Part shown: positions 1 through 41,454 of the stretch, piece after piece
Position numbering within the stretch: position 1 is the stretch's first letter
Layout: every line of letters begins with the position of its first letter
Source: Clostridia bacterium
GTDB taxonomy: Bacteria; Bacillota; Clostridia; Oscillospirales; Acutalibacteraceae
Assembly: GCA_017517135.1 (NCBI GenBank)
Contig: JAFXAK010000042.1
Coordinates: 1 to 41,454 of the forward strand
Length of the DNA stretch: 41,454 nucleotides
Reading direction: 5' to 3'
Position numbers and translations under genes: made by a program
Notes under the pieces: model-generated
The model's input: only the letters and a program-made list of their open reading frames with translations
Told to the model about the DNA's origin: nothing
Databases searched by the model: none

Positions 1-134
1 CGCATAAAACAAGTTTTATGCTATAAGCAAACCTCGCCCTCGGCGTACCTTTGTACGCTGTCGGGGAAACCAAAAACAACACAAATGTGTTGTTTTTGCT
101 CGGTTTACTCATTCTGCGCATTTTTTCCTGCCCC
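1..134. repeat. Hairpin-rich dispersed repeat, copy 1 (left end cut by window)
   Basis: Nearly the same sequence recurs at 6015-6149. From left to right it holds a perfect hairpin GCATAAAAC/GTTTTATGC, an AAACC arm, a hairpin GCGTAC/GTACGC, a hairpin AACAACAC/GTGTTGTT, the closing GGTTT arm, and a right end TCTGCGCATTTTTT. That right end is the exact reverse complement of the left end of copy 2 (AAAAAATGCGCAGA, 6000-6013), so the full unit probably has 14-bp terminal inverted repeats. It is either a MITE/REPIN-like mobile unit or a repeated structured RNA. It sits beside the terminator of the downstream aminotransferase gene. Confidence 0.75.
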
Positions 135-136
135 CT

Positions 137-181
137 AAAAAAGCCGTGGCTGTAAAAAAACTTTCGTTTTTTTACAGCCAC
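137..181 (-). terminator. Rho-independent terminator of the aminotransferase cluster
   Basis: Read on the minus strand, a long perfect stem (GTGGCTGTAAAAAAAC pairing with its complement around GAAA) is followed by a GC pair step and six U residues. It lies just after the stop codon of the MalY/PatB-type gene and closes the minus-strand cluster 201-3394. Confidence 0.85.
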
Positions 182-200
182 TTTCTTTTGGCATATAATT

Positions 201-1346
201 TTACAATATATTCTTCATTCTTTCGAGAGCATCGGTAAGCACCCTTTCGGGAACGGCAATGTCAAGTCTTATAAAGCCCTTGCCCTCTTCGCCGAAAACA
301 TAACCGGCACTCGGCACAACCCCTGCTTTTTCTGCGAAAAAGTCAACTAATTTTTCGTCTTCAATTCCGAGAGCAGAAACATTAAGCCACGCAAGATATG
401 TGCCCTCCAAGGGCGATAAAAACGCTTCCGGCATATACTCACGGACAAACTCTGCAAGTATCTTGTAATTGCTCTGAATACGGCTGTTCATTTCGTCAAG
501 CCATTCGTCACACTCGGTGTAGGCTGCCAGCAGCGCGGGATATGAAAAGGCGTTTATACAGCCGTAGCCGTCAATTTCGAGCATCTGCTCAAAGGCTTCT
601 CTGAGCTTTTCGTTTGCAATAATTATATTCGATGTGCCCAGCCCCGCAATATTGAAGCTCTTTGAAGCGGCTGTGCAGATTATTGTGTTTCCGTTGTATT
701 TTTTGTCTATTGATGTCAGCACCGTGTGGGGATTTTTTGTTATGTCGAAATGTATCTCGTCTGATACAAGAATAACGGAATTTTCATAGCAGATTTCGGC
801 AACTCTTGTAAGCTCCTCCTTTGTCCACACTCTGCCTACGGGGTTGTGCGGTGAGCATAAAATGAGCATCTTGTTGTTTTCGTCACGGCAAAGCTCTTCA
901 AGCTCTGCGAAATTCATTTCATATCTGCCGTCTGTCAGAACAAGAGGATTGTTTACAAGAAGCCTTTTATTAAGCGTTACCGCCTGAGCGAAATGGTGGT
1001 ATACGGGAGGCTGGATGATAACCCCCTCCCCCGCATTCGTGAAGGTCTTGACTGCCGTGTGTATCGCACTTACTATACCGTAGGTGCACACTATCCATTC
1101 GGGTGAAATTTCCCAGTTGTGTCTGCGCTTCATAAAGTCACACACAACCGAGCGGTATTTTTCATCGGGTGCGGTGTAGCAGTAAAAGCCGTTCTGTGCA
1201 AAATCGGAAAGTGCCTTTCTTATTGCGGGAGCCGTCCGCCACTCCATATCGGCAACGGAAAAAGGGAACGAGCCTTTATATTCGTCTGTCCATTTTATTG
1301 AGCCGGTACCGGTTCTGTCGGGCACAAAAGAAAAATCGTAAGCCAT
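201..1346 (-). CDS. patB: MalY/PatB-family PLP-dependent aminotransferase (probable cystathionine beta-lyase)
   Basis: This 381-residue protein is a fold-type I PLP enzyme of the MalY/PatB branch. Family members cleave C-S bonds, for example cystathionine to homocysteine, pyruvate and ammonia, in the cytoplasm. The opening (DFSFVPDRTGTGSIKWT, then FSVADMEWRTAP) is characteristic of the branch. The PLP lysine is in TAASKSFNIAG (about K229), the Asn of CSPHNPVGRVW and the Asp of VSDEIHFD are present, and the C-terminal RLDIA holds the carboxylate-binding Arg. Length is normal. It is the last gene of a minus-strand cluster, 14 bp after the YhhN gene, and a strong terminator follows. Some relatives act mainly as aminotransferases, so the exact substrate is not settled. 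Confidence 0.88.
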   Translation of the reverse strand: MAYDFSFVPDRTGTGSIKWTDEYKGSFPFSVADMEWRTAPAIRKALSDFAQNGFYCYTAPDEKYRSVVCDFMKRRHNWEISPEWIVCTYGIVSAIHTAVKTFTNAGEGVIIQPPVYHHFAQAVTLNKRLLVNNPLVLTDGRYEMNFAELEELCRDENNKMLILCSPHNPVGRVWTKEELTRVAEICYENSVILVSDEIHFDITKNPHTVLTSIDKKYNGNTIICTAASKSFNIAGLGTSNIIIANEKLREAFEQMLEIDGYGCINAFSYPALLAAYTECDEWLDEMNSRIQSNYKILAEFVREYMPEAFLSPLEGTYLAWLNVSALGIEDEKLVDFFAEKAGVVPSAGYVFGEEGKGFIRLDIAVPERVLTDALERMKNIL

Positions 1347-1360
1347 ATTTTCACCCTCTG

Positions 1361-2083
1361 TTATATAAGCAATGTAAGCGAAGCCAAAAGAAGCTCTGCT
1401 GCAAAGTATGTAAACATATTGAACATTTTAAGGGGGATGTTCTTCTTTGCCCCGTCAACAAACATAAGAATTGATATTGAAAAGTCAGAAATACAGAAAA
1501 GTATCGCACCGGCTATTGAAACAACTGCTGTAACAACTGCATTTTCAACACCTGCCGAAATAACCGAATAGCCCAACTGAATTGCCTTACACATCATAGT
1601 TGTGATAACAGCACCGTAGAAAACAATACCGACCTTGATAATTCCGCTGAAGCTGAAACCGCTTCTTGCAGAGAAAACAAGGAACAGCACAACTAACACA
1701 AGAACAACCGCTATCTGCCAGGGGACAAAGAAGCTCTGCCCGGGATTCAATACGGCAATCTCTGTACTGTATGCCGCAATAAAGAAAAAATGAGCAGATA
1801 AAAAGCCGAAGAAGCCCACAACAATGCTCCACATTTTTGTTGAGTGCAAAAACAGATCGCCTATCCACGAGGCTATCAGCGCTCCGAGCAAAACCATATC
1901 GAATACGGAAAAGCCGTCGCCCGAAAGCCGGACACCTAAAAGACCTATGGCAACATAGCCCGTTGCCCCCGTCATTTTAAGAAGCATTGATTTTGCACAC
2001 GGTCCGTTCATCTGTGCCTTGACAAAAAACGGAGTTATACTCATAACAACGAGGCAAATCACGGCAAATAAAATTTTCATCAT
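1361..2083 (-). CDS. YhhN (TMEM86)-family integral membrane protein
   Basis: The product is a 240-residue polytopic membrane protein with about eight hydrophobic segments and very short loops. The pattern LGALIASWIGDLFLH near residue 70 followed by FFGFLSAHFFFIAAY matches the YhhN/TMEM86 family, whose animal members hydrolyse the vinyl-ether bond of lysoplasmalogens. Plasmalogens occur in many anaerobic Clostridia, so a lipid role is plausible, but bacterial members are little studied. It lies between the GDPD-like gene (27 bp upstream) and the aminotransferase (14 bp downstream), consistent with one transcript. The start ATG follows a GGGG-type ribosome site. Confidence 0.75.
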   Translation of the reverse strand: MMKILFAVICLVVMSITPFFVKAQMNGPCAKSMLLKMTGATGYVAIGLLGVRLSGDGFSVFDMVLLGALIASWIGDLFLHSTKMWSIVVGFFGFLSAHFFFIAAYSTEIAVLNPGQSFFVPWQIAVVLVLVVLFLVFSARSGFSFSGIIKVGIVFYGAVITTMMCKAIQLGYSVISAGVENAVVTAVVSIAGAILFCISDFSISILMFVDGAKKNIPLKMFNMFTYFAAELLLASLTLLI

Positions 2084-2110
2084 AAAATCCCCACCCTGTT
2101 CAAAAAATTT

Positions 2111-3394
2111 TTATTTTGCTCTTTTTTTGTAGAAATATATCTGTACGGCAATAACAACCGCTGCCGCAGCAATGCAAAGAAGTATTCTCGGTACGGTTAC
2201 GGTCGTGCCTGCAGTTCCGTCCTCAAGTGCCTCAAAATTGAGATTTATATCATCAACCGCCTTCTGAAGATGTGCGGCAGCATCGTTTATATCCTGTAAG
2301 GAAGAGGAAGCGTCTGCAAAAATTGCTTCGCTTTCGGCTATTGCATCGTTATATGCCTTGAAATAATCGTTTAGAGTTGTTGATGCAAACTCGGGAAGAG
2401 ACCAGTCCTTTGTATACTTTTCATAGAGCTTTTCGAGTCTCTCTCTTGCCGTATCACAGTCGGAGAGGTATTCAACAAAGAGGTCGGGAGTGTTTGTCAT
2501 AATAACCGAATAGCCTCTTGAAATGAGGTCATCCCACCACTTTACGCTGTCCTCACGCACTCCGCAGGTTGCAGAATCCGTTGGATTTGCCATTGCACGA
2601 AGCTTACCGTCAAAAAGACTTAAAAGAGAACGGTAGAAATTAATTCCGTATCTGTTTGTGGTTTTAAGATTTACACCCGTAAAATTACTGTCTGCCGCAT
2701 TCTCGATATATGAATATATTGCAAAAATTACATTTCCCTGCTTAGCACCCATAATAAAGGGGCGGTCTTCACATCCGTCAAGTGCATTGTTTATATTCTT
2801 TACGCTGTCTTCACAGTAAACAACGGTTGAGGTGAGAGTGCGTGTTTCCGATAAAAGTGCCGTTACATCAGCGAGAAGCTGAGCTTCACAGCCGAGCATT
2901 AAAAAGAAGTTATTTTCTCTTGAGCTTTCAAGTGCCTCTCTGAGTGTTGACACCTTGTACTCAGACTTCTCAGCGGATATTCCGCCCGAGCCTTCTGAAA
3001 GATAATACTCACTTATCTCCGCATATGTCATTTCGGCAATATTCTTATCAACACCGAGCATTCTGTTAGCCCAAGCATCCGCAAAAAGTATAAGCACACC
3101 GTCTGAGGTTTTCTTAACATCAGCAAAAACAAAATCAATACCTGTTTCTGCGGCAGCTTCAATTCCTGCAAGAGAATTTTCGGGATATTCGTGCCATAAG
3201 CCTCTGAAGCACACACCCACCGTGCGTCCGTCCGGGTTATTTATAACAAGGTCATACATTGGCATCTCTGCAAGTCCGTTTTCTTCTGTTGAAGCCGTTG
3301 TTTCCTCGACCTGAGAAGCCGCTGCGGGCAACAGCAAAGACATCAGCAAAATAAGCACCGTAAAAATAGAAAAAACCAATTTTTTTGAATTCAT
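2111..3394 (-). CDS. GDPD-like surface protein lacking catalytic residues (pseudoenzyme)
   Basis: The 427-residue protein has a signal peptide (residues 1-27), a TIM-barrel region resembling glycerophosphodiester phosphodiesterases (about 58-320), a helical stretch (about 325-385), and a C-terminal membrane anchor ending KKRAK. The family scaffold is recognisable: HRG...PENS appears as FRG...PENS, then DV..TSDGV, and near the end a TNTPDLFVEYL strand. The catalytic positions have changed: the first His is Phe63, the metal-binding Glu is Phe90, and the second His is Ala105. Asp92 and Asp106 remain. Phosphodiesterase activity is therefore unlikely; binding of a glycerol-phosphate polymer or lipid headgroup at the cell surface is one possibility. 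It is the first gene of a minus-strand cluster. Confidence 0.75.
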   Translation of the reverse strand: MNSKKLVFSIFTVLILLMSLLLPAAASQVEETTASTEENGLAEMPMYDLVINNPDGRTVGVCFRGLWHEYPENSLAGIEAAAETGIDFVFADVKKTSDGVLILFADAWANRMLGVDKNIAEMTYAEISEYYLSEGSGGISAEKSEYKVSTLREALESSRENNFFLMLGCEAQLLADVTALLSETRTLTSTVVYCEDSVKNINNALDGCEDRPFIMGAKQGNVIFAIYSYIENAADSNFTGVNLKTTNRYGINFYRSLLSLFDGKLRAMANPTDSATCGVREDSVKWWDDLISRGYSVIMTNTPDLFVEYLSDCDTARERLEKLYEKYTKDWSLPEFASTTLNDYFKAYNDAIAESEAIFADASSSLQDINDAAAHLQKAVDDINLNFEALEDGTAGTTVTVPRILLCIAAAAVVIAVQIYFYKKRAK

Positions 3395-3613
3395 AACAAA
3401 TACATCCTGTTTACATAATAATACTTATATATAGTAACATACTTAATGAGTTTTAATCAAGTTATTTGTAGCATAATATTACATTTATCCGTACAATTTT
3501 TACAACATTTTCCCTTTTTTCAAAAAAGTGATTATCATATTTTGCATATTTACAAATAATACTTTTTGTGGTACTATAATATAATGTATTATTGCCCGAT
3601 AGGAGAATTTCTG

Positions 3614-5029
3614 ATGTCATTTAAAAAGAAAGCCGTGGTATCGTTAGCATCTGTTGCTATAGACGGGGTACTGAAATATATAGATAAGCGTCCCGAGGAT
3701 GCATTTGTCAATATGCTCAATTACGCTGAAAAGCTTTTCGCAGGAAAGCTCTTCCCTGCCGAAAACTTCCCCAAGCTCAAAGCAGGTGCGGCAGATCCCG
3801 ACAACATATATGTTAAGCTCGGCAAAAGCATCTTAAACGATGTTGACCGTTCCATAATCAAGCGTGTGCTTCTCTCTCTCGGTGTTGAAGCAGGCTATTT
3901 CGGAACAAAAGAGGTCAGAGCAAACAGAGAAAAATACGATTGCAACATTCCTTTCCAGATTCTTATAGATCCCACCTCAGCCTGTAACCTCAAGTGCAAG
4001 GGCTGTTGGGCGGCGGAATACGGTCACAAGCAGAATCTCACCTTTGAGGAAATGGATTCGGTTATTTCTCAGGCAAAGGCTCTGGGCACACATTTTTATA
4101 TGTTCACGGGCGGTGAGCCTCTTATCAGAAAGAATGACATCATCCGTCTTTGCAAAAAGCACTCCGACTGTGCTTTTATGGCATACACAAACGGCACTCT
4201 TATTGACGATAAGTTCTGTGAACAGGTCAGAGAAGCCGGCAACCTTGCCTTTGCTTTAAGCATTGAAGGAACTGAAGAAAGCAACGATTTCAGACGAGGT
4301 GAGGGTGCATACAAGAGAACTATTGAGGCTATGGAAACTCTCAAGAGAAACAAGTGTCTTTTCGGTATCTCCGTATGCTACACAAGACAGAACCTTGATT
4401 ATGTAACAAGCGATGCCTTTATTGACCTTATGATTGAAAACGGTGTTAAGTACGCGTGGTATTTCAACTATATGCCCGTAGGTCACGGTGCGGACAAGGA
4501 GCTTATTCCCACTCCCGCACAGAGAAAATATATGTATTTCTGGCTTCGTAAAATGAGAAATTCAAAAACAGGCAAGCCTATGTTTGTTATTGATTTCCAG
4601 GATGACGGTGAATATGTTGGCGGATGTATTGCGGCAGGCAGAAACTATTTCCATGTCAACTCCGCAGGTGATATTGAGCCTTGTGTTTTCATCCACTACT
4701 CAGACTCAAATATCCGCACTCACACAATTCTTGAGGCTCTTAAAAATCCCCTCTTTACGGAATACCGTAAGGGACAGCCCTTCAATGACAATCATTTAAG
4801 ACCTTGTCCTATGCTTGAAAATCCCGAAAAGCTTCGTGAGATTGTAAAGAAGACAGGTGCTAAGTCCACTAACCTTATTAACGAAGAGGATGTTGATGTT
4901 CTTTGCTCGCGTTGTGACGATTTTGCCTACGAATGGGCTCCCGTTGCACAGGAAATCTGGGACACAACAAAGCATCCCATAACCCACACTCAGTATTACA
5001 GAGACGGCGGTAAGGCTAAAAGACAGTAA
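3614..5029 (+). CDS. Radical SAM protein with SPASM-like C-terminus
   Basis: Translation most likely starts at ATG 3614 (MSFKKKAVV), because AGGAG at 3601-3605 lies the usual distance upstream. An in-frame ATG at 3566 has no ribosome site. The 471-residue protein has an N-terminal helical region of about 115 residues and then the CX3CX2C motif that binds the radical SAM 4Fe-4S cluster (Cys124, Cys128, Cys131, in SACNLKCKGCW). The TGGEPL strand for SAM binding follows. Near the C-terminus, conserved cysteines (GGCIAAG, IEPCVF, RPCPM, LCSRCDDF) resemble a SPASM auxiliary-cluster domain. No peptide-modification precursor or partner enzyme is adjacent, so the substrate is unknown. A strong terminator follows, so it is probably monocistronic; a TATAAT lies at 3575-3580. 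Confidence 0.85.
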   Translation: MSFKKKAVVSLASVAIDGVLKYIDKRPEDAFVNMLNYAEKLFAGKLFPAENFPKLKAGAADPDNIYVKLGKSILNDVDRSIIKRVLLSLGVEAGYFGTKEVRANREKYDCNIPFQILIDPTSACNLKCKGCWAAEYGHKQNLTFEEMDSVISQAKALGTHFYMFTGGEPLIRKNDIIRLCKKHSDCAFMAYTNGTLIDDKFCEQVREAGNLAFALSIEGTEESNDFRRGEGAYKRTIEAMETLKRNKCLFGISVCYTRQNLDYVTSDAFIDLMIENGVKYAWYFNYMPVGHGADKELIPTPAQRKYMYFWLRKMRNSKTGKPMFVIDFQDDGEYVGGCIAAGRNYFHVNSAGDIEPCVFIHYSDSNIRTHTILEALKNPLFTEYRKGQPFNDNHLRPCPMLENPEKLREIVKKTGAKSTNLINEEDVDVLCSRCDDFAYEWAPVAQEIWDTTKHPITHTQYYRDGGKAKRQ

Positions 5030-5032
5030 ATG

Positions 5033-5061
5033 CAAGCCGCATATTATGCGGCTTGTTTTTT
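5033..5061 (+). terminator. Terminator of the radical SAM gene
   Basis: CAAGCCGCAT pairs perfectly with ATGCGGCTTG around a 3-nt loop and is followed by six T residues. It begins four bases after the stop codon and separates the radical SAM gene from the lipoprotein gene, which has its own ribosome site. Confidence 0.92.
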
Positions 5062-5089
5062 GATATTATATAGTAACGGAGGAAATAAG

Positions 5090-6001
5090 ATGAAAATTAA
5101 AAGATTTATTGCATTGTGTATGACACTTATTTTATGTCTTAGTGTTTCTTCCTGCGGCTACAGATTGGTTAAGGTTGAGGATCTTGAATCCACAACCGTC
5201 GGTGAAAACGGAACAAATACCGATACTGTCAATCCCACCCCCGAGGGAACAACCGTTCCCGTTGAAACAACAACAGATCCTGCCGATTTTTCAGGCATCA
5301 CCGTAAATTCAGACTACAGAAGCGTTGCAATGTCTAAAGAAGAGGTTGCCGATATGTATGCAAAAGCGGTAAACGATGTAAAGCTGCGTTGTCCGGGCTT
5401 TACCTGTACCTCACATCAGGAAATAAGCGATGTTAAAGCAGGTAACGGCGGCTTACAGCTTGCAGACAGAATTCTGCATCTTGTTGCCTCCGAGGTTATT
5501 CAGAACAACGATAACCTTGACTATAACACCACCGTTCAGCCCTATGACGACATAAGCGTGCGTGAATACTTCCCCGTTTTCGGTGAGGATTACGCCTGTG
5601 AAATCACCGATTATTCAATAATCACATCTGCCGCATGCTACACAAACGGTGCATATTATAAATTGGTGCTTACCGTTGCAGACACCTTAAATCCCGAGCC
5701 TAAAACAAGTCAGTTCGGCAAAATTATGACTCCCGTTGAGAGAGAGCCTATTGCTAACTCGATAGCACAGTATGTCCCCGTGCTTGATATGAAGCAGTAT
5801 CAGTTCGATATAAACTACACGGGCAACGAAATCACCTGTATCATAGAATGTGCATCAAACCGCATTGTGAGTATGACACAGAAAATGATTATGCAGATTG
5901 AAATAGACCTCAATCTCGATCTGGTTATTTTCTACACCACAATGATAGAAGCATCGGGCACGGTTATAAATCACCTTTCATACGATAATTTTGTATGGTA
6001 A
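5090..6001 (+). CDS. Putative lipoprotein of unknown function
   Basis: The start is ATG 5090, preceded by GGAGG at 5078-5082; the longer reading frame upstream overlaps a terminator. The 303-residue product has a lipoprotein signal peptide with lipobox SVSSC (lipidated Cys22). A Thr-rich linker follows (residues about 34-68, with TTVGENGTNTDT and VETTTDPAD) and then a globular domain of about 230 residues that I do not recognise. It should be anchored on the outer face of the cytoplasmic membrane. No catalytic motif is evident. Its stop codon directly abuts copy 2 of the hairpin-rich repeat. Confidence 0.8.
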   Translation: MKIKRFIALCMTLILCLSVSSCGYRLVKVEDLESTTVGENGTNTDTVNPTPEGTTVPVETTTDPADFSGITVNSDYRSVAMSKEEVADMYAKAVNDVKLRCPGFTCTSHQEISDVKAGNGGLQLADRILHLVASEVIQNNDNLDYNTTVQPYDDISVREYFPVFGEDYACEITDYSIITSAACYTNGAYYKLVLTVADTLNPEPKTSQFGKIMTPVEREPIANSIAQYVPVLDMKQYQFDINYTGNEITCIIECASNRIVSMTQKMIMQIEIDLNLDLVIFYTTMIEASGTVINHLSYDNFVW

Positions 6002-6149
6002 AAAATGCGCAGACCGCATAAAACAAGTTTTATGCTATAAATAAACCTCGCCACTTGATGTACACTTGTATGCCGTCGGGGAAACCAAAAACAATACATT
6101 CGTGTTGCTTTTGCTCGGTTTATTCATTCTGCATCATTTTTCCTGCCCC
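6000..6149. repeat. Hairpin-rich dispersed repeat, copy 2 (complete)
   Basis: This is the full unit matching copy 1 at 1-134. The left end AAAAAATGCGCAGA (6000-6013) would pair with the right end, which here has decayed to TCTGCATCATTTTT. The first hairpin is identical to copy 1. The second and third hairpins keep their pairing, but three G-C pairs have become G-T pairs. These are wobble pairs in plus-strand RNA but A-C mismatches in minus-strand RNA, and one extra A-C mismatch is present in the second hairpin. The left end overlaps the last bases of the lipoprotein stop codon. Confidence 0.75.
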
Positions 6150-6162
6150 ATAGAAAGTAAGT

Positions 6163-6196
6163 AAGCTGTAAAAAACGAAAGTTTTTTACAGCTTTT
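6163..6196. terminator. Bidirectional terminator between lipoprotein and atp operon
   Basis: AAGCTGTAAAAAAC pairs with GTTTTTTACAGCTT around GAAA. Plus-strand transcripts run into TTTTCATTT. On the minus strand the U tract is weak but the stem is strong and closely follows atpC. The stem resembles the one next to repeat copy 1 (146-181). Confidence 0.7.
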
Positions 6197-6213
6197 CATT
6201 TAATGATATTTTC

Positions 6214-6612
6214 TTAATTTTTCTTATTAAGCTCTGCCACGGTACGGGCAAGTGCGATGGCATTTTCGTTATGCACTCTGAGACTTTCCTTTTCGCGTGC
6301 TTTTTCTTCTTCTCGCAAACGGGCAATTTCTGCCTTTGCCTGTTCGAGGTTCTGCATCCATTCGGTTTCACCCACGAAAAGCCGTACGAGATTGTTTTTA
6401 ACCTCACCGAAGCCCGCATCGCAGACAGCCGTTTTCCATTCGCCGTTCTGCTTTACCTTTATACAGCCTATGTCTATTGCCATAATCATAGGTGTGTGAC
6501 CTTTCAGCACACATATTTCACCGTCAACACAGTTGCATACAAGCGATTCGATATCCCCGCTGAAAAAATTTCTGTCGGGGGTATATATTTCAACTCTGAA
6601 TGTATTTTCCAT
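6214..6612 (-). CDS. atpC: F1 ATP synthase epsilon subunit
   Basis: The 132-residue protein has the N-terminal beta-sandwich (TFRVEIYTPDRNFFSGDIESL, then GEICVLKGHTPMIMAIDIG) followed by a C-terminal two-helix domain rich in Glu, Lys and Arg. That helical domain is the part which, in bacterial enzymes, can extend into F1 and block ATP hydrolysis. It belongs to the central rotor stalk with gamma. It is the last gene of the atp operon, with a 5-bp gap to atpD. Length and architecture are ordinary. Confidence 0.95.
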   Translation of the reverse strand: MENTFRVEIYTPDRNFFSGDIESLVCNCVDGEICVLKGHTPMIMAIDIGCIKVKQNGEWKTAVCDAGFGEVKNNLVRLFVGETEWMQNLEQAKAEIARLREEEKAREKESLRVHNENAIALARTVAELNKKN

Positions 6613-6617
6613 AACTA

Positions 6618-8890
<2,273 letters not shown>

Positions 8891-8898
<8 letters not shown>

Positions 8899-10387
8899 TT
8901 TCGTAACTCCACTCTGCTATTGACTTTTCGATTTCCTCCCGTTGCTTCTCGGTCATATCACCGCTGAGATTCATTTCATTCATTACTGCAGAGCACTTTT
9001 CGTGCAGGAAGGACAACAGAGCTTCAGTTACTGCTGCATACTGATTCTGCTTTGTACCCACAAGCTTTCCTGACTTATAAGCAAGAAGCAGAGCGACCTC
9101 ATCAAAAAGAGAATAGGGACATCCCTTTCCCTGCTTGAAGATATTTACAAGACATTCACCCTTATCGAGCATACTCTTTGTTGCAGAGTCGATATCGCTG
9201 CCGAATCTTGCGAAAACAGCCATTTCTCTGTACTGTGAAAGCTCAATACGAAGCGAGCCCGACACAGCCTTCATAGCATTTCTCTGAGCACTTCTGCCTA
9301 CACGGGAAACGGAAAGTCCCGTATTTACAGCAGGTCTGACACCCGAGTGAAAAAGCTCGGATTCAAGGAAAATCTGACCGTCTGTGATAGATATAACATT
9401 AGTTGGGATATATGCCGAGAGATTTCCCGACATAGTTTCAATAATCGGCATAGCGGTTATTGAGCCGCCGCCGAGCTCCTCGGACAGACAAGCACTTCTT
9501 TCAAGAAGCCGTGAATGGAGATAGAAAACATCTCCGGGGAAGGCCTCTCTTCCGGGCGGTCTGTGAAGAAGCAGGGACATTGTTCTGTATGCCACGGCGT
9601 GCTTTGATAAATCGTCATAAACGATAAGCACATCCTTACCCGTAGCGGCAAAGCCCTCGGCAACCGTACAAGCACAATAGGGGGCTAAATACTGCATTGC
9701 GGGAGACTGCGAGGCTGTTGCCGCAACAACAACCGTGTAGCTCATAGCGCCCGCCTTTGTTAAAGTGTCTATAATCCCGGCAACATTTGAAGCCTTCTGA
9801 CCTATAGCACAGTAAACACACAGCACACCGCTGTTTTTCTGATTTATAATACTGTCTATTGCAATAGTGGTTTTACCCGTCTGTCTGTCACCGATAATAA
9901 GCTCTCTTTGTCCTCTGCCTATGGGAATCATACTGTCTATGGCAAGTATTCCCGTTTCAAGCGAGCGGTTTACGGGACTTCTCTCTATTATAGAGGGAGC
10001 GGGGCGTTCCGTGGGCATATATTTTTCAACAGAAAGAGGTTTGCCGTCAAGTGCTCTGCCTATGGGATCGATAACCCTGCCCAAAAGAGCTTCACCGACG
10101 GGAGCCTCTGTTACGGTACTTGTACCTCTTACGGGATCTCCCACGCTTACCTTATCGGCATTATCAAATAAAACGGCACCAACGCCGTCTTCCTCAAGGT
10201 CAACAGCCATACCGAAAACACCGCCGCCGAATTCAAGCAATTCACCGTAAAGTCTCTCGGGAAGTCCTTTGACGCGGACAACACCGTCACCCACTCTTGT
10301 GACCGTACCTAAACGGTACTCGACGGGAGCAACATTAAAATTTTCTATTTTCTTTTTAAGAAATGCACTGATGTTCATTTCCGACAT
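8891..10387 (-). CDS. atpA: F1 ATP synthase alpha subunit
   Basis: The 498-residue non-catalytic nucleotide-binding subunit has P-loop GDRQTGKT near residue 170, Walker B region VLIVYDDLSKHA, and the alpha signature PAVNTGLSVSRVGRSAQ with the catalytic-site Arg. The extreme N-terminus (MNISAFLKKKIENFN) keeps the helix that, in well-studied enzymes, docks on the N-terminal domain of delta. That is notable because the delta gene next door lacks this domain. It lies 16 bp after atpH and overlaps atpG by 8 bp. Confidence 0.97.
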
Positions 10388-10403
10388 TTTTCTGCTCCCT
10401 CCT

Positions 10404-10622
10404 TTATGCTGTAAGGTAGCGTTTCATTTCGTCAAGCTGCGTTCTTATACTTAAATCGAATATCTGACCGTCAATATTAAGGATAAAACCGCCGATGATA
10501 CTGTCATCAACAGCCTTACCTATAACCAAATCGAAGCCGAACTGTCTTTTTACCTTGTCAACAAGATAATTGTAGGTCTCCTCGGTCATATTCGATGCAA
10601 CTGTTATGATACATTTTCTCAT
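10404..10622 (-). CDS. atpH: F1 ATP synthase delta subunit, C-terminal domain only
   Basis: Operon position (between atpF and atpA) and the motif GKAVDDSIIGGFILNIDGQIFDLSIRTQLDEMKRYL identify this as delta/OSCP, but the product is only 72 residues instead of about 175-185. It matches the C-terminal domain that contacts subunit b; the six-helix N-terminal domain that caps F1 by binding the alpha N-termini is absent. It is not hidden elsewhere: atpF ends only 14 bp upstream, with no room and no frameshifted remnant. The gene is intact (GAGG ribosome site, clean frame), so this looks like a real short form rather than a broken gene. Confidence 0.85.
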   Translation of the reverse strand: MRKCIITVASNMTEETYNYLVDKVKRQFGFDLVIGKAVDDSIIGGFILNIDGQIFDLSIRTQLDEMKRYLTA

Positions 10623-10636
10623 TTTTTCTGCCTCAT

Positions 10637-11122
10637 TTAATTTGCAAAAAATGAATCTATTATACGGCGGTTATCGGCATCAGTTACCTCGCGCTGTATA
10701 ATCTTATTGGATATCTGCAATGCAACCTCGGCTATATCGCTTCTTGCATTTTCTATCATCTTCTGATGCTCCTCGGCTGCGGAAAGCTTTGCATCGTCCA
10801 CTATTTTTTTTGCCTGCTGATTTGCTTCAGACACAATTTTTTCGGCACTTTTTCTTGCCTCTGCTTTTGCTTCGTTTACGGTTCTTTCGAAAAGCACCTG
10901 TGCATTTCCGATAAGCTCACAGTATTCCTCTTTAGCATCGGCAGCTTCCTTTTCGCGAAGCTTTACTTCCTCAAACTGTGCTGCAATTTTTTCTTTTCTT
11001 GTATCGAGAAACTTTTTGACAGGCTTATACAAAAGCTTCTTTGTTACAAGAAACAGTATCACAATATTTATTATATTGATAATAAGATCGGCTAACATTT
11101 CCGCAGAAATCAATCCGTTCAT
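10637..11122 (-). CDS. atpF: F0 ATP synthase b subunit
   Basis: At 161 residues this is a normal-length b subunit: one N-terminal membrane helix (about residues 8-26, IINIINIVILFLVTKKLLY) and a long charged helix rich in Ala, Glu and Lys that dimerises as the peripheral stalk. The N-terminal KPVKKFLDTRKEKI after the membrane helix is typical. The stalk should reach the top of F1 and bind delta; here the only delta available is the short C-terminal form. It lies between atpE and atpH. Confidence 0.95.
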   Translation of the reverse strand: MNGLISAEMLADLIINIINIVILFLVTKKLLYKPVKKFLDTRKEKIAAQFEEVKLREKEAADAKEEYCELIGNAQVLFERTVNEAKAEARKSAEKIVSEANQQAKKIVDDAKLSAAEEHQKMIENARSDIAEVALQISNKIIQREVTDADNRRIIDSFFAN

Positions 11123-11158
11123 TCGTTCATCTCCTCTTTTTCTTGGGGTAAAGGTAAC

Positions 11159-11374
11159 TTACCCTGCGGTTGAAAGAATAAGTGCAACAACGAATGCGTA
11201 AATTGCGGTAGACTCTGCGAGTGCACAGCCTAAAAGCAGAATGGTCTGGATTTTGCTTGCAGCCTCGGGCTGACGGGCAACTGCATCAACTGCCTTTGAT
11301 GTTGCATAACACATACCGAAGCCTGCACCGAGTGCGGCACCGAGCATAATAATACCTGCTGCTAAGAAATTCAT
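11159..11374 (-). CDS. atpE: F0 ATP synthase c subunit (rotor ring)
   Basis: The 71-residue proteolipid has two membrane helices joined by the polar loop ARQPEA (residues 33-38). The ion-binding carboxylate is Glu54 within AESTAIY, so Glu54, Ser55, Thr56 and Tyr59 match the Na+-coordinating set known from Ilyobacter tartaricus (Glu65, Ser66, Thr67, Tyr70). The helix-1 ligand of that site, Gln32, aligns with Met21 here (GFGMCYATSKAV). The coupling ion is therefore uncertain from sequence: the Na+-type half site is present, but one side-chain ligand is lost. It lies between atpB and atpF with a GGAGG ribosome site. Confidence 0.95.
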   Translation of the reverse strand: MNFLAAGIIMLGAALGAGFGMCYATSKAVDAVARQPEAASKIQTILLLGCALAESTAIYAFVVALILSTAG

Positions 11375-11398
11375 AAAAATATCCTCCTGAAAATAAAA

Positions 11399-12307
11399 TT
11401 ATTCCATAGCTTCGTCAATAAACGTAAGCGAAAGTGTGATGAAAATATAAATCTGTATCAGCGGATGGAACAGATTGAAATAAAGACCGGCTATTGCGGG
11501 AAGTCCCGAAGCAAAGCCGCCTAAAACACCCTTGAGAAGCTCCATAACAAGCATACCGCCCATCATATTACCGAAAAGTCGGCACGCAAGGGATACGGGT
11601 ACGGCAATGTCACTTACAGCCTTCAGCGGTATCATAACCGGTCGCATTGCGGGTACTGCACCGCCCATACTTTTAAGTCTGCCTGCGAAACCGTGCTTTC
11701 TGATACCGTAAATATTAAGAAGTGCAAAGGTTATAAGTCCCATTGCAAATGTACATGTTAAGTCCGATGTGGGAGCACGAAGCCCCAGCATTTCCGTTGA
11801 GGCACAGCCTATCATAAACATTGCAAGAGAGAACATATAGGGTGAGAGTGACGCTCCCGCCTTTTTTCCTACTGCATTTGCAGTAAAATTCTCAACCGCC
11901 TCAACACAAAGCTCTAAAACATTCTGTATTCCCTTTGGGTTATCAGCATCGAATTTCGGCAGAACAAAAATCCTGAACAGCACAAGCAGAACTATAAGTA
12001 CAGCTGAAACTCCGAGAGCTATCAGAGTTGTACTCGCAATCGAGATACCGAAAACATCCACTCTTTCGCTGAACATATCAAAGTGAATGGCAAGGTGCAT
12101 TTCCTTTCCCGAAAACTCGGTTATAAGCACACCCACAAAAAACCACGCACTTATAAGCACACCCGAAAAGAAAAGAGTTTTTTTTCTTTTCTGCTTTTTG
12201 GAAGGCTCAACTTCGCCGATGCCTTTTTTTGCTGCAATATATCCGACTAAACAGGCACTGAAAACAACTGCGGATATACACAGCTCAATTATTGCAGTTT
12301 TACTCAA
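11399..12307 (-). CDS. atpB: F0 ATP synthase a subunit
   Basis: The 302-residue stator channel subunit has five to six membrane helices. The essential Arg facing the c-ring lies in PVSLACRLFGNMMGG, and the last helices (LFHPLIQIYIFITLSLTFI) are typical. It is longer at the N-terminus than many bacterial homologues, with an extra hydrophobic helix followed by a Lys-rich segment (KKQKRKK) before the conserved core. Its start overlaps the upstream small membrane gene by 4 bp. Confidence 0.95.
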   Translation of the reverse strand: MSKTAIIELCISAVVFSACLVGYIAAKKGIGEVEPSKKQKRKKTLFFSGVLISAWFFVGVLITEFSGKEMHLAIHFDMFSERVDVFGISIASTTLIALGVSAVLIVLLVLFRIFVLPKFDADNPKGIQNVLELCVEAVENFTANAVGKKAGASLSPYMFSLAMFMIGCASTEMLGLRAPTSDLTCTFAMGLITFALLNIYGIRKHGFAGRLKSMGGAVPAMRPVMIPLKAVSDIAVPVSLACRLFGNMMGGMLVMELLKGVLGGFASGLPAIAGLYFNLFHPLIQIYIFITLSLTFIDEAME

Positions 12308-12588
12308 TCCTCTTTATCCTCCTTTACATCTTTGTTCAGCAAGGTTTTTATAAAATAAAAAATGAGCGCGGGAAAATACCCTGCACCGTATCCGACAGCC
12401 GCATAAAGCATATATTCCTTAAAAAGAAAAATAAGAACAAGTGCAGCAGCAAGATACAGCATAGCTTTTACAAAAACACAAGCGGCAGTTTTTACATAAT
12501 CCTTGCCGATAAGTGTTTTTATACCGAAATACAACAGCACAAACTGTACAACACCGATAAGCAATGAGCCTGATAAAACAGCTATCAA
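12304..12588 (-). CDS. AtpI-like small membrane protein at the head of the atp operon
   Basis: The 94-residue protein has three to four hydrophobic segments and an acidic, Lys-rich tail (KDVKEDKED). Position as first gene of an atp operon, with a 4-bp overlap into atpB, together with size and topology matches the AtpI-type subunit, which in other bacteria helps c-ring assembly or Mg2+ supply. Sequence similarity to characterised AtpI is too weak to judge by eye, so the assignment rests on context. The ribosome site AAGGAGG precedes the ATG. Confidence 0.7.
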   Translation of the reverse strand: MIAVLSGSLLIGVVQFVLLYFGIKTLIGKDYVKTAACVFVKAMLYLAAALVLIFLFKEYMLYAAVGYGAGYFPALIFYFIKTLLNKDVKEDKED

Positions 12589-12618
12589 AAAACCGCCTCC
12601 TTTTTATTTATAAAGACA

Positions 12619-12647
12619 AATATATACCTATTTTCTTTAAAATACAA
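12619..12647 (-). promoter_or_regulatory. atpI: Probable sigma-A promoter of the atp operon
   Basis: On the minus strand, TTGTAT (12642-12647) and TATATT (12619-12624) are separated by 17 bp. The start codon of the first atp gene is about 30 bp downstream. This is the best promoter-like pair in the 150-bp gap between helD and the operon. Confidence 0.55.
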
Positions 12648-12714
12648 GACTTTTAGCAAGGATTTTATATTTTTTTTCGATATTGTTTATACAAAATTAA
12701 TTATTTCGGTTTAT

Positions 12715-12762
12715 CACAAGAAAAATATTCCGTATCCCCGTTCAGAGAGAATACAGAATATT
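12715..12762 (-). terminator. Terminator overlapping the end of helD
   Basis: On the minus strand, AATATTCTGTAT pairs with ATACGGAATATT (one mismatch) around a loop that contains the TGA stop, followed by TTTTTCTTG. The upstream stem arm is inside the last helD codons, so ribosomes finishing translation could affect whether it folds. Confidence 0.6.
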
Positions 12763-14826
12763 GAGTTCATGCAGTGCTCTTGTTGTGAACAAATACATAA
12801 GTCTGTCATTATCCGCGTATTTTTGGGCTTCGGGGATTATAACACAGTCAAATTCAAGTCCCTTTGACAAAAATGCGGGCATACATAAAACTCTGCCGTG
12901 CATTGACTTTGTTTCGTCCGTTATCGCAACGCTTTCGGGGACATACTTCTGAAGCTTTTTGCACAATGACACAGCCTCGTCAGCCGTTTTCACAAGCACG
13001 CATATGCTGTTGTAGTCATCAGGTACAGAGAAAATTATATCTGCCGTCTGCTTTATATAATTTTTCGTATTAATAAGCTGCACTTGCTTGCCGTCTCGTT
13101 CAAAGGTTTCGTAGGAAGAAACAGCCTCGGGCAGAAATCTTTTTGCAAATTCACTTATCTGCTTTGTTGAACGGTAGCTTTTGTTGAGCTTTATTTTATG
13201 ACAGGCATAAATATCGCAAATGCTCTCCTCATCACTTGTGTTTATATGCTGAGAAATACCCTGATTTATGTCTCCTAAAACGGTAAAGACGGCTTTCGGG
13301 TACATTCTTTTCAGAATTTTATGCTGTAACACACACATATCCTGTGCTTCGTCAATAAGAATGTGAGTGGGAGTTTTCTTGAGCTTACAGCCGCCCGTCA
13401 GCACCTGTAAATACAAAAGCATCAGAGCCTCCTCAAAGAAAACAGTCTTCAGGTGAACCCGTCTGACAACAGCCTTTGTCTGCTCATTTTCACCGTAAAA
13501 CTCATACAGTGCATTTTTTATCAGCACAACGGGATTTTTCTCAACAGAATTCAGCACCATCTGTATTGTTTTATTAAGGAAATTTTCCTTGAGATTTTTA
13601 TATCTCTGTGTATACGAATCCCCCGTCTCGGTTGTGTGAAGAACTGTGCTTAAAAGCTCTTTTCTGTTTACGAGCATATAGCTGTCTATGCTTTCCTTCA
13701 CCCAGTCAGCTATTGTTTCAAGTCGGCTTTTAATACTCACATAATCCGGTAAAGCAGAAAATCTTCGGGAAATTTCCCCGGCAGAAAGCACCGTTTTTCC
13801 GAAAAAGGCAACATCCCTGAAATGCGGCTCGGCATTACATATTTTTTCTTCAATAAAGCTTATAAAATCGGGTGAATACAAAAGAGAGATATTCTCTTTT
13901 CTTTTTTCGTTACCGCACAAAACAGCCTCACATTGCTTCATAGCACTTTCAACCGTAAAATCGGGCAGATACAAAGACATCAGCTCATAAAATGCACAGG
14001 TATCAAGCTGTGCTTCACCCAATTCGGGCAGAACAGAGGAAATATAGGAGCTGAACACCTCGTTGGCTGTAAACATAAGAATAGACGGTGTGTAGCCGGA
14101 TGAACGCATATCATACATAAGCCACGCGGCTCTGTGCATACCTATTGAGGTTTTTCCGCAGCCCGCAGGCCCGAAAACCGCAAGAGAGGTGTTTGTGTCA
14201 AAACGGATGGCAGTATTCTGCTCTCTTTGTATCGTGCATACAATAGGCTTCATTTTTTCACTTGAAGCACCCGAGAGAACATCTCTGAGAATCATATCGT
14301 TTATATGAAGCTGGGTGTCCCAGAAGCTTTTGATTTCACCGTCGGCGAATGTATACTGACGAAGAAGCTTGATTTCTCCCGTAATTTCTCCCAAAGGTGC
14401 CTTATACGATGCTCTTCCCGTCTCTCCCTGATAAAACAGCGAGCTTACGGGAGAACGCCAGTCATACACAAGAATTTCCCTTGTGTCATCGTCGGTCAAT
14501 GTACACATACCGATATAAAATTGCTGTGTCTGCTTTTCCCCGTCATACAAAAAATCAACTCTGCCGAAGAAGGGAGCTGAACGCATTTCCTCAAGCCGTT
14601 CAACAAAGCTTTTCATCTGCTGTGCTTTTTCAAGCCTTGCTTCATTATCACGAACAAGCTGGACTGCCTCACCGTACACTGAGCCGAAGGGGTTTTCGCG
14701 CATAAACTCATAACCCTTTTCACGGATAAGCCTTCTGCTCTCAAGTGCCTCGGCAGAAAGTGTCTTTATTTCTTTATCAATAAACGATTGGATTTTCAAG
14801 AGATTGTTCTGCTCAAAGCTGTCCAT
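12742..14826 (-). CDS. helD: HelD-like superfamily 1 helicase/ATPase
   Basis: GGAGG at 14833-14837 sits 6 bp before ATG 14826 and 3 bp before ATG 14829. The frame is open to 14841, but that longer start would contain the ribosome site. The roughly 694-residue protein has an N-terminal coiled region, then the HelD-type sequence FFGRVDF...YDWRSPVSSLFYQ. The Walker A motif GPAGCGKTS lies near residue 220, Walker B ILIDEAQDM near 490, and the helicase motif LNKSYRSTKQISEF follows. HelD binds RNA polymerase in Bacillus and Mycobacterium and helps release stalled or post-termination polymerase. UvrD/PcrA-type DNA repair is the alternative, but the N-terminal region favours HelD. A terminator overlaps the stop codon. 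Confidence 0.85.
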   Translation of the reverse strand: MDSFEQNNLLKIQSFIDKEIKTLSAEALESRRLIREKGYEFMRENPFGSVYGEAVQLVRDNEARLEKAQQMKSFVERLEEMRSAPFFGRVDFLYDGEKQTQQFYIGMCTLTDDDTREILVYDWRSPVSSLFYQGETGRASYKAPLGEITGEIKLLRQYTFADGEIKSFWDTQLHINDMILRDVLSGASSEKMKPIVCTIQREQNTAIRFDTNTSLAVFGPAGCGKTSIGMHRAAWLMYDMRSSGYTPSILMFTANEVFSSYISSVLPELGEAQLDTCAFYELMSLYLPDFTVESAMKQCEAVLCGNEKRKENISLLYSPDFISFIEEKICNAEPHFRDVAFFGKTVLSAGEISRRFSALPDYVSIKSRLETIADWVKESIDSYMLVNRKELLSTVLHTTETGDSYTQRYKNLKENFLNKTIQMVLNSVEKNPVVLIKNALYEFYGENEQTKAVVRRVHLKTVFFEEALMLLYLQVLTGGCKLKKTPTHILIDEAQDMCVLQHKILKRMYPKAVFTVLGDINQGISQHINTSDEESICDIYACHKIKLNKSYRSTKQISEFAKRFLPEAVSSYETFERDGKQVQLINTKNYIKQTADIIFSVPDDYNSICVLVKTADEAVSLCKKLQKYVPESVAITDETKSMHGRVLCMPAFLSKGLEFDCVIIPEAQKYADNDRLMYLFTTRALHELNILYSL

Positions 14827-14942
14827 CATGTTCCTCCGCAAAAAATTTGTTACTTTTATTATATCTTTATTATCCGGTTATTCAAGACTTGTTTTTTTTA
14901 TAAATATATGCTATACTTGTTACAGAGATTAAAAGTGAAATG

Positions 14943-14977
14943 CAAAAAAAATTCCTGTGCCAGAAAACTGACACAGG
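14943..14977 (-). terminator. Terminator of the microprotein operon
   Basis: On the minus strand, CCTGTGTCAG pairs with CTGGCACAGG around TTTT. The one non-Watson-Crick position is a G-U pair in the minus-strand RNA but an A-C mismatch on the other strand. A run of eight U residues follows. It starts about 13 bp after the stop codon of the second microprotein gene. Confidence 0.9.
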
Positions 14978-14989
14978 TTTTTTCTTTAC

Positions 14990-15145
14990 TTATTCAACTA
15001 CTTCGGGAGCTACTGTTGTTTCTTCTTCGCTCATACCAAGCATATTTTCAAAATAAGCGATTACATCCTCTACGGGGATGCCCATTTTCTCAAGGAAAAC
15101 TAAAGCCTTGATAAGAGTAACAATAATTTCAATTAAGCCTATCAT
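14990..15145 (-). CDS. Paralogous 51-residue microprotein B
   Basis: This small gene encodes 51 residues: a hydrophobic/amphipathic helix MIGLIEIIVTLIKALVFLEK, the turn MGIPVED, a second short helix VIAYFENMLG, and an acidic tail SEEETTVAPEVVE. It is 36/51 identical to the gene immediately upstream (15169-15324), and most differences are conservative (I/V, L/I). AAAGGAG lies 8 bp before the ATG, exactly as in its partner. Shared tail sequence, ribosome sites and arrangement show selection for the protein, so this is a real gene. There is no cleavable signal peptide. Function is unknown; a membrane-active or membrane-associated peptide is the simplest reading. Confidence 0.85.
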   Translation of the reverse strand: MIGLIEIIVTLIKALVFLEKMGIPVEDVIAYFENMLGMSEEETTVAPEVVE

Positions 15146-15168
15146 TTTTTTGTCTCCTTTTGATTTTA

Positions 15169-15324
15169 TTATTCAACTGCTTCGGGAGCTGATGTGGTTT
15201 CTTCTTCTGATGTGCCGAGCATTGCTTCGAGCTGAGCAATAAGATCCTCTACGGGGATACCGATCTTCTCAAGGAAAATAAGAGCCTTGATAATGCCGAC
15301 GAGAACTTTGATTAAACCTACCAT
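15169..15324 (-). CDS. Paralogous 51-residue microprotein A
   Basis: This is the first gene of a two-gene microprotein operon. The 51-residue product has an N-terminal amphipathic stretch MVGLIKVLVGIIKALIFLEK, then IGIPVEDLIAQLEAMLG and an acidic tail SEEETTSAPEAVE. The gap to its paralogue is 23 bp. A consensus promoter lies about 40 bp upstream and AAAGGAG lies 8 bp before the ATG, signals expected of high expression. I do not recognise the family. Tandem short peptides with amphipathic helices resemble phenol-soluble modulins or leaderless bacteriocins in size and arrangement, but there is no sequence match I can claim, and no transporter or immunity gene is adjacent. Confidence 0.87.
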   Translation of the reverse strand: MVGLIKVLVGIIKALIFLEKIGIPVEDLIAQLEAMLGTSEEETTSAPEAVE

Positions 15325-15363
15325 TGTTATTTCTCCTTTATATTTTTATTTTTTTACGCTTTT

Positions 15364-15392
15364 ATTATATAGAAAAATATGGGAATTGTCAA
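15364..15392 (-). promoter_or_regulatory. Consensus sigma-A promoter of the microprotein operon
   Basis: On the minus strand, perfect TTGACA (15387-15392) and perfect TATAAT (15364-15369) are separated by 17 bp. This is the closest match to consensus found in the window and predicts strong, possibly constitutive transcription of the two microprotein genes. Confidence 0.9.
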
Positions 15393-15404
15393 TAACGTTT
15401 TTTG

Positions 15405-15433
15405 TTGATTAGCTCAAATTTGTATGTTATAAT
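15405..15433 (+). promoter_or_regulatory. Sigma-A promoter of the GH35 gene
   Basis: TTGATT (15405-15410) and TATAAT (15428-15433) are separated by 17 bp, with AAGGAG at 15451-15456 and ATG at 15466. Its -35 box is only 12 bp from the -35 box of the divergent microprotein promoter, so the two are back to back. Confidence 0.85.
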
Positions 15434-15465
15434 AGTTTTGCAGACTTAAAAAGGAGAAATTCTAT

Positions 15466-17202
15466 ATGACTTTTGAAATTAAGGGAAATCAGTTTTTAAA
15501 AGACGGTGAAAATATAAAAATTATTTCGGGTGCGGTGCACTACTTCAGAAATCTCCCCGGCACATGGAGAGACATATTCAAAAAAATGCGTGCAATGGGA
15601 CTTAACTGTGTTGAAACCTACTGCGCGTGGAATATGCACGAAAAGCACCCGGGTGAATTTGATTTCAGCGGCATACTGAACATTGCCGAGTTTATAAAAA
15701 TTGCAGGCGAGGAGGGACTTCTTGCAATAGTCCGTCCCGGCCCTTATATCTGTGCGGAATGGGAATTCGGCGGACTTCCCTGGTGGCTTCAGACAGATGA
15801 AGACATTGAAATCCGCTGCTCGAACAAGGCATATATAAAGTATTTTGACAGATATCTCGACAATCTTCTCTCTCAGATAAAGCCTCTGCTTTGCACAAAC
15901 GGCGGCAACATCATTATGCTTCAGTGCGAAAACGAATACGGCTACTACGGGGATGACAAGGAATACCTTAAGTACCTCAGAGAGGGATATATAAAAAGAG
16001 GAATGGATGTTCCGCTGTTCACCTCGGACGGCACCGAGGAAAACCATATCCTTGACGGTGCAATAGACGGCTGCCTGTCAACGCTCAATTTCGGCAGCAG
16101 AGTAAAAGAAAACTTTGAAGCACACGACAGATTATATCCCGATTCACCTAAAATGTGTATGGAAATGTGGAACGGATGGTTTGATGCGTGGGGAGACGAA
16201 AAGCACCACACAACAAGTGCCGAGGACTACGCAAAGGTAGTTGACGATATGCTCACAAAGGGCAGTCTTAATATGTATATGTTCATAGGCGGCACAAACT
16301 TCGGCTTTATGAGCGGTGCTAATCACTACGAAAAATTCCTGCCCGATGTAACAAGCTATGATTACGATGCAATGCTCACAGAATGCGGTGATATCACTCC
16401 TAAATATATGGCAGTAAGAGAGGTGATTCAGCGTCACACGGGTGAAGCACTTCCCGAAATTCCCACAAACAGAAGAAAAACCTCTTATCCCGATGTAACT
16501 CTCACACAGAAAGCCTCATTTTTTGAAAATCTCCCTGTACTCTCCTCCCCTGTTCACGCGGATGTGCCGAAGGCTATGGAATACTACGGCGAGGGCTACG
16601 GCTATACGGTATACACCACAACACTCAACCGTGATTATAACGATGTAAAGCTTTCATTTGAAAGCCTCGGAGACAGGGCACAGATATACATAAACAAGGC
16701 TTTTCAGGGTATTGTTTACATAAACGACAGCCTTGAAATTAACATATCCGCAAAAAAAGGCGATATTCTCACGGTCATATGCGAAAATATGGGCAGAGCC
16801 AACTTCGGTCCTAAGATGATGCGTAAAAAAGGCATTGCCGGCAGAGTGCTTCTTGATGATAAGATTCATTTTAACTGGAATGTATATCCGATGCCGATGA
16901 GCAACCTCGAAAAGCTTGTGTATACCGAAAAGGATATTGAAGAAAACAGCATTTTCCTCAGAGGCACATTCACTCCTGACGACATTGCAGACACATTTAT
17001 TAAGCTCGATAACTTCACAAAGGGCTTTGTTGTGATAAACGGCTTCAATATAGGCAGATACTGGGAGATAGGCCCTCAGCAGACACTCTATGTCCCTGCA
17101 GATTTGCTTAAAAAGGGCGAAAATGAAATTATAATCTTTGAATCCGACAAATTAAAGGGTGAACCCGTAGTTAAGTTTACAGATACACCTATACTTGGTT
17201 AA
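15466..17202 (+). CDS. Glycoside hydrolase family 35 beta-galactosidase
   Basis: The 578-residue enzyme should release terminal beta-galactose by a retaining mechanism. The GH35 start is clear (IISGAVHYFRNLPGTW, RAMGLNCVETYCAWNMHE, RPGPYICAEWEFGGLP). The acid/base is Glu157 in QCENEYG and the nucleophile is Glu233 in CMEMWNGWF. The TIM barrel (about 1-330) is followed by beta-sandwich domains (NGFNIGRYWEIGPQQTLYVP near the end) as in short bacterial GH35 enzymes. There is no signal peptide, so it acts in the cytoplasm on imported oligosaccharides. It is transcribed alone from its own promoter, and no sugar importer is adjacent. Confidence 0.93.
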   Translation: MTFEIKGNQFLKDGENIKIISGAVHYFRNLPGTWRDIFKKMRAMGLNCVETYCAWNMHEKHPGEFDFSGILNIAEFIKIAGEEGLLAIVRPGPYICAEWEFGGLPWWLQTDEDIEIRCSNKAYIKYFDRYLDNLLSQIKPLLCTNGGNIIMLQCENEYGYYGDDKEYLKYLREGYIKRGMDVPLFTSDGTEENHILDGAIDGCLSTLNFGSRVKENFEAHDRLYPDSPKMCMEMWNGWFDAWGDEKHHTTSAEDYAKVVDDMLTKGSLNMYMFIGGTNFGFMSGANHYEKFLPDVTSYDYDAMLTECGDITPKYMAVREVIQRHTGEALPEIPTNRRKTSYPDVTLTQKASFFENLPVLSSPVHADVPKAMEYYGEGYGYTVYTTTLNRDYNDVKLSFESLGDRAQIYINKAFQGIVYINDSLEINISAKKGDILTVICENMGRANFGPKMMRKKGIAGRVLLDDKIHFNWNVYPMPMSNLEKLVYTEKDIEENSIFLRGTFTPDDIADTFIKLDNFTKGFVVINGFNIGRYWEIGPQQTLYVPADLLKKGENEIIIFESDKLKGEPVVKFTDTPILG

Positions 17203-17245
17203 ACACACAAAAAAACAACAACGCTGTAAGTTCGGCTTACAAATG

Positions 17246-17388
17246 GTAGGGAACGATGCCCACATCGTTCCGTTATGAGGGAAAAGTTACTTTTGTTTGT
17301 AGACATTTTTCATCAGATTCAGATTAAAATACTTGTAAAAAAGTTAGAATTTGCTTTAGAGCGGAACGATGTGGGCATCGTTCCCTAC
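17246..17388. repeat. Nested-palindrome repeat (MITE/REP-like)
   Basis: A 27-bp sequence at 17246-17272 is repeated perfectly in inverted orientation at 17362-17388. Each arm is itself a hairpin (GGAACGATG, then CATCGTTCC), so either strand can form two small hairpins or one large one. The AT-rich interior of 89 bp shows no coding potential. It lies in the convergent gap between the GH35 gene and the kinase-like gene, just before their shared terminator. Confidence 0.8.
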
Positions 17389-17414
17389 AAATATTAACCT
17401 TTGCTTTCATCTGA

Positions 17415-17460
17415 AAAAGACCGTGATATGTACTTCGCTGTACACATCACGGTCTTTTTT
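17415..17460. terminator. Bidirectional terminator between GH35 and the kinase-like gene
   Basis: GACCGTGAT (17419-17427) pairs with ATCACGGTC (17446-17454), with further pairing of ATGTAC/GTACA inside. T residues follow on the plus strand and U residues (from AAAAA at 17414-17418) on the minus strand. It can end both convergent genes. Confidence 0.9.
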
Positions 17461-17960
17461 TAATTGTTTATGCTTTCAATAATTCTGTCAACACATTCCT
17501 CTGCGGTAAGATTGCTGCAGTCGATTGTTATATCGGCATATTTTTCATACAATGGCAGTCTTTCGGTGTATAAATCGTCAAGGGTTGCACCGTTTTTTAT
17601 AACAACTCCCCTTGTGTGAATATCGTTTATGCGTCTTTTGATTTCTTCAATCGGCAGGGTGAGAAAAACTGTTTTTGCGTTTTCCCTGAGCTTCTTCATC
17701 GCTTCCTCACCGTAAACCGCGCTGCCGCCCGTTGCGATAACCGAATTTATGAAGTCCTCTGCTTTTATAACATCGTTTTCAAGCTGTATAAAGGCATCTG
17801 AGCCTCTTTCGGTGATGATATCGCATAAGCTCATACGGTATTTTTTCTGTATTATTAAGTCTGTGTCAACAAAATCACGGAGAAGAGATTTTGCAAGAAG
17901 CACGCCTACGGTGCTTTTACCCGCCGCAGGCATACCTATAAGGACAATATTGCTTACCAT
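17460..17960 (-). CDS. Shikimate-kinase-like small P-loop kinase
   Basis: The 166-residue protein has the shikimate kinase fold: P-loop GMPAAGKST (residues 9-17), DTD at 32-34 for Mg2+ and substrate, the ATGGSAVY substrate strand (about 76-83), and an Arg in the lid region ERLPLYEKYA. In known shikimate kinases the substrate carboxylate is held by Arg58 within a FRxxE motif; here that motif reads FIQLE, with Ile at position 58. The true substrate may therefore be different, or affinity low. It overlaps the DUF2804 gene by 7 bp and is read after it, so the two are co-translated; no other aromatic pathway gene is nearby. Confidence 0.75.
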   Translation of the reverse strand: MVSNIVLIGMPAAGKSTVGVLLAKSLLRDFVDTDLIIQKKYRMSLCDIITERGSDAFIQLENDVIKAEDFINSVIATGGSAVYGEEAMKKLRENAKTVFLTLPIEEIKRRINDIHTRGVVIKNGATLDDLYTERLPLYEKYADITIDCSNLTAEECVDRIIESINN

Positions 17961-18991
17961 AAGTTATGTACCTTTTCGCAGAAGGCATACATATCCTTGA
18001 TTTCGAGCACCTCGCCGTCATCGAGTACAACCTTTCCTGACCAAAGCCCGTGCACCTGATGTGTTTTCATTCCCAGCTTTCCCTCGATAATTTTGGTATA
18101 GCTGTAATTATCGTAATAAGGAACCATAGTTAAATCAAATCTGCCGTCCTCACTTGTGAAGTGCCAGGGATTCATCCAGCCGTCATTGATTTCGGGATCG
18201 GTTTCAACATTTACCTCGCCTATCTTATGACATTTTCCGTCATAGAAAAGTGCGGTTTCCGTTGCATTGCTTTCGTCACCGAAGCCCCAGGTTATTTCAA
18301 AGCCGAAAAGCTTTCCGTTTACATATGTGCTGCCGTTGCCCCAGTACCAATGATTGTCGTGCGGCCACACACCTCTGCCCCAGTCAAGCACCATAAAGGT
18401 ATTGTTATCGTCAAAGTGGATTTCCTTGCCGTTGACGGTAACACTTCCCTTAGTGGGCATACAGTTGAGCTTGTTTGTGTAGAAGAAATGTCCTTTCTTA
18501 TCAAAGGGAGTGGCAATGGTGATGCTCTCGTGGTCGGGATTACGCTGAGCCGTTACATCAATAATAAATTCCTGACCTTTACATTTACCCTTGAAATAAA
18601 GTCTTCTTGAATAGTCCTTTACATCAAAAATAACCTCTCTGCCGCTTTTCCTGTAGTTGAAATAATAGGGCTGATCGCCGTTTACACTCATAGGATTCTT
18701 GCCCTTCGTAAGCAGCTCAATAGTCATATCGGCATACTTTTCGCCCGTTTTAAGGTTTACGAAGTTCGCTGTGATGCAGGAAGCATATGAAATATTGAAG
18801 AAATTGAGCTGAATCATATGCTCACCGTCTGCAACCTGATAGAAATCCCATTCCTTTAATCTCCAAAGAGACGCGGAAATGTTTTCCTTGTTGTATTCAA
18901 AAAGATTTCTTTTACAGTAGCCGGGAGCGGTAAGATTACCGTCCTTATCAAGCAATGGGGTTTTCTGAGTGATTTCAATTTGCTTTGACAT
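17954..18991 (-). CDS. DUF2804-family protein
   Basis: The best start is ATG 18991 (MSKQIEITQKTPLLDKDG) after GAAAGGAAG; the longer frame adds an AT-rich, unlikely extension. The 345-residue product has no signal peptide or membrane segment. The beginning (TPLLDKDGNLTAPGYCKRNLFEYN) and the later DWGRGVWPHDNHWYWGNGS with GFEITWGFGDES are typical of DUF2804 proteins. These are predicted beta-rich, lipocalin-like proteins of unknown function. The conserved Asp, Trp, His and Asn residues in that central motif suggest a binding or active site. It overlaps the kinase-like gene by 7 bp. Confidence 0.75.
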   Translation of the reverse strand: MSKQIEITQKTPLLDKDGNLTAPGYCKRNLFEYNKENISASLWRLKEWDFYQVADGEHMIQLNFFNISYASCITANFVNLKTGEKYADMTIELLTKGKNPMSVNGDQPYYFNYRKSGREVIFDVKDYSRRLYFKGKCKGQEFIIDVTAQRNPDHESITIATPFDKKGHFFYTNKLNCMPTKGSVTVNGKEIHFDDNNTFMVLDWGRGVWPHDNHWYWGNGSTYVNGKLFGFEITWGFGDESNATETALFYDGKCHKIGEVNVETDPEINDGWMNPWHFTSEDGRFDLTMVPYYDNYSYTKIIEGKLGMKTHQVHGLWSGKVVLDDGEVLEIKDMYAFCEKVHNLW

Positions 18992-19097
18992 AAATATCTT
19001 CCTTTCATCATTAAAAAAATTTACTGATATAATAATCGCACAAAAAAGAAATAATTTCAAGATAAAACATTATTTTGAATAAAAATTTTATAATATA

Positions 19098-19125
19098 TTG
19101 ATTTTTTGTATTTTTTCTGTATAAT
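19098..19125 (+). promoter_or_regulatory. Probable promoter of the carrier-deacetylase-GH16 operon
   Basis: TTGATT (19098-19103) and TATAAT (19120-19125) are separated by 16 bp. A second TATAAT at 19131-19136 could serve an alternative start. GGAGAG (19145-19150) leads to the ATG at 19157. The region is strongly AT rich. Confidence 0.6.
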
Positions 19126-19156
19126 TATTCTATAATTTTTTATCGGAGAGAAGAAA

Positions 19157-20644
19157 ATGAAAAAAGAGAACACTATGTCTGAAAAGAAAGACGGATTAAG
19201 TATTGACAAGAAAACGATATTCAGCATAATTGCAATTTTGCTTGCGGTGTATATTCTTGCAGGTGTGCTCACTCAGGTTGTCCCCAGAGGTGAATACAAC
19301 ACCTTTTTTGACGAAACCACGGGTAATGCAGCTATAACAACCGAAAGCGTGTATACACCCATAGAGGGCTATTCGCTCGAATTATGGAAGATACTCGCCG
19401 CCCCCGTTATGGTCTTTGTTGAAGAAGAAACACGGCAGACGGGACTTACGGGACTGCTTATAGTTGTTTTCATCGTGCTTATGGGCGGCACCTTCCTGCT
19501 GTTGGACAGAAGCGGGGTACTGAAATACCTCATTGCAACCGTAATCAAAAAATTCTCAAGCAGAAAATATATACTTATGGCAATACTTGTGTTTTTCTGT
19601 ATGTTCTTAGCTTCAACCGCGGGTATACTTGAGGAGAGCGTAACACTCGTACCCATTGCCGTTGCAGTCTCCCTTGCGTTGGGCTGGGACTCAATGGTGG
19701 GACTCGGAATGAGCCTTATCGCAGTTGCCTTCGGCTTCACCGCCGCTACCTTTAACCCCTTTAATGTTATGACGGTACAGAAGCTCGCGGGAGATATCGA
19801 GGTTTTCTCGGGACTGTGGCTTCGTCTGATAGTCTTTGTGCTCGTTTATGCAGTTTTATTCGCTTTCCTTTATGCATATGCTAAAAGAATTGAAAAAAAT
19901 CCGCAGAAAAGTGTATCCTTTGAATCCGATAAGGCATTAAGAGAAAAATATACCGTTGACGATGTTGATGCAGTTTTAGCTGACACTTCTGCAAAAAAAG
20001 CGGCAGGTGAATTTGCAATCTGCCTCGGCTGTGCGCTTATATGTATACTCTGTGACTTCCTTTTCCACATAGGCGGAACACTCAGTATGACAGGTATGGC
20101 TATATTCTTCGTTATCGGCGGCATAAGAGCAGGACGGACAGTAGGTCTTAAAGGCAAAAAGCTGTTTACGGGCTTCCTTGAAGGAATAAAATCAATAGCT
20201 CCCGCACTTCCCCTTATTGTTATTGTTATTTCCATTGCATATATCCTCAATCAGGGTAAGATTATGCACACCATTCTCTACTACATACATTCCCTTTTAG
20301 GCTCAATGAGCTCCTACAGTGCAATTCTTCTTATATTTGCTTTCATTGCCCTGCTCGAATTTTTCATAGGCTCAGGCACAGCAAAGGCGTTTCTTATTAT
20401 GCCGCTTCTCATACCCTTGGCACATCTTATAGGAATAAGCTCAAACACCGTTGTGCTCTCCTTCTGTATGGCAGACGGCTTTACAAACCTTTTATACCCC
20501 ACAAGCGGTATTATGGTAATCGCAATAGGTCTTGTCGGCGTATCCTACCGTAAATGGCTCAAATTCAGCTGGCCCCTGTTTGCTTTAGAGGGCATTGTGG
20601 CAGTTGCGGTTATGCTGTTCTCCATTGCAGTTAATTATAATTAA
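19157..20644 (+). CDS. YfcC/DcuC-family membrane carrier
   Basis: The 495-residue protein has about 12 membrane helices. Regions such as AGVLTQVVPRGEY after the first helix, ASTAGILEESVTLVPIAVAV, GFTAATFNPFNVMTVQKLAG and GSGTAKAFLIMPLLIPLA match the YfcC/DcuC (C4-dicarboxylate anaerobic carrier) group. Relatives move dicarboxylates, amino acids or dipeptides; the substrate cannot be read from sequence. It heads an apparent operon with a YdjC/ChbG-type deacetylase (61 bp downstream) and a GH16 enzyme. That is unusual company for such a carrier and hints at uptake of an acidic sugar or fermentation acid exchange. ATG 19157 has GGAGAG 6 bp upstream; ATG 19175 is an alternative. Confidence 0.78.
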   Translation: MKKENTMSEKKDGLSIDKKTIFSIIAILLAVYILAGVLTQVVPRGEYNTFFDETTGNAAITTESVYTPIEGYSLELWKILAAPVMVFVEEETRQTGLTGLLIVVFIVLMGGTFLLLDRSGVLKYLIATVIKKFSSRKYILMAILVFFCMFLASTAGILEESVTLVPIAVAVSLALGWDSMVGLGMSLIAVAFGFTAATFNPFNVMTVQKLAGDIEVFSGLWLRLIVFVLVYAVLFAFLYAYAKRIEKNPQKSVSFESDKALREKYTVDDVDAVLADTSAKKAAGEFAICLGCALICILCDFLFHIGGTLSMTGMAIFFVIGGIRAGRTVGLKGKKLFTGFLEGIKSIAPALPLIVIVISIAYILNQGKIMHTILYYIHSLLGSMSSYSAILLIFAFIALLEFFIGSGTAKAFLIMPLLIPLAHLIGISSNTVVLSFCMADGFTNLLYPTSGIMVIAIGLVGVSYRKWLKFSWPLFALEGIVAVAVMLFSIAVNYN

Positions 20645-20705
20645 AATATTTGACTTATTTATAATATTTTGCTATTATTAAAAGCGGAAAAGGAGGAAAA
20701 GAAAA

Positions 20706-21581
20706 ATGGCTAAAAAATATCTTATTATCAATGCCGACGATTTCGGCTTGTGTCATTCTGCAAATGCCGCAGTTATGGACTTATTTGAAAGCGGCTGCTT
20801 GCTTTCATCAACCGTTATGGTACCCTGCCCCGGTGCTGACGAGGCTATTGAATTTTCAATAAACAATCCTCAGTATGCAATAGGTGTTCATCTTACTCAC
20901 ACAAATGAGTGGCAGGACAATTACCCCTGGGGCTCACTCACAGGTGCAAAAAGCCTTGAAAACGAAGAGGGCAGAATGTGGCCCGAAAGTGAAGATTTTG
21001 AAGAGCATTGCGAATATGATGATGCTGTTGCGGAAACTATAGCTCAGATTGAATACGCAGAAAAGAAGGGTATGAAGCCCTCACATGTGGACTCACATAT
21101 GGGTGCTTTGTACGGAATGAACGGCAAGCTTTTAATGCTTCCCAAAACTCTTGCCGTATGCGGTAAAAAGGGTTATCCGTTCAGAATGTTCTCAAAGCCT
21201 CTCGCAGAGCAGTGTCCCGAGGAAACTCCCGTATGGCTTTTCTCCGTTGCAAGCGTTCTTTCGGGAATGTTCGGCAAGAAAAACAATGTGCCTATGCCCG
21301 ACTATCTTATTTTCCCCGAAAAAATCGAAACGGGAGAAACCTATGAGGAATTCAAGAATAACTTTATCGAATACCTCATAAAAATCCCCGAGGGCATCAG
21401 CGAAACCTATGTGCATCCCGCACTCGATACAGACGAAATGAAGTCTATAACAGGCACATGGCAGAGAAGATACTGGGAATATCTTGTTATGAAGGATCCC
21501 GAAACACATGCGGCATTCAAGACACACGGTATTCACCTTATAAGCTACCGTGACCTTGTTGAATTAAGAAAGAAAAAATAA
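20706..21581 (+). CDS. YdjC/ChbG-family carbohydrate deacetylase
   Basis: The 291-residue protein opens with KYLIINADDFGLCHSAN, the hallmark of the YdjC/ChbG family. Characterised members remove the acetyl group from chito-oligosaccharides or related N-acetylated sugars with a divalent metal. Metal ligands are the Asp pair in NADDFG, His in GVHLTHTNEW, and His in SHVDSHMG near residue 130. No signal peptide is seen, so it is cytoplasmic. A GGAGG site precedes the ATG. It sits between the carrier and the GH16 gene, separated from GH16 by 18 bp, and the three genes are probably co-transcribed. Confidence 0.88.
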   Translation: MAKKYLIINADDFGLCHSANAAVMDLFESGCLLSSTVMVPCPGADEAIEFSINNPQYAIGVHLTHTNEWQDNYPWGSLTGAKSLENEEGRMWPESEDFEEHCEYDDAVAETIAQIEYAEKKGMKPSHVDSHMGALYGMNGKLLMLPKTLAVCGKKGYPFRMFSKPLAEQCPEETPVWLFSVASVLSGMFGKKNNVPMPDYLIFPEKIETGETYEEFKNNFIEYLIKIPEGISETYVHPALDTDEMKSITGTWQRRYWEYLVMKDPETHAAFKTHGIHLISYRDLVELRKKK

Positions 21582-21599
21582 TTTAGGGAGGATATTTGT

Positions 21600-22511
21600 A
21601 TGATACACAATATTGCAGAAATTCTCGGTCTTGTTTACAGAGAAGAATGGGCACTCACCAATTTTGTAAACAGCTTTAAAGACATTTTAAGCGCAACAAA
21701 TCTTAAAGCTTTTTTCTCCGCTATTGTTATGGGCTTTGAAATGCTTGCAATGCTTCTCACGGGCGCTCCCGTTTCAGCATGGGGCGAGCCTGTTGACCTT
21801 ACAAATTATGAAATCGTTTTTGAAGAAGAATTTGAAGGCGAAGAGCTCAATACCGATGTATGGAAATACAGAGGAATGGGTGTAAGACGAGGCGGCTACT
21901 TCTCCTCAAGTCAGGTAAAGCTTGAAGACGGAAATCTTGTTATGACGGGCGAATATCTCGAAGACGGCGAATTCGGTCCCGGCTGGTATGCCTCCGCTGT
22001 TTCACTCAAGGAGCATTACCTCAGAGGCTATTATGAAATCCGCTGCAAGTGTGCCGATTCCGATGCATTCTGGTCTGCTTTCTGGCTTCAGGGCATCGCA
22101 AGTCCTTATAATGCTTCAACCTCAAAGGGCGGTATTGAAAGCGTTGAAATCGATATTTTTGAAGCATTTGACGGCGGCAACTCCGTTTCCTCAACAATCC
22201 ACTGTGCAGGTGTTAACGGTGCTCCCGAGGAAGACGGATATCAGAGCTGTATGCTCGGCTCCTTCAAGGGCAACGATATTTATAATGAATACAATACATA
22301 CGGTCTTATGTGGACAGAGGATGAATACATCTTCTACATAAACGGCGTTGAAACAACCCGCTCCTCCTTCGGTGACGGAGCCTGCATCAATCCCGAAGAG
22401 GTTATCCTCTCCCTTTGCGTTCCCACAGCAGACAAGCTTGAGAACAAGGATAAGTCAGATAAATGTCAGTTCGTTGTTGACTATGTAAGAATCTATCAGC
22501 TTGCTGACTAA
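21600..22511 (+). CDS. Glycoside hydrolase family 16 beta-glucanase-like protein
   Basis: The 303-residue enzyme has the GH16 catalytic signature EIDIFE (Glu183 nucleophile, Asp185, Glu188 acid/base) in a jelly-roll domain from about residue 66. The supporting motifs VFEEEFEGEELNTDVWKY, LRGYYEIRCKC and NTYGLMWTEDEYIFYINGVE point to endo-beta-1,3(4)-glucanase or laminarinase-type activity on internal beta-glucosidic bonds. The first 62 residues are unusual: an amphipathic region with several helices (IHNIAEILGLVY, FVNSFKDIL) precedes a hydrophobic stretch (AFFSAIVMGFEMLAMLLTG) and APVSAWG. This could be a late signal peptide or a membrane anchor. GGGAGG lies 8 bp before the ATG. It ends the operon, and a terminator follows. 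Confidence 0.9.
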   Translation: MIHNIAEILGLVYREEWALTNFVNSFKDILSATNLKAFFSAIVMGFEMLAMLLTGAPVSAWGEPVDLTNYEIVFEEEFEGEELNTDVWKYRGMGVRRGGYFSSSQVKLEDGNLVMTGEYLEDGEFGPGWYASAVSLKEHYLRGYYEIRCKCADSDAFWSAFWLQGIASPYNASTSKGGIESVEIDIFEAFDGGNSVSSTIHCAGVNGAPEEDGYQSCMLGSFKGNDIYNEYNTYGLMWTEDEYIFYINGVETTRSSFGDGACINPEEVILSLCVPTADKLENKDKSDKCQFVVDYVRIYQLAD

Positions 22512-22516
22512 CACAA

Positions 22517-22563
22517 AAAAAGTAAAAGAGGTAATACGGTGTTTTCCGTGTTACCTCTTTTTT
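22517..22563. terminator. Bidirectional terminator after GH16 and the anti-sigma gene
   Basis: AAAGAGGTAATACGG pairs with CCGTGTTACCTCTTT (one G-U type pair), followed by T residues on the plus strand; the minus strand also has a U run. It separates the convergent GH16 and anti-sigma-like genes. Confidence 0.9.
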
Positions 22564-22583
22564 CTGACAAAAATTTATAAAAC

Positions 22584-23327
22584 TTATTTCAGCGTATCAA
22601 GTACGGCTTTGAGTTCTTCAATGCTATAGTTTCGGGAGTCTACAGAATAATACATATCATCATACACAAATACGGCAGCGAGCCACGACGGCATATCTTC
22701 ATAAGTATATATTACTGCATCAAAACCCGATTGTGCCGCACAATAATTTTCAAGATATATTTTACCGCCTGCCGCATCAGGACCTACTTTGAACGGATCT
22801 ATAAATTCCGGTTCCGCATCCGCCGAAAGTATACCAACCGACATAGAAATATACTTTGTCGCACTTTCGCTTATAAACTCCGGACACATTATATCTACCC
22901 TTGCAACAGAACTATTGCTGAAATTACGATAAGCACTATACGAATATAAAATATCTTCGTCGGATAATTCACTACCGAGAATAGAAAATCCAAGCAATTC
23001 CTCAAGCTCTGATTTCGTCATTGATATACCCGGTTCAGCAAGCTCCATCACAGGGAGATTATCAGGTAATTCCTTGAAAAATCCCTCTTCACTTACATCT
23101 ACCTGTGTGTTATTCCCGTCAAAAATTATTGACGGCTTCCAACCTGTCAAGGTTATTCCTGCAAATGCTGTTATGCTTAAAAGCAGACAAATAACAATAG
23201 CTGCAATAACAAAACGCAACATTTTGGTTTTATGTATTTTTAATGTTTTCATATCGCATTTTTCCGCTTCACATATAAATTTAACATCAATATAGCTTAT
23301 GGCAGCGGATAAATCCTCCTTCTTCAA
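22584..23327 (-). CDS. Putative membrane anti-sigma factor
   Basis: The 247-residue protein has a short cytoplasmic N-terminus (about 36 residues), one membrane helix (MLRFVIAAIVICLLLSITAFAG, about 36-57), and an extracellular domain of about 190 residues. Its start overlaps the end of the ECF sigma gene by 4 bp, the classic arrangement of a sigma factor and its regulator. The cytoplasmic part lacks the His-Cys-Cys zinc motif of ZAS-type anti-sigma factors and is unusually short for sigma binding. The outer domain (LPDNLPVMELAEPGISM, FDAVIYTYEDMPSWLAAVF) may sense a wall or membrane signal. I assign the role mainly from position and topology. Confidence 0.65.
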   Translation of the reverse strand: MKKEDLSAAISYIDVKFICEAEKCDMKTLKIHKTKMLRFVIAAIVICLLLSITAFAGITLTGWKPSIIFDGNNTQVDVSEEGFFKELPDNLPVMELAEPGISMTKSELEELLGFSILGSELSDEDILYSYSAYRNFSNSSVARVDIMCPEFISESATKYISMSVGILSADAEPEFIDPFKVGPDAAGGKIYLENYCAAQSGFDAVIYTYEDMPSWLAAVFVYDDMYYSVDSRNYSIEELKAVLDTLK

Positions 23328-23884
23328 ATTTCATAACCTTCTTTCTGCAAATAACTCTTTAGCTTTTTTCTCATTCTGTTGAGTTTTACGGAAATATTAT
23401 TTTCTGTCAAATTAACTTGTTCAGAAATACAAGCTATGCTGTCACCAAAATAATACCGCCTGACAAAAATTATTCTGTCAACAGCCTTCTGTTTTTCAAG
23501 AAAACTGTTCAAGAGGTCAATCAATTCCTTTTCTAAAAGCTCATTTTCAGGCATTTTCTTGTCAGATGGTAAGCAGTCCTCCAGTTCTTCAAAAGCAACA
23601 TCATAATAGCTGTTTCTTTTTGTTGCTGTGTTGTAGTGAAAACGCTTAATTGCACTGTTTCGCACTATCCGATAAAAATAATACTGCAGATTATCGGGAC
23701 GATACGGAGGTATTTGGTTCCACAAGGCTAAATATGAGTCATTCACACAATCAAGAGCATCGTCTGTATTACCGAGAATATTTATTGCTATTTTCATACA
23801 AATTTTTTCATATTTTTTTGACAGTTCACTGAATGCTTGTTCCGAGCGCTCAAAAAACAATTCTACAATTTGGCTGTCATCCAA
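23324..23884 (-). CDS. ECF-type RNA polymerase sigma factor
   Basis: The most likely start is TTG at 23884 (LDDSQIVELFF), because AAAGG lies 9 bp upstream; an ATG at 23914 in the same frame would place that site inside the gene. The roughly 186-residue protein has region 2 (SELSKKYEKICMKIAINILGNTDDALDCVNDSYLALW, with the DALDCVND core) and region 4 (RIIFVRRYYFGDSIACISEQVNLTENNISVKLNRMRKKL, a helix-turn-helix for the -35 element). It would direct polymerase to a small regulon, held in check by the overlapping membrane protein. It may control its own operon; I could not identify its target promoter. Confidence 0.88.
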   Translation of the reverse strand: MDDSQIVELFFERSEQAFSELSKKYEKICMKIAINILGNTDDALDCVNDSYLALWNQIPPYRPDNLQYYFYRIVRNSAIKRFHYNTATKRNSYYDVAFEELEDCLPSDKKMPENELLEKELIDLLNSFLEKQKAVDRIIFVRRYYFGDSIACISEQVNLTENNISVKLNRMRKKLKSYLQKEGYEI

Positions 23885-24064
23885 AATATCACATCCTTTC
23901 GACCTCTCAACCATATACTACATTTTCTGAAAGAAATCTTACACATATTTCTGAAAAAAATCAGAAAAAATTTTTAGTACCAATTCCCGCCTTCATCACG
24001 GTAGATAACTGCACAAGAGTTCTGTCTTCGTCACGGTAGGGGACGAAAATTCTCTGTAAAATTC

Positions 24065-24098
24065 AAAAAAAAATCCCGTACAGCTCAACTGTACGGGA
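24065..24098 (-). terminator. Terminator of the TAXI-TRAP operon
   Basis: TCCCGTACAG pairs perfectly with CTGTACGGGA. On the minus strand it is followed by nine U residues. It lies just after the stop codon of the fused TRAP permease gene. Confidence 0.92.
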
Positions 24099-24104
24099 AA
24101 TTCT

Positions 24105-26222
24105 TTAGTTATTAAGCGGTGTAGCCAGCTTCTTTTGCTTCTTTTCAGAAATTACCTGAATAACAATAATAAGAGCTACCAATGCAACACCAACAATATC
24201 TGTTATTGTTTCGGGAACTATAAGCATAACACCGCCGGCGAGAACGAGCAATCTCTGCCATATCGGAAGCTTTACCTGCATATGTCCCTCAAGTCCTGCT
24301 GCTACCGCATAAATGCCTATAAATGAGGTGATAATGATTAACACAACATCATACCACTGTGCATCTATAAAGAGCATTTTGGGGTTATATGCGAACATAT
24401 AGGGAATAACGAAAGCCGCAATGGCAAGTCGCGTTGCCGTGACACCCGTTTTAAGCGGATTGGACTTTGCAATAGCAGAGCCTGCATACGCTGCAAGAGC
24501 AACGGGAGGAGTGATGTCTGCCACAATACCGAAGTAGAATACAAACATATGAGCTGCAAGTATCGGGATGCCCATCTTGACAAGAATGGGGGCTGTGATG
24601 GTTGCCATAATAACATAGTTTGCTGTTGTGGGAACACCCATACCGAGAACGATACAGCAAATCATTGTAAGGAACAATGCAAGGAGCATACTGTTTTCTG
24701 CAATGGGAACAAGTGTGTTAAGAAGAAGCTGACCGAGAGCAGTCATTGTAACAACACCTGAAATGATACCTGCCATACCGCAGGCAACTGCAACACCTAT
24801 AGTGTTCTTTGCACCGTTATGGAAGGATTCAACCATAACTGCGGGTGAAAGAGTTGTGTTCTTCTTTGAAATAAAGGAAATAACAAGGCAAAGCACCATA
24901 CCGATGAAAACAGCCTTGCTCATATACTTGGAGCCGAAGCCGAGCCAGATGATAAGAGTAGCAGCGGTGGGGATTGCGGGATAAACAAACTGCCACAATG
25001 TGCTCTTATTAATTTCCTTGGGGAACAAACTTACAATAAGTGAGGTGAGAATTGCAAAGCAAGCTGAAACACCTGCGCTGAAATAGTTCATACAGATAAC
25101 AAGAACAACAACGGGAAGAAGAAGATAACCGTTTCTTGTTATAAGCTTGAAGAAATTGGGTATTGCATCCTTAGGAAGACCTTTGAGACCTAACTTCTTT
25201 GCTTCAAAGTGAATCATAAGGAAGATACCTGTGAAGTAAAGAGCTGCGGGCAGAATTGCAGTAACAGCAATAGAAGCATATGAAACGCCTGTGATTTCAG
25301 CCATAAGGAAGGCTGCGGCACCCATAATGGGAGGCATTATCTGTCCGCCTGTGGACGCTGCTGCTTCAACGGCTGCGGCAAATTCGGGCTTATATCCCGT
25401 TTTCTTCATAAGAGGAATTGTGATTGAGCCTGAGCCTACTGTGTTTGCAACAGAGGAGCCTGAGTACATACCCTCAAGAGCACTTGAAATAACTGCAACC
25501 TTTGCAGGACCGCCTATGGAGCTGCCTGCAACGGAGTTAGCAAGGTCAACGAAGAATGTGCCGATACCTGTTTTTTCAAGAAGAGCACCGAGGATAATAA
25601 ACAGAACAATAAATGTTGTGCAAACATAAACGGGAGTTGAGAACAAGCCGTTTGATACATCATAGTAAAGGCTGAACATAAGGTTTCTCAGAGCCTTATC
25701 GGGATTTTCCGCATAAGCCTTGACAACAGCATATACTATGAATGAGCCGGCAACAAATATAATCGGAAGACCGACTGCCCTTCGCACAAGCTCTATCAGA
25801 AGAATTATAGCAATCAGAGCAATAACAATTTCGAGTGTGCCGATACGGCGGCTCATCATAATGATGTCTTCCTGTTTTACTGTGTAATACAGGAATGCGG
25901 CGGCACCGCCTACCGCTAATATTATATCATAAAAAGGTACATAATTTATTCGTTTGGTCTGCTTTTTATAAGCAGGGAAAATAAGATATCCTAAGAAAAG
26001 GATAAATGCCATAAAGGTTGTAAGCTTCGTGTATTTGGTAGCATTCGGGAAAAGCAATGCCATTGATATCATATATACACTGAAAGAAACAAGAAGTCCG
26101 GTTATAACATGTTTACGCCAGCCGGTAAAAACTCTGGTGTTGCTTTCACGGTCAAATTCTTGCATTATTTTATCCGCGTCAACAACTTCTTCATCAACAA
26201 CGGATTTGTTTATTTCGTCCAT
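24105..26222 (-). CDS. TRAP transporter fused permease (TAXI type)
   Basis: The 705-residue membrane protein joins the small (DctQ-like, about residues 35-200) and large (DctM-like, about 200-690) permease subunits in one chain, as is usual for TAXI-type TRAP systems. The large part has motifs such as GSGSITIPLMKKTGYKPEFAAA, STGGQIMPPIMGAAAFLMAE, GMGVPTTANYVIMA and ITPPVALAAYAGSAIAKSNP. It imports an organic acid or amino acid driven by an H+ or Na+ gradient, using the binding lipoprotein encoded just upstream. The 92-bp gap holds a hairpin (26259-26287), and a strong terminator follows. Confidence 0.93.
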   Translation of the reverse strand: MDEINKSVVDEEVVDADKIMQEFDRESNTRVFTGWRKHVITGLLVSFSVYMISMALLFPNATKYTKLTTFMAFILFLGYLIFPAYKKQTKRINYVPFYDIILAVGGAAAFLYYTVKQEDIIMMSRRIGTLEIVIALIAIILLIELVRRAVGLPIIFVAGSFIVYAVVKAYAENPDKALRNLMFSLYYDVSNGLFSTPVYVCTTFIVLFIILGALLEKTGIGTFFVDLANSVAGSSIGGPAKVAVISSALEGMYSGSSVANTVGSGSITIPLMKKTGYKPEFAAAVEAAASTGGQIMPPIMGAAAFLMAEITGVSYASIAVTAILPAALYFTGIFLMIHFEAKKLGLKGLPKDAIPNFFKLITRNGYLLLPVVVLVICMNYFSAGVSACFAILTSLIVSLFPKEINKSTLWQFVYPAIPTAATLIIWLGFGSKYMSKAVFIGMVLCLVISFISKKNTTLSPAVMVESFHNGAKNTIGVAVACGMAGIISGVVTMTALGQLLLNTLVPIAENSMLLALFLTMICCIVLGMGVPTTANYVIMATITAPILVKMGIPILAAHMFVFYFGIVADITPPVALAAYAGSAIAKSNPLKTGVTATRLAIAAFVIPYMFAYNPKMLFIDAQWYDVVLIIITSFIGIYAVAAGLEGHMQVKLPIWQRLLVLAGGVMLIVPETITDIVGVALVALIIVIQVISEKKQKKLATPLNN

Positions 26223-26258
26223 AAATCTTTCCCCTTTCCTGAATTTTCAATCAAATAA

Positions 26259-26287
26259 GTGCCGCAATTTAAGATAAACTGCGGCAC
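26259..26287 (-). promoter_or_regulatory. Intercistronic hairpin between TAXI protein and permease genes
   Basis: GTGCCGCA pairs with TGCGGCAC around a 13-nt AT-rich loop. On the minus strand only a weak U tract (CTTATTT) follows. Such a structure could stabilise the upstream mRNA end or cause partial termination, giving more binding protein than permease; this is inference. Confidence 0.6.
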
Positions 26288-26314
26288 AGTTATTACCGAT
26301 TTATTTGCGGTAAA

Positions 26315-27487
26315 TTATTCAGCTGTTGTTTCTTCTGCAGCTTCTTCAGCTGTTGTTTCTTCTGCAGTTGTTTCTTCAGCAGCTTCTTCTACAGTTGTTT
26401 CTTCAGCAGCTTCTTCAGCTGTTGTTTCTTCAGCAGCATCTTCAGCTGTTGTTTCTTCAGCAGCATCACCTTCAAGGATACCTGCTTCAATGTAGTACTT
26501 TTCTGCGCCGGGATGAAGAGGAACATCACCGATACCGTTAAGAGTTGTGTTTATATCCATCTGAGCACCCTTAGCGTGGCAAGTCTTAACATCTTCGTTT
26601 TCCCAAAGATTCTTTGTGATTTCATAAACCTGATCTTCGCTCATTTCGTTGGTAACAACATAAGTAGCCATAATAGCAACTGTCTTTACTGTTTCTTCAA
26701 CGAATGTGTAGTCAGCGTCTGTTACTTCATAAAGAGTGTAGAAGGGATATTCTTCAACAAGAGCGTTGATAACATCTTCACCGAGGTCAACGATAACAAC
26801 ATCTGTTGATGTTGCAAGCTCTGTGATAGCTGTTGTGGGAGTACCTGCTGTAACGAAAGCAGCGTCAAGAGAACCGTCCTTGAGACCTGCAGCAGCATCT
26901 GAGAAGGAAGCAGCGGTTGTCTTAAGATCGTTTTCAATGTCAAGACCTGCAGCTTCAATGATCTGGATAGCATTGTAGTAAGTACCTGAACCTGTGTCAC
27001 CGATACCAACCATCTTACCCTGAAGGTCAGCAACTGTCTTGATACCTGAAGAAGCTGTAGCAACGAGCTGAACAACTTCGGGATAGATGCAAGCAACTGC
27101 TGAGAAGGATGTGATGGGAGCAGTAAAGCCGTTAACACCCTTGTAAGCATAGTTCATAACATCGTTCTGAACTGTAGCGAAGTGATAGTCACCGTCTTCG
27201 ATACCTTCAATGTTAGCCTGTGAACCGCCTGTTGAAACAACTTCAAAGCCGTAAGCATCTGTTGTGATAGCCTGAAGAGAAGCGGTAGCGAATGCATAGT
27301 AAGTACCTGTTGTGCCACCTGTACCAACCTTGATTGTGTCAAACTTTGTGTCACCGTAAACTGCATCAGCAACAGTTGTTTCTTCACCTGCAGCTGTTGT
27401 TGTTTCGTTTGTTGTGTTGCCTGTGCAAGCAGCAAAGCAAGCAATACAGAAGGTAAGAGCAAGGATTAATGCGAGAACCTTTTTCAT
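26315..27487 (-). CDS. TAXI-family TRAP transporter substrate-binding lipoprotein
   Basis: The 390-residue protein has a lipoprotein signal with lipobox CFAAC (Cys21), a Thr-rich linker, and a periplasmic-binding fold of the TAXI family: IKVGTGGTTGTYYAFATASLQ, TGGSQANIEGIEDGDYHFATVQND, GDTGSGTYYNAIQIIEAAG. It captures the substrate outside the membrane and delivers it to the fused permease downstream. The last 50 residues are an acidic repeat (units like EAAEETTAE), encoded by 27-bp DNA repeats at 26318-26467; binding proteins of this family do not need such a tail. Divergent transcription from a LysR-type gene suggests control by that regulator. Confidence 0.93.
   Translation of the reverse strand: MKKVLALILALTFCIACFAACTGNTTNETTTAAGEETTVADAVYGDTKFDTIKVGTGGTTGTYYAFATASLQAITTDAYGFEVVSTGGSQANIEGIEDGDYHFATVQNDVMNYAYKGVNGFTAPITSFSAVACIYPEVVQLVATASSGIKTVADLQGKMVGIGDTGSGTYYNAIQIIEAAGLDIENDLKTTAASFSDAAAGLKDGSLDAAFVTAGTPTTAITELATSTDVVIVDLGEDVINALVEEYPFYTLYEVTDADYTFVEETVKTVAIMATYVVTNEMSEDQVYEITKNLWENEDVKTCHAKGAQMDINTTLNGIGDVPLHPGAEKYYIEAGILEGDAAEETTAEDAAEETTAEEAAEETTVEEAAEETTAEETTAEEAAEETTAE
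26318..26467 (-). repeat. Tandem 27-bp coding repeats in the TAXI protein tail
   Basis: The DNA encodes five full units of the pattern (D/E)AAEETT(A/V)E plus one short ETTAE unit. Codon use is nearly uniform (GCTGAAGAA, GAAACAACA), which suggests recent expansion by slippage. Copy number may vary between strains. The resulting tail is highly acidic and probably unstructured. Confidence 0.9.
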
Positions 27488-27540
27488 GATTTTTGTCTCC
27501 TTTTGGATTTTCTTTTTTGTATCTTATACAATACTTTGAG

Positions 27541-27569
27541 AGTATAACATATAAAAACAGCATTGGCAA
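27541..27569 (-). promoter_or_regulatory. Promoter of the TAXI-TRAP operon
   Basis: On the minus strand, TTGCCA (27564-27569) and TATACT (27541-27546) are separated by 17 bp, giving a leader of about 45 nt before the TAXI gene. It faces away from the LysR promoter. Confidence 0.8.
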
Positions 27570-27632
27570 ATACAAAAATTGAATAGCACACATAAAAAAT
27601 ATTTATAGCAAGCCGTCGAACTATAAAATCAA

Positions 27633-27672
27633 GCAATAATCTATTGCAAATTAATCTCAAATATGGTAATAT
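27633..27672 (+). promoter_or_regulatory. LysR-type operator palindrome and lysR promoter
   Basis: GCAATA-ATC-TATTGC (27633-27647) is a perfect 15-bp palindrome containing the T-N11-A pattern typical of LysR-family binding sites. Its right arm overlaps a promoter TTGCAA (27644-27649), 17 bp, TAATAT (27667-27672) pointing to the LysR gene. Binding here could both repress the regulator gene and activate the divergent TAXI operon. Confidence 0.65.
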
Positions 27673-27704
27673 AGCATATATTTTACGGTGAAAGCGGTGT
27701 AGCT

Positions 27705-28652
27705 ATGCTTGATGCAATGGATTATGTATACGAGGTATATCTCGAAAAAAGCTTTTCGGCAGCGGCAAAAAAGCTTTTTGTTTCGCAGCCTGCCTTATCG
27801 GCTTCGGTAAAAAAGGTTGAAAAAAGCCTCGGTATAACAATATTTGACAGAAGCACAAACCCCATATCTCTTACACAGGCAGGCAGAGTGTGCATTGAAT
27901 CAATTGAGCAGATGCGAGCTTTACAGCACAATATGATAAATCAGCTCAATGACTTATCCGATATGAAAAGCGGTAATGTTATAGTCAGCGGAGAAAACTT
28001 TATTTCATCATTCATTCTGCCGAACATCATAATCAAGTTTCTGAACACATATTCCGGCATAAATGTTGAATTAGTGGAATCCCACTCACACGACCTTAAA
28101 AATCAGCTTTTAGAGGAAAAAGTAGATATACTTGTAGCTCACGACTTCGATCCCGAGCTGTTTGTCTCCTACCCTCTGTCTGATGAAACCTTGCTTCTGA
28201 GCGTTCCCACCGATTATGAAATAAATCAGAGCTTCACGCATTGCAGACTTTCCGATGAGGATATACGAAGCAGACGCTATCTTGACAAAAGCTGTCCTAC
28301 GGTTGATCTCAAGGATTTTTCCGCACAGGAGTTTCTTGTGCTCAAAAAGGGCAACGATATGCACACAAGAACCCTGCAGCTTTGCGAAAATGCAGGCTTT
28401 ACACCTAAGGTACGCATTTACCCCGACCAGCTTCTGACGGCATATAATATGTCCAGAGCGGGACTTGGAATTACCATTGTTACAGATAATCTCCTGCTCT
28501 CCGAAAGAGGAACAACCACCTGTGCCTTCTATAAGATTTCGGGCGAAAACACAAGAAGAAAGCTGTGCATCGGCTACAAGAAAAAAAGATACCCCAGCCG
28601 TGCAATGGAAGCCTTTGTTGAATGTGCAAGAGATGTATATAAGGTAAAATAA
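27705..28652 (+). CDS. LysR-family transcriptional regulator
   Basis: The 315-residue protein has an N-terminal winged helix-turn-helix (residues 1-60: FSAAAKKLFVSQPALSASVKKVEKSLGITIFDR, then NPISLTQAG) and a C-terminal effector domain of two alpha/beta lobes (from about residue 90). It is divergent from the TAXI-TRAP operon, and a palindrome in the shared 217-bp gap overlaps its own -35 box. By family habit it would repress itself and activate the transporter when the transported compound is present. The ligand is unknown. A bidirectional terminator follows. Confidence 0.9.
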   Translation: MLDAMDYVYEVYLEKSFSAAAKKLFVSQPALSASVKKVEKSLGITIFDRSTNPISLTQAGRVCIESIEQMRALQHNMINQLNDLSDMKSGNVIVSGENFISSFILPNIIIKFLNTYSGINVELVESHSHDLKNQLLEEKVDILVAHDFDPELFVSYPLSDETLLLSVPTDYEINQSFTHCRLSDEDIRSRRYLDKSCPTVDLKDFSAQEFLVLKKGNDMHTRTLQLCENAGFTPKVRIYPDQLLTAYNMSRAGLGITIVTDNLLLSERGTTTCAFYKISGENTRRKLCIGYKKKRYPSRAMEAFVECARDVYKVK

Positions 28653-28690
28653 TTATTATAATATAGATAGTAGATAATAATATAAGACAG

Positions 28691-28727
28691 AAAAGCCGAA
28701 GATAGTTTTTTGCTATCCTCGGCTTTG
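28691..28727. terminator. Bidirectional terminator between lysR and rbsK
   Basis: AAAGCCGAAGATAG pairs with CTATCCTCGGCTTT (one mismatch) around a T-rich loop, with T or U stretches on both sides. It ends the two convergent genes. Confidence 0.85.
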
Positions 28728-28729
28728 AT

Positions 28730-29641
28730 TTATTTAAGCTTCAATAATTCTTCTGCAGTCGGCATTGAGCTTTGAGCCCCTACCCTGCTTACGGCTATGC
28801 TTCCCGCCTTGTTACCCATATCACAGGCTTTAAGAATATCACCCGTGCGGTAAAATTCAAGAGCCATTGCCGCCGTGAAGCTGTCTCCTGCCGCTGTTGT
28901 GTCAAGCACCCGTGCAGGATATGGAGATAACAAGGTAAGCTCCTTTCCGTCAAAAACAGAACAGCCGTTTGCACCTAATTTCAGCACAACAAACTGAGCA
29001 AGGCTTCTGCTTTTCAGAATTTCGGAAGCCTTGAGAATATTATCCTTGTTTTCGGGATAAATACCCGTCAGCGCATATGTTTCGCTTTCGTTGGGCGTGA
29101 TAACGGTTGCACCCTGCATTTTTTCTGTTTCAAAAGCCTTCGCAGGACCGCAGTCAATAACAGACATTATTTTATTGTCAACCGCCTTTTTTACGGAGTC
29201 AATAACCGTCTGTTGGGGAATTTCAAACTGCACAAGCAGAATATCCGTGTCGCTGTCTATTTTACTTACGGCATCCTCACTCGTAAGCTCGGCATTTGCT
29301 CCCTCGTAAACAATAATACGGTTTCTGCCCTCACCGTCAATAATAATTGCGGCAAGCCCTGTCTGTGTACCGTCGGAATAAACTCCCGATGTATCAACAT
29401 TATTCTTTTTCAGATTTTCAATAAGTCTTCTGCCGTTTTCGTCGTCGGCTACCTTGCCTATCATCTTAGTGTGAGCACCGAGTCTTGACAGAGCTATAGC
29501 CTGATTTGCACCCTTGCCTCCGTTTGCAGAGGAATAATGAGTACCTAAAAGATTTTCGCCGCACTCGGGCACACGCTGAGCGTGAAAAAGCATATCGGCA
29601 TTGATACTGCCTACAACAGTTGTTCGTATATTCTTATACAT
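28730..29641 (-). CDS. rbsK: Ribokinase (PfkB family)
   Basis: The 303-residue kinase phosphorylates ribose, or a close relative, at O5. The opening GSINADMLFHAQRVPECGENL and ANGGKGANQAIALSRLGA are the ribokinase substrate-binding signature. The second PfkB signature DTTAAGDSFTAAMA carries the catalytic Asp near residue 250 and the anion hole. It begins 1 bp after the rpe stop, so the pair is one transcript linking ribose 5-phosphate supply with the pentose phosphate pathway. No ribose ABC transporter is adjacent. Confidence 0.92.
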   Translation of the reverse strand: MYKNIRTTVVGSINADMLFHAQRVPECGENLLGTHYSSANGGKGANQAIALSRLGAHTKMIGKVADDENGRRLIENLKKNNVDTSGVYSDGTQTGLAAIIIDGEGRNRIIVYEGANAELTSEDAVSKIDSDTDILLVQFEIPQQTVIDSVKKAVDNKIMSVIDCGPAKAFETEKMQGATVITPNESETYALTGIYPENKDNILKASEILKSRSLAQFVVLKLGANGCSVFDGKELTLLSPYPARVLDTTAAGDSFTAAMALEFYRTGDILKACDMGNKAGSIAVSRVGAQSSMPTAEELLKLK

Positions 29642-29642
29642 A

Positions 29643-30293
29643 TTATAATACCTTTCTGAAATCCTCGGCTGCCTGAATAAGAGTTTTGTCCTTTAAGAAC
29701 AGACTGCTTGTGCCGAGCACGAACATATCCGCACCGCATCGGCTAAGCTTTTTGCCGTTTTCAAGGCTTATATTGCCGTCAACCTCTATAAGCATACTCT
29801 CTCCGAGCATTTTTCTTGCATCCTCACATTTTCTGAAAGCACCCGTAAAAATCTTCTGTCCCGCAAAGCCGGGGCTTACGGTCATAACCAGAAGCATATC
29901 CATATATTCTCTCAGATACTCAATGCTTGTCAGCGGTGTCTGAGGATTGAGAGCAACACCCGTTTTTATACCCTTTGACTTTATCTTATCAAGTGTTCGC
30001 TGCAGATGAATGTCTGCTTCATAATGTACGCAAAGGATATCGTCTGCACCGAGCTTCATATTGTCAATAAAACGGCCGGGCTCATTTACCATCATATGTA
30101 CATCCAATGGCATATCCGTGATATTTTTAATTGTGTTTACCGTGTCAAAGCCGAGTGTGATATTGGGAACAAAGCTGCCGTCCATAATATCAATATGCAG
30201 ATAATCAATACCTGCCTTTTCAAGCTGATAAATACTCTCTCTGAGTGCACCTAAATCCGCACACATAAGAGAAGCCGACAATAATTTTTTCAT
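29643..30293 (-). CDS. rpe: Ribulose-phosphate 3-epimerase
   Basis: The start is ATG 30293 (MKKLLSASLMCADLG), with GAGGT upstream. The open frame reaches further, but that extension runs antisense to the GNAT gene and does not look like protein. The 216-residue TIM-barrel enzyme interconverts ribulose 5-phosphate and xylulose 5-phosphate. The metal and catalytic residues appear in LHIDIMDGSFVPNI, DVHMMVNEP, VMTVSPGFAGQ and IEVDGNIS. It precedes rbsK by 1 bp. Confidence 0.93.
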   Translation of the reverse strand: MKKLLSASLMCADLGALRESIYQLEKAGIDYLHIDIMDGSFVPNITLGFDTVNTIKNITDMPLDVHMMVNEPGRFIDNMKLGADDILCVHYEADIHLQRTLDKIKSKGIKTGVALNPQTPLTSIEYLREYMDMLLVMTVSPGFAGQKIFTGAFRKCEDARKMLGESMLIEVDGNISLENGKKLSRCGADMFVLGTSSLFLKDKTLIQAAEDFRKVL

Positions 30294-30425
30294 AAACAAA
30301 ACCTCAAACAAATAAAAGCATTTTTCAATATAATACACCATAGTAAAAAACTTTACAATACATATCCCTTGATTTTTATTTCCGTTGATGATAAACTTTA
30401 ACACGATTAACCAAGGAGAGAAAAT

Positions 30426-30977
30426 ATGGCGATAAGACCTTATGAAGAAAAGGACAAGCAGAATGTACAGTTTGTTTGTCTCAACAGCGACGAGCCCGAT
30501 CCCTATTCCGAGATCGGCAGAAAATTTATCCTGACAACCTTCTGCAACTACTATATAGAAAAGGAGCCGTTCAATTGCTTTGTTGCAACCGACGAAAAGG
30601 ACAATGCAATAGGATATATCATCTGTACTGAAAATTTCGATAAATTTTATGATGTTTTCATTTCTCAATACACATCCTTTCTTGCAGACAGCGAATATCA
30701 TTGCAATGAATCAAAAAAATCCGTAGTCTTACAGGAAAAGTATAAAAACGATTATCCCGCACATCTTCACATAGACCTGCTCCCCGATTACCACCACAAG
30801 GGGCTGGGGACAATTCTTATGGATACACTCTGCTCCCATCTCAGAGAAAAAGGTGTTACGGGAGTTATGCTCACGGTGTGGTGCAACAACACAAATGCCT
30901 GTAAATTCTATGAAAAATACGGCTTTACTCAGCTGTGTAAAGAGGGTACAAGCATAGCCTACGGACTTAAATTATGA
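30426..30977 (+). CDS. GNAT-family N-acetyltransferase
   Basis: The 183-residue protein has the GNAT acetyl-CoA site in LHIDLLPDYHHKGLGTILMDTL (about residues 115-137) and the C-terminal motif NTNACKFYEKYGF. It transfers an acyl group from acyl-CoA to an amine; the acceptor is unknown. CAAGGAG sits upstream of ATG 30426. It is followed after 11 bp by the metallophosphoesterase gene and is probably co-transcribed with it. It is divergent from rpe. Confidence 0.88.
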   Translation: MAIRPYEEKDKQNVQFVCLNSDEPDPYSEIGRKFILTTFCNYYIEKEPFNCFVATDEKDNAIGYIICTENFDKFYDVFISQYTSFLADSEYHCNESKKSVVLQEKYKNDYPAHLHIDLLPDYHHKGLGTILMDTLCSHLREKGVTGVMLTVWCNNTNACKFYEKYGFTQLCKEGTSIAYGLKL

Positions 30978-30988
30978 GGTGAACACAA

Positions 30989-32122
30989 ATGAATAAAATA
31001 ACAAAAGCTATATTGACAGGCTTTTCAATGCCCTTTATGCTTGCAATGGGTGCTCCGAAAAAGTGGAAAAGTGCAAAATTCTCCCGTCCCTCCCCTGCTC
31101 CCCTTAAATTCAGAGAAGACGGCAAATTCAGAATTTTACATATAACGGACATCCACGATGTTGAGCCTGTTATGGACGATGAGAAAATAAGAGAAATCCC
31201 CGAAAGCACCGATAAGGAAACACTTAATGTAATTGAAAAATTAGTTGAGCAGACAAATCCCGACCTTGTTGTTTTCGGCGGTGATAACATAAGCGGCTAC
31301 TGGCAGGAATTCACATATAACTATGTTCAGAGCACAATTCAGAAAATCACAAAGCCTATAAGGGACAGAAATATTCCTCTGTGCGTTGTTTTCGGCAACC
31401 ACGACGGTGAGGAGGGCTTCCATACCGAATTTCAGATGATGCAGTATATGGAGTATCCGAACTGCCGTTCAAAGCTCAACGATGCCGATGTTTACGGCTG
31501 CGGAAACTGCTGTGTGACAATACAGCACAGCGGCAGCGATAAAAATGCCTTCGCAATATGGCTCATAGACTCAAACGATTATCAGAGAGCTATTGACGGT
31601 GATTTAGCATACGACTGTGTACATCCCGACCAGATTGAATGGTATGAAAGAAAAGCCAATGAGCTTAAAGAAGAAAACGGCGGCAAGCCCTTGCCCGCAA
31701 TCCTTTTCCAGCACATCCCCGTACAGCAGGAGCTTGACGGCTTCAAGGCAATAAAAGAGCCTGTAGAAAACTGCAGAGAATACTTTGAAAGAGACGGACA
31801 TCATTTTATGTTCGGACATAAAATCCTCGAGGGCAGAATAAGAGAAAAGCCCTGTCCCCCGTATCTTGTAAACAACCACCGTCAGCAGTTTGAAAGCTGG
31901 AAGAAAACGGGAGATATAATCGCAGCCTTCTTCGGGCACGACCATGTAAACGATTTTCATATAGAAATTGACGGTATACATCTCTATCAGACCTTGGGAG
32001 CAGGCTATTTCACCTACGGAGAGGAACGAGGCGGCAGACTTATTGTTCTCGACGAAAACAACCCCGAAAATATAGAGAGCCGTTCTATTGAAATTGAAAG
32101 AATAACAACAACTGATTTGTAA
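30989..32122 (+). CDS. Calcineurin-like metallophosphoesterase
   Basis: The 377-residue protein has the full set of metallophosphoesterase motifs: ITDIHD (Asp54, His56), VVFGGDN, VVFGNHDGEE, a later LFQHIPV, and FFGHDHVND. These bind two metal ions for hydrolysis of phosphate esters. The N-terminus is mildly hydrophobic (ILTGFSMPFMLAMGAP), possibly a weak signal or anchor. Relatives resemble phosphatases of the purple-acid/Dcr2 type. It ends the GNAT operon, and a terminator follows 20 bp after the stop. Confidence 0.88.
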   Translation: MNKITKAILTGFSMPFMLAMGAPKKWKSAKFSRPSPAPLKFREDGKFRILHITDIHDVEPVMDDEKIREIPESTDKETLNVIEKLVEQTNPDLVVFGGDNISGYWQEFTYNYVQSTIQKITKPIRDRNIPLCVVFGNHDGEEGFHTEFQMMQYMEYPNCRSKLNDADVYGCGNCCVTIQHSGSDKNAFAIWLIDSNDYQRAIDGDLAYDCVHPDQIEWYERKANELKEENGGKPLPAILFQHIPVQQELDGFKAIKEPVENCREYFERDGHHFMFGHKILEGRIREKPCPPYLVNNHRQQFESWKKTGDIIAAFFGHDHVNDFHIEIDGIHLYQTLGAGYFTYGEERGGRLIVLDENNPENIESRSIEIERITTTDL

Positions 32123-32140
32123 ACCGCAGTTGCAAATATG

Positions 32141-32194
32141 ATCTCCTTAGCAAATTACATCGGTAATTCGGTGTATAAACTAAGGAGATTTTTT
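32141..32194 (+). terminator. Terminator of the GNAT-phosphoesterase operon
   Basis: ATCTCCTTAG (32141-32150) pairs perfectly with CTAAGGAGAT (32180-32189), followed by six T residues. The 29-nt loop holds a second small hairpin (AATTAC/GTAATT). Confidence 0.85.
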
Positions 32195-32255
32195 AATACT
32201 GAACATAAAAGCACAAAACAGACCAAAACATAACCGCAAATACAATAAATTTAAG

Positions 32256-32286
32256 ATAGTTTTTCGGGTTATAACCGCAAAACTAT
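32256..32286. promoter_or_regulatory. 31-bp inverted repeat, candidate operator of the ATPase gene
   Basis: ATAGTTTTTCGG (32256-32267) and CCGCAAAACTAT (32275-32286) are inverted copies with 11 of 12 matches, and the centre forms the palindrome GGTTATAACC. The right arm ends on the first base of the -35 box at 32286, where a bound repressor or activator would act. Confidence 0.6.
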
Positions 32287-32314
32287 TGACCAATCATATC
32301 AAAAGTGTTATACT
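32286..32314 (+). promoter_or_regulatory. Promoter of the DUF4143-type ATPase gene
   Basis: TTGACC (32286-32291) and TATACT (32309-32314) are separated by 17 bp. The predicted transcript starts a few bases before the GGAGGT ribosome site, so the leader is very short. Confidence 0.8.
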
Positions 32315-32337
32315 GATATTGCACGGAGGTGTTTTGC

Positions 32338-33546
32338 TTGATATTCAGAGAAAATTATGTAAATAAAATCATGGCATTTACCGATACACCTTTTGTTAAA
32401 GTTCTTACAGGTGTGCGTCGTTGCGGCAAATCCACCATTATGCAAATGATAATGGAAGAACTGCAAAAAAGAGGTGTGAACAAAAACCGTATAGTAAGCT
32501 ACCGCTTTGACTCAATGGAATACGAAGGTATGACAGCAAAGCAGTTATATGAAATGCTTAAAGCAAAGCTTAGTGATACAGAGAAAACATACCTGTTTCT
32601 TGACGAGGTACAGGAAATCGAATTCTGGGAAAAAGCTGTAAACTCCATAAACACTGATTTTAATGTTGATATATATGTCACGGGCTCAAACTCTCGTATG
32701 ATGTCCTCAGAAATTGACACCTATCTTACAGGCCGCTATGTATCCTTCCGCATTTTTACACTTTCATTCAAAGAATATCTGACATTTAAAAAACACTATG
32801 CTGAAGTAGAAGACACTCACAGAGAATTAATCTATTTTATCCGTTATGGAGGTTTTCCCGCTATACATTTGCAGAAATATCCTATTGATGATGCATACAC
32901 AATTGTCCGAGATATTTACAATTCAACAATATATTCCGATATTGTCAAACGAAATCAAATCCGCAAGGTTGACCAGTTGGAAAGAGTTGTGAAATTTGTT
33001 TTTGACAATGTAGGAAAAACATTCTCCGCAAAATCCATTTCCGATTATATCAAATCTGAGCACCGTACCATAGATAACGAAACAGTATACACATATCTCG
33101 AAAAATTAGAAAGTGCCTATATTTTGCACCGTTGTTCAAGATATGATATACAGGGCAAGGAGCTGCTTAAAACACAGGAAAAGTTCTATCTTGCCGACAG
33201 TTCTTTCAAATATAGTGTATTGGGCTATGATGACCGCAGTGTTGCAGCAATGCTCGAAAATGTAGTTTATCTCGAGTTACTCAGACGAGGATATGAAGTG
33301 CATATCGGCAAAACACAAGGCGGGGAAATAGACTTTATAGCAACCCGACAAAATAATAAGCTCTACATTCAGATAACAAAGGAAATCACATCCGAGGAAA
33401 CCGAAAGAAGAGAATATGACAGACTACTTGAAATCAAAGATAATTATCCTAAATATTTACTGAGAACAGATGATTTTGCAGACGGAAATTATCAAGGTAT
33501 CAAAACAATGCACATTGCAGATTTTCTGTTATCTGAAGACTATTAA
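32338..33546 (+). CDS. AAA ATPase with DUF4143-type C-terminal domain
   Basis: The start is TTG 32338 (MIFRENYVNKI), with GGAGGT 7 bp upstream; a GTG at 32329 lies inside that ribosome site. The 402-residue protein has P-loop TGVRRCGKST (Lys31), Walker B TYLFLDEVQEIE (Asp89, Glu90), sensor TGSNSRMMSSEI, and a winged-helix plus nuclease-like C-terminal domain ending with GGEIDFIATRQNN. This is the AAA_14/DUF4143 family, common in anaerobes and often laterally spread. The function is unsettled, and the C-terminal E-D motif resembles the core of restriction-like nucleases. It is followed after 34 bp by the HD-domain gene. Confidence 0.87.
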   Translation: MIFRENYVNKIMAFTDTPFVKVLTGVRRCGKSTIMQMIMEELQKRGVNKNRIVSYRFDSMEYEGMTAKQLYEMLKAKLSDTEKTYLFLDEVQEIEFWEKAVNSINTDFNVDIYVTGSNSRMMSSEIDTYLTGRYVSFRIFTLSFKEYLTFKKHYAEVEDTHRELIYFIRYGGFPAIHLQKYPIDDAYTIVRDIYNSTIYSDIVKRNQIRKVDQLERVVKFVFDNVGKTFSAKSISDYIKSEHRTIDNETVYTYLEKLESAYILHRCSRYDIQGKELLKTQEKFYLADSSFKYSVLGYDDRSVAAMLENVVYLELLRRGYEVHIGKTQGGEIDFIATRQNNKLYIQITKEITSEETERREYDRLLEIKDNYPKYLLRTDDFADGNYQGIKTMHIADFLLSEDY

Positions 33547-33580
33547 TTTCCAAAAAAAAATAATAAGGAGAAACAAAAAA

Positions 33581-34144
33581 ATGCTTACATTAGAAAGAGC
33601 GCAAGAGCTTCTTGCAACTACCACAACCGAGCCTCATCTTTTTCTTCACGCAAAAAATGTTATGGTCGCTATGGGCGGTCTTGCAGCTCATTTCGGTGAG
33701 GACAAGGCACATTGGATGGCAATAGGCTATCTGCACGACTATGACTACGAGCAGCACCCCGACGAGCATCTCGCCCACACCGCTGACGCATTGAAAGAGG
33801 CAGGAGTTTCGGAAGAAGAAATCCGTGCAATTCTCTCTCACGGCTACTCAATCATAAATGATGTTGAGCCCGTAACAAATATGGAAAAATCCCTCTTCAC
33901 CGTTGATGAGCTTACAGGTATCATTCAGGCAGCCGCAAGAATGAGACCTGCAGGTATCACGGATATGGAAATTTCAAGCTTTATGAAAAAATTTAAGGAC
34001 AAGAAATTTGCCGCAAAATGTGATCGTGAGCTTATTAAAAAGGGCTGCGAAATGCTCGGTATGGAAGTAAAAGAGGTTGCAGCAATCTGTATTGAAGCAA
34101 TGAAAGAATATGCCGATGAGCTGCAGATAGGAGCTAAGGAATAA
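33581..34144 (+). CDS. HD-domain protein
   Basis: The start is ATG 33581 with AAGGAG at 33565-33570; a longer frame overlaps the ATPase gene and is unlikely. The 187-residue protein has the HD metal site: His23 in FLHAKNV, His52-Asp53 in GYLHDYDYEQHP, and later LSHGY. Such small HD proteins are predicted phosphohydrolases acting on nucleotides or related phosphates. The stop codon directly abuts the start codon of the nitroreductase gene, so the two are translationally coupled. Confidence 0.87.
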   Translation: MLTLERAQELLATTTTEPHLFLHAKNVMVAMGGLAAHFGEDKAHWMAIGYLHDYDYEQHPDEHLAHTADALKEAGVSEEEIRAILSHGYSIINDVEPVTNMEKSLFTVDELTGIIQAAARMRPAGITDMEISSFMKKFKDKKFAAKCDRELIKKGCEMLGMEVKEVAAICIEAMKEYADELQIGAKE

Positions 34145-34675
34145 ATGAACACACTCGATGCTCTTTTCAGCAGAAAATCAATAAGAACATATAACGGAGA
34201 AAATATAAGTGAAGAACAGCTCCGTATTATTCTTAAGGCTGCAAATTCTTCCCCCGTCGGCAGAGCACTTTTTGACACACTTCACATTTCCGTTATCACA
34301 AACAAAGAATATCTCAACAAATGGGAGGATTACTGTGAAGAAATGACCTCACACAGACCGTTTTACGGTGCACCTGCAGTTATTCTTGTTTCATCACTTA
34401 TCCCATCTGATGACCTTAAAAGTGTAAATGTAAACTTCTCTAATGCGGCAATACTCGTTCAGAATATGGCTATTGCGGCAACTGAACTCGGCATCGGCTC
34501 CTGCCATATATGGGGTGCAGTAAGACTTCTTAATGACAACAAAGACTTATTAAAAGAACTCTGCCTGCCCGAGGGTATGATTCCCTGCTGTGCAATAATT
34601 CTCGGACAGACAGACGAGAAATATGAACTTCGCGACATTCCCGAAAATAAAATCAGCACAAATTTTATAGAGTAA
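34145..34675 (+). CDS. Nitroreductase-family flavoprotein
   Basis: The 176-residue protein has the FMN-binding start ALFSRKSIRTYNGENISEEQL, with the Arg-Lys-Ser-Ile-Arg motif, and GIGSCHIWGAVRLL near the C-terminus. Members use NAD(P)H to reduce nitro compounds, quinones or flavins. It begins at the base after the HD-gene stop codon. Natural substrates in anaerobes are usually unknown. A bidirectional terminator follows. Confidence 0.9.
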   Translation: MNTLDALFSRKSIRTYNGENISEEQLRIILKAANSSPVGRALFDTLHISVITNKEYLNKWEDYCEEMTSHRPFYGAPAVILVSSLIPSDDLKSVNVNFSNAAILVQNMAIAATELGIGSCHIWGAVRLLNDNKDLLKELCLPEGMIPCCAIILGQTDEKYELRDIPENKISTNFIE

Positions 34676-34680
34676 TAACT

Positions 34681-34712
34681 AAGGACTGCGACATTTACCG
34701 TGTCACAGTCCT
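34681..34712. terminator. Bidirectional terminator between nitroreductase and merR
   Basis: AAGGACTG and GACA pair with TGTC and CAGTCCTT around a short loop, with AATTTA flanks. It lies between the two convergent stop codons. Confidence 0.8.
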
Positions 34713-34716
34713 TAAT

Positions 34717-35445
34717 TTATTTTCTGCAATATATTTCTATTGCCTTTGCAACAAACTGAGCCGTACCCACAGCATGCTTATCAATATTTTCTCTGAAACG
34801 CTCGTCAAGAACATACATCTGTCCGAGCCCTGCGAGAATTTCTTTGGTGCAGGTGTAGTAATTCTCCGTTATATGGCTTTGCAGAAGCTTTACACATTTC
34901 TGTGCCGATTCAGAATCGGGTGCCTCCCCTTTTTTCATAAAAGAAGCAAACTCTGCAAAAATATTATCCATTTCATCAGCAAGACCATTATACTTTTCCT
35001 GAGAATAGTCTTTTGTTTTTTTCTTGTACTCTAAATAAGCATCGGTATTACCCCATCGTTCCTTAGCCTCAGCCTTATACTTTTCAAATTCGCTGTTATC
35101 AAATTTTTTCATAACATTTTCTCCTCTCTGTGCATCGTCAATGGCAGAAATCAGCCTTTCCAGACGCTCTTTTTTCAATATAAGAAGTTTTTTCTGTTCA
35201 TTAAGTGCCTTATTTTTATCATAATTCGGAGACGACAAAATTTCCGAAATACTTTTCAAGGAAAAATCAAGCTCACGGTAAAATAAAATCTCCTGCATAC
35301 GGAAAACAGAGTTTTCATCATAGTAACGGTAGCCTGTAACAGAATCCACATCTGCAGGCTTCAGAAGTCCTATTTCATCATAATAATGAAGTGTACGCAC
35401 ACTCACACCCGTATATACGGCAAATTCCTTAATCTGCATTTTCAT
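34717..35445 (-). CDS. MerR-family regulator with TipAS-like ligand domain
   Basis: The start is ATG 35445 (MKMQIKEFAVYTGVSVRTLHYYDEIGLL), with GGGGTG upstream. The 242-residue protein has the MerR winged helix-turn-helix (residues about 3-70), a dimerising coiled coil (about 75-115), and a C-terminal alpha-helical domain (about 125-242). That domain (FEKYKAEAKERWGNTDAYLEYKKKT, then YYTCTKEILAGLGQMYVLDERF) is like TipAS/Mta, which bind peptide antibiotics or hydrophobic drugs. Its own promoter has the 19-bp spacer that MerR proteins remodel, so it probably controls itself, giving a drug or stress response with an unknown effector. Confidence 0.9.
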   Translation of the reverse strand: MKMQIKEFAVYTGVSVRTLHYYDEIGLLKPADVDSVTGYRYYDENSVFRMQEILFYRELDFSLKSISEILSSPNYDKNKALNEQKKLLILKKERLERLISAIDDAQRGENVMKKFDNSEFEKYKAEAKERWGNTDAYLEYKKKTKDYSQEKYNGLADEMDNIFAEFASFMKKGEAPDSESAQKCVKLLQSHITENYYTCTKEILAGLGQMYVLDERFRENIDKHAVGTAQFVAKAIEIYCRK

Positions 35446-35462
35446 CTTATCACCCCACATTT

Positions 35463-35493
35463 AGTATATACCCTGACGTAGCGTGAGAGTCAA
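35463..35493 (-). promoter_or_regulatory. MerR-type promoter with 19-bp spacer and operator
   Basis: On the minus strand, TTGACT (35488-35493) and TATACT (35463-35468) are separated by 19 bp instead of 17. The spacer contains the imperfect dyad CTCACG-CTA-CGTCAG. This layout is the hallmark of promoters activated by MerR proteins through DNA untwisting. The transcript would start only about 10 nt before the ATG. Confidence 0.85.
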
Positions 35494-35508
35494 TAGCTTT
35501 TTAATTTT

Positions 35509-36450
35509 TTATGCATCATCTGCCTTGATAGAATAATTTGCCGGATTTACAAACACCGTGATATGCTTTACTCTCGGGAAGTTGCGTTCAATATCCTCAT
35601 GTACAGCTTCAGCTATATTGTGTGCAGTCTGTAAACTATGTGCTCCGTCAAGCAGAATTTCCGCATCCACATATATTTTATTGCCAAAAATCCGAGTTCT
35701 CAGCTTGTCAATTCCGAGCACCTCTTCATTTTTCATAACACAGTCTGAAATTTCTTTTTGAGTTTCTTCATCACAGGAACAGTCAATCATTTTATCCGTT
35801 GCATCCTTAAAAACATCGTAGGCTGCTTTTACAATAAAAAAGAATATTACAAAACTGGCAAGAGAATCAAGTATGGGAAAGCCGAGCATAGCACCGCCGA
35901 TGCCAACAAGGGCACCAACAGAAGACAGCGCATCCGAACGGTGATGCCAGGCATCAGCCATAAGTGCTCCCGAATCAATCCGCTTTGCGTGATATCTTGT
36001 GTACCAATACATTGCTTCCTTGCTGACAATAGAAACAACAGCCGCAATAAAAGCGAACATTCCCGGCAGCTGTAATTCGCCGTAATTTCCGTCAAGTATT
36101 GTCTGTAAAGCATGTGCCCCTATACCAAGACCTGTAATAAACAGCACCATTGCCAACAAAATTGCAGCAACACATTCCATTCGTTCATGTCCGTAAGGAT
36201 GCTCCTTGTCGGGCTTTTTTGACGAGAGCTTAATACCGATAATAACAACCACCGTACTGAACACATCGGAAGCTGAGTGAACAGCATCGCTTATCATTGC
36301 CCCTGAATGTGCAAATATACCTGCTGAAAGCTTGAATACAGACAGTATCACATTTCCGATTGTCGTGATGAGCGATACCCTGTTTGCCGTTTTCTGAAAC
36401 TCTTCTGCCGTAACAGACCTTGAGTTGTTTGTTGCTTTGTTCTTTTTCAT
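35509..36450 (-). CDS. Cation diffusion facilitator (CDF) metal exporter
   Basis: The 313-residue protein has six membrane helices and a cytoplasmic C-terminal domain (about 215-305). Metal-site motifs are SDAVHSASDV in helix 2 (Asp55, His58, Asp62) and ADAWHHRSDALSSVG in helix 5; HPYGHERME lies in the loop between helices 2 and 3. Family members export Zn2+, Mn2+, Fe2+ or Co2+ in exchange for protons; the selectivity is not settled. The merR gene lies 63 bp downstream with its own promoter. Confidence 0.92.
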   Translation of the reverse strand: MKKNKATNNSRSVTAEEFQKTANRVSLITTIGNVILSVFKLSAGIFAHSGAMISDAVHSASDVFSTVVVIIGIKLSSKKPDKEHPYGHERMECVAAILLAMVLFITGLGIGAHALQTILDGNYGELQLPGMFAFIAAVVSIVSKEAMYWYTRYHAKRIDSGALMADAWHHRSDALSSVGALVGIGGAMLGFPILDSLASFVIFFFIVKAAYDVFKDATDKMIDCSCDEETQKEISDCVMKNEEVLGIDKLRTRIFGNKIYVDAEILLDGAHSLQTAHNIAEAVHEDIERNFPRVKHITVFVNPANYSIKADDA

Positions 36451-36470
36451 AAAAAAATATCACCCGTTAT

Positions 36471-36492
36471 ATATAGTTCTATAGCACTATAT
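36471..36492. promoter_or_regulatory. Inverted repeat upstream of the CDF gene
   Basis: ATATAGT (36471-36477) and ACTATAT (36486-36492) form a 7-bp inverted repeat with an 8-bp spacer, about 20-40 bp before the start codon. It may be a metal-responsive operator or simply AT-rich promoter DNA. Confidence 0.3.
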
Positions 36493-36541
36493 GTATGTGG
36501 GAGATTTTTGTTGATTTTAATAAAAGAAAGCACAAGAAAAA

Positions 36542-36571
36542 AATCCCGAAAGCCGAGTTGACTTCCGGGAT
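36542..36571 (-). terminator. Second terminator-like hairpin downstream of rpsI
   Basis: ATCCCGAAAG pairs with CTTCCGGGAT (one mismatch). On the minus strand it is followed by seven U residues. It lies beyond the 17-bp duplication of the rpsI end and beyond the first rpsI terminator, as if it were the original terminator displaced by an insertion. Confidence 0.7.
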
Positions 36572-36588
36572 ATTAAACCAAAGAAACA

Positions 36589-36767
36589 GATTATCTCTTT
36601 GAGAATTGTTGACGCGTTAAGAAAATATGCCGGTGGCATATTTTTAGTGTCAACCGCAGCGGCTATGCCGCGAGGACCACCACAGTTCTCACTTGCACAA
36701 AAAAAACAAGCCCTGTGTTTCCACAAGGCTTGTAAAAGTACAAGATAAGTGATTATCTCTTTGAGAA
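36589..36767. repeat. 17-bp direct repeat of the rpsI 3' end flanking a structured 145-bp insert
   Basis: GATTATCTCTTTGAGAA occurs at 36589-36605 and again at 36751-36767, where it encodes the last residues and stop of rpsI. Between the copies lie a perfect 10-bp hairpin (AAAATATGCC/GGCATATTTT, 36622-36644), GTTGAC/GTCAAC arms, a hairpin GCGGC-TAT-GCCGC (36659-36671), and an outer stem GAGAATTGT/ACAGTTCTC (36601-36690). The pattern suggests an element inserted at the rpsI end. No plausible protein is encoded in this 300-bp gene-free stretch. Confidence 0.75.
36698..36733 (-). terminator. Terminator of the rplM-rpsI operon
   Basis: ACAAGCCTTGTG pairs with CACAGGGCTTGT (one mismatch) on the minus strand and is followed by eight U residues. 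It starts 20 bp after the rpsI stop codon and lies inside the insert bounded by the 17-bp repeats. Confidence 0.9.
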
Positions 36768-37151
36768 CTGGGGTGCACGACGAGCGCCTTTGAGACCGTA
36801 TTTCTTTCTTTCCTTCATTCTGGGATCTCTTGTGAGGAAACCAGCCTTCTTGAGAAGAGGACGGAGATTTTCGTCATACTGAAGAAGAGCTCTGGAAAGA
36901 CCGTGACGGATAGCACCTGCCTGGCCTGTTACACCGCCGCCTGTAACCTTGCAGATAACATCGAACTTTTCAGATGTTTCTGTGAGAACGAGAGGCTGAC
37001 GAACAAGGAGCTTGAGTGTTTCAAGACCGAAATAGCTATCAATTTCTCTGTCATTGATGATGATTTTGCCTGTGCCGGGATAAACACGAACACGAGCTAC
37101 TGATTTCTTTCTTCTACCTGTGCCGTAGAAATAAGGATTTCCTTCGTACAT
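36753..37151 (-). CDS. rpsI: 30S ribosomal protein S9
   Basis: The 132-residue protein is a standard S9: [20 protein letters not shown] at the start, [19 protein letters not shown] in the middle, and the C-terminal tail [25 protein letters not shown] that reaches toward P-site tRNA. It is 19 bp downstream of rplM, the conserved pairing of L13 and S9 in bacteria. Its last 15 coding bases and stop are duplicated about 160 bp downstream. Confidence 0.98.
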
Positions 37152-37170
37152 TTCTTATATCCTCCCTCTC

Positions 37171-37599
37171 TTAAAATTCTCTTGCAACGGGCTTCTGAGC
37201 AGCGTGAGCATGTTCAGCACCTGCGTATACATGTAAACGGGTTAAAGCTTTTCTTGTGAGAGCGTTAGCGGGAAGCATACCCTTAACAGCCTTCTCAACA
37301 ACGAATACAGGCTTTGTTTTAAGAAGAGTGCTGTACTTAACCTTCTTCATATTGCCGATGTAGCCTGTGTGATGATAATACATTTTCTGATCTACTTTTT
37401 TACCTGTAAGAACAACCTTTGAAGCGTTTACGATAACAACATAGTCACCGCAATCAACATGAGGAGTATAGGTTACCTTATGCTTACCTCTGAGAAGCAC
37501 AGCAGCTTCAACAGCAACTTCGCCAAGGGTTTTTCCTGCAGCGTCAAGAACGTACCAAGCGCGTTCAACATTCTGGGGATTAGCCATATAAGTTGACAT
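37171..37599 (-). CDS. rplM: 50S ribosomal protein L13
   Basis: The 142-residue protein is a normal L13, an early assembly protein of the large subunit. Characteristic segments are RAWYVLDAAGKTLGEVAVEAA, LLRGKHKVTYTPHVDCGDYVVIVNA, and VKGMLPANALTRKALTRLHVY. It is the first gene of the rplM-rpsI operon, with a near-consensus promoter about 45 bp upstream and a GGAGG ribosome site. Confidence 0.98.
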   Translation of the reverse strand: MSTYMANPQNVERAWYVLDAAGKTLGEVAVEAAVLLRGKHKVTYTPHVDCGDYVVIVNASKVVLTGKKVDQKMYYHHTGYIGNMKKVKYSTLLKTKPVFVVEKAVKGMLPANALTRKALTRLHVYAGAEHAHAAQKPVAREF

Positions 37600-37640
37600 A
37601 ATTAAGCCTCCTGAAATATTTTTCTTTTTTTACCTTGCAT

Positions 37641-37669
37641 ATATTATCACAGGAAAAAGGCATTGTCAA
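37641..37669 (-). promoter_or_regulatory. rplM: Promoter of the rplM-rpsI operon
   Basis: On the minus strand, perfect TTGACA (37664-37669) and TAATAT (37641-37646) are separated by 17 bp, giving a leader of about 35 nt. This fits strong ribosomal protein expression. Confidence 0.85.
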
Positions 37670-37773
37670 CAACTTTTTTTATAAATTTAATTATCAATAC
37701 CATTATCTCTGTTTTTCTCCGTTTTTCTCTTGTTTTTATATGATTTGCTCACTTATTATTTTTATTTTTTTGC

Positions 37774-37814
37774 AAAAAAAACTGCCGCCCTTGTATATTA
37801 AACAAAAGCGGCAG
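37774..37814 (-). terminator. Terminator of the DUF4838-esterase operon
   Basis: CTGCCGC (37782-37788) pairs with GCGGCAG (37808-37814), extended by TTGT/ACAA inside. On the minus strand eight U residues follow. It lies 11 bp after the esterase stop codon. Confidence 0.85.
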
Positions 37815-37824
37815 CTTAACAGTT

Positions 37825-38892
37825 TTATTTCTGTAATCCGAAAAGACGCTGGAACATATTGACTATCTTCAGGAAAAAGCTGCGTATTGCATTAAGCATA
37901 TCGGTAAATCCGTTAACCTTGCCATTTCCTGTCCCCGAATCCGTATTGCCATCAAAGGATGATTCGAGTGAGTTCATCCAGGTAATCATACCTTTTTCTC
38001 CCGAAAGATCAACTGTGTTTCCGTTACCGTCAACAGTTGAAAGATTCGGATATACACTGCCGTCAAGCATATCAAGATCATAAGCAATTACATTTGCCAT
38101 ATGATGATTGTCTGTTGCAGCTGTACCGTCGGGGTTAAGCACTTTACCGAAGGTTGAAAAACGGCAATTTTCAGGCTGTGAATTATATTCGCAGATATTG
38201 TTCCACAAGGGCTTTATTGCTGCGATATAGCTTATAACAGGATCCTTTGAGCTTGCCATCAGCCATATTGCAACATCTGAACAGGCTTTAACACTGTTTT
38301 TTGAAAAAGTACCGGTAGGAACCATAGGGAAAGCACCTGCGAAATATTCGGGATAAGCCGTTACCATATTCCATGTCATTTCACCGCCTGCAGAACAGCC
38401 GCCGATGAAAATTTTTGTTGTGTCAATATTATTTCCGTAATTTTCTATAAGGTCGTCAATAACCTCTCTGAGAGCTTCAAGCAAAGAAGTGCTCCAATAA
38501 ACAAGCTTGTTTTCGGGAGCACGGGGAAGAACAACAAATGCTCCGCCGCTTGTAAATCTGCTCTGAAGCTCACTTGAAGCCCAGTAAGGCATATCGCTGT
38601 CCTCAAGCTGTGAGCCGGGATAATCTCCGTGTCCTATACCGTGCAGAAAGATAACTACGGGGTATTTATTTGTATCATTTTTTCCTACAGGAGAATAATA
38701 GCAATAATCAAGTGCATATCCGCCCGCCTCATCGGCAACAGCCTCACTGAATTCGGAACGCAGAGCACCTATTCCCGCAGATGTGGGAAGTGCAGTCTTA
38801 CGGGTGCCGTCCGCAGCGGCAGTTATACAAAAACAGCCCGACAGCAGACAAAGCACAACTATAAACGAAATTACTTTTTTAATGTTTTTCAT
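37825..38892 (-). CDS. Secreted alpha/beta-hydrolase esterase
   Basis: The 355-residue protein has a signal peptide (residues 1-27, MKNIKKVISFIVVLCLLSG...AAADG) and an alpha/beta-hydrolase domain of the PHB-depolymerase/feruloyl-esterase group. The oxyanion segment is FLHGIGHGD, the nucleophile is Ser167 in GCSAGG, the probable Asp is Asp217 in SSKDPV, and the His is His263 or His264 in DNHHMA. After a Gly/Ser/Thr-rich linker (about 312-328) the protein ends in an amphipathic helix FTDMLNAIRSFFLKIVNMFQ plus RLFGLQK, which is not part of the hydrolase fold. It probably removes ester groups from plant polysaccharide outside the cell. It lies 29 bp downstream of the DUF4838 gene, in one operon. 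Confidence 0.87.
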   Translation of the reverse strand: MKNIKKVISFIVVLCLLSGCFCITAAADGTRKTALPTSAGIGALRSEFSEAVADEAGGYALDYCYYSPVGKNDTNKYPVVIFLHGIGHGDYPGSQLEDSDMPYWASSELQSRFTSGGAFVVLPRAPENKLVYWSTSLLEALREVIDDLIENYGNNIDTTKIFIGGCSAGGEMTWNMVTAYPEYFAGAFPMVPTGTFSKNSVKACSDVAIWLMASSKDPVISYIAAIKPLWNNICEYNSQPENCRFSTFGKVLNPDGTAATDNHHMANVIAYDLDMLDGSVYPNLSTVDGNGNTVDLSGEKGMITWMNSLESSFDGNTDSGTGNGKVNGFTDMLNAIRSFFLKIVNMFQRLFGLQK

Positions 38893-38921
38893 AAAAATAC
38901 CTCACAGATTGCATTTATAAA

Positions 38922-40862
38922 TCAGCATCCGACAGACACAAAGCCTAACATTTCAAACGGATGGAAAATAGTGTATATTATTTCGCTGAATCTGTAAATA
39001 AACAAAGCAACAGGTTCAAGCGTGTCCCACACAGGCTCGTCATAGAGAGTAATCCAGGTGGTTATTGCTCTGAACAGATGCAATGTGTGATTATGGGAAA
39101 TATCGTGATTTGCTCTTTCGCCCATACGGGTAATTCCCATACTCACCATATCCTCATAAAGCTCCATTCTCGCATTCATCCACTTATAGGGGGACCGGAA
39201 GATTGAAAACTCCGAGCGGTAATGTGCACATTTCCAGTATCTCCAGCTTATATGTGAACGCTCAAGCTGTGCGAGCTGTTCTTCGGTTTCGGTTGCTTCA
39301 AACGCCTTTTCCCAAAGTCTGTCGCATTTCTTCACAAGTATATCGGGGAAGGTAAGGAATGTGAGATAAGATTCCTGATCTATATGGATATGGCTCATAG
39401 AATTGAGGGCAAACTCGGAAATTATATCTATAAATTCCTTGAGATAAACTCCGCCGGGGCCGTATACAGCCGTGAGATAACCGAGCATACACTCGTCATA
39501 GTCAAGATAAGGATTCTGCATAAGCTTTGAAAGAAGATATGTTCTCATCTCCGCAAATTCACCGTCGGAATTTGTTATGTAATAAACACCCTGCTCGTAA
39601 ATACCCTTTACACCGTGCTCATAGAAAATCTGTATATTTCTCTGCAGAACACCGAAATTAGGATGTATAACATTGCTTTCGTAGCAGTTGAGAACATAGT
39701 CCCAGATATAAAGTCTGTCACAGATTTTGCTCCATTCCTCAAGGTCTTTCATAAAACCGACATTATCCTTACAGTCCTCATCATCAAGAGGATGTCCGAA
39801 GCAGCATTCAATAGAGCAAAGACGGACTATAACATCCTCACGGGGAACAACATTTGTCGGAGCCTTTCTTGTGTACTGATAAGCAAAGGTGTCAAACGCG
39901 ATGTTATCATAATCGGTAACAGCAGTAACTCTTTCGGCAATTTCATTTACAAAGGTCAGCATTGTGCCTGCCTGCGAGCCGTTGTAATTATCAAGTGCCG
40001 CACAGCTTTCACATTCGCAGTACTGTCCGTTATCCGCCTGAGTAACCGAAACAATCTGCAAGGGAGCAGACGGATCGTGCTTTTCTTCAAGAGCTGCAAT
40101 AACCTCTGCAGTAACTATAGCCTTCACATCCTCATTTGTAAGACAAAGCTGGGTTGCAGTACGCTTACCGTCAACAAGTGCATAATATTCGGGATGTTCG
40201 TTGAAATACTTGTCGGGCTTACAGTAATAGTTCACAAGGGTATGGCTTGCAGGACCGACATAAGACACATCTCCGCCCTGCTCGGCTGTGAGATTTTTAT
40301 AAACACCGCCCGTGAGTCCGTTTGCTATGGAAAATTCGGGATCATATGCACTCTTTGTGTCTGTTTCGCTGTATTCAAAGAAGGGGGTATATGTAACAGA
40401 AATTCCCTTTTCAACGCTTAAATCTGCATTTTCGGGAATAACAATAACCTCATCCTCATACCAATGACAGCCACAGTAATTTTCAAGGAAGGCATAAACA
40501 CCGTTTATTGTTCCCTTGTTCCCTGCACCGTTTATTACGATAAGGTCTTTATCGGATGTGATAACATAACTGCCGTCTTTTTTGCCTGAAAAATCAAGGT
40601 CTTCCCTTAAAGTATCGCCAACGGAGATTTCAACACAGCCGTTTTCTGTGCTGTCGCTGACAACGGCAATATCACCGCCCATTATCTTATCAAGATAATA
40701 TTTGAGCCTTTCGGCGGCATAATTATCCGTAATCGAAGCAGCATCGGAAACCACAATCACCGCATTTTTAAGCTCAACCGCAGTCTCTGCCGCAAGCACC
40801 GTCAACGGAAGTGACATCATAAAAACAACAAGAGCAAGTATCATACAAATAACTTTTTTCAT
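38922..40862 (-). CDS. Secreted DUF4838-domain protein (glycosidase-like)
   Basis: The 646-residue protein has a signal peptide (residues 1-24, ending VLAAE). An N-terminal domain (about 28-150; AVIVVSDAASITDNYAAERLKYYLDKI, NGVYAFLENYCGCHWYEDEV) resembles the alpha/beta domain before GH20/GH84-type barrels. The DUF4838 region follows (about 190-560; SHTLVNYYCKPDKYFNEHPEYYAL, VSVTQADNGQYCECESCAAL), a predicted TIM-barrel hydrolase of unknown substrate. The last 35 residues hold hydrophobic helices (VALFIYRFSEIIYTIFHPFE) and a terminal Cys. It is co-transcribed with the secreted esterase, suggesting joint attack on a decorated glycan outside the cell. Confidence 0.85.
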   Translation of the reverse strand: MKKVICMILALVVFMMSLPLTVLAAETAVELKNAVIVVSDAASITDNYAAERLKYYLDKIMGGDIAVVSDSTENGCVEISVGDTLREDLDFSGKKDGSYVITSDKDLIVINGAGNKGTINGVYAFLENYCGCHWYEDEVIVIPENADLSVEKGISVTYTPFFEYSETDTKSAYDPEFSIANGLTGGVYKNLTAEQGGDVSYVGPASHTLVNYYCKPDKYFNEHPEYYALVDGKRTATQLCLTNEDVKAIVTAEVIAALEEKHDPSAPLQIVSVTQADNGQYCECESCAALDNYNGSQAGTMLTFVNEIAERVTAVTDYDNIAFDTFAYQYTRKAPTNVVPREDVIVRLCSIECCFGHPLDDEDCKDNVGFMKDLEEWSKICDRLYIWDYVLNCYESNVIHPNFGVLQRNIQIFYEHGVKGIYEQGVYYITNSDGEFAEMRTYLLSKLMQNPYLDYDECMLGYLTAVYGPGGVYLKEFIDIISEFALNSMSHIHIDQESYLTFLTFPDILVKKCDRLWEKAFEATETEEQLAQLERSHISWRYWKCAHYRSEFSIFRSPYKWMNARMELYEDMVSMGITRMGERANHDISHNHTLHLFRAITTWITLYDEPVWDTLEPVALFIYRFSEIIYTIFHPFEMLGFVSVGC

Positions 40863-40917
40863 TTCAACTCCCCCTTTTTTTGTAATTGTATCACATTGTA
40901 AAGCCTTTAGTAAATGT

Positions 40918-40945
40918 TTTATATATACAAATTTACAGCTGCCAA
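40918..40945 (-). promoter_or_regulatory. Possible promoter of the DUF4838-esterase operon
   Basis: On the minus strand, TTGGCA (40940-40945) and TATAAA (40918-40923) are separated by 16 bp, about 55 bp before the start codon. The area is AT rich, so other pairings are possible. Confidence 0.45.
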
Positions 40946-40987
40946 TTGTTTATTTTTAACAGACATTTATTTTTTGCAAGCAATAAC

Positions 40988-41023
40988 AATCCGCCTTGAG
41001 CATTTTTATGTTCAGGGCGGATT
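40988..41023. terminator. Hairpin with T tract upstream of the IS element
   Basis: AATCCGCC pairs with GGCGGATT, extended by TGAGCA/TGTTCA inside; the plus strand continues with TTATTG. No gene ends here on either strand within the window, so it may be a leftover terminator or a shield against read-through into or out of the IS element. Nothing else is apparent in the 300-bp gap 40863-41170 apart from this, the promoter and the IS end. Confidence 0.55.
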
Positions 41024-41109
41024 TTATTGTTTGTAACAAAGTCAACCCCTGGCTATGCCAGGGGAAAAAAAGAGCTTATAGCGAGGAAAAAAGTAGACAA
41101 GAAAAAACA

Positions 41110-41162
41110 CCTTGATATAGTAGAAGTGGTTTGCCGACCACACAACTAAAATATCAAGGAGG
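41110..41162 (+). promoter_or_regulatory. Leader hairpin sequestering the tnpA ribosome site
   Basis: CCTTGATAT (41110-41118) pairs with ATATCAAGG (41151-41159), which covers the first part of the ribosome site AAGGAGG (41156-41162). A second hairpin, GTGGT/ACCAC, lies inside the loop. IS200 of Salmonella is known to limit transposase translation by such a leader structure. Confidence 0.8.
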
Positions 41163-41170
41163 TCTTTAAC

Positions 41171-41454
41171 ATGAAAGAAAAAGACATAAATAGTTTAGAA
41201 CATACAAGTTGGAGATGTCAATACCATATTGTATTTATCCCCAAATATAGACGACTTGCAATATACAAGGAAATAAAAGTAGATATAGGAAAGATATTGA
41301 GACAGCTATGTCAACAAAAAGGAATAGAAATAATAGAGGCAGAACTGTGTCCTGACCATGTGCATATGTTAATAAGTATCCCACCGAAGTATAGTGTATC
41401 ACAAATAATGGGATATTTGAAAGGCAAAAGCAGTTTGATGATATTTGACAGACA
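41171..41454 (+). CDS. tnpA: IS200/IS605-family transposase TnpA (Y1 type), 3' end cut by window
   Basis: The visible 94 residues begin EKDINSLEHTSWRCQYHIVF and contain the HUH metal motif in PDHVHMLI (His-Val-His), followed by PPKYSVSQIMGYLKGKSS. This is the Y1 transposase that nicks and joins single-stranded DNA. The catalytic Tyr, expected near residue 125, lies beyond the window. AAGGAGG is 8 bp upstream of the ATG but is partly hidden in a hairpin. No partner tnpB is visible. Confidence 0.93.
   Translation, partial: MKEKDINSLEHTSWRCQYHIVFIPKYRRLAIYKEIKVDIGKILRQLCQQKGIEIIEAELCPDHVHMLISIPPKYSVSQIMGYLKGKSSLMIFDR

Follow-up and report, generated by a model that had tools for sequence, protein, structure and literature searches.

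Phenol-soluble modulins are secreted without a signal peptide via a dedicated exporter, and come from a different bacterial class than the microprotein family described here. The helix of the type I toxin TisB has its own stripe of polar residues, and AgrD-type signal precursors combine a cysteine (or serine) lactone core with an adjacent agrB gene. For TatA a charge zipper has been proposed, in which basic and acidic residues pair between a membrane helix and the amphipathic helix that follows it. Genes as short as those analysed below are skipped by many annotation pipelines. Type I toxins as a group are small proteins, typically shorter than 60 amino acids, with an sRNA antitoxin (PMC11264685). 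Leaderless bacteriocins are described as mostly highly cationic, and those of the aureocin A53 group as Trp-rich (PMC6131525). The charge-zipper model was not supported in vivo for TatA itself (PMC5601993).

Here we analyse two adjacent 51-codon genes in a 41,454-nucleotide stretch of DNA from a Clostridia bacterium (the whole stretch is called the window), and the family to which they belong. Like the modulins of staphylococci, the family is short and leaderless, with a lysine-bearing hydrophobic helix and tandem paralogues; it differs in having an invariant exact lysine heptad, a predicted second, acidic helix and purifying selection, and no Pfam match to modulins. The window's pair shares with leaderless bacteriocins (the aureocin A53 type and the multi-peptide ones) the lack of a leader and the arrangement of two equal-length tandem peptides, but its net charge is acidic, it contains no Trp and the neighbourhoods scanned have no immunity or transporter gene in common. 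Type I toxins such as TisB likewise stay below 60 residues and carry polar residues as a stripe on a hydrophobic helix; however, the family has no clear antitoxin RNA signal, has the putative second acidic helix, and occupies one conserved locus per genome. Basic-acidic pairing between two helices would link the TatA model with the hairpin proposed below, but the family, a short stand-alone protein, has no Pfam match to TatA. Neither a cysteine core nor an adjacent agrB, as in AgrD-type precursors, was found: none of the 36 sequences has Cys, and no AgrB family occurs among 50 scanned neighbours. The results do not support placing the family with the modulins, the leaderless bacteriocins or the type I toxins, and the likeness to the first two is one of form only, as the initial annotation had put it.

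Results

The gene pair in the window has the following features.

15169..15324, minus strand: gene 1 (P0002), a 51-residue microprotein with K6, K13 and K20, E26, E33 and E40, a GIPVED turn and an EEETT tail, supported by homologues and dN/dS
14990..15145, minus strand: gene 2 (P0001), a 51-residue paralogue of P0002, which alone among the 33 family members has E, not K, at position 6
15364..15392, minus strand: promoter of the pair, sigma-70-type TTGACA-17-TATAAT, 12/12 match, with 39 nt from the -10 box to the ATG
15333..15339, minus strand: RBS AAAGGAG of gene 1, 8 bp 5' of the ATG, read from the sequence
15154..15160, minus strand: RBS AAAGGAG of gene 2, 8 bp 5' of the ATG, read from the sequence
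14954..14977, minus strand: intrinsic terminator of the pair, a 10-pair stem and then a T run, recovered by a second, separate terminator scan
14979..15336: a 179-nt unit of RBS and ORF repeated in tandem (14979-15157 and 15158-15336), the two copies 74% identical without gaps

Both ORFs are real genes, and the pair is a tandem local duplication of the 179-nt unit. The initial annotation had described two 51-residue ORFs that are 36/51 identical, each preceded by AAAGGAG 8 bp before its ATG, with a perfect promoter ahead of the pair and a terminator behind it; both ORFs translate as described, the identity is confirmed (35/50 past the start Met), and all of these elements are present at the positions above. 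The pair's promoter is the sole 12/12 match to TTGACA-17-TATAAT in the window, where two matches with at most one mismatch occur versus 0.39 expected by chance. The best promoter score of gene 2 itself is 6/12, which suggests that the two genes are co-transcribed. Downstream of the pair lies a gene for a UvrD-like helicase, and upstream a divergent GH35 beta-galactosidase gene. Within 15364-15433 the microprotein promoter (minus strand) stands back-to-back with a 10/12 site facing GH35 (plus strand; TTGATT-17-TATAAT with TG before the -10 box), with 12 bp between them.

Searched with P0002 alone, the window's own genome yielded only P0002 itself and P0001, and its genus weak matches in six further genomes (E 9e-4 to 0.042). 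Iterated profiles, however, collected 33 distinct members of 37-54 amino acids, the pair included, in 32 genomes from four genera of one taxonomic family of Clostridia; homologues with a conserved reading frame are thus present. A seven-sequence profile matched 16 of the 27 genomes of the window's genus, one of them (G018) through a longer sister type, and the final 33-sequence profile found members in 15 of these genomes and gave no match in the other 12. A 27-sequence profile matched 7/7 and 9/11 genomes in two further genera of this taxonomic family; the fourth genus is represented by a single genome, G120. Sixteen genomes of a 398-genome sample of the taxonomic family matched at E <= 0.02, including G240 (E 0.0057) and G420 (E 0.016), which were not counted as relatives because their matches are partial. 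In an order sample the only match to a 14-sequence profile among 394 genomes was the window's own, and in a class sample three of 245 genomes matched, namely the window's own and two (L044 and L045) rejected because their matches lie inside long ORFs. No relative was found in viral contigs, and P0002 had no match in plasmids and phages or in a genome-contig collection searched with that single protein. Six named records with members are MAGs assigned to Clostridia, Ruminococcaceae or Eubacteriales, of which two come from goat omasum; they are the same sequences as G452, G225, G1008, G411, G364 and G304, and add no evidence.

The family occupies one locus per genome in all 32 genomes. Its usual layout is a single gene with its own terminator, and a few genes run straight into another gene. 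A tandem pair was found in only two of the 32 genomes (that of the window, G000, and G107), and the operon of two paralogues, which had been presented as the essence of the finding, therefore does not characterize the family.

Pfam hmmscan of 7 members at E <= 10 and of the 33 members at E <= 1 (15 families listed; HMMER filters drop most matches above about 0.1) gave weak matches, none of them to a modulin or delta-lysin family. No family was found for the members in Pfam, NCBIfam (7 proteins), PHROGs or PADLOC (4 proteins). PDB sequences gave one chance-level match, a designed fibre (E 0.021), and a further PDB search gave none; the earlier statement that no family with this sequence is known thus holds across these libraries. 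Weak Pfam and NCBIfam matches fell below curated cut-offs and were rejected as relatives, as were weak matches to PHROGs and those of the second Pfam scan. Sequence motifs of the family occur in none of 5.39 million papers, and other searches of open-licence PMC papers found none on the family. A smORF catalogue of 965 million entries exists (PMC11364881), and may hold family sequences unannotated. We file the family as new to the libraries searched, with K6, K13 and K20 in a hydrophobic N-terminal helix of a 37-54-residue protein as its defining feature (the three lysines are complete in P0002, whereas P0001 carries E6). Small helical proteins restricted to one lineage are, as a broad kind, known; the charge design is unusually regular.

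The sister (B) type, of 57-61 amino acids, is present in G013, G015, G018 and G020, and combines a hydrophobic helix with a turn resembling GIDLEG and a tail rich in EETT. Its gene is flanked on one side by genes for an FtsH-type peptidase (M41) and a cyclophilin, and on the other by one whose cysteine-rich product has no Pfam match; a diverged B type is found in the same syntenic place in G006.

L106, L107, L108, L105 and L113 (five genomes of the window's genus): B-type gene at the syntenic FtsH-type peptidase/cyclophilin place

P0002 matched the B profile at E 2.7e-4, and profile-profile comparison (hhalign) gave 38% probability over 18 columns, so that homology of the A type (the family proper) and the B type is uncertain; the window's pair may be a link between them, its helix being of A type and its tail B-like. 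In G120, a 44-residue hydrophobic ORF (L061 4877-5011, plus strand) lies just upstream of the A-type gene; it was considered as B-like and rejected, having a very long branch and being missed by the B profile.

These observations bear on the idea that unlike pairs, of an A-type protein with a second A- or B-type one, form a membrane hetero-oligomer, which would be compatible with either the hairpin proposed below or export as a surfactant. G000 and G107 each encode two distinct tandem peptides, A and B occur at separate loci in G013, G015 and G020 (B at its syntenic FtsH-PPIase place), and one window paralogue carries E6 where 32 of the 33 members have K6. However, 29 of the 32 A-type genomes have no separate B type (as judged with a B profile built from 4 sequences, whose match in G000 is P0002 itself), and the relation of A to B is itself uncertain. 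We consider a function as unlike pairs rather improbable.

The dN/dS ratio of P0002 and P0001 is 0.34, and 18 other pairs gave 0.03-0.33 (Nei-Gojobori; all 19 pairs hand-chosen, one of them of the sister type), the ratios being rough because several dS values are near saturation. Selection on the peptide, which had been deduced from the conservative differences between the paralogues, is thus borne out, and in none of the 19 chosen pairs is the ratio near 1. Helix 1 is under purifying, not diversifying, selection, and selection is looser C-terminal to residue 20, where dN/dS reaches up to 0.66 in some pairs. On the family tree, which is built from few alignment columns and leaves 18 of 36 forks open, genus labels change 7 times compared with 16.9 in shuffles, as expected of mostly vertical descent. 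The gene is best explained as a lineage-specific, mostly vertically inherited small-protein gene, and the pair as a local duplication.

Expression signals recur across the family. A promoter-like site scoring at least 10/12 lies within 120 nt upstream of 17 of 36 sequences (33 members and 3 of the sister type), versus 31 of 150 neighbouring genes, whose starts are unchecked longest-ORF starts, and 4.7% of shuffles (p 3e-4); five of the 36 have perfect promoters. For 13 of 17 sequences from the two other genera, the distance from the end of the -10 box to the start is 31-35 nt. GGAG is at the RBS place in 36/38, and terminators follow 30/38 compared with 2.9 expected, two of the eight genes without one being the first genes of tandem pairs. 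GTG or TTG serves as the start codon of some genes in a GC-rich subgroup of the window's genus, and the same subgroup has layouts in which the gene, lacking a terminator, leads directly into an MFS gene (G009, G011), a GH130 gene (G023) or a following start with an RBS of its own (G016). In G009 and G011, which are sister genomes, the microprotein gene overlaps the start of a same-orientation MFS ORF with no terminator between them, an arrangement that would suit a membrane accessory.

L056 4914-6556, plus strand, and L057 82-1697, minus strand (G009 and G011): MFS transporter ORF overlapped by the microprotein gene, a possible operon

In G020, G013 and G015 the microprotein gene comes after a gene for a protein of 508-533 amino acids.

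A type I toxin, that is, a small membrane-depolarising protein held under antisense or trans-acting RNA control, would have the size observed here (<60 aa) and, as here, polar residues at seven-residue intervals along its hydrophobic helix. Antisense promoter-like scores, however, are near those of shuffles (mean 8.5 vs 8.1), and scores of at least 10 were found for 5 of 38 members, somewhat above the 5.7% of shuffles. No Rfam match was found in the window, P0002 has no plasmid or phage match, and all 32 genomes carry a single locus. The consensus-like, constitutive-looking predicted expression would argue against a free pore-forming toxin. A type I toxin seems to us very unlikely.

The N-terminal helix has lysines at exact heptad spacing: K6 is present in 32, K13 in 33 and K20 in 33 of the 33 members, which were found by profiles that reward those residues. 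Conserved hydrophobic residues are V2 (31 members), V9 (33) and I16 (31); positions 4-18 are otherwise mostly hydrophobic, with K at position 10 in 16/33 and a polar residue at position 17 in a third of members. The highest 19-residue Kyte-Doolittle mean is 1.73-2.53 over the 33 members. In 10 of the 33 members, helix 1 has a hydrophobic moment above that of shuffles (p < 0.05); P0002 (p 0.18) and P0001 (p 0.26) are not among them. The helix, GIPVED turn and SEEETT tail named in the initial annotation fit the letters; of its two words 'amphipathic/hydrophobic', the second describes helix 1 of the window's proteins better, since hydrophobic residues cover almost every side of this helix apart from a thin stripe of lysines, and its moment is not above that of shuffles.

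In the second part of the protein, hydrophobic columns peak at P0002 positions 25, 28, 29, 32 and 36, and acidic columns at 26/27, 33/34 and 40/41 (weighted frequencies, effective n 15.9); further acidic columns lie off this register, at 39 (0.49) and, where present, 45 (0.57). Paired with K20, K13 and K6, the acidic peaks give a constant sum of 46, the geometry that an antiparallel salt-bridged hairpin would have. For 20 representatives the acid-register score summed to 44 versus 36.3 +- 2.2 in shuffles (2 of 2000 as high), in a post hoc test in which the pattern had first been noticed in P0002 and a relative, and the representatives and the register range were hand-chosen. All 33 members, which are mutually related, scored 68 versus 57.4 +- 2.8 (0 of 1000 as high). 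Acid-acid spacing was most enriched at lag 7 (z 3.25, the highest of lags 1-10), with lag 1 at z 2.0 and lags 3 and 4 not enriched. Taken singly, one of the 33 members has the register at p < 0.05, and eight have just one of the three acids in register. An acid register matching the lysine heptad is thus moderately supported.

P0002 has a net charge of -6 and P0001 of -8, and neither contains Trp; 20 of the 33 members are net negative, and 8 have Trp or a net charge of at least +2. These charges are unlike those expected of a leaderless bacteriocin of one or two peptides, an explanation suggested by the equal-length tandem peptides of the window and by one cationic subgroup with Trp (G025, for instance, at net +3). 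The 26 neighbourhoods scanned (50 proteins, 15 of them without a Pfam match) share no gene for immunity or export, although MFS genes adjoin four loci and ABC ATPases lie near three. Presence in 7/7 and 9/11 species of two genera would be unusual for a strain-level weapon. We regard a bacteriocin function as very unlikely.

The acidic tails of the window's pair (EEETTSAPEAVE) resemble T/E-rich stretches seen in proteins whose N-terminus is hydrophobic. In a set of 143 ORFs from the window and relatives, 36 ORFs have such an N-terminus and 4 of these contain a T/E-rich stretch, compared with 1 of the remaining 107 (p 0.014, with self-chosen cut-offs). The clearest case is a solute-binding lipoprotein encoded in the same window (26315-27487, minus strand; Pfam NMT1_3). 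By our reading of the sequence, its T/E-rich stretch lies past the lipobox and its C-terminal tail consists of many EETT/EEAA repeats; its gene adjoins one for a DctM-type TRAP permease (24105-26222). The resemblance favours a location outside the cell for the tails of P0002 and P0001; most A-type members have no such tail.

To characterize the loci, Pfam (at 1e-5) was run on 50 neighbouring proteins, at least one from each of 26 neighbourhoods; 15 of the 50 had no Pfam match, and no neighbour gene is common to all 26 neighbourhoods. Close relatives have neighbours in common. MFS genes adjoin the microprotein gene at four loci (G022, G017, G009 and G011), genes for TetR and MFS_2 are near the loci in G022 and G017 (TetR also in G014), and phosphoesterase genes are near those in G020, G012, G381 and G143. 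At a distance of 1.7-2.7 kb, G411, G364 and G324 encode ABC ATPases; in G013 a fourth one was recognized by clustering only. Radical-SAM genes were found at two loci.

L063 5213-10001, plus strand (G324, where two more related genes follow in tandem), and L069 5251-6246, plus strand (G425): radical-SAM gene downstream of the microprotein gene, from the Pfam scan

A RiPP precursor was rejected on this ground: the radical-SAM genes in G324 and G425, which belong to one genus, lie behind a terminator, and no radical-SAM match was obtained among the other scanned neighbours. Sugar-related genes (GH35, GH95, GH130, GH16, BNR repeat, fucose isomerase, MFS/sugar) are beside nine loci: those of the window, G008, G023, G411, G120, G020, G015, G022 and G017.

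Window, L059, L053, L062, L061, L046, L048, L049 and L052: carbohydrate-related genes beside nine loci

A link to carbohydrate use is a lead only, as the window itself has several such genes and the count has no background rate.

The adjacent MFS genes and the ABC ATPases would also suit an exported leaderless peptide, a surfactant or otherwise membrane-active agent working outside the cell in the manner of phenol-soluble modulins (in spreading, biofilm or competition). The short, leaderless, lysine-bearing hydrophobic helix, the tandem paralogues in 2 of 32 genomes, and the likeness of the window's tails to T/E-rich stretches, including that of the lipoprotein encoded nearby, are in line with such a role. 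However, the members match no modulin family in Pfam, the 26 neighbourhoods share no transporter or immunity gene (with the 15 proteins lacking a Pfam match among the 50 scanned), and helix 1 is under purifying rather than diversifying selection. Export as a surfactant is, in our judgement, unlikely.

Discussion

The explanation that we prefer, with somewhat less than even confidence, is that the product of these genes is a leaderless helical hairpin that is made constitutively, associates with the membrane and serves a housekeeping role in its own cell. The protein would be produced from a consensus-like promoter and without a signal peptide. Residues 1 to 20 would make up a hydrophobic helix whose lysines (6, 13, 20) line up as a stripe, spaced by exact heptads, followed by a turn and a second, amphipathic helix with acids in matching register (26/27, 33/34, 40/41). 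The chain could then fold back into an antiparallel hairpin held by lysine-acid salt bridges, and the hydrophobic remainder of helix 1 would sink into, or assemble at, the producer's own cytoplasmic membrane. There the protein may work as a small housekeeping accessory or organiser, with the acidic C-terminus as its variable part. Conservation, a single locus per genome and presence in nearly all analysed species of two genera together suggest housekeeping, and argue against a weapon or toxin. Points that weigh against this explanation are the 12 of 27 genomes of the window's genus in which the profile had no match, the looser selection past residue 20, the few members in which the moment of helix 1 beats shuffles, and the likeness of the window's tails to T/E-rich stretches, which favours a position outside the cell.

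A more specific form of the hairpin is doubtful, though worth considering: a minimal membrane charge-zipper of about 40 residues, in which the three heptad lysines pair with three acidic doublets (sums of 46), near-universal in at least two genera and occurring as unlike pairs in some genomes. If true, small membrane proteins of bacteria would gain a new architectural class.

A pair of 51-codon genes has thus revealed a coherent family that purifying selection maintains, whose charges follow a very regular pattern and which has no entry in the libraries searched. The exact 7-residue spacing of the lysines and the matching acids make the structural idea directly testable, in a protein small enough for synthesis. 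If the idea is true, the family would provide a simple model from nature for the way in which salt bridges allow a hairpin with charged residues to reside at a membrane.
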